DNA of 39,515 bases from Kutzneria sp. 744 (GTDB lineage: Bacteria > Actinomycetota > Actinomycetes > Mycobacteriales > Pseudonocardiaceae): positions 5,491,669 to 5,531,183 of the forward strand of contig NZ_KK037166.1 of the NCBI RefSeq assembly GCF_000568255.1. The letters run 5' to 3'. Under the pieces are notes generated by a model. It was not told the DNA's origin and ran no database searches. It worked only from the letters and a program-made list of their open reading frames with translations. The position numbers were made by a program, and so were the translations under genes. The stretch's first letter is position 1. Every line of letters starts with the position of its first letter. This document shows positions 1 through 39,515 of the stretch, piece by piece.

Positions 1-719
1 CGTCGGTCTGGGCGTTGTTGCTTCGCACCGGCTGGGGGACGGCTCCGGACGGCTCGGCTCGGGCCGACGCGGGGCCGGCTCCTTGGCCCGCATCGGCTCG
101 TGCGCAATGCGCTCGATCAGCTCGGTCGGCAGCACCGACTTGTCCGACGGCGTCTCCTTGCGGACCGAACCGACGGTGATCGGCTTGCGGTCCTCCTTGG
201 CGATGATCCGGTCCTCGCCCACGGCCAGCAGCCGCGACTGGTCGGACAGCGACCGCATCCGCGTGGACTCCGCGCGCAACGCCACCCGCTCGACCAGGAC
301 CTCGCCGCCCAGCAGCGCCTCGAGGTTCTCCCGCAGCGCACGCAGCTCGCCGCGCAGCGCGTCCAGGTCCTCGCGGGACTCCTCCTCGACCCGGCGGCGG
401 GTCTCGGCCTCGATCTCCAGCTCGTACTCCCGCCGGGCCGCGACCTCGCGCTCCAGCTCCAGCTCGTAGACGGCCTGCAGGTCGGCGACCTCGTCCTCGC
501 TGGCGGCGGCCTCTCGGCGGTACTTGACCGCCAGGAACGCGCCCACCAGGGCGGCCCACAGCGCCGCGAGGACGCCGAGGCGCAAGAACCTCGCGTCGTT
601 GCTCAGCACGAGGACGGCGGTCCGGCGATGGCCAGGACGAGAACCGCTACCAGGAGTAGCCGACCGTATCCACGACTGTCACCGCGCTCGCCTTCGGTCA
701 AGCCGCTGCGGCCGGTCAT
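1..719 (-). pseudogene. DUF6779-like membrane protein, partial at left edge, apparent frameshift
   Basis: The start is an ATG at 719 and the reading frame runs off the left edge, so the C-terminus is missing. The first 35 or so residues end in a hydrophobic run (LLLVAVLVLAIAG) and then reach a stop. One frame over, the protein continues with a second membrane segment (LGVLAALWAALVGAFLAVKY), a long charged Glu/Arg coiled-coil-like stretch, and a Pro/Arg-rich tail. A one-base loss around 619-625 reconciles the two halves. Two membrane segments followed by a coiled coil, placed downstream of folK and DUF3180, match the DUF6779 proteins of actinomycetes, whose function is unknown. The frame break could be a real mutation or a sequence error, and three similar breaks nearby favour error. 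The family name rests on recall of architecture and gene order. Confidence 0.6.
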
Positions 720-755
720 GGGCTCTACGGTACCGGTCAGTTACCCGAACGAGAC

Positions 756-1242
756 CTACCCGGACCCGATTGGCCCCTCAACGGAGGCCGACGTTGTCAT
801 CCTGCTGCGGAGGATCCGGGTCTTGCAGCAGTGCTCCAACCACAAAGCGGCGGCAACCAGCGCGGCCGAACCGACCAGTCCGATGAACGCGGTCGTCTGG
901 TCCGCACCCGCCGCCGGGGACACCACCCCCGGCAGGACCGTGACCACCACGCCGGCCCACATTTCCGGCTATGAACGCGCCCACCAGCGACGACGCCTTG
1001 GCCAAGGCGACCGCCCGCGCGGCGGTCAGCGGCTGCACCGGCCGGGCCCCCGGCTTGCCGGTGATCCGGTTGCGCAGCTGCCAGGCCAGGATCGCCTCTA
1101 CCACCGCCAGCACGCCGAAAGTCACGCCGGCCAGCCGCGGCAGCGTCGGTAGGTCCGCGTAGGCCAGCCGCAGCACGATCGCCGTCAGCAGGGCCGCCAC
1201 CAGCGCTATGCCGAACAGGTCTCGGATTCTCGTGAACTTCAT
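756..1242 (-). pseudogene. DUF3180 membrane protein with one-base frame break
   Basis: The ATG at 1242 shares its A with the folK stop (TGATG), so translation is probably coupled to folK. The first half has two membrane segments (FGIALVAALLTAIVLRL and LAGVTFGVLAVVEAILAW) and reads through to VGAFIAG. The frame then slips, and the expected continuation, MWAGVVVTVLPG followed by a final membrane segment LVGSAALVAAALWLEH, lies in the neighbouring frame and ends at 756. Dropping one A from the AAA run (T run at 962-964 on the plus strand) gives one open frame of 162 codons, the normal DUF3180 size with four membrane segments. DUF3180 follows folK in most actinomycetes and has no assigned function. 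The lesion may be a sequence error. Confidence 0.75.
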
Positions 1243-1730
1243 CACCACTCCAGCCGGAGATCGTCCCGGCGGCGCACTCCGTCGGCGCTCAACCCGGCCA
1301 TAACGTCCTTGATCGGGCCGTGTCCGGCCAGCACCGCGCCAGGCTCGATGTCCAGCCATGGAATCAGCACCGTGGCCCGCTCGGGAGTGCCCGGATGGGG
1401 CAACACCAACTCAGGATGCACAGAAGTCACACCGTCCACAGTGACCACATCGACATCAAGCGTGCGCGGGCCCCAGTGTTTCGTCCGGACCCGACCGGCC
1501 TCGTTCTCCAGCCGCTGCCCCAACCGCAGCCAGCCCCACTCGTCGAGCTCGTCGGCCTCGACGATGACGACCGCGTTCAGGAAGTCGGGCTGATCCTCCA
1601 CGCCCCACGCCGCCGTCTCGTAGATCGGGGACACGGCCTGGAGGTGCTCGCGCAGGCCCGTCACGGCGCCCTGGAGCAACGCGAACCGGTCCCCCAGGTT
1701 GGAACCCAGCGACAGCACCGCCCGTGTCAC
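1242..1730 (-). CDS. folK: 2-amino-4-hydroxy-6-hydroxymethyldihydropteridine pyrophosphokinase
   Basis: FolK moves pyrophosphate from ATP to 6-hydroxymethyl-7,8-dihydropterin, giving the substrate for FolP. The GTG start at 1730 overlaps the folB stop (GTGA), which indicates translational coupling and decides the start over longer upstream frames. The protein is 162 residues, a usual size. The N-terminus has the family's [11 protein letters not shown] signature near residues 5-15, the middle has the pterin-binding run ETAAWG followed by QPDFLNAV, and RTLDVDVV near residues 95-102 supplies the metal-binding aspartates. It is the last enzyme gene of the folE-folP-folB-folK operon. The identification is secure. 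Confidence 0.95.
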
Positions 1731-2089
1731 GAGCGGCCCCGGCGCACCGTGACCGCAACGTCCTGGAAGGACAGCGGAATCGGCGCCGACGGCTTGTGCA
1801 CCGTCACCTCGACCTCGCGCACCCGCTCGTCCATCAACACCTCGTCGGCGATGTCGCCCGCGACCGTCTCGATGAGATCCCGCGGATCGCCGGCCACGAT
1901 CGCCGCCACCCGCTCCGCCAGCTCGCCGTAGTGCATGGTCTGGGTCAGGTCGTCGCTCGCCGCCGCGGCCGTCAGGTCCATCCACACCGTCACGTCGATC
2001 AGGAAGTCCTGCCCGTCGCGCTTCTCGTGCTCGAACACACCGTGATAGCCACGCACCCGCAGCCCGGTCAACGTGATCCGGTCGCTCAC
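1727..2089 (-). CDS. folB: Dihydroneopterin aldolase
   Basis: FolB cleaves 7,8-dihydroneopterin to 6-hydroxymethyl-7,8-dihydropterin and glycolaldehyde in the folate pathway. The protein is 120 residues, the family norm, beginning with [20 protein letters not shown], the conserved N-terminus that includes the pterin-site glycine-tyrosine-histidine. The GTG start at 2089 is preceded by GAGGTG with a 5-base gap. It overlaps folK by 4 bases. Its own start region is the unit copied in the tandem repeat directly upstream (2084-2391), so three extra copies of its ribosome binding site and first codons lie between folP and the true start. Confidence 0.95.
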
Positions 2090-2391
2090 TGCGGCACCTC
2101 GCTAGCGCTCGGTGTCCGCATTCGCGGACGCACTGCGCTGAATGACTCGCTCGCAAGCTCGCTCACTGCGGCACCTCGCAAGCGCTCGATGTCCGCATTC
2201 GCGGACGCACTGCGCTGAATGACTCGCTCGCAAGCTCGCTCACTGCGGCACCTCGCAAGCGCTCGATGTCCGCATTCGCGGACGCTCTGCGCTGAATGAC
2301 TCGCTCGCAAGCTCGCTCACTGCGGCACCTCGCAAGCGCTCGATGTCCGCATTCGCGGACGCACTGCGCTGAATGACTCGCTCACAAGCTC
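2084..2391. repeat. Four tandem 77-bp repeats between folP and folB
   Basis: Four head-to-tail units begin at 2084, 2161, 2238 and 2315, each exactly 77 bp and differing by only a few substitutions (the first unit has gctagcgctcggtg where the others have gcaagcgctcgatg). Read on the minus strand, the array starts at the folP stop codon (TGAGCGAGCTTG) and each unit ends in GAGGTGCCGCAGTGAGCGA, which is the ribosome binding site and first codons of folB. Each unit also holds a hairpin, GTCCGC-GAAT-GCGGAC. Because 77 is not a multiple of 3, each decoy start opens a different frame. The array lies wholly in the intergenic gap and does not interrupt either enzyme. Confidence 0.95.
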
Positions 2392-2393
2392 GC

Positions 2394-3236
2394 TCATTCG
2401 CCGCTTCCCCTCTGCCAGGCCCGCACCACCAGCGCCGCGTCCATCGACCGGCCGACGTCGTGCACCCGCACGCCCCACACGCCCGCCGCCGCGGCCAGCG
2501 CGGTGATCGTCGTCGTCGCCACCTCACGCCCGTCCGGCGGCCTCGGATTGCCGTCGGCGTCGGCCAGCAGCGCGCCGAGAAAGCGTTTGCGGGACGCCCC
2601 GACCAGCAGCGGGAAACCCATGCCCAGCAACTGGTCCAAGCCGTGCAGCAGGGCCCAGTCGTGCTCGCGCCGCTTGGCGAAGCCCAGCCCCGGGTCCAGC
2701 ACCAGCGCGTCGGCCGACACCCCGGCCGCCAGCGCCGCGTCCACCCGTGCCGACAGCTCGTCGCGCACCTCGGCCACCACGTCCCGGTAGGTCGCCAGGT
2801 CGGTCATGTTCTTGCTGTGGCCCCGCCAGTGCATCAGGATCCACGGCGCCCCGCTGACCGCGACCACCTTGGCCATCTGCGGGTCGGCCAGGCCGCCCGA
2901 CACGTCGTTGACCACCGCCGCGCCCGCGCCCAGGGCCGCGTCCGCCACGACGGCCCGGGTCGTGTCCACGCTGACCAGCACGCCCTGGGCCGACAGCTGC
3001 TCGATCACCGGCACCACCCGGGCGATCTCCACATCCGCGTCCACCCGGTCCGCCCCCGGCCGCGTCGACTCGCCGCCCACGTCCACCAGGTCCGCGCCGC
3101 GTTCCCACAGCTCAAGGCCGTGCCGCACGGCATCCTCGGTGTGCAGATACCGCCCGCCGTCCGAGAAGGAGTCGGCGGTGACGTTCACCACACCCATCAC
3201 GACGCAGCGGTCGGGATTCGGCAACCGGCTGTGCAC
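2394..3236 (-). CDS. folP: Dihydropteroate synthase
   Basis: FolP condenses 6-hydroxymethyl-7,8-dihydropterin pyrophosphate with p-aminobenzoate to dihydropteroate; it is the sulfonamide target. The protein is 280 residues. It has the TIM-barrel signatures MGVVNVTADSFSDGG (residues 14-28, pyrophosphate loop), VDVGGESTRPGA (about 51-62) and VVNDVSGG (about 111-118), then LDPGLGFAKR and LVGASRKRFLG toward the C-terminus. The GTG start at 3236 directly follows the folE stop (TAG-GTG, no gap), so the two are probably co-translated. Its stop begins the 77-bp repeat array. A complete gene with no lesion. Confidence 0.95.
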   Translation of the reverse strand: MHSRLPNPDRCVVMGVVNVTADSFSDGGRYLHTEDAVRHGLELWERGADLVDVGGESTRPGADRVDADVEIARVVPVIEQLSAQGVLVSVDTTRAVVADAALGAGAAVVNDVSGGLADPQMAKVVAVSGAPWILMHWRGHSKNMTDLATYRDVVAEVRDELSARVDAALAAGVSADALVLDPGLGFAKRREHDWALLHGLDQLLGMGFPLLVGASRKRFLGALLADADGNPRPPDGREVATTTITALAAAAGVWGVRVHDVGRSMDAALVVRAWQRGSGE

Positions 3237-3808
3237 CTAACGTCCCTTGATCAGTTCGATCGCCTCGGCCCGCGAGGTCGCCGAAGTCTTGAATATCCCC
3301 CGCACCGCCGACGTCGTCGTCCGCGTGCCCGGCTTTCGCACCCCGCGCATCGCCATGCACAGATGCTCCGCCTCGACCACCACGATCGCCCCGCGTGGAT
3401 TCAACTTCGCCATCAGCGAGTCCGCCACCTGCGAGGTCAGCCGCTCCTGCACCTGCGGCCGCCGCGCATACAGATCCACCAGCCGCGCCAGCTTCGACAA
3501 TCCCGTCACCCGACCATCCGCATTCGGAATATAGCCGACATGCGCAACCCCATGGAATGGGACCAAATGGTGTTCACAGGTCGAGTACATCGGAATGTCG
3601 GTGACGAGAACCAATTCCTCATGGCTTTCGTCGAATGTCTTCTCGAGGACGGATTCCGGGTCGGTGTACAGGCCGGCGAACAGCTCGCGGTAGGAGCGGG
3701 CGACCCGGGCCGGGGTGTCCCGAAGGCCGTCGCGCTCGGGGTCCTCGCCGCAGGCGATGAGCAGCTCGCGGACGGCCGCCTCGGCGCGCGCCCGGTCGAA
3801 CCGCCCAT
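3237..3808 (-). pseudogene. folE: GTP cyclohydrolase I, frame broken at the start codon
   Basis: FolE converts GTP to 7,8-dihydroneopterin triphosphate, the first step of folate synthesis. The coding frame is well conserved from [16 protein letters not shown] through [18 protein letters not shown]-type sequence, [13 protein letters not shown] (zinc-site Cys and His) and CLMAM-like [15 protein letters not shown], to the stop at 3237. That frame has no ATG, GTG or TTG upstream of a late TTG at 3614. An ATG with AAAGGG 5 bases upstream lies at 3808 but in the neighbouring frame. Adding one G to the GGG run right after that ATG (C run 3804-3806 on the plus strand) gives a normal 190-residue FolE. 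An ATT at about 3822 is a poor alternative start. The gene should be essential without external folate, so a sequence error is the likeliest explanation. Confidence 0.85.
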
Positions 3809-4080
3809 GAGCGCCCTTTACAATGACCTTATAAGTGAACGTGACTCAGCATCCTTCAAATCTTCGGTGGACGGCTCGTTTATACGTGGAGCCCCGTTCG
3901 GCTATATAGGTGGGGTAGCGGTATCCCAAGGGTCGGCCGAACGGAAGAGTTATTTAAAAAGTTCACTGTCGTTACTATTTTGTGCTGCTGGGCCTGGTAC
4001 AGATGGGGCGCAACGGAATTTCCAGCGCAGGAATAGCGCGAGTCTCTTGGTCAACGCATCGGGTCGCGAGACCTGACCAT
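3809..4080. other. AT-rich gap between ftsH and folE
   Basis: This stretch is clearly richer in A and T than the surrounding genes (for example tatttaaaaagttcac near 3950 and the tataaacg-type run near 3880 on the minus strand). If the ftsH frame break at 4190 is corrected, the ftsH frame would run on to 3950, but codon use in that tail looks non-coding. No recognisable gene lies here. It probably carries the promoter of the fol genes. Confidence 0.5.
3901..3929 (-). promoter_or_regulatory. Candidate promoter of the fol operon
   Basis: On the minus strand, TTGGGA (3929-3924) and TATAGC (3906-3901) are separated by 17 bases, a sigma-70-like arrangement. The predicted start of transcription would be about 85 bases upstream of the folE ATG. 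This was assigned by eye only; other AT-rich -10-like boxes lie nearby. Confidence 0.35.
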
Positions 4081-6129
4081 TTATTCGCCCGATATAGAGT
4101 TTAAGGATGGTGCCGGGCAGCTCGCCGCCGCCGGGAACGGTCGCGACCGGGGTGGGCGCGGGCTCCGGCTCGGGCGCGTCCTCCGGACCGGGGGCCACGG
4201 CTCGCCGCGCTCCTTGGCCAGCTCGCCGGGGGTCTTGACCGGCGGCTTGTCGGACGGGGTGCGGTTGCCGAAGTTGTTGAACTCGGTGATCCGCGGCCGC
4301 TTCTGCACCCGGGCGAAGACCCGCTCCAGGTCCTTCTGGTGCAGCGTCTCCTTGTCCACCAGCTCCAGCACGAGGTCGTCGAGCACGTCGCGGTAGGTGT
4401 TGAGCACCTGCCACGCCTCGTCGTGCGCGGCCTCGATGAGCTTGCGCACTTCCTCGTCGATCTCGTGCGCGACCTCGAGGGAGTAGTCCGGCGCGTGCGA
4501 CATCTGGCGGCCGAGGAACGGCTCGCCCTCGTGCTGGCCGTACTTCACGGCGCCGAGGCGGGCGCTCATGCCGTAGTCGGCGACCATCGCGCGGGCGATC
4601 TTGGTGGCCTGCTCGATGTCGTTGGAGGCACCGGTGGTGGGCTCGTGGAAGACCAGCTCCTCGGCGGCGCGGCCGCCGAGCGCGAACACCAGCCGGGCGA
4701 TCATCTCGGACCTGGTCATCAGGTCCTTGTCCTCCTCGGGCACCGACAGCGTGTGGCCGCCGGTGCGGCCGCGCGCCAGGATGGTGACCTTGTAGACGGG
4801 GTCGATGTCCGGCATGGCCCACGCGGCCAGGGCGTGCCCGGCCTCGTGGTACGCGGTGATCTTCTTCTCCTTCTCGGAGATGATCTTGCTCTTGCGGGCC
4901 GGTCCGCCGATCACGCGGTCGACCGACTCCTCCAGCGCGGCGCCGGTGATGATGGTGCCGTTGTGCCGGGCGGTGAGCAGGGCGGCCTCGTTGATCACGT
5001 TGGCCAGGTCGGCCCCGGAGAAGCCCACGGTGCGCTTGGCCAGGCCGTCGAGGTCGGCGTCCTGGGCCAACGGCTTGCCCTTGGCGTGCACCCGCAGGAT
5101 GGCCTGGCGGCCACGCATGTCGGGGGCGCCGACGGGGATCTGCCGGTCGAAGCGGCCCGGGCGCAGCAGCGCCGGGTCCAGGATGTCGGGCCGGTTGGTG
5201 GCCGCGATCAGGATGATGCCGCCACGCGAGTCGAAGCCGTCCATCTCGACCAGCAGCTGGTTGAGGGTCTGCTCGCGCTCGTCGTGGCCGCCGCCGAGGC
5301 CCGCGCCGCGGTGCCGGCCGACGGCGTCGATCTCGTCGACGAAGATGATGCACGGGGCGTTCTGCTTGGCCTGCTCGAACAGGTCACGCACGCGGGAGGC
5401 GCCGACACCGACGAACATCTCGACGAAGTCCGAGCCGGAGATCGAGTAGAACGGCACCCCGGCCTCGCCGGCGACGGCCCGGGCCAGCAGGGTCTTGCCG
5501 GTGCCCGGCGGGCCGTAGAGCAGCACGCCCTTGGGGATCTTGGCGCCGAGCGCCTGATATCGGCCGGGATTCTGCAGGAAGTCCTTGATCTCGTGGAGTT
5601 CCTCGACGGCCTCGTCAGCGCCGGCGACGTCGCCGAACGTCGTCTTGGGCATGTCCTTGGACAGCTGCTTGGCCCGGGACTTGCCGAAGTTCAGCACCCG
5701 GTTGCCGCCGCCCTGGACGTTGTTCATCATCCACATCAACACCAGCAGCAGCAGGCCGATGGGCACCAGGATGATGAGCATCTGCACGAACGCCGACTCG
5801 GTGGTGACCTTCACGTCATAGGAGCCGACCTTGTTGGCCGGGTCCTGAAGCATCCGGAAGATCGCGTCCTCGGACCCGTTGGCCGGAATGAACGTGATGA
5901 TCTGGGAGTGCCCGTTGAACGGCGTGTTCAGGTCGAGCCGGAGCCGCTGCTCCTTGTCGTCCAGTTGGGCGGCCTTGACATTGCCCTTCTGCACCTGGCT
6001 AATTGCATCCGAGGTCTGCACCTGGGTGTAGCCACGGGTGTCATCGGCCAGCACGTTGATGGCCAGATAGACAACAACCGCCGCCACGATCCAGATCAGC
6101 GGGTTGCGGAGAACGCGCTTGCGGTCCAT
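4081..6129 (-). CDS. ftsH: ATP-dependent zinc metalloprotease FtsH
   Basis: This is a membrane-anchored AAA+ protease that pulls out and degrades membrane and unstable cytosolic proteins. It has two membrane segments (about residues 11-28 and 117-136) flanking an extracytoplasmic domain. These are followed by Walker A GPPGTGKT (206-213), Walker B IIFVDEID (261-268), the second region of homology [19 protein letters not shown]-type (311-329), the zinc site HEAGH (428-432) and a third ligand Asp near 504. The ATG at 6129 is in a [10 protein letters not shown] context typical of actinomycetes. After EPWPP, near residue 645, the frame switches from acidic/Pro-rich ([12 protein letters not shown]) to an Arg/Ser/Pro run ending at 4081. 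One missing C in the run at 4190-4194 would explain this and extend the tail toward 3950. Only the dispensable-looking tail is affected. Confidence 0.93.
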
Positions 6130-6626
6130 GCACCTACGGCCGTCACGCGGCCTCGACCCTCCCTGCGTTTACGTCAAGCCCTGCCTCACGACACTGCTCA
6201 ACACGTCGAGCGGCGATGTCACCGCCTTCGGCGGGACAGCCCCGTTCAGCTAGCTTACCGCCCGCCGCCGTCGGACCACGGTCGGAAGTTCGGCGCTGGG
6301 CCGGCGGCGGCCTCATGACGCTCCCAACGTTCGGAGCAGGGACGGGGTTCCCCGACATGACCGGAGACACGCCGCCGCCATTCGGGTTGAACCGCGCTCG
6401 CGGCGGCCACGTACCTCCGTGGGCCGCACTGCACCGGAAGAAGGAGGGCACCCGGGTGCCAACGCCACTGACACGATGACCTGTTCGGCCCAGGGAGCTG
6501 CGCTGTTCGGTCCAATCCGACCGGACGGGGCCCGCGGCTGTTACAGCCCGGGGCCCCCACGTCGACGATCCGAGGAGAACAGCCCGCGCCCGCTCTGGAC
6601 GCCGACCAGGAGGTTCGCGCACCACC
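6130..6626. other. Divergent gap between ftsH and the SBP-VWA gene
   Basis: About 500 bases without a convincing gene. It should hold the ftsH promoter and the leader of the downstream plus-strand gene. The open frames crossing it are GC-rich shadows. Apart from the strong hairpin at 6527-6557, no clear motif was recognised; a TTGACG on the minus strand (6177-6172) has no good partner box. Confidence 0.4.
6527..6557 (+). promoter_or_regulatory. Strong leader hairpin upstream of the SBP-VWA gene
   Basis: GGGGCCC / GGCTG pair with CAGCC / GGGCCCC around a 3-base loop, a near-perfect 31-base hairpin about 70 bases before the ATG at 6627. No U-run follows. It may be a leader structure or an mRNA-stability element; its role is inferred only from position. 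Confidence 0.4.
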
Positions 6627-8348
6627 ATGTCTACGCCAACAGGAGCCCACCGGCCGCCTTCCCGGCCGGAGCGGGGTCGAAAGTGGCACTTCTTCCTGCC
6701 CATTCTGGTCGCCGTGCTGGCCGTGGGCGGGGTTGTGGTGGCCAACACGGCCAACTCGGTCCGGTGCGCAGGCCAGGTGCCGCTGAGGGTGGCGGTGACA
6801 CCGAGCGCGGCCCCCGCGGTGCAGTCGGTGGCCGACGCCTTCGAGCACGACCAGTCCTCGGTCAACGGGCAGTGCGTAAAGGTGTCCGTGGTCAGCGAGG
6901 GCTCGGCCGACGTGGTGCAGTCGCTGCCGACAAGACCCATCGACCCGCCGGCGCTGTGGATCCCGGACTCGTCGCTGTGGGTGTCGACGGCGCAGGGCCT
7001 GGACAACAAGGACCCGGTGAACAGCCCCAAGCTGGCCGAGCACCCCTCGCTGGCGTCGTCGCCGCTGGTGGTCTCGGCCAGCACGGCGCAGGCCACCAAA
7101 CTGGGCTGGCCCAAGTCGCCGGTGAGCTGGCAGCGGCTGGTGACCGGGCAGACCCCGATCGCGATCACCGATCCGCTGACCAACACCGAGGGCGTCGCGA
7201 CGCTCGGCCTGGCCCAGGGCCTGTTGCCGGCGCAGTCCAACGGGTTGCCGCCGCAGGAGCTGATCGCCGTGCTGCTGCGGCTGCGCGGCACCACGTTGAA
7301 CTCGGTGAGCGACGGGTTCGACAACATCCGCAGGGACCCGGCCAACGCGCTGCTGTTCACCACCACCGAGCAGTCGGTGGTGTCGTACAACGTGGAGACC
7401 GCGGCCCCGTCCAAGGCGGTGGCGATCTACCCGGCCGAGGGCACCGTGCTGTTCGACTACCCCCTCGTGCGCGTGACCACGAAGAACGAGGTCTCCGGCA
7501 CCGACTCGGCCGCCGCCGCCTTCGAGCAGGAGCTGCGCTCGGCGCGGTCGTCCGGCATCTTCAGCGCCGCCGGCTTCCGTGACCCGAAGGGCACCGCCTC
7601 GGCCAGCTGGGGCGGCAAGGACGGCGTGCAGGCCGCGACCCCGCCGCTGCTGCCGGCACCGTCGGCCGCTCAGGTCGGCACCGTGCTGCGGGCGTGGAAC
7701 GTCGTGCACCTGGACGGGCGGACCCTGGCCGTGATCGACGTGTCCGGCTCGATGACCTCGCCCATGCCCGGCGGGCAGACCCGGATCGAGGTCGCCCGGG
7801 ACGGAGCCCTGGCCGCGATGGCCCTGATGCCCGACAGCACGTACGTGGGGCTTTGGGCGTTCTCGCAGCAGCAGGGGCCGCCCAACGACTGGAAGGAACT
7901 GGTGCCGCTCGGGCCGCTCGGCGGCCAGGTCAACGGCGTCAACCAGCGGTTCGCGCTGCAACAGGCGGCGACGGCGCTGCCGGGCCGGGTGCGGGGCGGC
8001 ACCGCTCTCTACGACACGGCCTTCGCCGCGTACGAGACGCTGCGTGACGACTTCGACCCGACCAAGGTCAACGCCGTCGTGCTGATCACCGACGGCAAGA
8101 ACGAGAAGACCGGCGGCCTGGACCTCAACGGCCTGCTGCAGATGCTGCGGGCCCAGGCCGACCAGTCCAAGCCGGTCGAGGTGATCGGCATCGGGCTGGG
8201 GCCGGACGCCGACATGAACGCCCTGCAGCAGATCGCCGCGGTCACCAACGGCAAGGCCTACCAGGCCATCGACGCCGCCTCGTTCCGCGGCGTCCTGTTC
8301 GACGCCCTGAGCCGCCGCCCCTGCGGCAACACCACCACCGGCTGCTGA
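6627..8348 (+). CDS. Membrane-anchored solute-binding-like protein fused to a VWA domain
   Basis: This 573-residue protein has a short basic N-terminus and a single membrane segment (about residues 22-40, FFLPILVAVLAVGGVVVAN), so most of it lies outside the membrane. Residues about 50-330 resemble a periplasmic extracellular solute-binding domain (RVAVTPSAAPAVQSVADAFE, later a molybdate/ABC-binder-like fold). Residues about 365-565 are a von Willebrand A domain with an intact metal site: D371-x-S373-x-S375 in VIDVSGSM, Thr in GGTALYD, and Asp in LITDGKNE. AGGAGG lies ahead of the ATG. The usual inference is a surface adhesion or complex-assembly role; no ligand can be named. It stands alone between two conserved minus-strand runs and ends at a strong bidirectional terminator. 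Confidence 0.85.
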   Translation: MSTPTGAHRPPSRPERGRKWHFFLPILVAVLAVGGVVVANTANSVRCAGQVPLRVAVTPSAAPAVQSVADAFEHDQSSVNGQCVKVSVVSEGSADVVQSLPTRPIDPPALWIPDSSLWVSTAQGLDNKDPVNSPKLAEHPSLASSPLVVSASTAQATKLGWPKSPVSWQRLVTGQTPIAITDPLTNTEGVATLGLAQGLLPAQSNGLPPQELIAVLLRLRGTTLNSVSDGFDNIRRDPANALLFTTTEQSVVSYNVETAAPSKAVAIYPAEGTVLFDYPLVRVTTKNEVSGTDSAAAAFEQELRSARSSGIFSAAGFRDPKGTASASWGGKDGVQAATPPLLPAPSAAQVGTVLRAWNVVHLDGRTLAVIDVSGSMTSPMPGGQTRIEVARDGALAAMALMPDSTYVGLWAFSQQQGPPNDWKELVPLGPLGGQVNGVNQRFALQQAATALPGRVRGGTALYDTAFAAYETLRDDFDPTKVNAVVLITDGKNEKTGGLDLNGLLQMLRAQADQSKPVEVIGIGLGPDADMNALQQIAAVTNGKAYQAIDAASFRGVLFDALSRRPCGNTTTGC

Positions 8349-8354
8349 CCTTTT

Positions 8355-8418
8355 GTCAGGAAGGGCCCCTTACTGACGTTGAACGTCAGTAAGGGGCCCT
8401 TCCTGACGTTCAACGTCA
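8355..8418. terminator. Bidirectional terminator with repeated CTGACGTT palindrome
   Basis: A perfect inverted repeat of about 25 bp (TCAGGAAGGGCCCCTTACTG and its complement) spans 8356-8406 around a tight turn between the convergent SBP-VWA and hpt genes. Its apex is CTGACGTTGAACGTCAG. The same palindrome, with C for the central G, recurs directly after it at 8402-8418. A terminator for both strands is the simplest reading. Confidence 0.75.
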
Positions 8419-8444
8419 GTATCCGTCCCTTGATCTTGCTCGGG

Positions 8445-8999
8445 TCAGCTCGAGTAGACCTTCGGGTCCAGGGTGCCGATGTAGGGCAGGTCCCGGTAGC
8501 GCTCCGCGTAGTCGAGGCCGTAGCCGACCACGAACTCGTTGGGGATGTCGAAGCCCACGTACTTCACCGGCACGTCCACCTTGACCGCGTCCGGCTTGCG
8601 CAGCAGGGCGCACACCTCCAGCGAGGCCGGGCGGCGCGAGGCCAGGTTCTTCAGCAGCCAGGACAGCGTCAGACCGGAGTCGACGATGTCCTCGATGATG
8701 AGCACGTTGCGGCCGGCGATGTCCCGGTCCAGGTCCTTGAGGATGCGCACCACGCCCGAGGAGGACGTGGAGGATCCGTAGGAACTGACGGCCATGAACT
8801 CCAGCTGGACCGGCACCGGGAGAGCTCTGGCCATGTCGGTCATGAACATCACCGCGCCCTTGAGCACGCCGACCAGCAACAGGTCCGAGCCGTCCTCGCC
8901 GACGGGATAGTCCGCGGCGACCTGCTTGGCCAGTTCCTGGGTCTTGTCGCTGATCTGCTGCTCGGTGATGAGCACGGAGGCGATGTCGCCCTCGTACAC
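8445..8999 (-). CDS. hpt: Hypoxanthine phosphoribosyltransferase
   Basis: Hpt salvages hypoxanthine and guanine to IMP and GMP using PRPP in the cytosol. The GTG at 8999 ([10 protein letters not shown]) is preferred over the longer frame to 9131 because the upstream residues are Arg/Pro-rich and non-conserved, and AGAGGGG lies just ahead of it. The resulting 184 residues match the family. [13 protein letters not shown] (near 40-52) and the PRPP loop [13 protein letters not shown] (99-111) are intact, as are the C-terminal purine-binding run [20 protein letters not shown] and the conserved [12 protein letters not shown]. It lies 41 bases after tilS, as in mycobacteria, and is probably co-transcribed with it. 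Confidence 0.95.
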
Positions 9000-9040
9000 G
9001 GGCCGCTTCCCCTCTTTCGGCCTAGGTGCGTGGCCCCTGC

Positions 9041-10015
9041 TCAGGGCGACGCTCGGACTAGTTGCAGCCTGCCATGTGCGCGCTGCGCCACCAAGCTGCC
9101 TCGGAGCAACACGCCCCCCTGACCTCGCCATTCACCGATCAGTGCGTCCACGTCACGCAGTTGGGCATCGGTGAGTTCAGTCACACCCCGTCGCCTCAGC
9201 CAGGCTCGCAGCACCCGCCGCCGGACCGCCGCCGGCGTGTCGGCCAGGCTGCGCGTGTCGAGCTCCTCGGGGTCGCCCACCAGCATTTCCGCCGCGATCG
9301 CGTCCAGGGCGTCGTTGTCCTCCCGCAGCTGCGCCGCCGTCCGGGCCAGCGCGTCCGCCACACCTCCTTGCAGCACGTCCTCCAGCAGCGGCAGCACTTC
9401 CCGGCGCAGGCGCACCCTCGTGAACGCCGGGTCCACGTTGTGTGGATCACTCCAGTAGGCCAACCCTTGCGCCGTGCAGGCGCGCTCCGTCTGGGCTCTT
9501 GTCACGCCCAGCAGCGGCCTGCCCCAGGGTGGATCCAGCGGCCTCATGCCCGCGATCGACCTCGGCCCTGAGCCCCGGCCCAGGCCCAGCAGCACGGTCT
9601 CCGCCTGGTCGTCCCGGGTATGCCCTAGCAGCACGATCGCGTCCTCGGCCGGCAGCGCCCGCCTCAGCACCTCGTACCGGGCCCGCCTCGCCGCCGCCTC
9701 CATGCCGCCCGGGCCTTCGACCTTCGTCGCGAGCACCGTCACGTGCGGCAGGCCCAGCTCCTTGAGCTGCTCCGCCGCCGTCTCCGCGATCTTGTCCGAG
9801 CCCGGTTGCAGGCCGTGGTCCACGATCAGGCCGTGCACGGTCAGGTTCAGCCTGCGCGCCTGATGCTGCGCCGCCGCCGCCAGCGCCAGGGAATCGGCCC
9901 CGCCTGACACCGCCACCGCCAGCTGGCCACTGCTCAGATGCCCGGCCTTCCGCGCGGCAGTCACCAGGCGGCGCACCGCTGTGCGAACCACGGACACCGC
10001 TTCATCCGGCCTCAA
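9041..10015 (-). CDS. tilS: tRNA(Ile)-lysidine synthetase
   Basis: TilS attaches lysine to C34 of the CAU-anticodon tRNA-Ile, changing its decoding from AUG to AUA. The N-terminal PP-loop ATPase motif SGGADS is at residues 37-42, followed by [12 protein letters not shown] and [11 protein letters not shown], both family signatures, then the C-terminal tRNA-binding part. I chose the TTG at 10015 because GGAGGGGG lies 8 bases upstream, giving 324 residues; an upstream start at 10075 would add a non-conserved Trp/Gly/Pro-rich 20 residues. It lies between the zincin gene and hpt in the conserved actinomycete order. Confidence 0.93.
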
Positions 10016-10132
10016 CGAAATCAGCCCCCTCCCTATCCCAGGGGGGCGTCCCCAAGCCCAGTCTACCAGCGACAACCCGCAGTTGATCTTGAAACGGGGG
10101 TGGCTGTGGACAAGTCGGGGCTTGTGGACAAC

Positions 10133-11206
10133 TCAGGGCTGGACCCGGCGGAGCCAGGCGGCGGGGTCGGCGATCTCGGCGCGGGAGGGCAGGGTCTCGG
10201 GTGAGGTCCACACGGTGTTGAAGCCGGGCATGCCGACGGCGTCGACGACGTGGCGGGTGAAGGCGGCGCCCTCGGCGTACTGGCGGATCTTGGCCTCGAC
10301 GCCGAGCACGGCCCGCAGCACACGGTCGAGCACGCCGCCGCCCTTGCGGCGGGCGGTGAAGCGTGACCGAAGCGTGGTCACCGACGGCACGACGACGGGG
10401 CCGACGGCGTCCATGACGTGGTCGGCATGGCCTTCGAGCAGGGTGGACAGCGCGACCAGGCGGTCGAGCACGGCCCGCTGCTCGGGGGACTGGATGAGCT
10501 CCATCAAGGCGGTGGGGCCCTCGGTGGGGACGGACTTGAGCCGGTCACGGGCGGAACGGACCATCTCGGGGATGCGGTTGAAGGCCCCGACGGCGGTGTC
10601 GTCCATGACCGACAGCAGCTGCCCGACCTGGGAGGAGAAGTAGTCCCGCAGCCAGGGCACGGCGGTGAACTGGAGCCGGTGGGTGCCCTCGTGCAGGCAC
10701 ACCCACATGCTGAAGTCGCTCGCGGGCACGTCCATGGCCTGCCTCGCCGCCACGATGTTGGGCGCGACGAGCAGGAGACGGCCGCCGCCGCCGAACGGGT
10801 CGTACTGGCCGAGCACCCGCGAGCTGAGGAAGGCCAGCACCATGCCGGCCTGCACGCCGGCGGTGCCGGCGAGGACGCCGCCCAACGGGCCGGGCATCGT
10901 CGCGGGCATGGCGCCCTCAGTGAGCAGCGCGAGGCCCTCGCTGGCGGCACGGACCCAGCCATGGCGGTCCACGACCTGGCCTTCGAGCAGGGGAAGCCCG
11001 TGCCCGAGCCCGGTCAGCTCGCGCACGTGCAACTCGGCGGCGCCGGTCATGTCGCGCAGTTCGCGCACGACGGCGTCGGCCTCCGCCCTGGGCACGGTCG
11101 GGCCGGACCGGATCAACCGCTGGGCGGTCGACGCGGCGACCGACCAGTCCACCGGTGACGGAGGACCACCGTCGGGCAGGGACCTGGCTGCGTTTCCCGC
11201 GTTCAC
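10133..11206 (-). CDS. DUF2342 zinc-dependent metalloprotease-like protein
   Basis: A 357-residue protein of the actinomycete zincin family (DUF2342; TIGR name mentions F420-biosynthesis association). It has the zinc motif HEGTH near residue 172 and a second conserved His/Glu-rich element LLEGHADHVMD about 90 residues later, the usual third-ligand region. No signal peptide or membrane segment is seen, so it is probably cytosolic. Proteolytic activity is suggested by the motif but has not, to my knowledge, been established for most members. It lies between dacB (45 bases upstream) and tilS (117 bases downstream), matching the mycobacterial order. Confidence 0.88.
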   Translation of the reverse strand: MNAGNAARSLPDGGPPSPVDWSVAASTAQRLIRSGPTVPRAEADAVVRELRDMTGAAELHVRELTGLGHGLPLLEGQVVDRHGWVRAASEGLALLTEGAMPATMPGPLGGVLAGTAGVQAGMVLAFLSSRVLGQYDPFGGGGRLLLVAPNIVAARQAMDVPASDFSMWVCLHEGTHRLQFTAVPWLRDYFSSQVGQLLSVMDDTAVGAFNRIPEMVRSARDRLKSVPTEGPTALMELIQSPEQRAVLDRLVALSTLLEGHADHVMDAVGPVVVPSVTTLRSRFTARRKGGGVLDRVLRAVLGVEAKIRQYAEGAAFTRHVVDAVGMPGFNTVWTSPETLPSRAEIADPAAWLRRVQP

Positions 11207-11251
11207 GACCTCGACGCTACCTTGGGTGACGCGGCATCCGCAGCAGCCGAA

Positions 11252-14200
11252 TCAGCGGCATCCGCAGCCACGCAGCGCGGCGGCCACGGCGTCCAGCGCG
11301 GCCCGGCCCTGCTCGATCTGGGATCCGTTGGACATCAAGGCGAAGGCCAGCACCTTGCCGTCGGTGTCCTGCACGATGCCGGTCAGCGTGTTCACGCCGT
11401 CGAGCGTGCCGGTCTTGGCCCGCACCCAGCCCTTGCCCGGCGCGGACGTGGCGTCGCCGTACCGATCGGACAGCGTGCCGCTGCCGCCGGCGACCGGCAG
11501 CCCGTTGAGCAGCGGCCGCAGCTTGGCCACCCGCGGGTCGCTGCCGCCGTCCGGCCCGGCGGCCACGGTCATGATCGAGCTGAGCAGCTTGGCCGTCACC
11601 CGGTCCTGAGTGGACAGTCCGCTGCCGTCGGACATGGTCACGCCGGTGAGGTCGAAGTTGTTGTTACGCAGGATGTTCAGCACGGTGCTGGCGCCGCCGG
11701 CGAACGTGAGCGGGGCTCCGGCCTGCTTGGCCACCTCTCGGCCGATGGCCTCCGCGAGCACGTTGTCGGAGATCTGGAGCAGGTTGCTGACCATGTCGGT
11801 CAACGGCGGCGACTGCACGGAGCCGAGCACCTTCGCGTCGGCCGGGGCAGTGGCCTTCTGCACGGAGTTGGGGTCCGCGCCGAGCCGGCGGGCGAACTCC
11901 TTGGCGGCGTCGGTGTCCGGGGTCGCGGTCCGGGCCGGCTCCGACACGGTCGGCCGGCTGCGGCCGCCGTCCAGCATGATCGGCGTGATCGGGGCGACGG
12001 ACCCGCCGGCGATGTCGCTGGTCTCCCAGCCGGGCGCCATCGGTTCGCCGCTGTAGCGGGTGGTGTCCAGCAGGACCTTGTGGACGGTGCCGTTGGTCGC
12101 CTTCTTCACCTGCGCGACCAGGTCGTCAAGGCGGGCCGCGCCGGGATAGACGGTCTCCTTGCCGGCCGGCAGCGAGGACAGCGACGGGTCACCGCCGCCG
12201 ACCAGGATCACCGTGTCGGGGTCGGGGCCGGCGACGACGTTGGTGGTGAAGCGGAACTGCGGGTCCAATGACAACAGGGCGGCTGTCATGGTCAGCAGCT
12301 TGCCGGCGGACGCGGGCGTCAGCGGGGTGTTGGAGTTGTGGTCCCACAACGTGGTGCCGGTCGCCGGGTCGACGACGCTGCCGGTGAGCGTGCCCAGCGC
12401 CGGCGAACCGGCCGGGCCGGCCAGCGCGGCGGCGATGCCGGCGGCGGTCGGGCTCGGCCCGTCGGCCAGCGGCTTGATCAGCAGGTTCGGGGCCGCGGGC
12501 GAGGGCGGCGGGGCCGTCGCGACGACCGTCGAGCCGCCGAATCCGGACGTTCCGAAGTAGACGGTGGCGCCGACGGCCAGCACGAGCACGATGGCCAGGC
12601 CGACCAGCAGCGGCTTGCGGGAACGTCGCGGCGCCGGCTCCTCGATGTCGTTCTCGGGAGACGTCCGCGGCGGCGGGGGCAACTGCGGCGCCGGCTGTGG
12701 GACGTCGTCGCCCAGCTCGGGACGGCCGGCCGCCGGCGGGCGGGGCACCTGGACGCGGATGGTCGGGGTGTCGTCGCCGGCATGCGGATCCGCGGGGTTG
12801 GGCAGCTGCACGGTCGGCGGGTCGAGGCGGGCGCGCTCGTTGTCCACCGGTATCGAGACCGTGTCCTCGACCGGCGAGACCGGCGGCTCGATCCGCTGGG
12901 GCTCGGCCTTGGTCGGCAGGTCGGTCAGCCTGATACGGAGCGTCTCAGGTTCCCTGGGCGCCGGCCGGGGCGGCTCCAGAACCGGTTTCTGGGCCGGGAT
13001 CCGCGGCGGAATCGGCACGCGCTGAGTCACCGGTTCCCTCGGCGGAGCCGGCGGAATCCTCGACGGAGACGCGGTCTGCGGCGGAGCCGGACGCGGCGGT
13101 GAAGGTGGCGTCTGCGGCGGAGCCGGACGCGGAGGCGACGGCGGTGGCGGCGTCTGCGGCGGAGCCGGACGCGGAGGCGACGGCGGTGGCGGCGTCTGCG
13201 GCGGAGCCGGACGCGGAGGCGACGGCGGTGGCGGCGTCTGCGGCGGAGCCGGGCGTGGCGGCGTATGCGTTTGCGGCAGTGCCGGGCGTGGCGGCGTCTG
13301 GCGAGAGGCCGGTGGAGGTGTCTGCTGCCGCGGAGGCGGAGTCTGCGAGCGCTGGGGGTCCTTGACCGGCGGCGGCGGCGCCTGGACGCGCTGGGTAGCG
13401 GGCTCCTTCATCGTCCCTGGAACCGGTTTCGGCACCGGCACCTTCTGGGTGGCCGGTTCCGCCACAGGCGCGGTGTCCTGCTCCTCGGCCGTGGTCACGA
13501 CCTTGTCTTCGGACCTGGCCTTGTCCTCGGACTTGGTCCTGGGTTCCGACTTGGCCTCGACCCTGGGTTCGGGCCTGGTCTCGACCCTGACTTCGGGCTG
13601 CGCCTTGACGGCTTCAGGCTTCGCCTTGACTTCGGGCTCAGGCTTGGCCTCGGTCTCGGGCTTGGTTTGAGGCTCGGGCGTGGCTTGGGTCTCGGGCTTA
13701 GCCTCGGCCTTGGCCCTGACTTCGGGCTCAGGCGTGGCTTTGGGCCCGGCCTTGACTTCGGCTTTGACCTCGGTGTCGGCCTTGGGCTTCGCCTGGTCTT
13801 CAGCCTTGCCTTCGGACTTCGCCTTGCCTTCGGTCTTCGCCTTACCTTCGGGCTCGTCGTCTCCGGGCTCGACCGCAGCCTCGGGCTCGGCCTGGCCGGA
13901 TTCGATCTTGGGTCCGGCCTCAGCCGTGTCCTCGGTCTCGATCTTCCCCTCGGGCTCGACCGCGGCCTTGGCCTCAGGCTTGCCCGCACCCTCCGGCTCG
14001 GACTGGGCTTCGGACCCAGCCTTGGCTTCAGGCTCGACTTCGGTCCTGTCGTCGGGCTCGGCCTTCACGTCAGCCTTCGCCGACTCCGCCTTTTTCACCC
14101 CATCGGGTGACGCCGAATCGGCGCTCGGCCAGCCGGGCGACCCGCCGTCGTCGTCGGCCGACGGCCAGCCGACCGGGCCAGGCTCACCTGCGGCGACGGC

Positions 14201-14299
14201 CTGCTCCGAGACATCGTCCACCGGCCGCGTCGGCCAGGCGGGCGCCGGTTGGCCGGATTCGGGCACGAAGTCCTCCTCGACAGGGTCCGTGGCCGACAC
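11252..14299 (-). CDS. dacB: D-alanyl-D-alanine carboxypeptidase/endopeptidase (PBP4) with very long N-terminal tail
   Basis: A PBP4-type serine peptidase that trims peptidoglycan stem peptides and cross-links outside the membrane. At 1015 residues it is roughly twice the usual catalytic size. Residues about 30-290 are a Lys/Glu/Pro/Ala low-complexity region with KPE-like repeats. About 300-445 is Pro-rich, including a perfect 14-residue repeat ([14 protein letters not shown]). One membrane segment lies at about 563-583 ([21 protein letters not shown]), and the peptidase follows. The active-site motifs are intact: S664-x-x-K667 in PASAGK, SDN at 844-846 and KTG at 962-964. The tail precedes the membrane segment, so it should be cytosolic. 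GTG start, weak ribosome binding site. First gene of the dacB-zincin-tilS-hpt run, divergent from ppa. Confidence 0.92.
13111..13250. repeat. 42-bp tandem repeat inside dacB
   Basis: Three identical 42-bp units start at 13111, 13153 and 13195, with a partial fourth at 13237 and degenerate versions on both sides. Each encodes 14 residues of the dacB Pro-rich linker. Being a multiple of 3, copy-number change would lengthen or shorten the linker without breaking the frame. Confidence 0.95.
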
Positions 14300-14448
14300 G
14301 GACCAAGCTCACACAGCTCACCAGCCCCATGGATGCCGGTGACACACGACTTGTGGTCCACACTAGTGGCGTAACCGGAGTGCCAACCCCGACGCAGCGC
14401 GCCGACCGTGGGGCACGCTTGCGCAAAGAGGCGAAACGAGCGAGGACA

Positions 14449-14967
14449 GTGGAGTTCGACGTCACCATCGAGATCCCCAAGGGTGTTCGGAACAAGTACG
14501 AGGTCGACCACAAGACGGGCCGGATCCGTCTGGACCGGACGCTGTTCACGGCGACCCAGTACCCGGCCGACTACGGTTTCGTGGACGACACGCTCGGCGA
14601 GGACGGGGATCCGCTCGACGCCCTCGTGCTGGTCCAGGAGCCGACGTTCCCGGGCTGCCTGATCCGGGCCCGCACGATCGGCATGTTCCGGATGACCGAC
14701 GAGAAGGGCGGCGACGACAAGCTGCTCTGCGTGCCGGCCGACGACGTGCGGTCCGAGCACCTGCGTGACATCCACCACCTCAACGAGTTCCACAAGCTGG
14801 AGATCCAGCACTTCTTCGAGGTGTACAAGGACCTGGAGCCGGGCAAGAGCGTCGAGGGCGCGACCTGGGTCGGCCGGGTCGAGGCCGAGGCCGAGGTGAA
14901 CCGCTCCTACAAGCGTTACCAGGACGCGATCGCCAGCGGCGCGATGGAGCCCTTCGCCAAGCACTGA
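14449..14967 (+). CDS. ppa: Inorganic pyrophosphatase (family I)
   Basis: Ppa hydrolyses pyrophosphate to phosphate in the cytosol, pulling biosynthetic reactions forward. The GTG at 14449, with GAGGA 4 bases upstream, begins [12 protein letters not shown], the family N-terminus, and gives 172 residues; longer upstream frames are non-conserved. Catalytic signatures are present: [20 protein letters not shown], the metal-binding GDPLDALV near residues 55-62, and later the KDLEPGK run. It is divergent from dacB with 149 bases between starts, as in mycobacteria. It ends ahead of two hairpins. Confidence 0.96.
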
Positions 14968-15026
14968 GTTCTTGCCGAGCGTTCCGCGCGGGGCGAGGCC
15001 GCCAGTAAGCCGGTGCCTTCCCTTGT

Positions 15027-15063
15027 CCCAGGTCGATCGATGGAAAGACTCGATCGACCTGGG
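15027..15063. terminator. 14-bp inverted repeat after ppa
   Basis: CCCAGGTCGATCGA (15027-15040) and TCGATCGACCTGGG (15050-15063) are perfect complements with a 9-base loop. No U-run follows, so this could be a terminator, an RNA-stabilising hairpin or a protein-binding site. It lies 60 bases after the ppa stop. Confidence 0.45.
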
Positions 15064-15105
15064 CCCGCGGTCCAGGCACCGGCGCGGCCTCGCGATCTAC
15101 TGAGC

Positions 15106-15145
15106 CACAACGAAGGGCCCCTCCGCGGAGGGGCCCTTCGTTGTG
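15106..15145. terminator. Bidirectional terminator between ppa and the MFS gene
   Basis: A perfect 40-base palindrome (arms CACAACGAAGGGCCCCTCCG and complement) lies between convergent ppa and the MFS efflux gene, whose stop is at 15152. The GGGCCCCT core resembles that of the terminator at 8355. Confidence 0.8.
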
Positions 15146-15151
15146 CTCACA

Positions 15152-16843
15152 TCAGTCCATCACGGGGATCAGCGGGCGCTCTTCGGCGTCCTCGCCGTCG
15201 GCGGCGCGCTGCAGACCGGACTTGGTCGACAGCGGCACCTCCCGCAGGAACCAGACCAGCGCGAACGCCACCACCGTGGTGATGCCGCCGACCAGGAACA
15301 CCGTGTCCATCGCGGACGAGAAGCCCTGCAGCAGCGGCCGCGCCAACCGGGCGTCCAGCAGCTGGATGAACGAGGTGTCCTGTAGGTCGATGCTGCCGCC
15401 GCCGCTGGCCAGGCCCTTGAGGAAGCCCGCGTTGGCCGGGTTGGCCAAGACCTTCGGGTCCTGCGCCGCGGCGATGAACGACGGATCGGTACGCGCGCTC
15501 TGCAACGCGCTGCCGATCCGGTCGCCGACCACGCCGAACAGGATGGACAGCGAGATCGCCGTGCCGGCGGTGCCGCCGATGCCGCGGAAGAAGGTCGCGG
15601 ACGCGGTGGCCACGCCCATGTCCTGCGGCTTGGCCACGTTCTGGATGGCCAGCACCAGCGTCTGCATGCACAGGCCGAGGCCGATGCCCATCAGCGCCAT
15701 CACGAAACCGGCGTAGACCAGGCTGGTGTCCGCGTTGAGGCCGCTGAACAGGAACAGCGCGGCCGCCATCGCGCCGGTGCCGATGATCGGCAGCACCTTG
15801 TAACGACCGGTGCGGGCGATGACCTGGCCGGAGCTCAGCGACGACACCGTGATGCCGACCATCAGCGGCAGCGTGAGCAGACCGGCGTCGGTGGGCGTCT
15901 CGCCCTTGACAATCTGCAGGTACAGCGGCAGCGCGGCCAGGCCGCCGAACATGCCCATGCCGACGATGAAGTTGAGGACGTTGGCCAGGCTGAACACCGT
16001 GTTGCGGAACAGCCGCATCGGCAGCAGCGCCGCCTCGCCCATCCGCAGCTCGACGAAGATGAAGGAGACGATGCCGACGGCGCCGACGGCGAACAGCGCC
16101 AGCGACCCTGCCGAACCCCAGCCCCACTCCTGGCCCTGCTCGGCCACGATCAGCAGCGGCACGACGCCGAGGCACAGCGTGAGCGCGCCCCAGTAGTCGA
16201 CCTTGTGCTGGATGCTGCGGTGCGGCAGGTTGAGCACCCGGCTGACCACGATCAGCGCGATCACGCCGATCGGGATGTTGACCAGGAACACCCAGCGCCA
16301 GCCGTCCACGCCCAGCAGCGTCGGGATGCCGGCGAAGAAGCCGCCGACCACCGGGCCGGCCACGCTGGACAGGCCGAACACGGCCAGGAAGTAGCCCTGG
16401 TACTTGCCGCGCTCACGGGCCGGGATCATGTCGCCGACGATGGCGAAGGCCAGCGACATCAGGCCGCCGGCGCCGATGCCCTGCACGGCGCGGAACGCCG
16501 CCAGCTCGTACATCGACGTGGAGATGCCGGACAGCACGGAGCCGACCAGGAAGATCGAGATCGCCGCCAGGTAGATCGGCTTGCGCCCGTAGATGTCGGA
16601 CAGCTTGCCGTACAGCGGAGTCGCGATGGTGGATGTGATCAGGTACGCGGTGGTGGCCCACGCCTGCAGCGTCTGGCCGTGCAGCTGGTCGGCGATGGTG
16701 CGCATGGCCGACGAGACGATCGTCTGGTCCAGCGCGGCCAACAGCATGCCCAGCATCAGACCCGAGATCACGGTCAGGATCTGTCGCTGGGTGAACCCCC
16801 CACCGCTGACACCGGCGGTGGCCGGGGAAGCGGTCTGTGACAT
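15152..16843 (-). CDS. MFS drug/proton antiporter, 14-segment DHA2 (EmrB/QacA-like)
   Basis: A 563-residue inner-membrane exporter with 14 predicted membrane segments. The family motifs are present: ALDQTIVSSAMRTI in segment 1 (motif D1), LSDIYGRKPIY between segments 2 and 3 (motif A), and RAVQGIGAGGLMSL in segment 4 (motif B). The segment-5 region GLSSVAGPVVGGFF matches motif C, the antiporter signature. The ATG shares its A with the marR stop upstream (TAATG), so the two are coupled and the regulator probably controls the pump. The substrate cannot be told from sequence. It ends at the terminator at 15106-15145. Confidence 0.92.
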   Translation of the reverse strand: MSQTASPATAGVSGGGFTQRQILTVISGLMLGMLLAALDQTIVSSAMRTIADQLHGQTLQAWATTAYLITSTIATPLYGKLSDIYGRKPIYLAAISIFLVGSVLSGISTSMYELAAFRAVQGIGAGGLMSLAFAIVGDMIPARERGKYQGYFLAVFGLSSVAGPVVGGFFAGIPTLLGVDGWRWVFLVNIPIGVIALIVVSRVLNLPHRSIQHKVDYWGALTLCLGVVPLLIVAEQGQEWGWGSAGSLALFAVGAVGIVSFIFVELRMGEAALLPMRLFRNTVFSLANVLNFIVGMGMFGGLAALPLYLQIVKGETPTDAGLLTLPLMVGITVSSLSSGQVIARTGRYKVLPIIGTGAMAAALFLFSGLNADTSLVYAGFVMALMGIGLGLCMQTLVLAIQNVAKPQDMGVATASATFFRGIGGTAGTAISLSILFGVVGDRIGSALQSARTDPSFIAAAQDPKVLANPANAGFLKGLASGGGSIDLQDTSFIQLLDARLARPLLQGFSSAMDTVFLVGGITTVVAFALVWFLREVPLSTKSGLQRAADGEDAEERPLIPVMD

Positions 16844-17379
16844 TACTTCTCCCCTCCCACGCCCGCCTTGTCGGCGAACGCGGTGATGAACACGGGCAGA
16901 TGGCGCTCGTAGTCGGTGATGAACCGCTCGAAGAGCTCGTTGAAGCGGGCTCGGTCGCCATCGGGCCAGTGCATGATCATTTGTGCGATCTGCGCATTGC
17001 GCCGACCGCGCATGTCCGCGAGCAGGGCCAGGCCCTGCTCGGTCGCGACCAGGACGGTCGCCCGTCCGTCCTGCTTGTCCACCTGACGCTCGACCAGACC
17101 CGTCTTGACCAGCTGCGCCACCTGGCGGCTGATCGTGGACGGGTCGGAGTGCAGCGTCTCGGCCAGCGCCCCCGACCTGCGCGGACCGTGTTCGGCCAGG
17201 GTGGCCAGCAGCATGAAGGTCGGCCGGTCCATGCCGGCCTTGCTGCCGGAGGACGACACGCAGGCGAGCAACCGGTGCAGCCGCGCGATCGACATTCCGA
17301 TGCCGTCGGCCACCTCCAGGTCGTCGAGCGCGACCTCACCCAGCGGAACCACGGGACTCTCCCCTGTTGCTTGTGTCAT
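16843..17379 (-). CDS. MarR-family transcriptional regulator
   Basis: A 178-residue winged-helix dimer, probably the local repressor of the coupled MFS pump. The ATG at 17379 (MTQATGESP) is chosen over the longer frame because an operator-like palindrome and probable promoter lie directly upstream. The DNA-binding region runs at about residues 55-120, with a recognition helix in DPSTISRQVAQLVKTGLV and a wing in VDKQDGRATVLV. MarR proteins usually release DNA on binding small phenolic or drug-like ligands; the ligand here is unknown. The stop overlaps the MFS start by one base. Confidence 0.9.
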   Translation of the reverse strand: MTQATGESPVVPLGEVALDDLEVADGIGMSIARLHRLLACVSSSGSKAGMDRPTFMLLATLAEHGPRRSGALAETLHSDPSTISRQVAQLVKTGLVERQVDKQDGRATVLVATEQGLALLADMRGRRNAQIAQMIMHWPDGDRARFNELFERFITDYERHLPVFITAFADKAGVGGEK

Positions 17380-17391
17380 CCAACTAGTTGC
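17380..17391. promoter_or_regulatory. Candidate MarR operator
   Basis: The 10-bp perfect palindrome CAACTAGTTG lies right before the marR ATG, and a related half (AGTTGCTAAG on the minus strand) lies about 50 bases further upstream. MarR repressors often bind such sites over their own promoters. Position and symmetry are seen; binding is inferred. Confidence 0.4.
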
Positions 17392-17493
17392 CGAGTACAA
17401 GCATGCATCTCGCGCCAATGTCTTAGCAACTGAAATACCCTGTGAGCTCGGTCATGGGGAGTCGGTTAAGTTACCGTCGAGTAGCATCGGCCC

Positions 17494-17949
17494 ATGAGCA
17501 CTGACTACGCACTCATCGGCGAGGGCATGAAGCAGGCCGTGCCGTGGGTCGGGAGCAACGGGGTCGAGTTCGAGCACATCGGACCGGACAAGGTCGTCGC
17601 GACCATCGCCGACGACGCCCGGCAACACAATCACGTCGGCGGCTTGCACGCGGCCATGATTTTCGGCATCGGCGAGACTGCCTCCGGCGCGCTGCTGATG
17701 ACCGCCTTCGCCGACCAGCTGGGCCGGGCCACCCCGCTCGTGGCCAAGGCCGAGATCGGCTACCGCAAGGTCGCGCTCGGGCCGCTGCGCGCCGAGGCCG
17801 TGCTCGGGCGGGACGCCGCCGAGGTCGTCGCCGAGCTCGACGCCGGCCAGCGCCCGGAGTTCCCGGTGCACGTGACCATCACCAACGCCGAGGGCGTGAC
17901 CACCACCGAGCTCACCGTGCTGTGGACCCTGCGCCCGAACCGGCCGTGA
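17494..17949 (+). CDS. DUF4442 hotdog-fold protein (PaaI-thioesterase-like)
   Basis: A 151-residue protein with a single hotdog domain. The central run NHVGGLHAAMIFGIGETASG resembles the helix of PaaI/YiiD-type acyl-CoA thioesterases and DUF4442 proteins, with GLHAA as the conserved turn. The substrate is unknown and thioesterase activity is only suggested by the fold. The sequence TAGCAT-N6-ATG places a -10 box right before the start and there is no ribosome binding site, suggesting a leaderless transcript. It is divergent from marR with a 114-base gap. Confidence 0.8.
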   Translation: MSTDYALIGEGMKQAVPWVGSNGVEFEHIGPDKVVATIADDARQHNHVGGLHAAMIFGIGETASGALLMTAFADQLGRATPLVAKAEIGYRKVALGPLRAEAVLGRDAAEVVAELDAGQRPEFPVHVTITNAEGVTTTELTVLWTLRPNRP

Positions 17950-18018
17950 CAACTGTCATGGCAGACCTCGATTGTTCGGCACCCATGCGGAAAGGCCGTC
18001 GTTCGTAGCGTTCTAGCC

Positions 18019-18702
18019 ATGACGACGACGCAGCAGATCGCAGCCACCCAGACCGTCAAGCCGGCCAAGGCGCAGACGCCGCTGAGCGGGCTGCTGTCCC
18101 TTGTCCTGGACATCGGCCTGCCGCTCGGCACCTACTACCTGCTCAAGAACGCCTTCGGCGTCGACGTCATCACGGCGCTGATCGTCAGCGGCCTGCTGCC
18201 CGCCGCCCGCACCATCTGGACCACGGTGCGGGCCGGCAAGCCCGACCAGTTCGCGCTGGCGGTGCTCATGCTGACCATCGTCAGCATCCCGATCACGCTG
18301 CTGACCGGGTCACCCACCTTCATGCTGGCCAAGGAGGGCCTCGGCACCGCGGCGCTGGGCATCTACGTCGGCGTGATGGCGCTGCGCAACCAGCCGGTGA
18401 TGACCAAGGCCTTCAAGCCTTTCATCGCCAACAGCGCCAAGAAGGCGGCGGCCTGGGACGAGTTCATGGTGACCTCGCCGGCGTTCCGCACCCTGCTGGT
18501 GCGGGCCAACCTGGTGTGGGCCATCGGTTTTGTCGTCGAGGTGACGCTGCGGCTGGTGATCGTGTTCACGCTGCCGTTCGACACCGCGGTGTGGGCCACC
18601 AACTTCCCGCTGTTCGCCGCCATCGTCGGCTGCTCGGTCGTGCAGCGCCGCTGGCTGGTCCCGGTGGCCAGGATGGTCAACGTCGCCGCCGGCGAGAAGT
18701 GA
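18019..18702 (+). CDS. VC0807-family membrane protein
   Basis: A 227-residue protein with a short Thr/Gln/Lys N-terminal tail and about five or six membrane segments (LSLVLDIGLPLGTYYLL, VITALIVSGLLPAARTIW, FALAVLMLTIVSIPITLLTG, a central pair, and a C-terminal pair ending FPLFAAIVGCSVVQ). It matches the VC0807 family by overall pattern; no function is established. TAGCGT-N7-ATG and the absence of a ribosome binding site suggest a leaderless mRNA. It is convergent with the C1 peptidase gene across a terminator. Confidence 0.75.
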   Translation: MTTTQQIAATQTVKPAKAQTPLSGLLSLVLDIGLPLGTYYLLKNAFGVDVITALIVSGLLPAARTIWTTVRAGKPDQFALAVLMLTIVSIPITLLTGSPTFMLAKEGLGTAALGIYVGVMALRNQPVMTKAFKPFIANSAKKAAAWDEFMVTSPAFRTLLVRANLVWAIGFVVEVTLRLVIVFTLPFDTAVWATNFPLFAAIVGCSVVQRRWLVPVARMVNVAAGEK

Positions 18703-18717
18703 GTGCCAGCAAGGAAA

Positions 18718-18745
18718 ACGGCCCGACCCGGGGAGGTCGGGCCGT
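18718..18745. terminator. Bidirectional terminator
   Basis: ACGGCCCGACC (18718-18728) pairs with GGTCGGGCCGT (18735-18745) around a 6-base loop. On the minus strand it is followed by TTTT. It lies between the convergent VC0807-type gene and the C1 peptidase gene. Confidence 0.8.
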
Positions 18746-18759
18746 TGTCGTGCGCGGGC

Positions 18760-19569
18760 TCAGGTCACGACGCGGATGGTCCAGAAGTCCGAGGACAGGC
18801 TGCGCTCGGTCAGGTACGCGTACGGCATCGTGAAGTGGCCGTTCTGGCCCCAGCTGGTGCCCCACGAGTTGCGGACCAGGAAGCGCTGGCTGTTGTCGTC
18901 GTAGCCAACCGCGAGCACCGCGTGGCCACCCAGCAGCTCTTCCGACGGGCCTGGCATCGGCACCACGCCCGTGCTCGCGACCTGCTGGCTCTCGAAGCTC
19001 TCGTAGACGCTGAAGCCGAAGACGAACGGGTAGCCCGCGGCCAGGCAGCCGCGCAGCTGGTCCAGCGTCGTCGTCACGCGCTGGTAGGTCGTCACCCGGT
19101 TCTTCGACGCGTCCGCGTAACAGGCGTCGCTCGGCCGGGTCGCCTCCCGCGAGCCGGCCGGGAAATGGCCGTTCGCGTCGGCCGCGATGGCCTCGTACGG
19201 CCATTCCGTCTCCGGACAGACCCCCTGCTTGGCGACGCTTTTCACGCCGTCACGGATCTGGGCGCCCGAGTCCGTGCCGACGTTTCCCTCCATTGCCCGC
19301 TCGTTGTAGTAGATGAACAGGCGTGACGGCATGAAGTCGGCCAGCGCCTGCTTGCGCAGCGAGAACTCGAAGGCGCCGGCGATGGCGTTGGCCGTGCAGC
19401 TGCCGATCTGGCCCTGGTCGTAGCAGTCGGGCAGGCCGGCCTTCAGGTCGACGCTGGCCGGCAGATTGGCCACGGCGGCGCGGGGCGCGGCGTACATGTG
19501 GTCCCTGGCGTCGGGAAGGTCAGGAACCCATCCGTAGCGGGCCACGCTCCTCGGTGTCGGACTGTTCAT
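18760..19569 (-). CDS. Papain-family (C1) cysteine peptidase without signal peptide
   Basis: A 269-residue cysteine peptidase. The ATG at 19569 is supported by AGGAGGGG 8 bases upstream; the longer frame to 19626 starts inside the leader hairpin. The active site is complete: Q52 and C58 in DQGQIGSCTA, H216 in GGHAVLAVGYD, and N234 in RNSWGTSWG. The N-terminal W-x-PDLPDARDHMY run is typical of bacterial C1 enzymes. There is no signal peptide, membrane segment or obvious long inhibitory propeptide, so it is probably active in the cytosol or released by another route. A hairpin (CCCGCC/GGCGGG) lies just before its ribosome binding site. Substrates are unknown. Confidence 0.9.
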   Translation of the reverse strand: MNSPTPRSVARYGWVPDLPDARDHMYAAPRAAVANLPASVDLKAGLPDCYDQGQIGSCTANAIAGAFEFSLRKQALADFMPSRLFIYYNERAMEGNVGTDSGAQIRDGVKSVAKQGVCPETEWPYEAIAADANGHFPAGSREATRPSDACYADASKNRVTTYQRVTTTLDQLRGCLAAGYPFVFGFSVYESFESQQVASTGVVPMPGPSEELLGGHAVLAVGYDDNSQRFLVRNSWGTSWGQNGHFTMPYAYLTERSLSSDFWTIRVVT

Positions 19570-19583
19570 GGCGATGTCCCCTC

Positions 19584-19610
19584 CTAGGGCCCGCCGTAAT
19601 CGGGCGGGTA
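19584..19610 (-). promoter_or_regulatory. Leader hairpin before the C1 peptidase ribosome binding site
   Basis: On the minus strand, CCCGCC and GGCGGG pair around CGATTAC directly upstream of AGGAGGGG. It could tune translation or stabilise the mRNA; no further evidence is visible. Confidence 0.35.
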
Positions 19611-19694
19611 CCGCTGACAGGAGCATCGGTAGGGGGCACTGATACGAAACTCGCCCATTAGAGTGTCAGGGGGGTGAAATCACCCGAATACACC

Positions 19695-19740
19695 AAGGGG
19701 CGCCCAGCGGAATGCGATCTCCGGTGGACGCCCCTTTTTT
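19695..19740 (+). terminator. Intrinsic terminator, plus strand
   Basis: AAGGGGCGCCCA pairs with TGGACGCCCCTT (one mismatch) and is followed by a run of six T. It points away from the C1 peptidase gene; the transcript it ends is not identified. Confidence 0.65.
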
Positions 19741-20025
19741 CACATCGTCAATCCCACCGCCGTCACGCCGACGGCAGCCAGCCCGCGAAAACCCGACGGA
19801 CCAGCGTGGGCAGCAGGCCCGAGCTGGCGCGGCGGTGCGCGCCGCCGCGCCGCGGCCCGAGGTCGCCGGCTGCTGAGGGCAGCTCGGCGGCCGGTTCGCC
19901 GACCGGGCGCGCTCCGGGAACGCGTGCACGATGATCTGCACACGGTCGTGTGACCCGTCACGCTGCGGTGGCGGTTCTACACTCAAAGTCGGTCCTCTCT
20001 CGGGCAACGACAGGGGAAGGGCTGC

Positions 20026-20061
20026 GCCGCGGCTCCTGCTGCCACAGGGCCGCGGCTTTTT
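20026..20061 (+). terminator. Intrinsic terminator, plus strand
   Basis: Two copies of the self-complementary GCCGCGGC (20026-20033 and 20049-20056) form a stem followed by TTTTT. It lies in a gap without a plus-strand protein gene, so it may end a small RNA or an attenuated leader. Confidence 0.55.
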
Positions 20062-20203
20062 CGGTGCCGGAATCATGCTCCCGTCACCGCCTGCTGACAC
20101 GATCACCCGATGCCGCAGCGGCCGATCATCGACGACCGGTCGCCCACGGGCGACGAACGGCACGCCGATTTCGCCCTCCACGATCGTCGAAACGCTTCGG
20201 TTC

Positions 20204-20297
20204 ACACTATCGAGTGACTCAAGGACGACGCGCAGATGCACGTGCGCGGCAAATTCCACAAATACCGAACGTCACGACACTATCGAGTGACCCTCAA
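20204..20297. repeat. Repeated ACACTATCGAGTGAC element
   Basis: ACACTATCGAGTGAC occurs at 20204 and again at 20277, 73 bases apart, each followed by a short CTCAA. The core CACT-ATCG-AGTG has inverted-repeat symmetry at its ends. A pair of regulator-binding sites is possible; no regulator is identified. Confidence 0.5.
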
Positions 20298-20347
20298 ATG
20301 AGGTGGACGGTTACCCTCACGCCCGCCTTCTGCAATCGATTGCCGCT

Positions 20348-21127
20348 CTAGGATTTACGCCCCATGGCCCCGTACATCACCGATGCCGCCGCATCCTTCG
20401 GCTCTTCGTCCGGGCGCCAGGCCGACAGCCACACCACCCCCGGCGGCTGAACCTCCCAGCCGTCCAGAAAGCCGGCCACCTGCTCCCTGCTTCGCAGCGT
20501 GATCGTCGAAGTCGCCTTCTTCGCGTACAGGTCCTGCACCTCGTCCGTCGGCGCCGCGTCGCCCGCCCCGTGCGACACCACCAGGAAGCTGCCCGGCGCC
20601 ACCGCGTCCCTCAGGTGCGCCACCGCCTCCCGTGGCCGCTCCTCGTCCTTCACGAACGGCAGCACCGCCAGCAACAGAATCGCCACCGGCTGCCCGAAAT
20701 CCAGCAGATCCGTCGTCTCCGCCATCCGCAGCAGCAAATCCGGCTCCCGCAGATCCCCCTGCACCGCCTCCGTGTTCGGGTCCTCGGTCAGCAGCACCTG
20801 CGCGTGGGCCACCGCCACCGGGTCGTAGTCCACGTACACCACCTTCGATCCCGGCGGCGCCACCTCGTGCGTGTTGCCCACCGTCGGAATCCCCGCCCCG
20901 ATGTCCAGGAACTGCCGGATCCCCGCCTCGCCCAGCTCCCGGACCGCCCGCCGCAGAAACGCCCGATTGGCCCGCACGACCATCGCCGCGTCCCCCGCCG
21001 TGGCGATCATCCGGCGCGCCATCTCCCGGTCCACCTCGAAGTTGTGCGACCCACCCAGCAGGAAGTCGTACACCCGCGCCACATTGGCCCGCCCCGGGTC
21101 CGCCCCGGCCGCCCACCGCTCCGACAT
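20348..21127 (-). CDS. DUF574-family SAM-dependent methyltransferase
   Basis: A 259-residue protein of the actinomycete-specific family formerly called DUF574 (methyltransferase 19). The N-terminal run GRANVARVYDFLLGGSHNFEVDRE is the family hallmark. The SAM-binding motif is in FLDIGAGIPTVGNTHE near residues 93-108, and acidic motif II is in VVYVDYDPVAVAHA. GAGGA lies ahead of the ATG. These proteins are numerous in Pseudonocardiaceae and Streptomyces and their substrates are unknown. The gene is upstream of the non-coding gap and tail-to-head with the disrupted transporter gene. Confidence 0.88.
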   Translation of the reverse strand: MSERWAAGADPGRANVARVYDFLLGGSHNFEVDREMARRMIATAGDAAMVVRANRAFLRRAVRELGEAGIRQFLDIGAGIPTVGNTHEVAPPGSKVVYVDYDPVAVAHAQVLLTEDPNTEAVQGDLREPDLLLRMAETTDLLDFGQPVAILLLAVLPFVKDEERPREAVAHLRDAVAPGSFLVVSHGAGDAAPTDEVQDLYAKKATSTITLRSREQVAGFLDGWEVQPPGVVWLSAWRPDEEPKDAAASVMYGAMGRKS

Positions 21128-21181
21128 CCGGCCATCCTCATCACGCTCTTGGCGTTAGCAGCGCGCGCCGGCCGGAATGTG

Positions 21182-22091
21182 TTACTCGACGTAGGCCTTG
21201 GCTACTCGCATCCACCAGGTGTACTCGGCCTGAAGGCTGCTCCCGTCCTGCGGTTCGTCGACGGCGTCGGTGGTCGGCCGGGGCGCGGCGGCGCCGCGCA
21301 GGCGGGTTTCCGCGGCGGCGCGGAGTTGGGCGGCCTCGGCCACCGCGGCGGTTTCGTCGGCGGGCAGGCCGGCATCATTGCCGCGCCGGAGGGCGGCCTG
21401 TCGGACGGCGGGGTCGAGGTAGGGCTCCAGGCCGAGGCGGAACTCGGACAGCTCGGTCAGCTGCCGGCGGACCCGGTGGTGGGGATCGAGGGCCTTGCCG
21501 GCGGCCACCGTGACCGCGTCGTCGTTGACGGCGCGAAGGGTGCGGTGCAGCGGGCGCAGGGTGAAGAAGATGCGCCAGGCCCGGACCCAACGGCGGACCA
21601 CCGGTCGGCGCGGGCCCCAGACCGGCAGCACGACGCCGAACAGCGCGGGGAAGATGCCGAGCGCGCCCACCGCCGGTGCGGCGGTGCTCAACGGGTCGAG
21701 CTGCCGGAGGCCGAACCAGTCGAGCACCAGCACGACCAACAGGATCAGGTAGCAGGCGACGGGGAAGCAGACGGCCACCGCGTAGCAGCGCAGGCCGCGG
21801 CGCAGCCAGGGCAGGTCGGCCCGGTCGGCCGTTTTCGCCCCCTGCCAGCACTGGTGCACGAGCACGCTGTTGCCGACCAGCGTGGGCACGATGAACACGA
21901 GAAGGAAAACGGCGATCGTCGGCTGCGTGGCGTAGTAGGTGATGAAATCCACCTGGCGTTCGATGTGCACATCGGAAATCGCGAACAGCGCCGCCATCAC
22001 CACAATCGCCGCCGCGTAGCCGGCGAAGACCCAGCGCACCCGACGCCAGGCCACCGCCGGGTCGAAGCGCCAGAAGAAGACCAGAGACAGT
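21182..22091 (-). pseudogene. MAB_1171c-like membrane protein, 3' part, cut by an IS
   Basis: This is the C-terminal three quarters of a membrane protein whose 5' part lies at 23093-23349. It has hydrophobic segments WVFAGYAAAIVVMAALFAI, FLLVFIVPTLVGNSVL, AVAVCFPVACYLILLVVLVL and VGALGIFPALFGVVLPVW, then a cytosolic Arg-rich tail with a helical Ala/Glu/Arg region. Taking out the IS and one AGT copy joins SASAL to SLVFFWRFDPAVAW in one frame, giving 387 residues. The seven-or-so membrane segments plus long tail match the MAB_1171c family of putative transporters. An open frame starting inside the IS (22177) could still make this fragment fused to IS-encoded residues. The family call is by architecture and context. 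Confidence 0.8.
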
Positions 22092-23092
22092 GAGCCTTTC
22101 CGCGTAACTGTTCGTTGCTGTGGGTGATCATGTTGTGCGACCGTGCTCGACGTGAAGGATGACCAGTGCCGCCGCAACGATCGCGCCGATCCGCCAGGGG
22201 CAGAGGCTGATGTTGCGTAGCGCCTTGAAGCTGGTCTTGAGCAGCGAGTTTCCTCGTTCGCCGACCGCTCGTTTGCCGTTGTGGGCCTTGTTGTGGGTCT
22301 TCTGGTCCCCGGTGAGTTCGCCGTCCCGGGGTTTCTTGATCGCGACCGTGATGGTGTCGGCTTCGCCTTCGTAGCCCAGGTCGCCCAGGACCGGGCGCTC
22401 CGCGCCGGTCCAGGTGGCCAGGGCGGGCAGGATCTCGGGATGGGCGCGCAGCGCGGTGGTGTCGTGCTCTCGGCCCGGTCGCACGTCGGAGGTCCACAGT
22501 GGCCAGCCGTCGGGGGCGGTGATGACCTGGACGTTCCCGCCGTGGTTGGCGTGTTTTCCCGACCACCACAGGTCCACGCCGGGGGTGGGTCCGGGGGTGC
22601 GGCAGCGGTCGGTCTCGATCAGCGTGCCGTCGATGCTGATGTGGCCGTGGCCGGCCATCTTCGCGGCCAGCAGGGCCGATTCGAGCGCTGGCGCTTGAGC
22701 CGCCAGGACCGTGAACCCCTCGTCGAGGTAGTCATAGGCGGTGGACCCGCTGATGTGGTTGTCGGTGGCCAGTTGTCGGACGCGGGTGGCGTCCAGGAAC
22801 CAGCGCAGGACGAGAACTGCCTGGTTGAAGGGGCTTAGCGCCCGGGTGCCGGTGCGAGTGCCCCGGCAGAGGCGTTCGGCGTGCAGCAGGCCGGACAGGT
22901 ACAACACGGTCTGGTCGCGTACGGGCAGGGTGGCGGTGTATGTCACACTCATCGGGCGCAGAACCTCTATGAAGTTGATCTCGGAAGGACCACCTTCATA
23001 CCGGGGTTCTGCGTTTTGTGTTGTACCGCAACGGGTTCGGCGTGTCGCCGCACATCCTACGCACTGTCACCAACGGTTACGCGGAAAGCCTC
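22092..23092 (-). mobile_element. IS5-type insertion sequence, 1,001 bp
   Basis: The ends are defined by terminal inverted repeats: left GAGCCTTTCCGCGTAACTGT and right, on the other strand, GAGGCTTTCCGCGTAACCGT, with continued partial match inward. A 3-bp target duplication (AGT) flanks it at 22089-22091 and 23093-23095. Removing the element and one AGT restores the host gene exactly, which confirms both ends. It holds one transposase gene. Element size, 3-bp duplication and DDE_Tnp_4-type transposase fit the IS5 superfamily, possibly its ISL2 group. Confidence 0.93.
22128..22952 (-). CDS. IS5-family transposase
   Basis: A 274-residue DDE transposase filling most of the IS. An N-terminal helix-turn-helix-like region (about residues 40-85, RQLATDNHISGSTAYDYLDEG) precedes the catalytic domain, whose acidic residues are seen in ISIDGTLIET, VLGDLGYEGEAD and the later GERGNSLLKTSFKALRN. 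It looks complete, so the element may be active. Its start lies 140 bases inside the right end. Confidence 0.9.
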   Translation of the reverse strand: MSVTYTATLPVRDQTVLYLSGLLHAERLCRGTRTGTRALSPFNQAVLVLRWFLDATRVRQLATDNHISGSTAYDYLDEGFTVLAAQAPALESALLAAKMAGHGHISIDGTLIETDRCRTPGPTPGVDLWWSGKHANHGGNVQVITAPDGWPLWTSDVRPGREHDTTALRAHPEILPALATWTGAERPVLGDLGYEGEADTITVAIKKPRDGELTGDQKTHNKAHNGKRAVGERGNSLLKTSFKALRNISLCPWRIGAIVAAALVILHVEHGRTT

Positions 23093-23349
23093 AGTGCCGA
23101 TGCCGAGTAGGCCACCTGGAGCGCGTACACCACGGGCGCGGCGATATTCGTGACGCCGGTGATATCGCGCAGCACGGTGATATTGGCCGGCGCGGCCAGC
23201 AACATGCCGGTGGCGCTCGTGAGAATGACGGCGCACAGCGACCAGAGCAGCGGACTTCCCCACCGCCGCCGCAGATCGGGAATCTTGTAGACCAGGACCA
23301 GCACGCCGAGCACGCCGCAGCCCAGATAAACCAGGTTGAAAATTGTCAC
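23093..23349 (-). pseudogene. MAB_1171c-like membrane protein, 5' part, cut by an IS
   Basis: The GTG at 23349 lies 24 bases after the ImmA/IrrE-like gene. The fragment encodes the first 85 or so residues: VYLGCGVLGVLVLVYKIPDL, LLWSLCAVILTSATGMLLAA and the start of a third segment ending SASAL, where the IS begins. Translation then runs into the IS and stops after about five residues (RLSA). See the 3' part at 21182-22091. Confidence 0.85.
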
Positions 23350-23373
23350 GCCCGTCCCCCAGACGAAGCAGAA

Positions 23374-23895
23374 CTAATGTTCCAGAGTCTCCCGCAGCCG
23401 GCGCAGATTCTCCAGGCCCGGCGCCGTCGACTCGCTGACCACGCGGTCCTCGGTCAGCACCGCGAACAGCTCGTCGGCCACCGTCTCGGCCTCGTCCTCC
23501 TCGGCCGCGGTGAAGGTGGTGCGGCCGGCGACGAATCTCGCCATCTTCGGCAGCAGCGTCGGCACGAGCAGCTGCAGGCCGGCGCCGCGGTCGAGTGTGA
23601 TGTGCTCATGGCCGAGCAGGTCGTGCGCGAACTCGTGCAACAGCACCTGGAGCCGGAAGTACCAGCGCGGCGAGGCCGCGCAGATCACCAGATAGCTGCC
23701 GTCGGCCAGCAGCGCCGTCGCCCCCGTGATGTGCGAGTGCGGGAGGCGGGTGAAGCGGATCGCCACCCGCCGCTGGGCCCGGTTCGTCCACACCGCACCG
23801 AGTTGACGGGCCAGCTCCTGATACGTGGTGTCCGCCGTGACCTGAAATTCGGCCGCGACGGAGGCGACAAGCCGCTGTCGCGCGTACCTGTCCAT
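23374..23895 (-). CDS. ImmA/IrrE-like (M78) zinc metallopeptidase-type protein
   Basis: A 173-residue protein with the zinc motif HEFAH at residues 87-91, then HDLLGHEHITLDRG, and an acidic stretch EDEAETVADELF at 133-144 that carries the third-ligand Glu and the family's end-of-domain pattern. ImmA/IrrE proteins classically cleave an XRE-type repressor to switch on neighbouring genes. The XRE gene lies 41 bases upstream, which makes it the likely partner, and the disrupted membrane protein gene is 24 bases downstream. The ATG at 23895 has GAGGTG upstream. Cleavage is inferred from the family. Confidence 0.8.
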   Translation of the reverse strand: MDRYARQRLVASVAAEFQVTADTTYQELARQLGAVWTNRAQRRVAIRFTRLPHSHITGATALLADGSYLVICAASPRWYFRLQVLLHEFAHDLLGHEHITLDRGAGLQLLVPTLLPKMARFVAGRTTFTAAEEDEAETVADELFAVLTEDRVVSESTAPGLENLRRLRETLEH

Positions 23896-23936
23896 CGGAC
23901 ACCTCTTTCCTGGCGGCGTCCGCCATATCGCGATTT

Positions 23937-24665
23937 TCACTCCGGGGCGTCGCTTTCGGCCGGCGAGCCCGGGCGAAACACCCACTCGCCCGGCCCCAGC
24001 CCCGGATCCAACGCGCGAGTGAGGCTCTCCAGCGCCAGTTGTCTCGTCTCCGGACTCAGATCGGGCCGCTCGTTGATTCGCGTCACCAGCGAGATGACGC
24101 CAAGCTCGGCCAACACCCTCAGCTGGGCATATTCGGCGTCGACGCGGGCTGCGTGCTCGTCGTCGAGGAAATACTCCGGCCGCACCCCGAAATGCCAGGC
24201 CAGCCCCAGCAGGTGCTTGAGTTTCGGGTTGACCGCGGTCTGGTCGCGCAGCTCGCGGACGTGCATTCGCGAGATCGTGCCGCAGACGCCGTGCTCGTTG
24301 ATGGCATTGGCCACCTCGCCCGGCGTGTACGGGCCGCGGTCGGCCGGATAGGCGGTGTCGAACAGCGTGGCCAGCGCGGTTCGCCGCCAGCCCGGCCGCT
24401 CGTCCGGCCGGCGTTCCCTTCGGCCGCCGACCAAGGCCGCCGGGTGCACGCCGAGCGCCCCGGCCAGCTGGACCATCACCTCGACCGTGGGATTGTCCTG
24501 CCGGCCGGTGCGCAGGCTGGCGATGTAGGCCTGGTTGATGTCGCCGCCGAGTTCGCGAACCCGTTCCGCCAGCGCGACATTCGTCCACGCGGGCCGGCCG
24601 TCCACCGGGTTCTTGCACAGGTCCGTGAGCACGTCGGCGAATGGCGGACGGTCCTGCTCAGCCAT
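23937..24665 (-). CDS. XRE-family regulator with two helix-turn-helix regions
   Basis: A 242-residue regulator. The ATG at 24665 is preferred over the GTG two codons upstream because GGGAGG lies 7 bases before it. Residues about 5-80 form a first XRE helix-turn-helix (NVALAERVRELGGDINQAYIASLRTGRQDNPTV). Residues about 110-170 look like a second (YTPGEVANAINEHGVCGTISRMHVRELRDQT followed by HLLGLAWHFGVRPEYFL), an arrangement like the EspR type. It heads the XRE-ImmA/IrrE-membrane protein cassette and is the probable controller and possible cleavage target. Confidence 0.82.
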   Translation of the reverse strand: MAEQDRPPFADVLTDLCKNPVDGRPAWTNVALAERVRELGGDINQAYIASLRTGRQDNPTVEVMVQLAGALGVHPAALVGGRRERRPDERPGWRRTALATLFDTAYPADRGPYTPGEVANAINEHGVCGTISRMHVRELRDQTAVNPKLKHLLGLAWHFGVRPEYFLDDEHAARVDAEYAQLRVLAELGVISLVTRINERPDLSPETRQLALESLTRALDPGLGPGEWVFRPGSPAESDAPE

Positions 24666-24956
24666 GATCACACCTCCCGCGCGGGCGATCGTCCATCCGG
24701 GTGGAGTCGACGGTCGCGGATCGGCGCGTTCCCCAGTCGAGCGCGCCTCACCATCTCATGGGTGGCCATCTATTTCTACTGCACTGTCACCCGAACAGAG
24801 CAAGCGGAAACCACAGTTGAAACGATCGTGACCGTACCCCTATGCTCGCGTCCGTGAGTTCGCCTGCACCAGCCGGTCATGCCGGCACGATGGCAAATTC
24901 AGGCGAAATCACGAGCTGGGGGCCGAGGTGACCAGGGGGCAGCTCGGCCCCTGGCG

Positions 24957-26357
24957 TCACGAGTCGATCGACAGCGCCGACCGTTCTCGGTCCGTGAACG
25001 GCGGTTCCGCCGCAGGCAAGCCGCTGGGCCCGCGCAGCGTCGCCAGCACGATCTTGGGCGCGAGCAGCCGGCTGGTCATCGGCGCCGACAGCGTCATCGC
25101 GTCGATCAACGCCGCCGCCACCTCGGGACGGCTGATCGCCGTCCTGGTGAGCCGGTCGACGTAGCGCCGGGTCCACAGCGTCAGCCGGGTCGGCGGCACC
25201 CCCGTCACGTTGGGGTACAGGCAATCCTCACCCGAAGCCATCGTCCAGGCCGGCTCAACTTCTCGGGCGACCGCTCGCTGGATTCGGTGCGCCGTCCTCG
25301 GTCCCAGGCCGTTCTTGGCCACCTCGTCCCGTATCGCGCACGCCGACAGCGCCGCCACCGACATCCCGTGCCCGTACACCGGGTTGTACGTCGCCACCGC
25401 GTCCCCGAGGACCACCAGCCCCGCCGGCCACTGCCGTGACTTCTCGAAATAGCGCCGCCGATTGACCAGCCCGTGCGCCGTGACCACGTCCGTGAGCGGC
25501 TCCGCCTTGTCGATCAGCTCACCCACGATCGGATGCCGCACCGCCTCCCGAGCGAACCTCACGAACCCTTCCGCGTCGGCCGGCGGTTCCCCACCCCTGG
25601 TCCCCGACAGCGTCACCAGCCACCGCCCGCCCTCCAGCGGCACGATCGTCGCCGTCTGCCCCGGCTTCTTCTCTCGCACATCCGCCTGCACGTTGATCAC
25701 CGGGCAGTCCCCCGCCACCCCCTCCGGCGCCCGGTAGATGCGGGTCGCATAGGACAGCCCCGAGTCGACGACCTCTTCCTTCGCCGCCGGAATCCCCAGC
25801 TCCCCCAACCAGTGTTGAATGCGCGACCCCCTCCCCGTCGCATCCACCACCAGATCCGCCCCCAGCTCCCGGCTCTCCCCCGTCGTCCGATCGCGGACCT
25901 TCACCCCCGTGACTTTTCCCTTCCCCCCAACCAATCCGTCCACATCACTGTTCTCCAGCACGGCGACCTTCGGACTGGCCAGCACCCGCCGCCTCACCAC
26001 CCAGTCCATCAGGTTCCGACTGCACGACACCAGGTACTGCTGGCCTTCGAACCTCGTCAGCCACCCTTGCGCGCTCATCGACACCAGATGACCCGGCAGC
26101 TCGTGCCGATGCGCCCCCGCCTCTTTCAGCTCTGCCCCCACCCCCGGCACCAGGCTCTCGATCGCCTTCGCCCCACCCGACATCAGCAGGTGCGCGTGCC
26201 TAGCCTGCGGCACCCCCCGCCGATCCTCCGCCCCCTCCGGCAGCCGATCCCTCTCCACCACCGTGACCTCGTCCACCACCCCCTCCAGCGCCGCCACCGC
26301 CAGCGTCCCCGCCAGCCCCCCACCCAGCACCACTGCCCGTCGCCCCACAACACCCAT
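24957..26357 (-). CDS. FAD-dependent oxidoreductase, geranylgeranyl reductase/monooxygenase-like
   Basis: A 466-residue flavoprotein. The longer frame to 26711 runs through non-coding Ala/Arg/Gly-rich sequence, so the ATG at 26357, with GGGGG upstream, is chosen. The dinucleotide motif GGGLAG is near residues 10-15 with the downstream acidic VVERDRLP. A second FAD motif, GLVVLGDAVATYNPVYGHGMSVA, lies near residue 300, and there is a central VVDATGRGSRIQ. The group includes hydroxylases such as those acting on aromatic or polyketide rings as well as reductases; the substrate cannot be assigned. It stands alone between the XRE cassette and the tRNA. Confidence 0.82.
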   Translation of the reverse strand: MGVVGRRAVVLGGGLAGTLAVAALEGVVDEVTVVERDRLPEGAEDRRGVPQARHAHLLMSGGAKAIESLVPGVGAELKEAGAHRHELPGHLVSMSAQGWLTRFEGQQYLVSCSRNLMDWVVRRRVLASPKVAVLENSDVDGLVGGKGKVTGVKVRDRTTGESRELGADLVVDATGRGSRIQHWLGELGIPAAKEEVVDSGLSYATRIYRAPEGVAGDCPVINVQADVREKKPGQTATIVPLEGGRWLVTLSGTRGGEPPADAEGFVRFAREAVRHPIVGELIDKAEPLTDVVTAHGLVNRRRYFEKSRQWPAGLVVLGDAVATYNPVYGHGMSVAALSACAIRDEVAKNGLGPRTAHRIQRAVAREVEPAWTMASGEDCLYPNVTGVPPTRLTLWTRRYVDRLTRTAISRPEVAAALIDAMTLSAPMTSRLLAPKIVLATLRGPSGLPAAEPPFTDRERSALSIDS

Positions 26358-26749
26358 CCCCAGAACCCCCACTTTCTTTCCCCCGCACCCCACCCACCCT
26401 CCCACGCCCAGGAAAACCAGCAAGAACATGAAGGAGCGAACAAAACAGGGAAAGGCAGAAGAGCACCCGCGGCACGCGAGGAGGGATGGCGTAGGGACTG
26501 AGATGGGCTGAAGAGAGACAGGCAGAGCCCGGAAAGCCGCAACGGCGCAGCCGAGCCCGAAGGCGAGGCGCGAAGCGCGAGCCTGAAACCGCGACGCCGA
26601 AGGCGAGCAAAGGGCGACGGCGAAGCCGAGCCCGAAGGGGGGTCCAGGGGGGCGAAGCCCGCCCTGGCTTGGGGTGTGGGGCGAGAGCCCCACAAGCGAA
26701 GCGAAAGACAAACGGCGAGCGCTCTACGCGAGCACTCGCCGTCCATGTC
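26358..26749. other. Non-coding gap between FAD gene and tRNA-Thr
   Basis: About 390 bases of G/A-skewed sequence with repeats of the type GCCGAGCCCGAAGG (at about 26549 and 26622) and hairpins, among them GTGGGGC-GAGA-GCCCCAC at 26676-26693. The two long open frames across it are shadows. It probably contains the FAD gene promoter and the tRNA terminator. Confidence 0.5.
26704..26742 (-). terminator. Intrinsic terminator of tRNA-Thr
   Basis: On the minus strand, ACGGCGAGTGCT pairs with AGCGCTCGCCGT (one mismatch) and is followed by TTTGTCTTT. It begins 8 bases after the tRNA 3' CCA. Confidence 0.75.
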
Positions 26750-26826
26750 TGGAGCCGCCTGTCGGAATCGAACCGACGACCTGCTCATTACGAGTGAGCT
26801 GCTCTGGCCGACTGAGCTAAGGCGGC
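26750..26826 (-). tRNA. tRNA-Thr (anticodon CGU)
   Basis: On the minus strand the acceptor GCCGCCT pairs with AGGCGGC, followed by discriminator T and an encoded CCA (26752-26750). The D arm TTAGCTCAGTCGG, the anticodon stem GCTCA/TGAGC with loop CTCGTAA (anticodon CGT, reading ACG), and the T arm GGTTCGATTCC are all present. Length is 74 bases plus CCA. Confidence 0.97.
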
Positions 26827-26841
26827 GTGGTGCGTGTCCAC

Positions 26842-26847
26842 TATAGC
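26842..26847 (-). promoter_or_regulatory. -10 box of tRNA-Thr
   Basis: TATAGT on the minus strand lies 15 bases before the tRNA 5' end. No good -35 hexamer is visible 16-18 bases upstream. Confidence 0.45.
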
Positions 26848-26939
26848 GGGCCGGGGGTGGGGCTCGCGCCGGGGTTGGGGGCGGGGAGGGTGACGGGGGT
26901 CTCATCCGGGCGGGTTCGCTCGTTTGCGCTAACGGCGGG

Positions 26940-26984
26940 GGCGTCACCTGCGGTTACGTAGGTCGTTAGGCCTTAGGTGACGCC
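26940..26984 (+). promoter_or_regulatory. Inverted repeat before the secreted-protein gene
   Basis: GGCGTCACCT (26940-26949) and AGGTGACGCC (26975-26984) are perfect complements 25 bases apart, about 40 bases before the ATG at 27021. It may be a leader hairpin or a regulator site. Confidence 0.35.
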
Positions 26985-27020
26985 GGTCTCAGGCGCCGGT
27001 TGCTGAGGAGGACGTAGCTG

Positions 27021-28616
27021 ATGCGAGGTCGACCGCCGCTCGCTCTGGCTCTGCCGGCCGCTGTGGCCATGTTGGCGTTGGGTGCGGGCCCGGCGTTCGG
27101 GGTGCCGACGACGACGCCGGTGCCGGGGCCGGCGAGTCCGGGGCAGCCGCCGGCGTCGGCGGCGAACGGGCCGCAGCCGCTGGGGCATGCGGTGGGGGAT
27201 GCGGGCGGGGGCCTGGCGGTGGTGCGGCTGCTGCCGAACTCGGTGCCGACGTCGACGATCTTGCAGAACCTGCAGGACGAGCTGCCGAAGCAGCCGGCGG
27301 CGGAGGCGGGGTTCGGCCTGTCGAGCGCGCAGGCGAACTCGGAGGCGTATCTGTCGTACGAGCGGGCGATCGCGCAGGCGTCGCCGTTGGGGTTCGCGGT
27401 GGGCGGGAACGCGCCGCAGACGCCGGGGGCGTTGTCGCAGACGGCGCTGCCGGACAATCCGCAGGCGTCGACGGGTGGCCTGACCCCGCCGGCGACGCCG
27501 CTGGACGCGCTGCTGAAGGTGGGCCTGCTCAACGGCAGCGTGCATGCGCGCTGGAGTGAGACGGCGGGCCCGTGTGTGGACACGATCGCGGACGCGCAGA
27601 CGTCGCTGGCTGATCTGTCGCTGCTCAACGCGATCCCGAACCTGCCGAACGTCACGGATCTGACGGGCCTGATCACTCCGAGCGCGAAGCTGGATCAGGG
27701 CACGGCGTCGCAGGTGGTGGACTCGCTGAAGACGATGACGGCCCCGCTGAGCCAGCTGGGTGGCCTGTTGTCGGGCAAGCAGACCTCGGACGGCAAGGGT
27801 TCGCTGGTGAGCCTGCCGAACACGTTGAGCTCCCGCTCCGTGGTGAAGCTGGTGGACATCCCGGGCTCGCCGAACAAGGCGGTGCAGTCGACGTCGACGA
27901 TGCAGGTCGCGAGCGTGAAGGTGCTGGCGGGCACGCCGATGGAGCTGGACATCAACGTGGTGAGCCAGCCGACGCTGCAGGTGACCTCGACGGGTGACCC
28001 GAAGACGTCGACGGTGAGCTACACGGCCCCGGTGTTGCAGGTGGTGCAGGGCGGCAAGACGCTGGGCACGCTGGATGCCGCGAATCCGAAGCTGGATGTG
28101 CCGATCGGGGTGCCGCTGCCGGGCGCGGACCAGCTGGGCAAGCTGCCGATCATCGGGGGCCTGCTGCCGAGCGGCGGCGCTATCCCCGCTGACCTGAAGA
28201 AGATCGACATCGGCGTGCTGCGGTTGCAGATCGCGGAGTTGGACCAGAAGACGCAGGAGATCAAGGGCCAGCCGTTCGACGGCTTTCAGCTGGGCGCGAC
28301 GGCCCGGCTGCTGGATCTGCAGGTGTTGCCGACGGACGCGCTGGGCCTGCCCAACCTGCCGTCGGCGCTGGCCCAGGTGACGCTGGGCGAGCAGGTGGCG
28401 CGGGCGGTGGCGCCGACGGGCGGCGTGGTGTGCGGTTCGACGACGCCGGGCGCGCCGACGGCGAACCCGGGTCCGCAGGGCTCCCCGCCGCTGGCCTACA
28501 CGAACGCCGCCTACGCCACGATCCCGTTGTTCTGGACGGGCACAGCGTTGTTGCTGACCGGGGTTGTTGTTGTCGCGGCGCTGCCGTATCGCCGGCAGCG
28601 CCGCAACAACAGCTGA
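27021..28616 (+). CDS. Secreted, C-terminally membrane-anchored protein of unknown function
   Basis: A 531-residue protein with AGGAGG before the ATG. A Sec-type signal peptide spans residues 1-27 or so (basic start, LALALPAAVAMLALGAGPAFG core). The body is extracytoplasmic, beginning with a Pro/Gly-rich stretch and continuing in a repetitive Leu/Thr/Asp-rich domain with little Cys. A C-terminal membrane segment (IPLFWTGTALLLTGVVVVAALPY, about residues 500-522) is followed by the basic tail RRQRRNNS, the usual design of a type I anchored surface protein. No enzymatic motif was recognised. Its stop is one base from the GH88 stop on the other strand. Confidence 0.82.
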   Translation: MRGRPPLALALPAAVAMLALGAGPAFGVPTTTPVPGPASPGQPPASAANGPQPLGHAVGDAGGGLAVVRLLPNSVPTSTILQNLQDELPKQPAAEAGFGLSSAQANSEAYLSYERAIAQASPLGFAVGGNAPQTPGALSQTALPDNPQASTGGLTPPATPLDALLKVGLLNGSVHARWSETAGPCVDTIADAQTSLADLSLLNAIPNLPNVTDLTGLITPSAKLDQGTASQVVDSLKTMTAPLSQLGGLLSGKQTSDGKGSLVSLPNTLSSRSVVKLVDIPGSPNKAVQSTSTMQVASVKVLAGTPMELDINVVSQPTLQVTSTGDPKTSTVSYTAPVLQVVQGGKTLGTLDAANPKLDVPIGVPLPGADQLGKLPIIGGLLPSGGAIPADLKKIDIGVLRLQIAELDQKTQEIKGQPFDGFQLGATARLLDLQVLPTDALGLPNLPSALAQVTLGEQVARAVAPTGGVVCGSTTPGAPTANPGPQGSPPLAYTNAAYATIPLFWTGTALLLTGVVVVAALPYRRQRRNNS

Positions 28617-28617
28617 C

Positions 28618-29823
28618 TCAGATGTCGAGCGCGAGCTTGGCCCGGTCGGGCCGCAGCACGCGCAGGATCGCCTCCATCATGTAGTAGTCGGCGTAGGGCA
28701 GGCCGATCTCGATGCCGTCCTCGGACGGCCGGTTGCGGGTGCCGCGCGCCAGGATGGCGTCGGCCCGTGCCGACTTGGTGGTCAGGCAGGACCGGCCGAG
28801 CGCGTCGAGGAACCGCAGCGCAGCGGCCTCGTAGCGCGGGTTGCCGGTCAGCTTGGCCAGGTCGAGCAGGCCGGCTGCGTTGACGGTGGCCGCCGATGAG
28901 TCCTTGATGTCGTTCGGGGCCAACGGCGAGCGGTAGTCCCACACCGGCACGTAGTCGTCGGTGATGTGCTGGAGGGTCCAGTCCGCCAGCCGACGCGAGG
29001 TGTCGAGGAACGTCTTGTTCCCGGTGCGCAGGTACATTCGCGCGAAGCCGTACACGCCCCAAGACTGCCCGCGGGACCAGCAGGACGTGGCGCTGTAGCC
29101 CTGCACGGTGTTCTGCCCGATGGCCGCGCCGGTGTCGGGGTTGAAGTCGAACACGTGGCACGTGGTGTTGTCGGGCCGCACCATGTACTTCTGCGCGGTG
29201 GTGGCGTGCGCGACGGCGATGTCCTGGTACTTGCTGTCGCCGGTCATCTTGGTGGCCCAGCACAGCAGGTCCAGGTTCATCATCGTGTCGATGATCATCC
29301 GGCCGGCGTTGTCGGGCGTGCCCAGCGCGCCCCAGGCCCGGATGAACTGGCCCTTCTCGTTGAAGCGCTTGATCAGCTCGCCGGCCGCGACCAGCGCGCC
29401 GTCACGCCACGAGGTGTCGCCGGTCAGCCGGTAGGCGGTGACCCAGGACGGCGTGAACAGGAAGCCCAGGTCGTGGTCGGTGTTCTTGGTCTGCCTGGGC
29501 GCCAGCTTCAGCGCCCAGGACTCGGCCAGCTGCCGGAAGAAGTCGTCGTTGGTGTAGAGGTAGGCCATCCACAGCTGACCCGGCCAGAAGCCGCCGACCC
29601 AGCTGCCGTCGGCCGCGGTCGTGTACTTCTCGAACTTGGTGCCGGTCGGGAACGCCGTCACCGTGGGCGCGACCGCCCGCAGCTTCGCGACGGCGTAGTC
29701 CATCGTGGCCCGCAGGCTGCCGCCGTACGAGGCCTCGGCGGCGGAAGCGGTGGGATTGGCGACCAAGGCTCCTCCAGCGGCGACTGCGGCGCCGGCGATC
29801 AGGTTCCGACGTGACAGGGTCAT
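28618..29823 (-). CDS. GH88 unsaturated glucuronyl hydrolase, Tat-exported
   Basis: A 401-residue enzyme that removes the 4,5-unsaturated uronic acid from the non-reducing end of oligosaccharides made by polysaccharide lyases. The N-terminus is a twin-arginine signal: SRRNLIA followed by a hydrophobic run and cleavage-like TASAAEA near residue 30. The catalytic Asp pair of the family is seen as D118 in TDHDLGFLF and D179 in IIDTMMNL, within the alpha/alpha barrel that also contains GGFWPGQLWMAYL and SCWSRGQSWGVYGFA. The ATG overlaps the permease stop by one base (TGATG). Many known members are cytosolic, so export is a notable point; the export call rests on the signal alone. Confidence 0.92.
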   Translation of the reverse strand: MTLSRRNLIAGAAVAAGGALVANPTASAAEASYGGSLRATMDYAVAKLRAVAPTVTAFPTGTKFEKYTTAADGSWVGGFWPGQLWMAYLYTNDDFFRQLAESWALKLAPRQTKNTDHDLGFLFTPSWVTAYRLTGDTSWRDGALVAAGELIKRFNEKGQFIRAWGALGTPDNAGRMIIDTMMNLDLLCWATKMTGDSKYQDIAVAHATTAQKYMVRPDNTTCHVFDFNPDTGAAIGQNTVQGYSATSCWSRGQSWGVYGFARMYLRTGNKTFLDTSRRLADWTLQHITDDYVPVWDYRSPLAPNDIKDSSAATVNAAGLLDLAKLTGNPRYEAAALRFLDALGRSCLTTKSARADAILARGTRNRPSEDGIEIGLPYADYYMMEAILRVLRPDRAKLALDI

Positions 29824-31457
29824 CAGGGCACCATCCATCCGAGCACAGGGGTGGATTGCAGATAGACGAGCACGCACAGGACCAGCAGCAGGCCGACGCT
29901 CCAGCCGAACACGCGGCGGAACAGCTCGCCCTCCTTGCCCACGAGGCCGACCGCGGCGGTGCCGATGGCCAGGTTCTGCGGCGAAATCATCTTGGCCATC
30001 ACGCCGCCGGAACTGTTGGCGGCGCCGAACAGGATCGGCGAGGCGCCCAACTGGTGCGCGGCGGCGAACTGGGAGCCGCCGAGCAGGGTGTTGGAGCCGA
30101 CGTCGGTGCCGGTGATGGTCACGCCGAACCAGCCGACCACGGGCGACAGGAACGCGAAGAACGCGCCGGTGCCGGCCAGCCAGGAGCCGAGCGTGCCGAT
30201 CTGCCCGGACAGGTTCATCACGTAGGACAGCGCGAACACGGCCAGAATGGCCAGAATGGCCCAGCCGAACTGCCGCACGGTCCGCCCGTAGATCTTCACG
30301 GCGGTGCCGACGCCGACCTTCAGCACGATCAGCGACAGCAGACCGGAGACGAGCAGCAGGGTTCCGGTGGCGCCGAAGAAGTTCAGCGTGTAGCTGGTGT
30401 CCACCTTCTTGCCGGCGGCGTTCTGAATGGACAGTCCGGGCCAGCTGAACTTCCACACGATGGCGTTGAGCGCCTTCTTGATCGGCGCTATCTGGGCCAG
30501 CGAGAAGACCACCACGATGATCGCGTACGGGGTGAAGGCCTTGATCACGTCGGCCCGGCTGTCCCGCACGTCGTCGCCACCGGTCGCCGTCGCCACACCA
30601 CCACCGTTGCCACCGCCGCCTCCCCGGCCGGTGGACACGGTCGCGGTGACCGGCTGCCAGACCCGGACCAGCAGCAACAGGGCGCCGGCCGAGACGACCG
30701 CGGCCAGGATGTCGCACAGCTGGTACGAGAGATAGCTGGACACCAGGAACTGGGTGAGGCCGAAGCTCACACCCGCGACCAGCGCCGCCGGCCAGCACTC
30801 ACGGACGCCCTTGCGGCCGTCGGCGATGTACAGCAGCACGAACGGCACGATCGCGGCCAGGAAGCACACCTGCCGCCCGGCCATCGCGCCGAACTGGTCG
30901 ACCGGCAGGCCGCTGATCGGCCCGAGGGCCGTGATCGGGTTGCCGAGGCCGCCGAAGGCGACGGGCGCGGTGTCGGCGACCAGGGTCAGCGCGGCCGCCT
31001 TGAGCGGGTTCACGCCGAGCGCGATCAGCATCACCGAGCAGATGGCCACCGGGCTGCCGCCGCCGGCGAGCGCTTCGAGCAGCGCGCCGAACGAGAAGGC
31101 GATCACGATGGCCTGCACGCGCGAGTCGTCGCTGACCGAGCTGAAGGCCCGGCGGAGCACCTCGAAGTGCCCGCTGTGCACGGTCAGGTTGTAGACCCAG
31201 ATCGCGTTGAAGGTGATCCACAGGACCAGCAGCACGCTGTTGGCCATGCCGAACAGCCCCGCGTCGAGCGTCTGGCCGATCGGCATTCCGAAGCCGGCGA
31301 CGGCGATCACGATGGAGATCACCAGCGCCGCGATGCCGGCCCAGTGGGCCTTCCAGCGCAGCCCGCCGAGCAGTACGAGCACCGCGACCAGGGGTATCAG
31401 CGCCAGCAACGCGGACAGCGTGAGCGAGCCGGCCGGGTCGAGGGTCTGTCTGAACAC
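29823..31457 (-). CDS. L-lactate permease (LctP)-family transporter
   Basis: A 544-residue inner-membrane carrier with about 12-14 segments. Signature runs include FGALLEALAGGGSPVAI, LVADTAPVAFGGLGNPI and ITGTDVGSNTLLGGSQ, matching the LctP family of monocarboxylate carriers. A Gly-rich insert (RGGGGGNGGG) lies in a central cytosolic loop near residue 280. The family's known substrates are lactate and glycolate. Here the gene is fused into an operon with the GH88 enzyme (stop and start overlap) and divergent from kduI, so a uronate-derived acid is the likelier substrate; that is inference from context. Confidence 0.88.
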   Translation of the reverse strand: MFRQTLDPAGSLTLSALLALIPLVAVLVLLGGLRWKAHWAGIAALVISIVIAVAGFGMPIGQTLDAGLFGMANSVLLVLWITFNAIWVYNLTVHSGHFEVLRRAFSSVSDDSRVQAIVIAFSFGALLEALAGGGSPVAICSVMLIALGVNPLKAAALTLVADTAPVAFGGLGNPITALGPISGLPVDQFGAMAGRQVCFLAAIVPFVLLYIADGRKGVRECWPAALVAGVSFGLTQFLVSSYLSYQLCDILAAVVSAGALLLLVRVWQPVTATVSTGRGGGGGNGGGVATATGGDDVRDSRADVIKAFTPYAIIVVVFSLAQIAPIKKALNAIVWKFSWPGLSIQNAAGKKVDTSYTLNFFGATGTLLLVSGLLSLIVLKVGVGTAVKIYGRTVRQFGWAILAILAVFALSYVMNLSGQIGTLGSWLAGTGAFFAFLSPVVGWFGVTITGTDVGSNTLLGGSQFAAAHQLGASPILFGAANSSGGVMAKMISPQNLAIGTAAVGLVGKEGELFRRVFGWSVGLLLVLCVLVYLQSTPVLGWMVP

Positions 31458-31537
31458 TTCTCACCGCCTTTTTCCCAGGTTGAAGCCCGAATGGAGACCG
31501 GACCCCGTAACCGGCGGCGGTGGCCACGGGGACACTT

Positions 31538-31562
31538 GTTCCGTGGAGCGGAACGTAGTTCC
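31538..31562. promoter_or_regulatory. Candidate IclR operator in the divergent gap
   Basis: Three half-sites, GTTCC (31538), GGAAC (31550) and GTTCC (31558), give two overlapping palindromes with 7-base and 3-base centres. IclR-family sites are often of the GTTCC/GGAAC type. The site lies between lctP and kduI, where a single repressor could control both directions. Confidence 0.5.
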
Positions 31563-31647
31563 ATAAGTGGCGACATCGTGTCATCTGCTTGCAACATCCG
31601 CCAGGGGTCAACCGCCGCTGCCCCCGCTAGCCCAGCAGGAGCACCAC

Positions 31648-32475
31648 ATGGAGGTCAGGCACCACACCAACCCTTCCCAGCTGCGCGGTTTCGACACCGC
31701 CCAGCTGCGGGAGAACTACCTGGTGGAGGACCTGTTCCGGACCGGAGAGGTGCGCACGGTCCTCACCCACGCGGACCGGGTCGTGCTCGGCGGCGCGGCG
31801 CCGGTGCCCGGTCAGCCGCTGACGCTGCCCAACCCGGACCAGCTGCGCTCGACGTCGTTCCTGGAGCGCCGCGAGATGGCGGTGGTCGTGGTCAGCGGCT
31901 CCGGCAGCGTCGTCGTGGACGGCGACAAGCACGAGCTCGGCCACCGGGACTGCCTCTACATCGGCCGCGGCGCAGTGGACGTGCAGTTCCACGCCGGCGA
32001 CTCGGAGACGCACTTCTACCTGTTCTCGGCGACCTCGCACGCCAGCTACCCGACGGCGGTGGCTCGGTTCGAGGAGGTCGATGTCGCCCAGCTCGGCGAG
32101 CAGTCCACGGCCAACGTGCGCGAGCTGCGCAAGTACGTCCACGCCGACGGCATCAAGTCCAGCCAGATCGTGGTCGGCGTGACCAAGCTGGCCGACGGCA
32201 GCGTATGGAACACCATGCCGCCGCACACCCACGACCGCCGCACGGAGTGCTACCTGTACTTCGACCTGCCGGAGAACGACCGCATCGTGCACCTGTGCGG
32301 CGAGCCGCAGGAGACGCGCAACATCATCGTGGCCAACGAGCAGGCCGTGGTGTCACCGAGCTGGTCCATCCACAGTGGAGCCGGCACGCACTCGTACGCC
32401 TTCGTGTGGGCGATGGCCGGCGAGAACCAGGCCTTCACCGACATGGACCAGGTCGCCGTGACGGAGCTGCGCTGA
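31648..32475 (+). CDS. kduI: 5-dehydro-4-deoxy-D-glucuronate isomerase
   Basis: KduI converts 5-keto-4-deoxyuronate to 3-deoxy-D-glycero-2,5-hexodiulosonate, an early step in unsaturated uronate breakdown. The ATG at 31648 is preceded by AGGAGC; the longer frame from 31567 is non-conserved. At 275 residues the protein is near the E. coli length, and the zinc ligands are intact as H193, H195, E200 and H242 (PPHTHDRRTE and SIHSGAGTH). It is a bicupin and probably cytosolic. The stop overlaps the kduD start (TGATG). It is divergent from the lctP-GH88 operon. Confidence 0.94.
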   Translation: MEVRHHTNPSQLRGFDTAQLRENYLVEDLFRTGEVRTVLTHADRVVLGGAAPVPGQPLTLPNPDQLRSTSFLERREMAVVVVSGSGSVVVDGDKHELGHRDCLYIGRGAVDVQFHAGDSETHFYLFSATSHASYPTAVARFEEVDVAQLGEQSTANVRELRKYVHADGIKSSQIVVGVTKLADGSVWNTMPPHTHDRRTECYLYFDLPENDRIVHLCGEPQETRNIIVANEQAVVSPSWSIHSGAGTHSYAFVWAMAGENQAFTDMDQVAVTELR

Positions 32476-33221
32476 TGTTCTTGCTCAAGGGCAGGACCGC
32501 CCTGGTCACCGGGGCCCGGACCGGCATCGGCAAGGCCATCGCGGTCGGCCTGGCCCAGGCCGGGGCCGACCTGGTGGTGCTCGGGCACAGCCCCGACTTC
32601 GCCGACGTGACGGCCGAGGCCGAGGCGGCCGGCGCGAGCGTGGAGACGCTGGTCGTCGACCTGTCCGACCCGGCCGCGGTCGAGCCGGCGCTGGCCGAGG
32701 TGCTGGCCCGCCGCGAGGTGGACGTGCTGGTCAACAACGCCGGCATCATCCACCGGCAGCCGGCGACGGACGTGGCGCTGGAGGACTGGCGGCGCGTGCA
32801 GGCGGTGAACCTGGACTCGGTGTTCGCGCTGAGCCAGGCCGTCGGCCGGCAGATGACCGCCCGCGGCTCCGGCAAGATCATCACCATCGCCTCGCTGCTG
32901 AGCTTCCAGGGCGGCATCAACGTCAGCGGCTACACCACCAGCAAGCACGCGGTGGCCGGCCTGACCAAGGCGCTGGCCAACGAGTGGGCGCCACACGGCG
33001 TGCAGGTCAACGCCATCGCGCCCGGCTACATCGCCACCAACAACACCGAGGCGCTGCGGGCCGACCCGGACCGTGAGCCGGCGATCCGCGGCCGCATCCC
33101 GGCCGGCCGCTGGGGCAAGCCCGAGGACCTGGTGGGCGCGGCCGTGTTCCTGGCCTCCTCGGCGTCGGACTACGTCAACGGTCACGTGCTGGTCGTCGAC
33201 GGCGGGTGGATGTCGCGTTGA
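32475..33221 (+). CDS. kduD: 2-dehydro-3-deoxy-D-gluconate 5-dehydrogenase
   Basis: KduD reduces the KduI product to 2-keto-3-deoxygluconate with NAD(P)H. This is a classical 248-residue short-chain dehydrogenase: nucleotide motif TGARTGIG (12-19), NNAG (87-90), and the catalytic S140, Y153 and K157 in SGYTTSK. The run GRIPAGRWGKPEDL followed by VVDGGWMSR at the C-terminus is typical of KduD. It overlaps kduI by one base and iclR by 16 bases if the GTG start of iclR is used, so the three are probably one transcript. A KDG kinase and aldolase are not in this window. Confidence 0.93.
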   Translation: MFLLKGRTALVTGARTGIGKAIAVGLAQAGADLVVLGHSPDFADVTAEAEAAGASVETLVVDLSDPAAVEPALAEVLARREVDVLVNNAGIIHRQPATDVALEDWRRVQAVNLDSVFALSQAVGRQMTARGSGKIITIASLLSFQGGINVSGYTTSKHAVAGLTKALANEWAPHGVQVNAIAPGYIATNNTEALRADPDREPAIRGRIPAGRWGKPEDLVGAAVFLASSASDYVNGHVLVVDGGWMSR

Positions 33222-33940
33222 CCGAGGGCGCGGTCGAGAAGGCGCTCGCCGTGCTGGCGGCGCTCGCGCAGCACACCAGGATCAGCGAGCTGACCCGGGT
33301 GACCGGCTTCCCCAAGTCGACCGTGCACCGGGTGCTGCGCACGCTGGTGGACACCGGCTTCGCGGTGGCCACCGCCGACGGCGACTACCGCATCGGCCCG
33401 AAGGTGTTGGTGCTGGCCGGAAACGTGCTGCAGCCGGTGGATTCCGTCGAGCGGGCGCGCCCGGTGCTGGAGCGGTTGCAGGCCAGCACCGGGTGCGCCG
33501 TGCACTTCGCGATGCTGCTCGGCGACGAGCTGGTGTACGTCGACAAGGTCGAGGGCGGCAAGCCGTACCGGATGGCGTCGCGCATCGGTGGCCGATTGTT
33601 GTTGCACTGCACGGCGATCGGCAAGGCAGTGCTGTCCACAAGGGACATGAACGGGCTGGAGCTCGCGCCACGGACCCCCGGCACGATCACCGACCCGCTG
33701 CGATTGCGGGCCCAGCTGGACCGGGTCCGCAGCTGCGGATTCGCCTTGGACGAGCAGGAGAACGAGCCGGGGGTGCGCTGTGTCGGCGCGGCCGTGCGCA
33801 ACCACAACGGGACCGTGGTCGGCGGGCTGAGCGTGTCGACGCTGGCGCTGGAGCACACGCTGCCGGAGCTGATCGCGCTCGGGCCGCGTGTGGTGGCCGC
33901 GGCCAGCGAGGTGTCGCGGGCGCTCGGCCACACCCACTAG
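33206..33940 (+). CDS. IclR-family transcriptional regulator
   Basis: A 244-residue regulator of the KdgR-like type by context. The N-terminal winged helix (about residues 10-65, ISELTRVTGFPKSTVHRVLRTL) is followed by an effector-binding domain (about 75-240). The GTG at 33206 or the TTG at 33218, which overlaps the kduD stop as TTGA, could be the start. It probably represses the kdu and lctP-GH88 operons through the site at 31538-31562 and is released by 2-keto-3-deoxygluconate or a related acid, as for KdgR in enterobacteria. The effector is inferred. Confidence 0.88.
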   Translation: MDVALTEGAVEKALAVLAALAQHTRISELTRVTGFPKSTVHRVLRTLVDTGFAVATADGDYRIGPKVLVLAGNVLQPVDSVERARPVLERLQASTGCAVHFAMLLGDELVYVDKVEGGKPYRMASRIGGRLLLHCTAIGKAVLSTRDMNGLELAPRTPGTITDPLRLRAQLDRVRSCGFALDEQENEPGVRCVGAAVRNHNGTVVGGLSVSTLALEHTLPELIALGPRVVAAASEVSRALGHTH

Positions 33941-33945
33941 CCGGG

Positions 33946-35703
33946 TATTCCGCACGTGAGGATTGATCAACTCGGGATGATCGTCGAGTGGGATGTTATT
34001 TGATCATCTCGGCTGGGTGGGGTCGACACCGAGTAGGTCCAGGAGCCTGGCTTGTAGCGGGGGTGGTTGCGGAATCCCTGGTGGTTGCCCGTTGACAGCG
34101 GGAATCAGGCGAAGCCGGGCGAGCGCTTCGAAAATCAGCCGCCCGGTGGGCTTGGCGGGTCTGCCCGCGTAGAGGCCGTCGAGCGTGATGTGCGGGGCGA
34201 TCGCCTGCCGGACTTGACGTTCGATCAGACAGAAGATCAGCAGTGCCAGGCAGATCACGGTGATCAGGGCAGCGATGCGCCGGTTGTTCTTCACGAACAG
34301 CGGTGCCACTGCCAGGGGGCCTTTGACGGCGCCGTAGCGGCGTTCCACAACCTCCTGGCCTTTGTAGCGGATCAGGATCTCGGCCGGGTCGACGTCGGCG
34401 GGCAGGTTGGTCAGCAGCGCGTACCAGCCGTCGGTGGCGGTCTCGGCATCCAGCGCCGCGTGGTCGAACCACCAGCGCAGGATGGGTTTGCCGGTGGCAG
34501 GATCGGTGCCGGTCTCGGTGCGCAGGTAGGCAGTGACCCGGCGGGCGGCCGCGATCGCGGCGATCCGGGCGGTCACCGCCTTCTCGTCGGGGTAATGCCG
34601 GGAGCCCAGGCCCCGGACCAGCCGGTCCAGATCGTCGCGAGCACGGTCGAGTTTGCGGGCCCGCGCGGTGGCCGCGGCGCGGGCTCGGGCGGTGGAGTGC
34701 ACGAACACCCGCCGCAGCGTGAGCACCGGGTCACGCTTGCGTTTGCCCGCCAGCGTCATCGTGTCCTCGGTGACTCGCCAGCGGCCACGGTCGGCGGCTG
34801 GTTTGCCCGCGTCCCGTTCGGCGACGTAGTCCACCTCGGCGGCCGAGTCGAGGTCCAGCGCGGCCAGCGTCGCGGCCGGCGTGTAGGCCTTCGACGCGGG
34901 CGCGACGAACCCGACACCGGAGGCGATCATCGCCGAGACATTGGCGTAGGACACCAGCTTGGAGTCCCCGACCAGCAGGAACTCTCGGGGTCTGGCCATA
35001 GTCTGCAGCGCGCTCATCGCGCCCACCACCTGGGCGACTTCGCCCGCGCCACCGTCGTAGGCCCGGTGGAACACCGGCACACCACCATCGCCGGTGACCG
35101 CCAGCCCGGCCTGGATCTGCTTCAGGTCGGGGCGGCGGTCTTTGGGGTGCCCGAACTTCGGCGCCGGGTGGTCGGTGTCGGCCTGGTCGTAGGCGCCGTA
35201 CAGCGAGATCGAGGTCATGTCCCAATGAAGCCGGGATGTGTCCAGCCCGAACATCGAGATCGCTTGTGCGCCAACGGACCCGACGATGTGATCGAGTTCG
35301 GGGGCGATCGCGTCCAACGCCCGGCCGATCCGGTCGTCGTTGAGCAGCGTGGGCTCGATGCCGAAGACCTCCTCGACCGCGTGCTCGCGGGCCCAGTCGG
35401 TCACCCGGACCAGTGGTGCTGGTGAGGTCAGTCGGTTCGCGACCAGCGCTTCGATCACCTGTCCGTGGGTCAGGAGTGCGAGATCACGCACCGGGCAGGC
35501 GCGGTCGATGATCCCGGCCAGGTCCAGACGGCGACAGTAATCGGCGATCACCGGCAGCGCGCCCAGTGTTTTCTCCACACTCGCCGCGACATAGCGAGCC
35601 CGTCGTCGTGCACGTTGATCCACGACTGAACACCCTGGCAGAGCCCTTGACCGAGCGGACACCGGCCCGCGTGATCAACTCACCTGTGTCCATGTGCGGA
35701 AGA
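33946..35703 (-). mobile_element. IS1634-type insertion sequence, 1,758 bp
   Basis: The ends are TATTCCGCACGTG (left) and, on the other strand, TCTTCCGCACATG (right), with few mismatches over 13 bases. A 4-bp duplication, CGGG, flanks it (33942-33945 and 35704-35707). The element lies five bases after the iclR stop. TTGATCA repeats occur near both ends. One transposase gene is inside. The exact end position has an uncertainty of one or two bases because the inverted repeats are short. Confidence 0.8.
34004..35662 (-). CDS. IS1634-family transposase
   Basis: A 552-residue DDE transposase with a GTG start. The catalytic Asp residues are seen in LHWDMTSISLYG and LLVGDSKLVSYA, and the Glu region is near the C-terminus (GQEVVERRYGAVKGPL), followed by the family's long hydrophobic run AALITVICLALLIFCLIE. 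The catalytic domain carries a large insert between the second Asp and the Glu, as is normal for IS1634 and IS4-like enzymes. It looks complete. Confidence 0.9.
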   Translation of the reverse strand: MSARSRALPGCSVVDQRARRRARYVAASVEKTLGALPVIADYCRRLDLAGIIDRACPVRDLALLTHGQVIEALVANRLTSPAPLVRVTDWAREHAVEEVFGIEPTLLNDDRIGRALDAIAPELDHIVGSVGAQAISMFGLDTSRLHWDMTSISLYGAYDQADTDHPAPKFGHPKDRRPDLKQIQAGLAVTGDGGVPVFHRAYDGGAGEVAQVVGAMSALQTMARPREFLLVGDSKLVSYANVSAMIASGVGFVAPASKAYTPAATLAALDLDSAAEVDYVAERDAGKPAADRGRWRVTEDTMTLAGKRKRDPVLTLRRVFVHSTARARAAATARARKLDRARDDLDRLVRGLGSRHYPDEKAVTARIAAIAAARRVTAYLRTETGTDPATGKPILRWWFDHAALDAETATDGWYALLTNLPADVDPAEILIRYKGQEVVERRYGAVKGPLAVAPLFVKNNRRIAALITVICLALLIFCLIERQVRQAIAPHITLDGLYAGRPAKPTGRLIFEALARLRLIPAVNGQPPGIPQPPPLQARLLDLLGVDPTQPR

Positions 35704-35708
35704 CGGGA

Positions 35709-35990
35709 CTAGCCCAGAGTTGCCTCGATGGCGCAGCGCAGCGCCCGCGCCGGCTCCACCCGGTCCAGGGCGAAGCCGCTGCCGGCATTCGGAACGCTGT
35801 CGAAGAAGTCGCCGCCGTACACGCTGACCCGATCCCGCAGGCCGGCCTCGGCGATGGTCCTGTGCGCGCCGCCGACGATCTCGGGCCGATCGAAGACGAT
35901 GCCGGCCCGGTCGGGCTCGTGTGCGAGCTGCCGAACTCGGCGAAACCACTGAGCAGTTCCTGCATGACCACAGCGCGTGGCAAATCCATG
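35709..35990 (-). pseudogene. Remnant of an O-methyltransferase
   Basis: A minus-strand frame ending at 35709 reads HEPDRAGIVFDRPEIVGG, then HRTIAEAGLRDRVSVYGGDFFDSVP, close to the middle of acetylserotonin/neurosporene-type O-methyltransferases (motifs II and the GDFF run). The SAM-binding glycine loop before it is missing, the residues after it (ALDRVEPARALRCAIEATLG) are not the usual continuation, and the frame has no good start. An ATG at 35989 leads another frame. It is a decayed fragment. Since the target duplication lies outside it, the IS beside it did not cause the decay. Confidence 0.6.
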
Positions 35991-36095
35991 GGAATCGCTC
36001 CTTGTCCGGTGGCCGCGATACTAGGAACGGTTTTTCGGCCGGCACGGCTCGTGACCGAACGGAGGACGGCCTTTCCCGTTCGTCCACCGCTCGCC

Positions 36096-36101
36096 TAGCC
36101 T
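36096..36101 (+). promoter_or_regulatory. Candidate -10 box, leaderless start
   Basis: TAGCCT lies 6 bases before the ATG at 36108 and no ribosome binding site precedes the ATG, consistent with transcription starting at the A of the start codon. The -35 region is weak. Confidence 0.3.
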
Positions 36102-36107
36102 CGACGG

Positions 36108-37199
36108 ATGGCAGTCCACGAGCTGTCCCGGACCGACGCCCGGCGGATCGCCGTGCGGGCCCAGCTGCTGGGCAGGGCCCGGCCCACCGAGCTGCACGAG
36201 GTCGTGCGCGGGCTGACGCTGTTGCAGAACGACCCGACCAACGCCGTCGCGCCCAGCGCCGACCTGGTGGCGTGGAGTCGACTGGGTTCCGCCTACGACA
36301 GGGCGGAGCTGGCCGAGGCGCTGGCCAAGCGGTCCCTGGTCGACCTGCGGCTGATGATCCGCCCGGCCGAGGACATCGCCTTGTACCGCGCGGAGATGGC
36401 CGCCTGGCCGGGCGGCGAGGACGCCCCGGCCTGGCGGCGGCATCAGCACAAGTGGTTGCGGACCAACGAGATCTGCCGGCAGAACATCCTCACCCAGCTC
36501 GACATCGAGGGTCCCCTGCCGGCGCGGGCGTTCGAGGACACCTGCGTGGAGCCGTGGAAGTCCAGCGGCTGGACCAACAATCGCAATGTCACGCAGATGC
36601 TGGAGTTCATGGTGCTGGCCGGCGACGTCGCCGTGTCGGGCACCGACAAGGGCCGGGTGTGGGACCTCGCCGAACGCATCTACCCCGATCTGCCGGCCGT
36701 GCCGCTGGCCGAGGCCCTGCGGATCCGCGCCGAGAAGCGGTTGCGGTCGCTGGGCATCGCCCGGGCCAAGGGGCCGGAGTGCCCGGTCGAGCCGATCGAC
36801 GTCGGCGAGGTCGGCGAGCCCGCGGTCGTCGAGGGCGTCCGTGGCCAGTGGCGGGTCGATCCGGAGCAGCTGGGGCAGCGCTTCGCCGGGCGGACGGCGC
36901 TGCTGTCGCCGCTGGACCGGCTGGTGTACGACCGCAAGCGGATGACCGAGCTCTTCCAGTTCGACTACCAGCTGGAGATGTACAAGCCGGCCGCCAAGCG
37001 GCGGTGGGGCTACTGGGCGCTGCCGATCCTGTACGGGGACGAGCTCATCGGCAAGGTCGACGCCGCCGCCGACCGGAAGGCCGGCGTGCTGCGGATCAAC
37101 GCCGTGCACGAGGACGAGCCGTTCACCAAGGCCATGACGGCGGCGGTGCAGAAGGAGATCAAGGACCTGGCGAAGTGGTTGGAGTTGGAGCTGAGCTGA
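36108..37199 (+). CDS. AlkZ/YcaQ-like winged-helix DNA glycosylase (HTH_42)
   Basis: A 363-residue protein of the HTH_42/DUF1006 family. E. coli YcaQ (also called AlkX) and Streptomyces AlkZ, both in this family, remove interstrand cross-links or bulky alkylated bases. The catalytic loop is LTLLQNDPTNAV with Q40-x-D42, the Q-x-D form of YcaQ rather than the Q-x-Q form of AlkZ. The C-terminal signature SPLDRLVYDRKRMTELFQFDYQ and KRRWGYWALPILYGD is intact. Its substrate is not known. No toxin-biosynthesis genes are adjacent, so a self-resistance role has no local support. Confidence 0.85.
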   Translation: MAVHELSRTDARRIAVRAQLLGRARPTELHEVVRGLTLLQNDPTNAVAPSADLVAWSRLGSAYDRAELAEALAKRSLVDLRLMIRPAEDIALYRAEMAAWPGGEDAPAWRRHQHKWLRTNEICRQNILTQLDIEGPLPARAFEDTCVEPWKSSGWTNNRNVTQMLEFMVLAGDVAVSGTDKGRVWDLAERIYPDLPAVPLAEALRIRAEKRLRSLGIARAKGPECPVEPIDVGEVGEPAVVEGVRGQWRVDPEQLGQRFAGRTALLSPLDRLVYDRKRMTELFQFDYQLEMYKPAAKRRWGYWALPILYGDELIGKVDAAADRKAGVLRINAVHEDEPFTKAMTAAVQKEIKDLAKWLELELS

Positions 37200-37257
37200 T
37201 CCACCATCTGCCCGAAACCGTATTTCGGTGTGCCGGAGAGCGTGACTCGCGGGGGTT

Positions 37258-37665
37258 CTAAGTCAGTAGTTCTTCCAGCTCTGCCAACAACTTCAGCACC
37301 TGTTTCGCCTTCTCTTCCCCCACCAGCTCGGCGATGGTCTCGTCGGCCGGGCGGCCGGCCCGGCGCATGATCGCGCGCCGGGCGATGTCGGCGACCGTGA
37401 GCCGGGTGCGGCGGCGGTCGGCGGGATCGGGCTCGGAGACCAGGAGGCCTTGTTCCCGCAGCCGTGACACGGAGGCGGAGACGTGGCTCTGGGCGAAGCC
37501 GGTGCGGGCCTGGATCTCGGTGACGACGCTGCCGGGGTGCTTGAACACGTCCTCGATCACGGCGACCTCGCCGGGCGTGAGCGCGGTGTCGCCGGAGTCG
37601 GTGGTGACCTGCCGGGCCAGGTCGATGAGTCGCTTGCCCAGCCGATGCAGCCGCACGCCATCCAT
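37258..37665 (-). CDS. MarR-like winged-helix regulator, short
   Basis: A 135-residue regulator with a winged-helix core (about residues 30-95: PGEVAVIEDVFKHPGSVVTEIQARTGFAQSHVSASVSRL then the wing PADRRRTRLTV) and a short C-terminal helix. The recognition helix is in AQSHVSASVSRLREQGLL. The ATG at 37665 lies next to a -10 box (TAATCT) with no ribosome binding site. Divergent from the methyltransferase gene across a 53-base palindromic gap, it probably controls both. Confidence 0.85.
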   Translation of the reverse strand: MDGVRLHRLGKRLIDLARQVTTDSGDTALTPGEVAVIEDVFKHPGSVVTEIQARTGFAQSHVSASVSRLREQGLLVSEPDPADRRRTRLTVADIARRAIMRRAGRPADETIAELVGEEKAKQVLKLLAELEELLT

Positions 37666-37669
37666 GCCC

Positions 37670-37713
37670 GCAGATTACATCGTTGGCGATTCATCGGTAC
37701 CGATGTAATCTGC
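37670..37713. promoter_or_regulatory. Divergent palindromic operator-promoter of marR and the methyltransferase gene
   Basis: GCAGATTACATCG (37670-37682) and CGATGTAATCTGC (37701-37713) are perfect complements, and CATCGGTACCGATG (37692-37705) is a perfect 14-base palindrome inside. For the plus-strand gene, TTGGCG (37683-37688) and TAATCT (37706-37711) are 17 bases apart, with the palindrome as the spacer. A mirrored TAATCT (37677-37672) serves marR. Both starts fall at their ATG. Confidence 0.7.
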
Positions 37714-37718
37714 ACGGC

Positions 37719-38498
37719 ATGGACGAGGTGAGCAAGACGGCGTTGGGCGTGGCCCGCGTCCGGGCCGGCGAGAGCGAGCGCCCGGACCGGCTGTTCGACG
37801 ACCCGTGGGCCGCGAAGTTCTGTGCGGCCGCGCCGGACCTGGTGCCGGTCGGCACGCGGACGCCGATCGCGCTGGCGTTCGCACTGCAAGCGATCATCCG
37901 CACCCGCTTCTACGACGACTACCTGCTCGACGCCGGCTGTCCGCAGGTGGTGCTGCTCGGCGCCGGCCTGGACAGCCGCGCCTACCGGCTGGACTGGCCG
38001 TCCGGCACCAGCCTCTTCGAGGTGGACCTGCCGGGAGTGCTGGCGTTCAAGGAAAAGGTGCTCGCCGACGCCGAACCCCTTTGCCAGCGCACGGTTGTGC
38101 CGGCCGACCTGGCCCAGGAATGGGAAAACCCGTTGCTGGCGGCGGGTTTCGCCCCCGAGCGGCCGACGGCCTGGCTGGCCGAGGGCCTGCTCGCCTACCT
38201 CACGCCGGAGGAGGCGGACCGACTGCTGTCCACCGTGACCGGACTGTCCGCGCCCGACAGCCGCTTCTCTTCCGAACGCGGCGACCGGGCCGTGCAGGCG
38301 GAAGCGGCGAAGACCTCGACCATGAACCAGTACGCCCAGTACTGGAAGGGCGGCCTCGGCCGGCCGGTGCCGGAGTGGCTCGACGAGCACGGCTGGCGGG
38401 CGACCGGTCACGACCTGGGCGACGTCGCCACGGGCTACGGCCGGCCGCCGGGCCGGCCGACCACCAGCGGGTTCGCGACCGCTATCCGCCGTACATAG
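37719..38498 (+). CDS. SAM-dependent methyltransferase, leucine carboxyl methyltransferase-like (TIGR00027)
   Basis: A 259-residue enzyme. The N-terminal run KTALGVARVRAGESERPDRLFDDPWA and IRTRFYDDYL are typical of the actinomycete TIGR00027/LCM family, and the SAM-binding motif is QVVLLGAGLDSRAYRL near residues 75-90. An acidic FEVDLPGVLAFK follows, and then AWLAEGLLAYLTPEEADRLL, the family's post-motif signature. The ATG at 37719 lies 7 bases after a -10 box and so is probably leaderless. It ends inside holB's 3' end on the other strand (17-base overlap). Substrate unknown; many relatives act on small molecules. Confidence 0.88.
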   Translation: MDEVSKTALGVARVRAGESERPDRLFDDPWAAKFCAAAPDLVPVGTRTPIALAFALQAIIRTRFYDDYLLDAGCPQVVLLGAGLDSRAYRLDWPSGTSLFEVDLPGVLAFKEKVLADAEPLCQRTVVPADLAQEWENPLLAAGFAPERPTAWLAEGLLAYLTPEEADRLLSTVTGLSAPDSRFSSERGDRAVQAEAAKTSTMNQYAQYWKGGLGRPVPEWLDEHGWRATGHDLGDVATGYGRPPGRPTTSGFATAIRRT

Positions 38499-39515
38499 AG
38501 GTGATCATCGCTTCGACCGCGAAGCGGGGTTTCACGTTCTGCTGCAAGGCATCCCGGCACGCCAGCACGGCCTCCAGCCGCCGCAGCGTGGACTCGGACG
38601 TCCACATCGAGGCGGCGTTGGAGACGTCGTTGGCGCGGTCGGGATGCATCAGCGGCACGTCCGCGTTCGACCTCGTCACCAGCACGTCCCGGTAGAAGCC
38701 CATCAGGTCGACCAGGGCCAGGTCCAGCGAGTCGCGCTGGGTCCGGGTGGCTCGCGACTTCTGCCGCTTCTCCAGATCCTTCAACGCACCCGCGGCGCCA
38801 CGGGTGGCCGAGGCGGTGCCCTTGCCGGTCCCGCCGGCTCCCATGGCGGTCTTCAACGCCTCGGTCTCGGCGACGTTGCGGTCCTCGTTGGCCGAGACGG
38901 CGTCGGCCTCGGCCGCCTTCACGAGCGCGTCGGCACTGCTGAAGATGTCGCCGAAACGCCGCAGCCCCAACGGAATCGCCAGCACCGACTCGCGCCGCTG
39001 CCGAGCCTCCGGGTCCGTGGCCAGCCGGCGGGCCCGGCCGATGTGGCCGCCGCAGACCGACGCCGCCCACTGCGCGGTCGCCGGCTCGATGCCGTCACGG
39101 TGCTCCAACACCTCGGCGATGGCCGCCGTGGCCGGGGTGCGCAGGCCGATGGCCCGGCAGCGCGACCGGATCGTCACGGAGATGTCGTCCGGGTGGTCGG
39201 AGGGCGCGCAGAGCAGGAACACGGTCCGGTCCGGGGGCTCCTCCACCGCCTTGAGCAGCGCGTTGGCCGCGCCCTCGGTCAACCGGTCGGCGTCCTCGAT
39301 GATCACGACCTGCCAGCGGCCGGTGGTCGGCCGCTTGGCCGAGACCTGGACCAGGGCCCGCATCTCGGCCACCGAGATGGACAGCCCCTCCGGCACGACC
39401 AGTCGCACGTCGGCGTGCGTGCCGTGCAAGGTCGTGCGGCAGGCCTGGCACTGGCCGCAGCCCCGCGGGCCGCCGGGGGCCTCGCACTGGAGCGCGGCGG
39501 CGAAGGCCCGCGCCG
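38482..39515 (-). CDS. holB: DNA polymerase III subunit delta', partial at right edge
   Basis: This is the clamp-loader subunit that helps load the beta clamp on primed DNA. The frame runs off the right edge, so the N-terminus and Walker A loop are missing. Present are the zinc-module cysteines in CGQCQAC, the acidic VVIIEDADRLTEGAANALLKAVEEPP run (sensor-1 region), FLLCAPSDHPDDISVTIRSRCR, and a C-terminal helical domain with an Ala/Gly/Lys-rich linker near 38,800. Actinomycete delta' commonly has this longer linker. About 344 residues are visible. Confidence 0.92.
   Translation of the reverse strand, partial: ARAFAAALQCEAPGGPRGCGQCQACRTTLHGTHADVRLVVPEGLSISVAEMRALVQVSAKRPTTGRWQVVIIEDADRLTEGAANALLKAVEEPPDRTVFLLCAPSDHPDDISVTIRSRCRAIGLRTPATAAIAEVLEHRDGIEPATAQWAASVCGGHIGRARRLATDPEARQRRESVLAIPLGLRRFGDIFSSADALVKAAEADAVSANEDRNVAETEALKTAMGAGGTGKGTASATRGAAGALKDLEKRQKSRATRTQRDSLDLALVDLMGFYRDVLVTRSNADVPLMHPDRANDVSNAASMWTSESTLRRLEAVLACRDALQQNVKPRFAVEAMITSMYGG

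Follow-up and report, generated by a model that had tools for sequence, protein, structure and literature searches.

Known routes for unsaturated uronates

5-Keto-4-deoxyuronate, to which a freed unsaturated uronyl residue opens, is a central intermediate in the breakdown of pectin and glycosaminoglycans. The Dickeya pectin system, whose regulator KdgR is an IclR-family protein, has its KduI and KduD steps and an IclR-family regulator in common with the locus described here, which lies in a 39,515 nt stretch of DNA from the soil actinomycete Kutzneria sp. 744 (the window). However, the window regulator reaches only 127.3 bits with the KdgR model NF011671 (cut-off 275), and is described here as an IclR-family protein. 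In Dickeya, oligogalacturonides enter via TogMNAB (PMC12838403, in part). In streptococcal and lactobacillar glycosaminoglycan loci (a UGL/GH88 hydrolase, a PTS or ABC importer, and DhuD/DhuI or KduI) a GH88 enzyme likewise feeds an isomerase-reductase pair, but there the imported disaccharide is cut in the cytosol (PMC12838403, in part), whereas the GH88 of the window has an export motif and its neighbour is a carrier of another family. Actinomycete loci combining kduI-kduD and GH88 with an ABC importer (L176-L178, L249, L254) have the same KduI, KduD and GH88 families as the window, but their GH88s, 39–41% identical, are without the export motif and the ABC importer replaces LctP.

Cutting outside the cytoplasmic membrane has a precedent in the periplasmic GH88 BT3348 of the Bacteroides hyaluronan/chondroitin locus, though that system is Gram-negative, with SusC/D-based outer-membrane import, and the part of the source consulted has no mention of LctP (PMC12877422). 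The fungal Ac_DHT1 transports a near relative of this compound, likewise a free deoxy-keto-uronate monomer, but resembles quinate transporters and, unlike the window permease, is not an LctP protein (PMC8778563, in part).

Within the LctP/LldP family (E. coli LldP and GlcA; S. aureus LctP and LldP), the window permease is alike in sequence family, length, conserved motifs and predicted fold. Known members stand beside lldRD or glcBGF and it stands beside kdu genes; where LldP and GlcA have F, A and I/V, it has G133, G170 and N173. Annotated substrates of the family are lactate, glycolate and pyruvate, whereas a deoxyuronate is proposed for the window permease. The initial annotation had named lactate and glycolate, correctly as far as it went, but the list was incomplete, as pyruvate carriers are also known (PMC12632267, in part). 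Among open-licence papers, no LctP-family bacterial carrier of free 5-keto-4-deoxyuronate was found.

The locus and its genes

All five genes were found where the initial annotation had put them (28618–33940). On the minus strand, the gene for a GH88 unsaturated uronyl hydrolase (28618..29823; 401 aa, ATG start) overlaps by one base that for a 544 aa LctP-family permease (29823..31457), proposed here, on family score, kduI-kduD linkage and structure model, as a 5-keto-4-deoxyuronate carrier. Coordinates and family scores bear out the divergent plus-strand cluster of kduI (5-keto-4-deoxyuronate isomerase, 275 aa; 31648..32475), kduD (2-keto-3-deoxygluconate 5-dehydrogenase; 32475..33221) and an iclR-family gene (33206..33940), whose product is the proposed ligand of the operator described below. 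KduI is well above the equivalog cut-off (NF002091, 380.4 bits against 250), and its start is likely the ATG at 31648, which matches orthologs, rather than the first GTG. KduD is marginally above that of TIGR01832 (339.6 against 338.85) and below that of NF005390 (338.5 against 369). The regulator exceeds the cut-offs of both PF01614 and PF09339. The permease is a family member by TIGR00795 (414.4 bits, cut-off 341.15) and PF02652 (415.5, cut-off 27), and falls below the equivalog cut-offs for LldP (376.2 against 918) and GlcA (392.6 against 1121).

The reading that best fits the locus, and a fairly probable one, is that hydrolysis takes place outside and that the LctP protein then imports the 5-keto-4-deoxyuronate monomer. 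It is also the initial annotation's reading, and those of its checks open to computation came out in its favour.

Linkage of the permease to kdu genes

Among 249 genomes of the family, the 26 closest permease orthologs (66–100% identity) all keep the divergent kduI-kduD, so the linkage is more than chance. The search of other actinomycete genomes that had been proposed finds the gene set recurring in many genera. In 52 named loci kduI is beside lctP in 27, and in none of the 16 most distant; nine close-group loci among the 52 are not beside kduI. A second, distant LctP clade (B) has the order kduI-kduD-iclR-lctP in all six loci read.

At three positions changed twice, each time in a kdu-linked clade, the permease differs from lactate-type LctPs. 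G133 (codon 31059..31061, minus strand, as are the next two) corresponds to Phe in 30 of the 31 other LctP rows; G170 (codon 30948..30950) is Ala or Ser in all 31; N173 (codon 30939..30941) is Asn in none. The three together occur in 37/37 kdu-linked clade-A rows, 5/5 linked clade-B rows and 0/31 others (these include E. coli LldP, GlcA and the paralog from the same genome), counts to be read with the signature having been defined after grouping and with n = 2 events, for which a sign test on independent pairs is without power. In 20 further loci from the phylum, neither the signature nor a nearby kduI or GH88 is present. G170 alone also occurs in some F-type relatives (L230, L233, L235) outside the 31-row comparison. 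G478, M487 and G499 were removed from the signature, since unlinked clade-B relatives also carry them.

A single origin of the kdu-linked LctPs is rejected (p-AU 2.85e-58, from a tree that omitted the signature columns), which suggests that the LctP family was recruited twice beside kdu genes. It is somewhat probable, if less so than import of the monomer at this locus, that two LctP deoxyuronate carriers evolved independently with the same pocket change (F133G, G170, N173), both beside kduI-kduD and iclR, and that the window's clade, with its Tat-exported GH88, represents Gram-positive outside cutting and monomer import in place of the ABC importer and cytosolic GH88 of related actinomycetes. 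As the same residue changes appear in two origins, the specificity switch is directly testable. If these proteins do carry 5-keto-4-deoxyuronate, sugar-acid carriers distinguishable by three residues are hidden among “lactate permease” annotations, and both annotation and models of soil cross-feeding would change.

An ordinary role in lactate, glycolate or pyruvate transport, with the permease there by chance or moving a fermentation product, is what its family membership and the nine close-group loci away from kduI would favour. It is nevertheless the least probable reading of those weighed, given the conserved kdu linkage and its second occurrence in a distant clade, the operator shared with the kdu transcript, the residue changes that arose twice, and a separate F-type LctP paralog encoded in the same genome (C1:2463354-2464898).

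The permease model (pLDDT 90.2) appears to have an ion-transporter-superfamily fold and places G133, G170 and N173 at helix breaks. With an E-value limit of 0.001, Foldseek matched it to 17 chains, at TM scores of only 0.25–0.52; by their names they presumably belong to that superfamily (DASS, TRAP-M, AbgT, ArsB). A first model, from 16 close sequences, had a pLDDT of 50.7 and was discarded. Replacement of Phe133 by Gly, with the gained G170 and N173, would suit a six-carbon polyhydroxy acid having an oxygen on the carbon beside the carboxylate, as in lactate and pyruvate. However, the plain keto-acid analogy is weakened, because in water DEH, a related monomer, is for the most part in hydrated and cyclic form (PMC8778563, in part).

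Signature permeases without kduI or GH88

Seven of 83 tree rows, all clade A (L091, L093, L094, L097, L098, L100, L101), have a signature LctP without kduI within 8 kb, as do the clade-A loci L117 and L123. Two clade-B loci (L174, L175) with the signature are from a genus, g16, without any KduI match. An ABC solute-binding protein adjoins the permease in L098 and L100, and ten proteins scanned for families, most of them encoded in loci without GH88 or kdu genes, have no theme in common. GH88 is present at 19 of the 26 closest orthologs' loci; the seven genomes without it have no PL1 or PL8 match either.

Given the genomes with a signature LctP and no kduI, the substrate might also be a different sugar acid. 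The permease might import, for instance, galacturonate, glucuronate or 2-keto-3-deoxygluconate, produced by exported enzymes or supplied by neighbours, and KduI and KduD would process part of a mixture; the seven orthologs lacking GH88 and both lyases fit such a role, and E. coli KduI is reported to act on galacturonate and glucuronate (PMC3578941, in part). But the GH88 product is exactly the KduI substrate, and kduI-kduD adjoins all 26 clade-A orthologs and the six clade-B loci read, so that this alternative is judged unlikely, if the most serious of those weighed.

The hydrolase and its probable export

The GH88 protein matches residues 32-366 of the unsaturated glucuronyl hydrolase 1vd5 (phmmer, E 4.5e-63) and scores 42.4 bits with PF07470 (cut-off 26.6). 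Its D118 and D179 align with two Asp of 1vd5 which we take to be the catalytic pair, and are kept in 28/29 and 29/29 distinct relatives respectively. Its N-terminus, MTLSRRNLIAGAAVAAGGALVANPTASAAE, is twin-arginine-like by motif, and residues 1–28 (29740..29823, minus strand) probably form a Tat signal peptide, with SRRNLI, a hydrophobic stretch and AxA; we infer cleavage after ASA (placed by eye).

The export signal had been considered the weakest link, but 25 of the 26 distinct GH88s of exported type carry the motif and none of the five adjoining kduI and an ABC importer does, as judged by matching a regular expression and not by a trained predictor. The initial annotation had set the locus against known systems that mostly cut in the cytosol; a periplasmic GH88 has already been described in Bacteroides (PMC12877422, in part). 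At genus level, exported GH88 and signature LctP occur together in 6 genera, singly in 4 and 4 and neither in 32 (p 0.003), but these, like the genome-level counts, are hand tallies from partly read loci and are excluded from the argument.

Outside Lentzea, all seven judgeable KduI loci without LctP have an ABC importer, and relatives of the ABC importer proteins are absent from 42 of 43 LctP-type loci. The latter figure bears on whether the GH88 is instead nonfunctional outside or acts inside, on an unsaturated disaccharide brought in by the permease or some unseen carrier. Uptake of the disaccharide by PTS and ABC carriers in Streptococcus (PMC12838403, in part) offers a parallel for such cytosolic cutting, and a regular expression leaves some latitude as to export; still, with the motif distributed as it is between exported-type and ABC-type GH88s, with ABC importer relatives so rarely present beside LctP, and with a disaccharide being a larger stretch than the monomer for LctP because carriers of the family are known for C2–C3 acids, this is very unlikely.

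Counting against monomer import by LctP, kdu genes and the operator are found in four loci of Lentzea without LctP or a detected ABC importer. A secreted protein lies beside kduI in all four, and the one example tested gave no match in Pfam or PDB. PL8 is present in 6/6 and PL1 in 4/6 Kutzneria genomes that have the locus. Naming the polymer from these lyases was rejected, as no sampled Lentzea (g8) genome has PL8 and neither the PL1 nor the PL8 of the window's own genome is near the locus.

Proposed pathway

Under monomer import, the locus would be a two-transcript unit that scavenges uronate. A polysaccharide lyase encoded elsewhere in the genome would provide oligomers with an unsaturated uronyl end, and the GH88, to judge from its export motif and catalytic residues, would remove that residue outside the membrane. 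The resulting 5-keto-4-deoxyuronate would be imported by LctP, an elevator-type carrier that is probably proton-driven like E. coli LldP, and converted by KduI and KduD to 2-keto-3-deoxygluconate. The remaining steps would fall to an Eda-type aldolase and a KDG-kinase-like protein encoded outside the locus; genes of both types are present.

Predicted operator and proposed regulation

A predicted three-half-site operator between lctP and kduI (31537..31563) has no mismatches, where the chance expectation within the window is none, and is conserved in related loci. Its position between the two transcripts argues for their co-regulation, on which the initial annotation had made its reading depend. 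The IclR protein may act on both through this shared site, probably repressing them until an intermediate of the pathway releases it.

When the pattern was searched across the genus, its exact form turned up at this locus only, and a wider regulon was rejected on that ground. A site with two mismatches recurs in 5 of 7 genomes, and the three read lie within coding ORFs or at their margins. By eye, the ORFs around the two-mismatch sites resemble sulfate-adenylyltransferase genes, and a site with three mismatches adjoins a TetR-like ORF.

The uronate locus and its reading

Re-annotation returned the genes that the initial annotation had placed at 28618-33940, at the same positions, and so confirmed the locus, GH88 and lctP on the minus strand being divergent from kduI-kduD-iclR on the plus strand of an 11.6 Mb genome in a single contig. 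GH88 starts at ATG 29823 with a 1-base overlap with the LctP stop, kduI and kduD likewise overlap by 1 base, iclR starts within the 3′ end of kduD, and ATG 31648 is the most likely start of KduI. An IS1634-family transposase gene (34004-35662, minus strand; NF033559, 269.8 bits vs 100) directly follows iclR. Convergent with GH88 is the gene (27021-28616, plus strand) for a protein of 531 aa that begins with a signal-like stretch and has no match in Pfam or NCBIfam; an ORF after the permease at Solihabitans locus L088 (9635-11560) has a start similar to it. A tRNA-Thr (CGT) gene at 26750-26826 (minus strand) lies within a long spurious ORF.

The earlier reading, that GH88 cuts outside and that LctP imports the monomer, 5-keto-4-deoxyuronate, is well supported by comparative evidence, with LctP the putative agent of the transport step. 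The enzymes and the carrier family are each already known; their pairing is new, and a new substrate class for LctP carriers is probable. In excerpts of the papers concerned, unsaturated disaccharides enter by PTS or ABC carriers and UGL then acts (PMC12838403), S. aureus LctP and LldP take up pyruvate (PMC12632267), and a fungal DEH transporter belongs to another family (PMC8778563). Bacteroides, again from an excerpt, has a periplasmic GH88 (PMC12877422), so that cutting outside is not new in itself. The literature search, covering open-licence papers, found no paper joining a lactate permease with an unsaturated glucuronyl hydrolase and none on LctP, pectin and actinobacteria; among the matches listed, titles and abstract starts hold no tie between LctP and uronate.

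Linkage of the permease to kduI, kduD and GH88

With the window permease as query against 249 family genomes, the best 26 matches listed (own genome counted) are 66-100% identical and the remaining full-length matches at most 58%; a partial 62% match in genome G134 was left out of the linkage count. The gene set that was to be sought in other actinomycete genomes recurs in these closest orthologs, with kduI and kduD divergent beside the permease in 26/26 and GH88 directly after it in 19/26, KduI of one of them (G137; L027/L056) being spread over two frames. The next four permease loci lack kduI, kduD and GH88 within ~1.5 kb. In a second set of 52 loci from named genomes kduI adjoins the permease in 27 and GH88 in 14, but the sets overlap, 15 of the 52 being permeases already in the first, and the counts from them are therefore not independent. 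At L116, one of the 27, kduI is on the same strand as the permease. At the 16 most distant loci neither kduI nor iclR nor GH88 is present, a single weak SDR match apart, and nine close-group loci lack kduI (L091, L093, L094, L097, L098, L100, L101, L117, L123); L093, L094, L097, L098, L100 and L101 hold permeases of the window type (clade A) with the signature G133/G170/N173 and no kduI within 8 kb, and in L098 and L100 an ABC solute-binding protein gene adjoins the permease.

Predicted export of GH88

The export signal was formerly considered the weakest link. A twin-arginine motif with a hydrophobic stretch, usually with AxA, is present in 25 of 26 distinct GH88s at 55-100% identity, the exception being the frame-split gene of G057 (L037). 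It is absent from the three GH88s of ABC-type loci among 29 distinct relatives and from two more read by eye (L249, L254), and by this motif the predicted location of GH88 goes with carrier type. Following an LctP are 21 of the 26, 20 with the motif; the five that stand elsewhere all bear it, so export would not be exclusive to the LctP pairing. Residue D118 is kept in 28/29 relatives and D179 in 29/29. At L181 (5749-8000; G034) a GH88 gene with the Tat motif and kduD are arranged head to head, in a genome without a KduI match.

Carriers at other KduI loci

Among the family genomes 46 have a KduI match: 26 with a clade-A LctP, eight with a clade-B LctP (six of them read and the other two assigned by coordinates), six (genus group g21) without LctP and with an ABC importer in the four read, four (Lentzea) with neither LctP nor ABC importer detected, and two with a short KduI match only, one of which (L184) was read. 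Clade-B LctP is a different protein (~40% identical), in the order kduI-kduD-iclR-lctP in 6/6 loci read (g27, g43), truncated in one (G027, L253). Genes that appear broken, by decay or sequencing error, are GH88 in G057, KduI in G137 and LctP in G027. At L166-L169 (G083, G123, G203, G244; g8, probably Lentzea) kduI-kduD-iclR and an exact operator occur without LctP or GH88, and a secreted protein of ~450 aa and no known family adjoins kduI.

KduI is rare in a phylum sample (6/366 genomes, own genome counted). The five other genomes have no LctP match, and ABC-importer proteins lie near KduI in 3/3 of their loci with enough flank. Relatives of those proteins occur in 1/43 LctP-type loci (L171, ~4 kb beyond the permease), by a search blind to unrelated ABC systems, which missed that of L250. 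In g16, without a KduI match in the family-genome search, L174 (G085) and L175 (G054) have an iclR-lctP pair with the G133/N173 signature, and a Tat-motif GH88 is encoded elsewhere (L179).

Signature residues of the permease

Comparison of LctP rows (37 from linked clade A, five from linked clade B, 31 others) gave G133, G170, N173, G478, M487 and G499 as common to both linked clades. Six rows were left out as short, long or broken: three (L116, L117, L123) show the G133/N173 motifs, and L119 and L125 the motifs of other, lactate-type (F-type) LctPs, as does L126 in its readable first motif. G133 and the GNP motif are both absent from all 20 further phylum LctP loci, none of which lies near kduI or GH88 (three stretches are <8 kb). 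The nearest relatives of clade B have F133, S170 and V173, yet share G478, M487 and G499, and G170 is also in three other F-type rows; thus the restriction to the kdu-linked clades is strict for G133 and N173 and almost strict for G170. Distant actinomycete G378 has a tandem pair of differing F-type LctP genes (L228, 2556-6142; FGGFGIP, FGSLGVP).

A 63-row tree, made with the signature columns and their neighbours removed, requires two origins of a signature that was defined after grouping, represents two events only and is also borne by members without kduI. A single origin appears in 0/200 bootstrap trees, and a single-clade constraint, which lowers the log-likelihood by 157, is rejected at p-AU 2.85e-58.

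The LctP structure model (69 aligned sequences; pLDDT 90.2, pTM 0.89) has Foldseek matches to NaS1, NaDC1, VcINDY, YdaH, MtrF and TRAP-M (E 1.8e-6 to 8.5e-4, TM 0.25-0.52), the top match, an integrative model of MleN, being itself a model. Its helices break at residues 131-134 and 162-169, and such breaks form the substrate site in this transporter superfamily. G133 is within the first break and G170-N173 just after the second, a placing that suggests a pocket role for G133, G170 and N173.

The intergenic operator

Scored by mismatches upstream of lctP at the 27 kdu-linked loci from named genomes, the three-half-site pattern TGGAACNNCGTTCYGNNNNNYGGAACA has ≤2 in 19, 4-5 in a further seven, and 7 at L116. 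When each region was shuffled 30 times, the mean ranged over 7.4-8.2 and the minimum over 4-7, which makes the class with 4-5 weak by itself; L096 ties with the best of its shuffles. Mismatches number 7-9 at 15 distant loci, 5-8 at clade-B loci, which lack the operator, and ≤5 at four of the nine close-group loci lacking kduI. The window has an exact site, with 0 expected by chance; 6/7 genus genomes have one each, always at the lctP-kduI locus, and it is kept at kduI in four LctP-less Lentzea loci and L184. Its position and form suggest that the IclR protein binds it.

Lyases and the downstream pathway

PL1 or PL8 lyases are encoded in 15/19 clade-A genomes with GH88 vs 0/7 without (p 0.0005, kinship ignored, the seven belonging to two genera). 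In Kutzneria sp. 744 itself PL1 is matched twice and PL8 once, in no case near the window. It also encodes a homologue, at 56% identity, of the PfkB kinase adjoining kduI in g21 (best model KDG/KDGal kinase, score below cut-off), and has two PF01081 aldolase matches.
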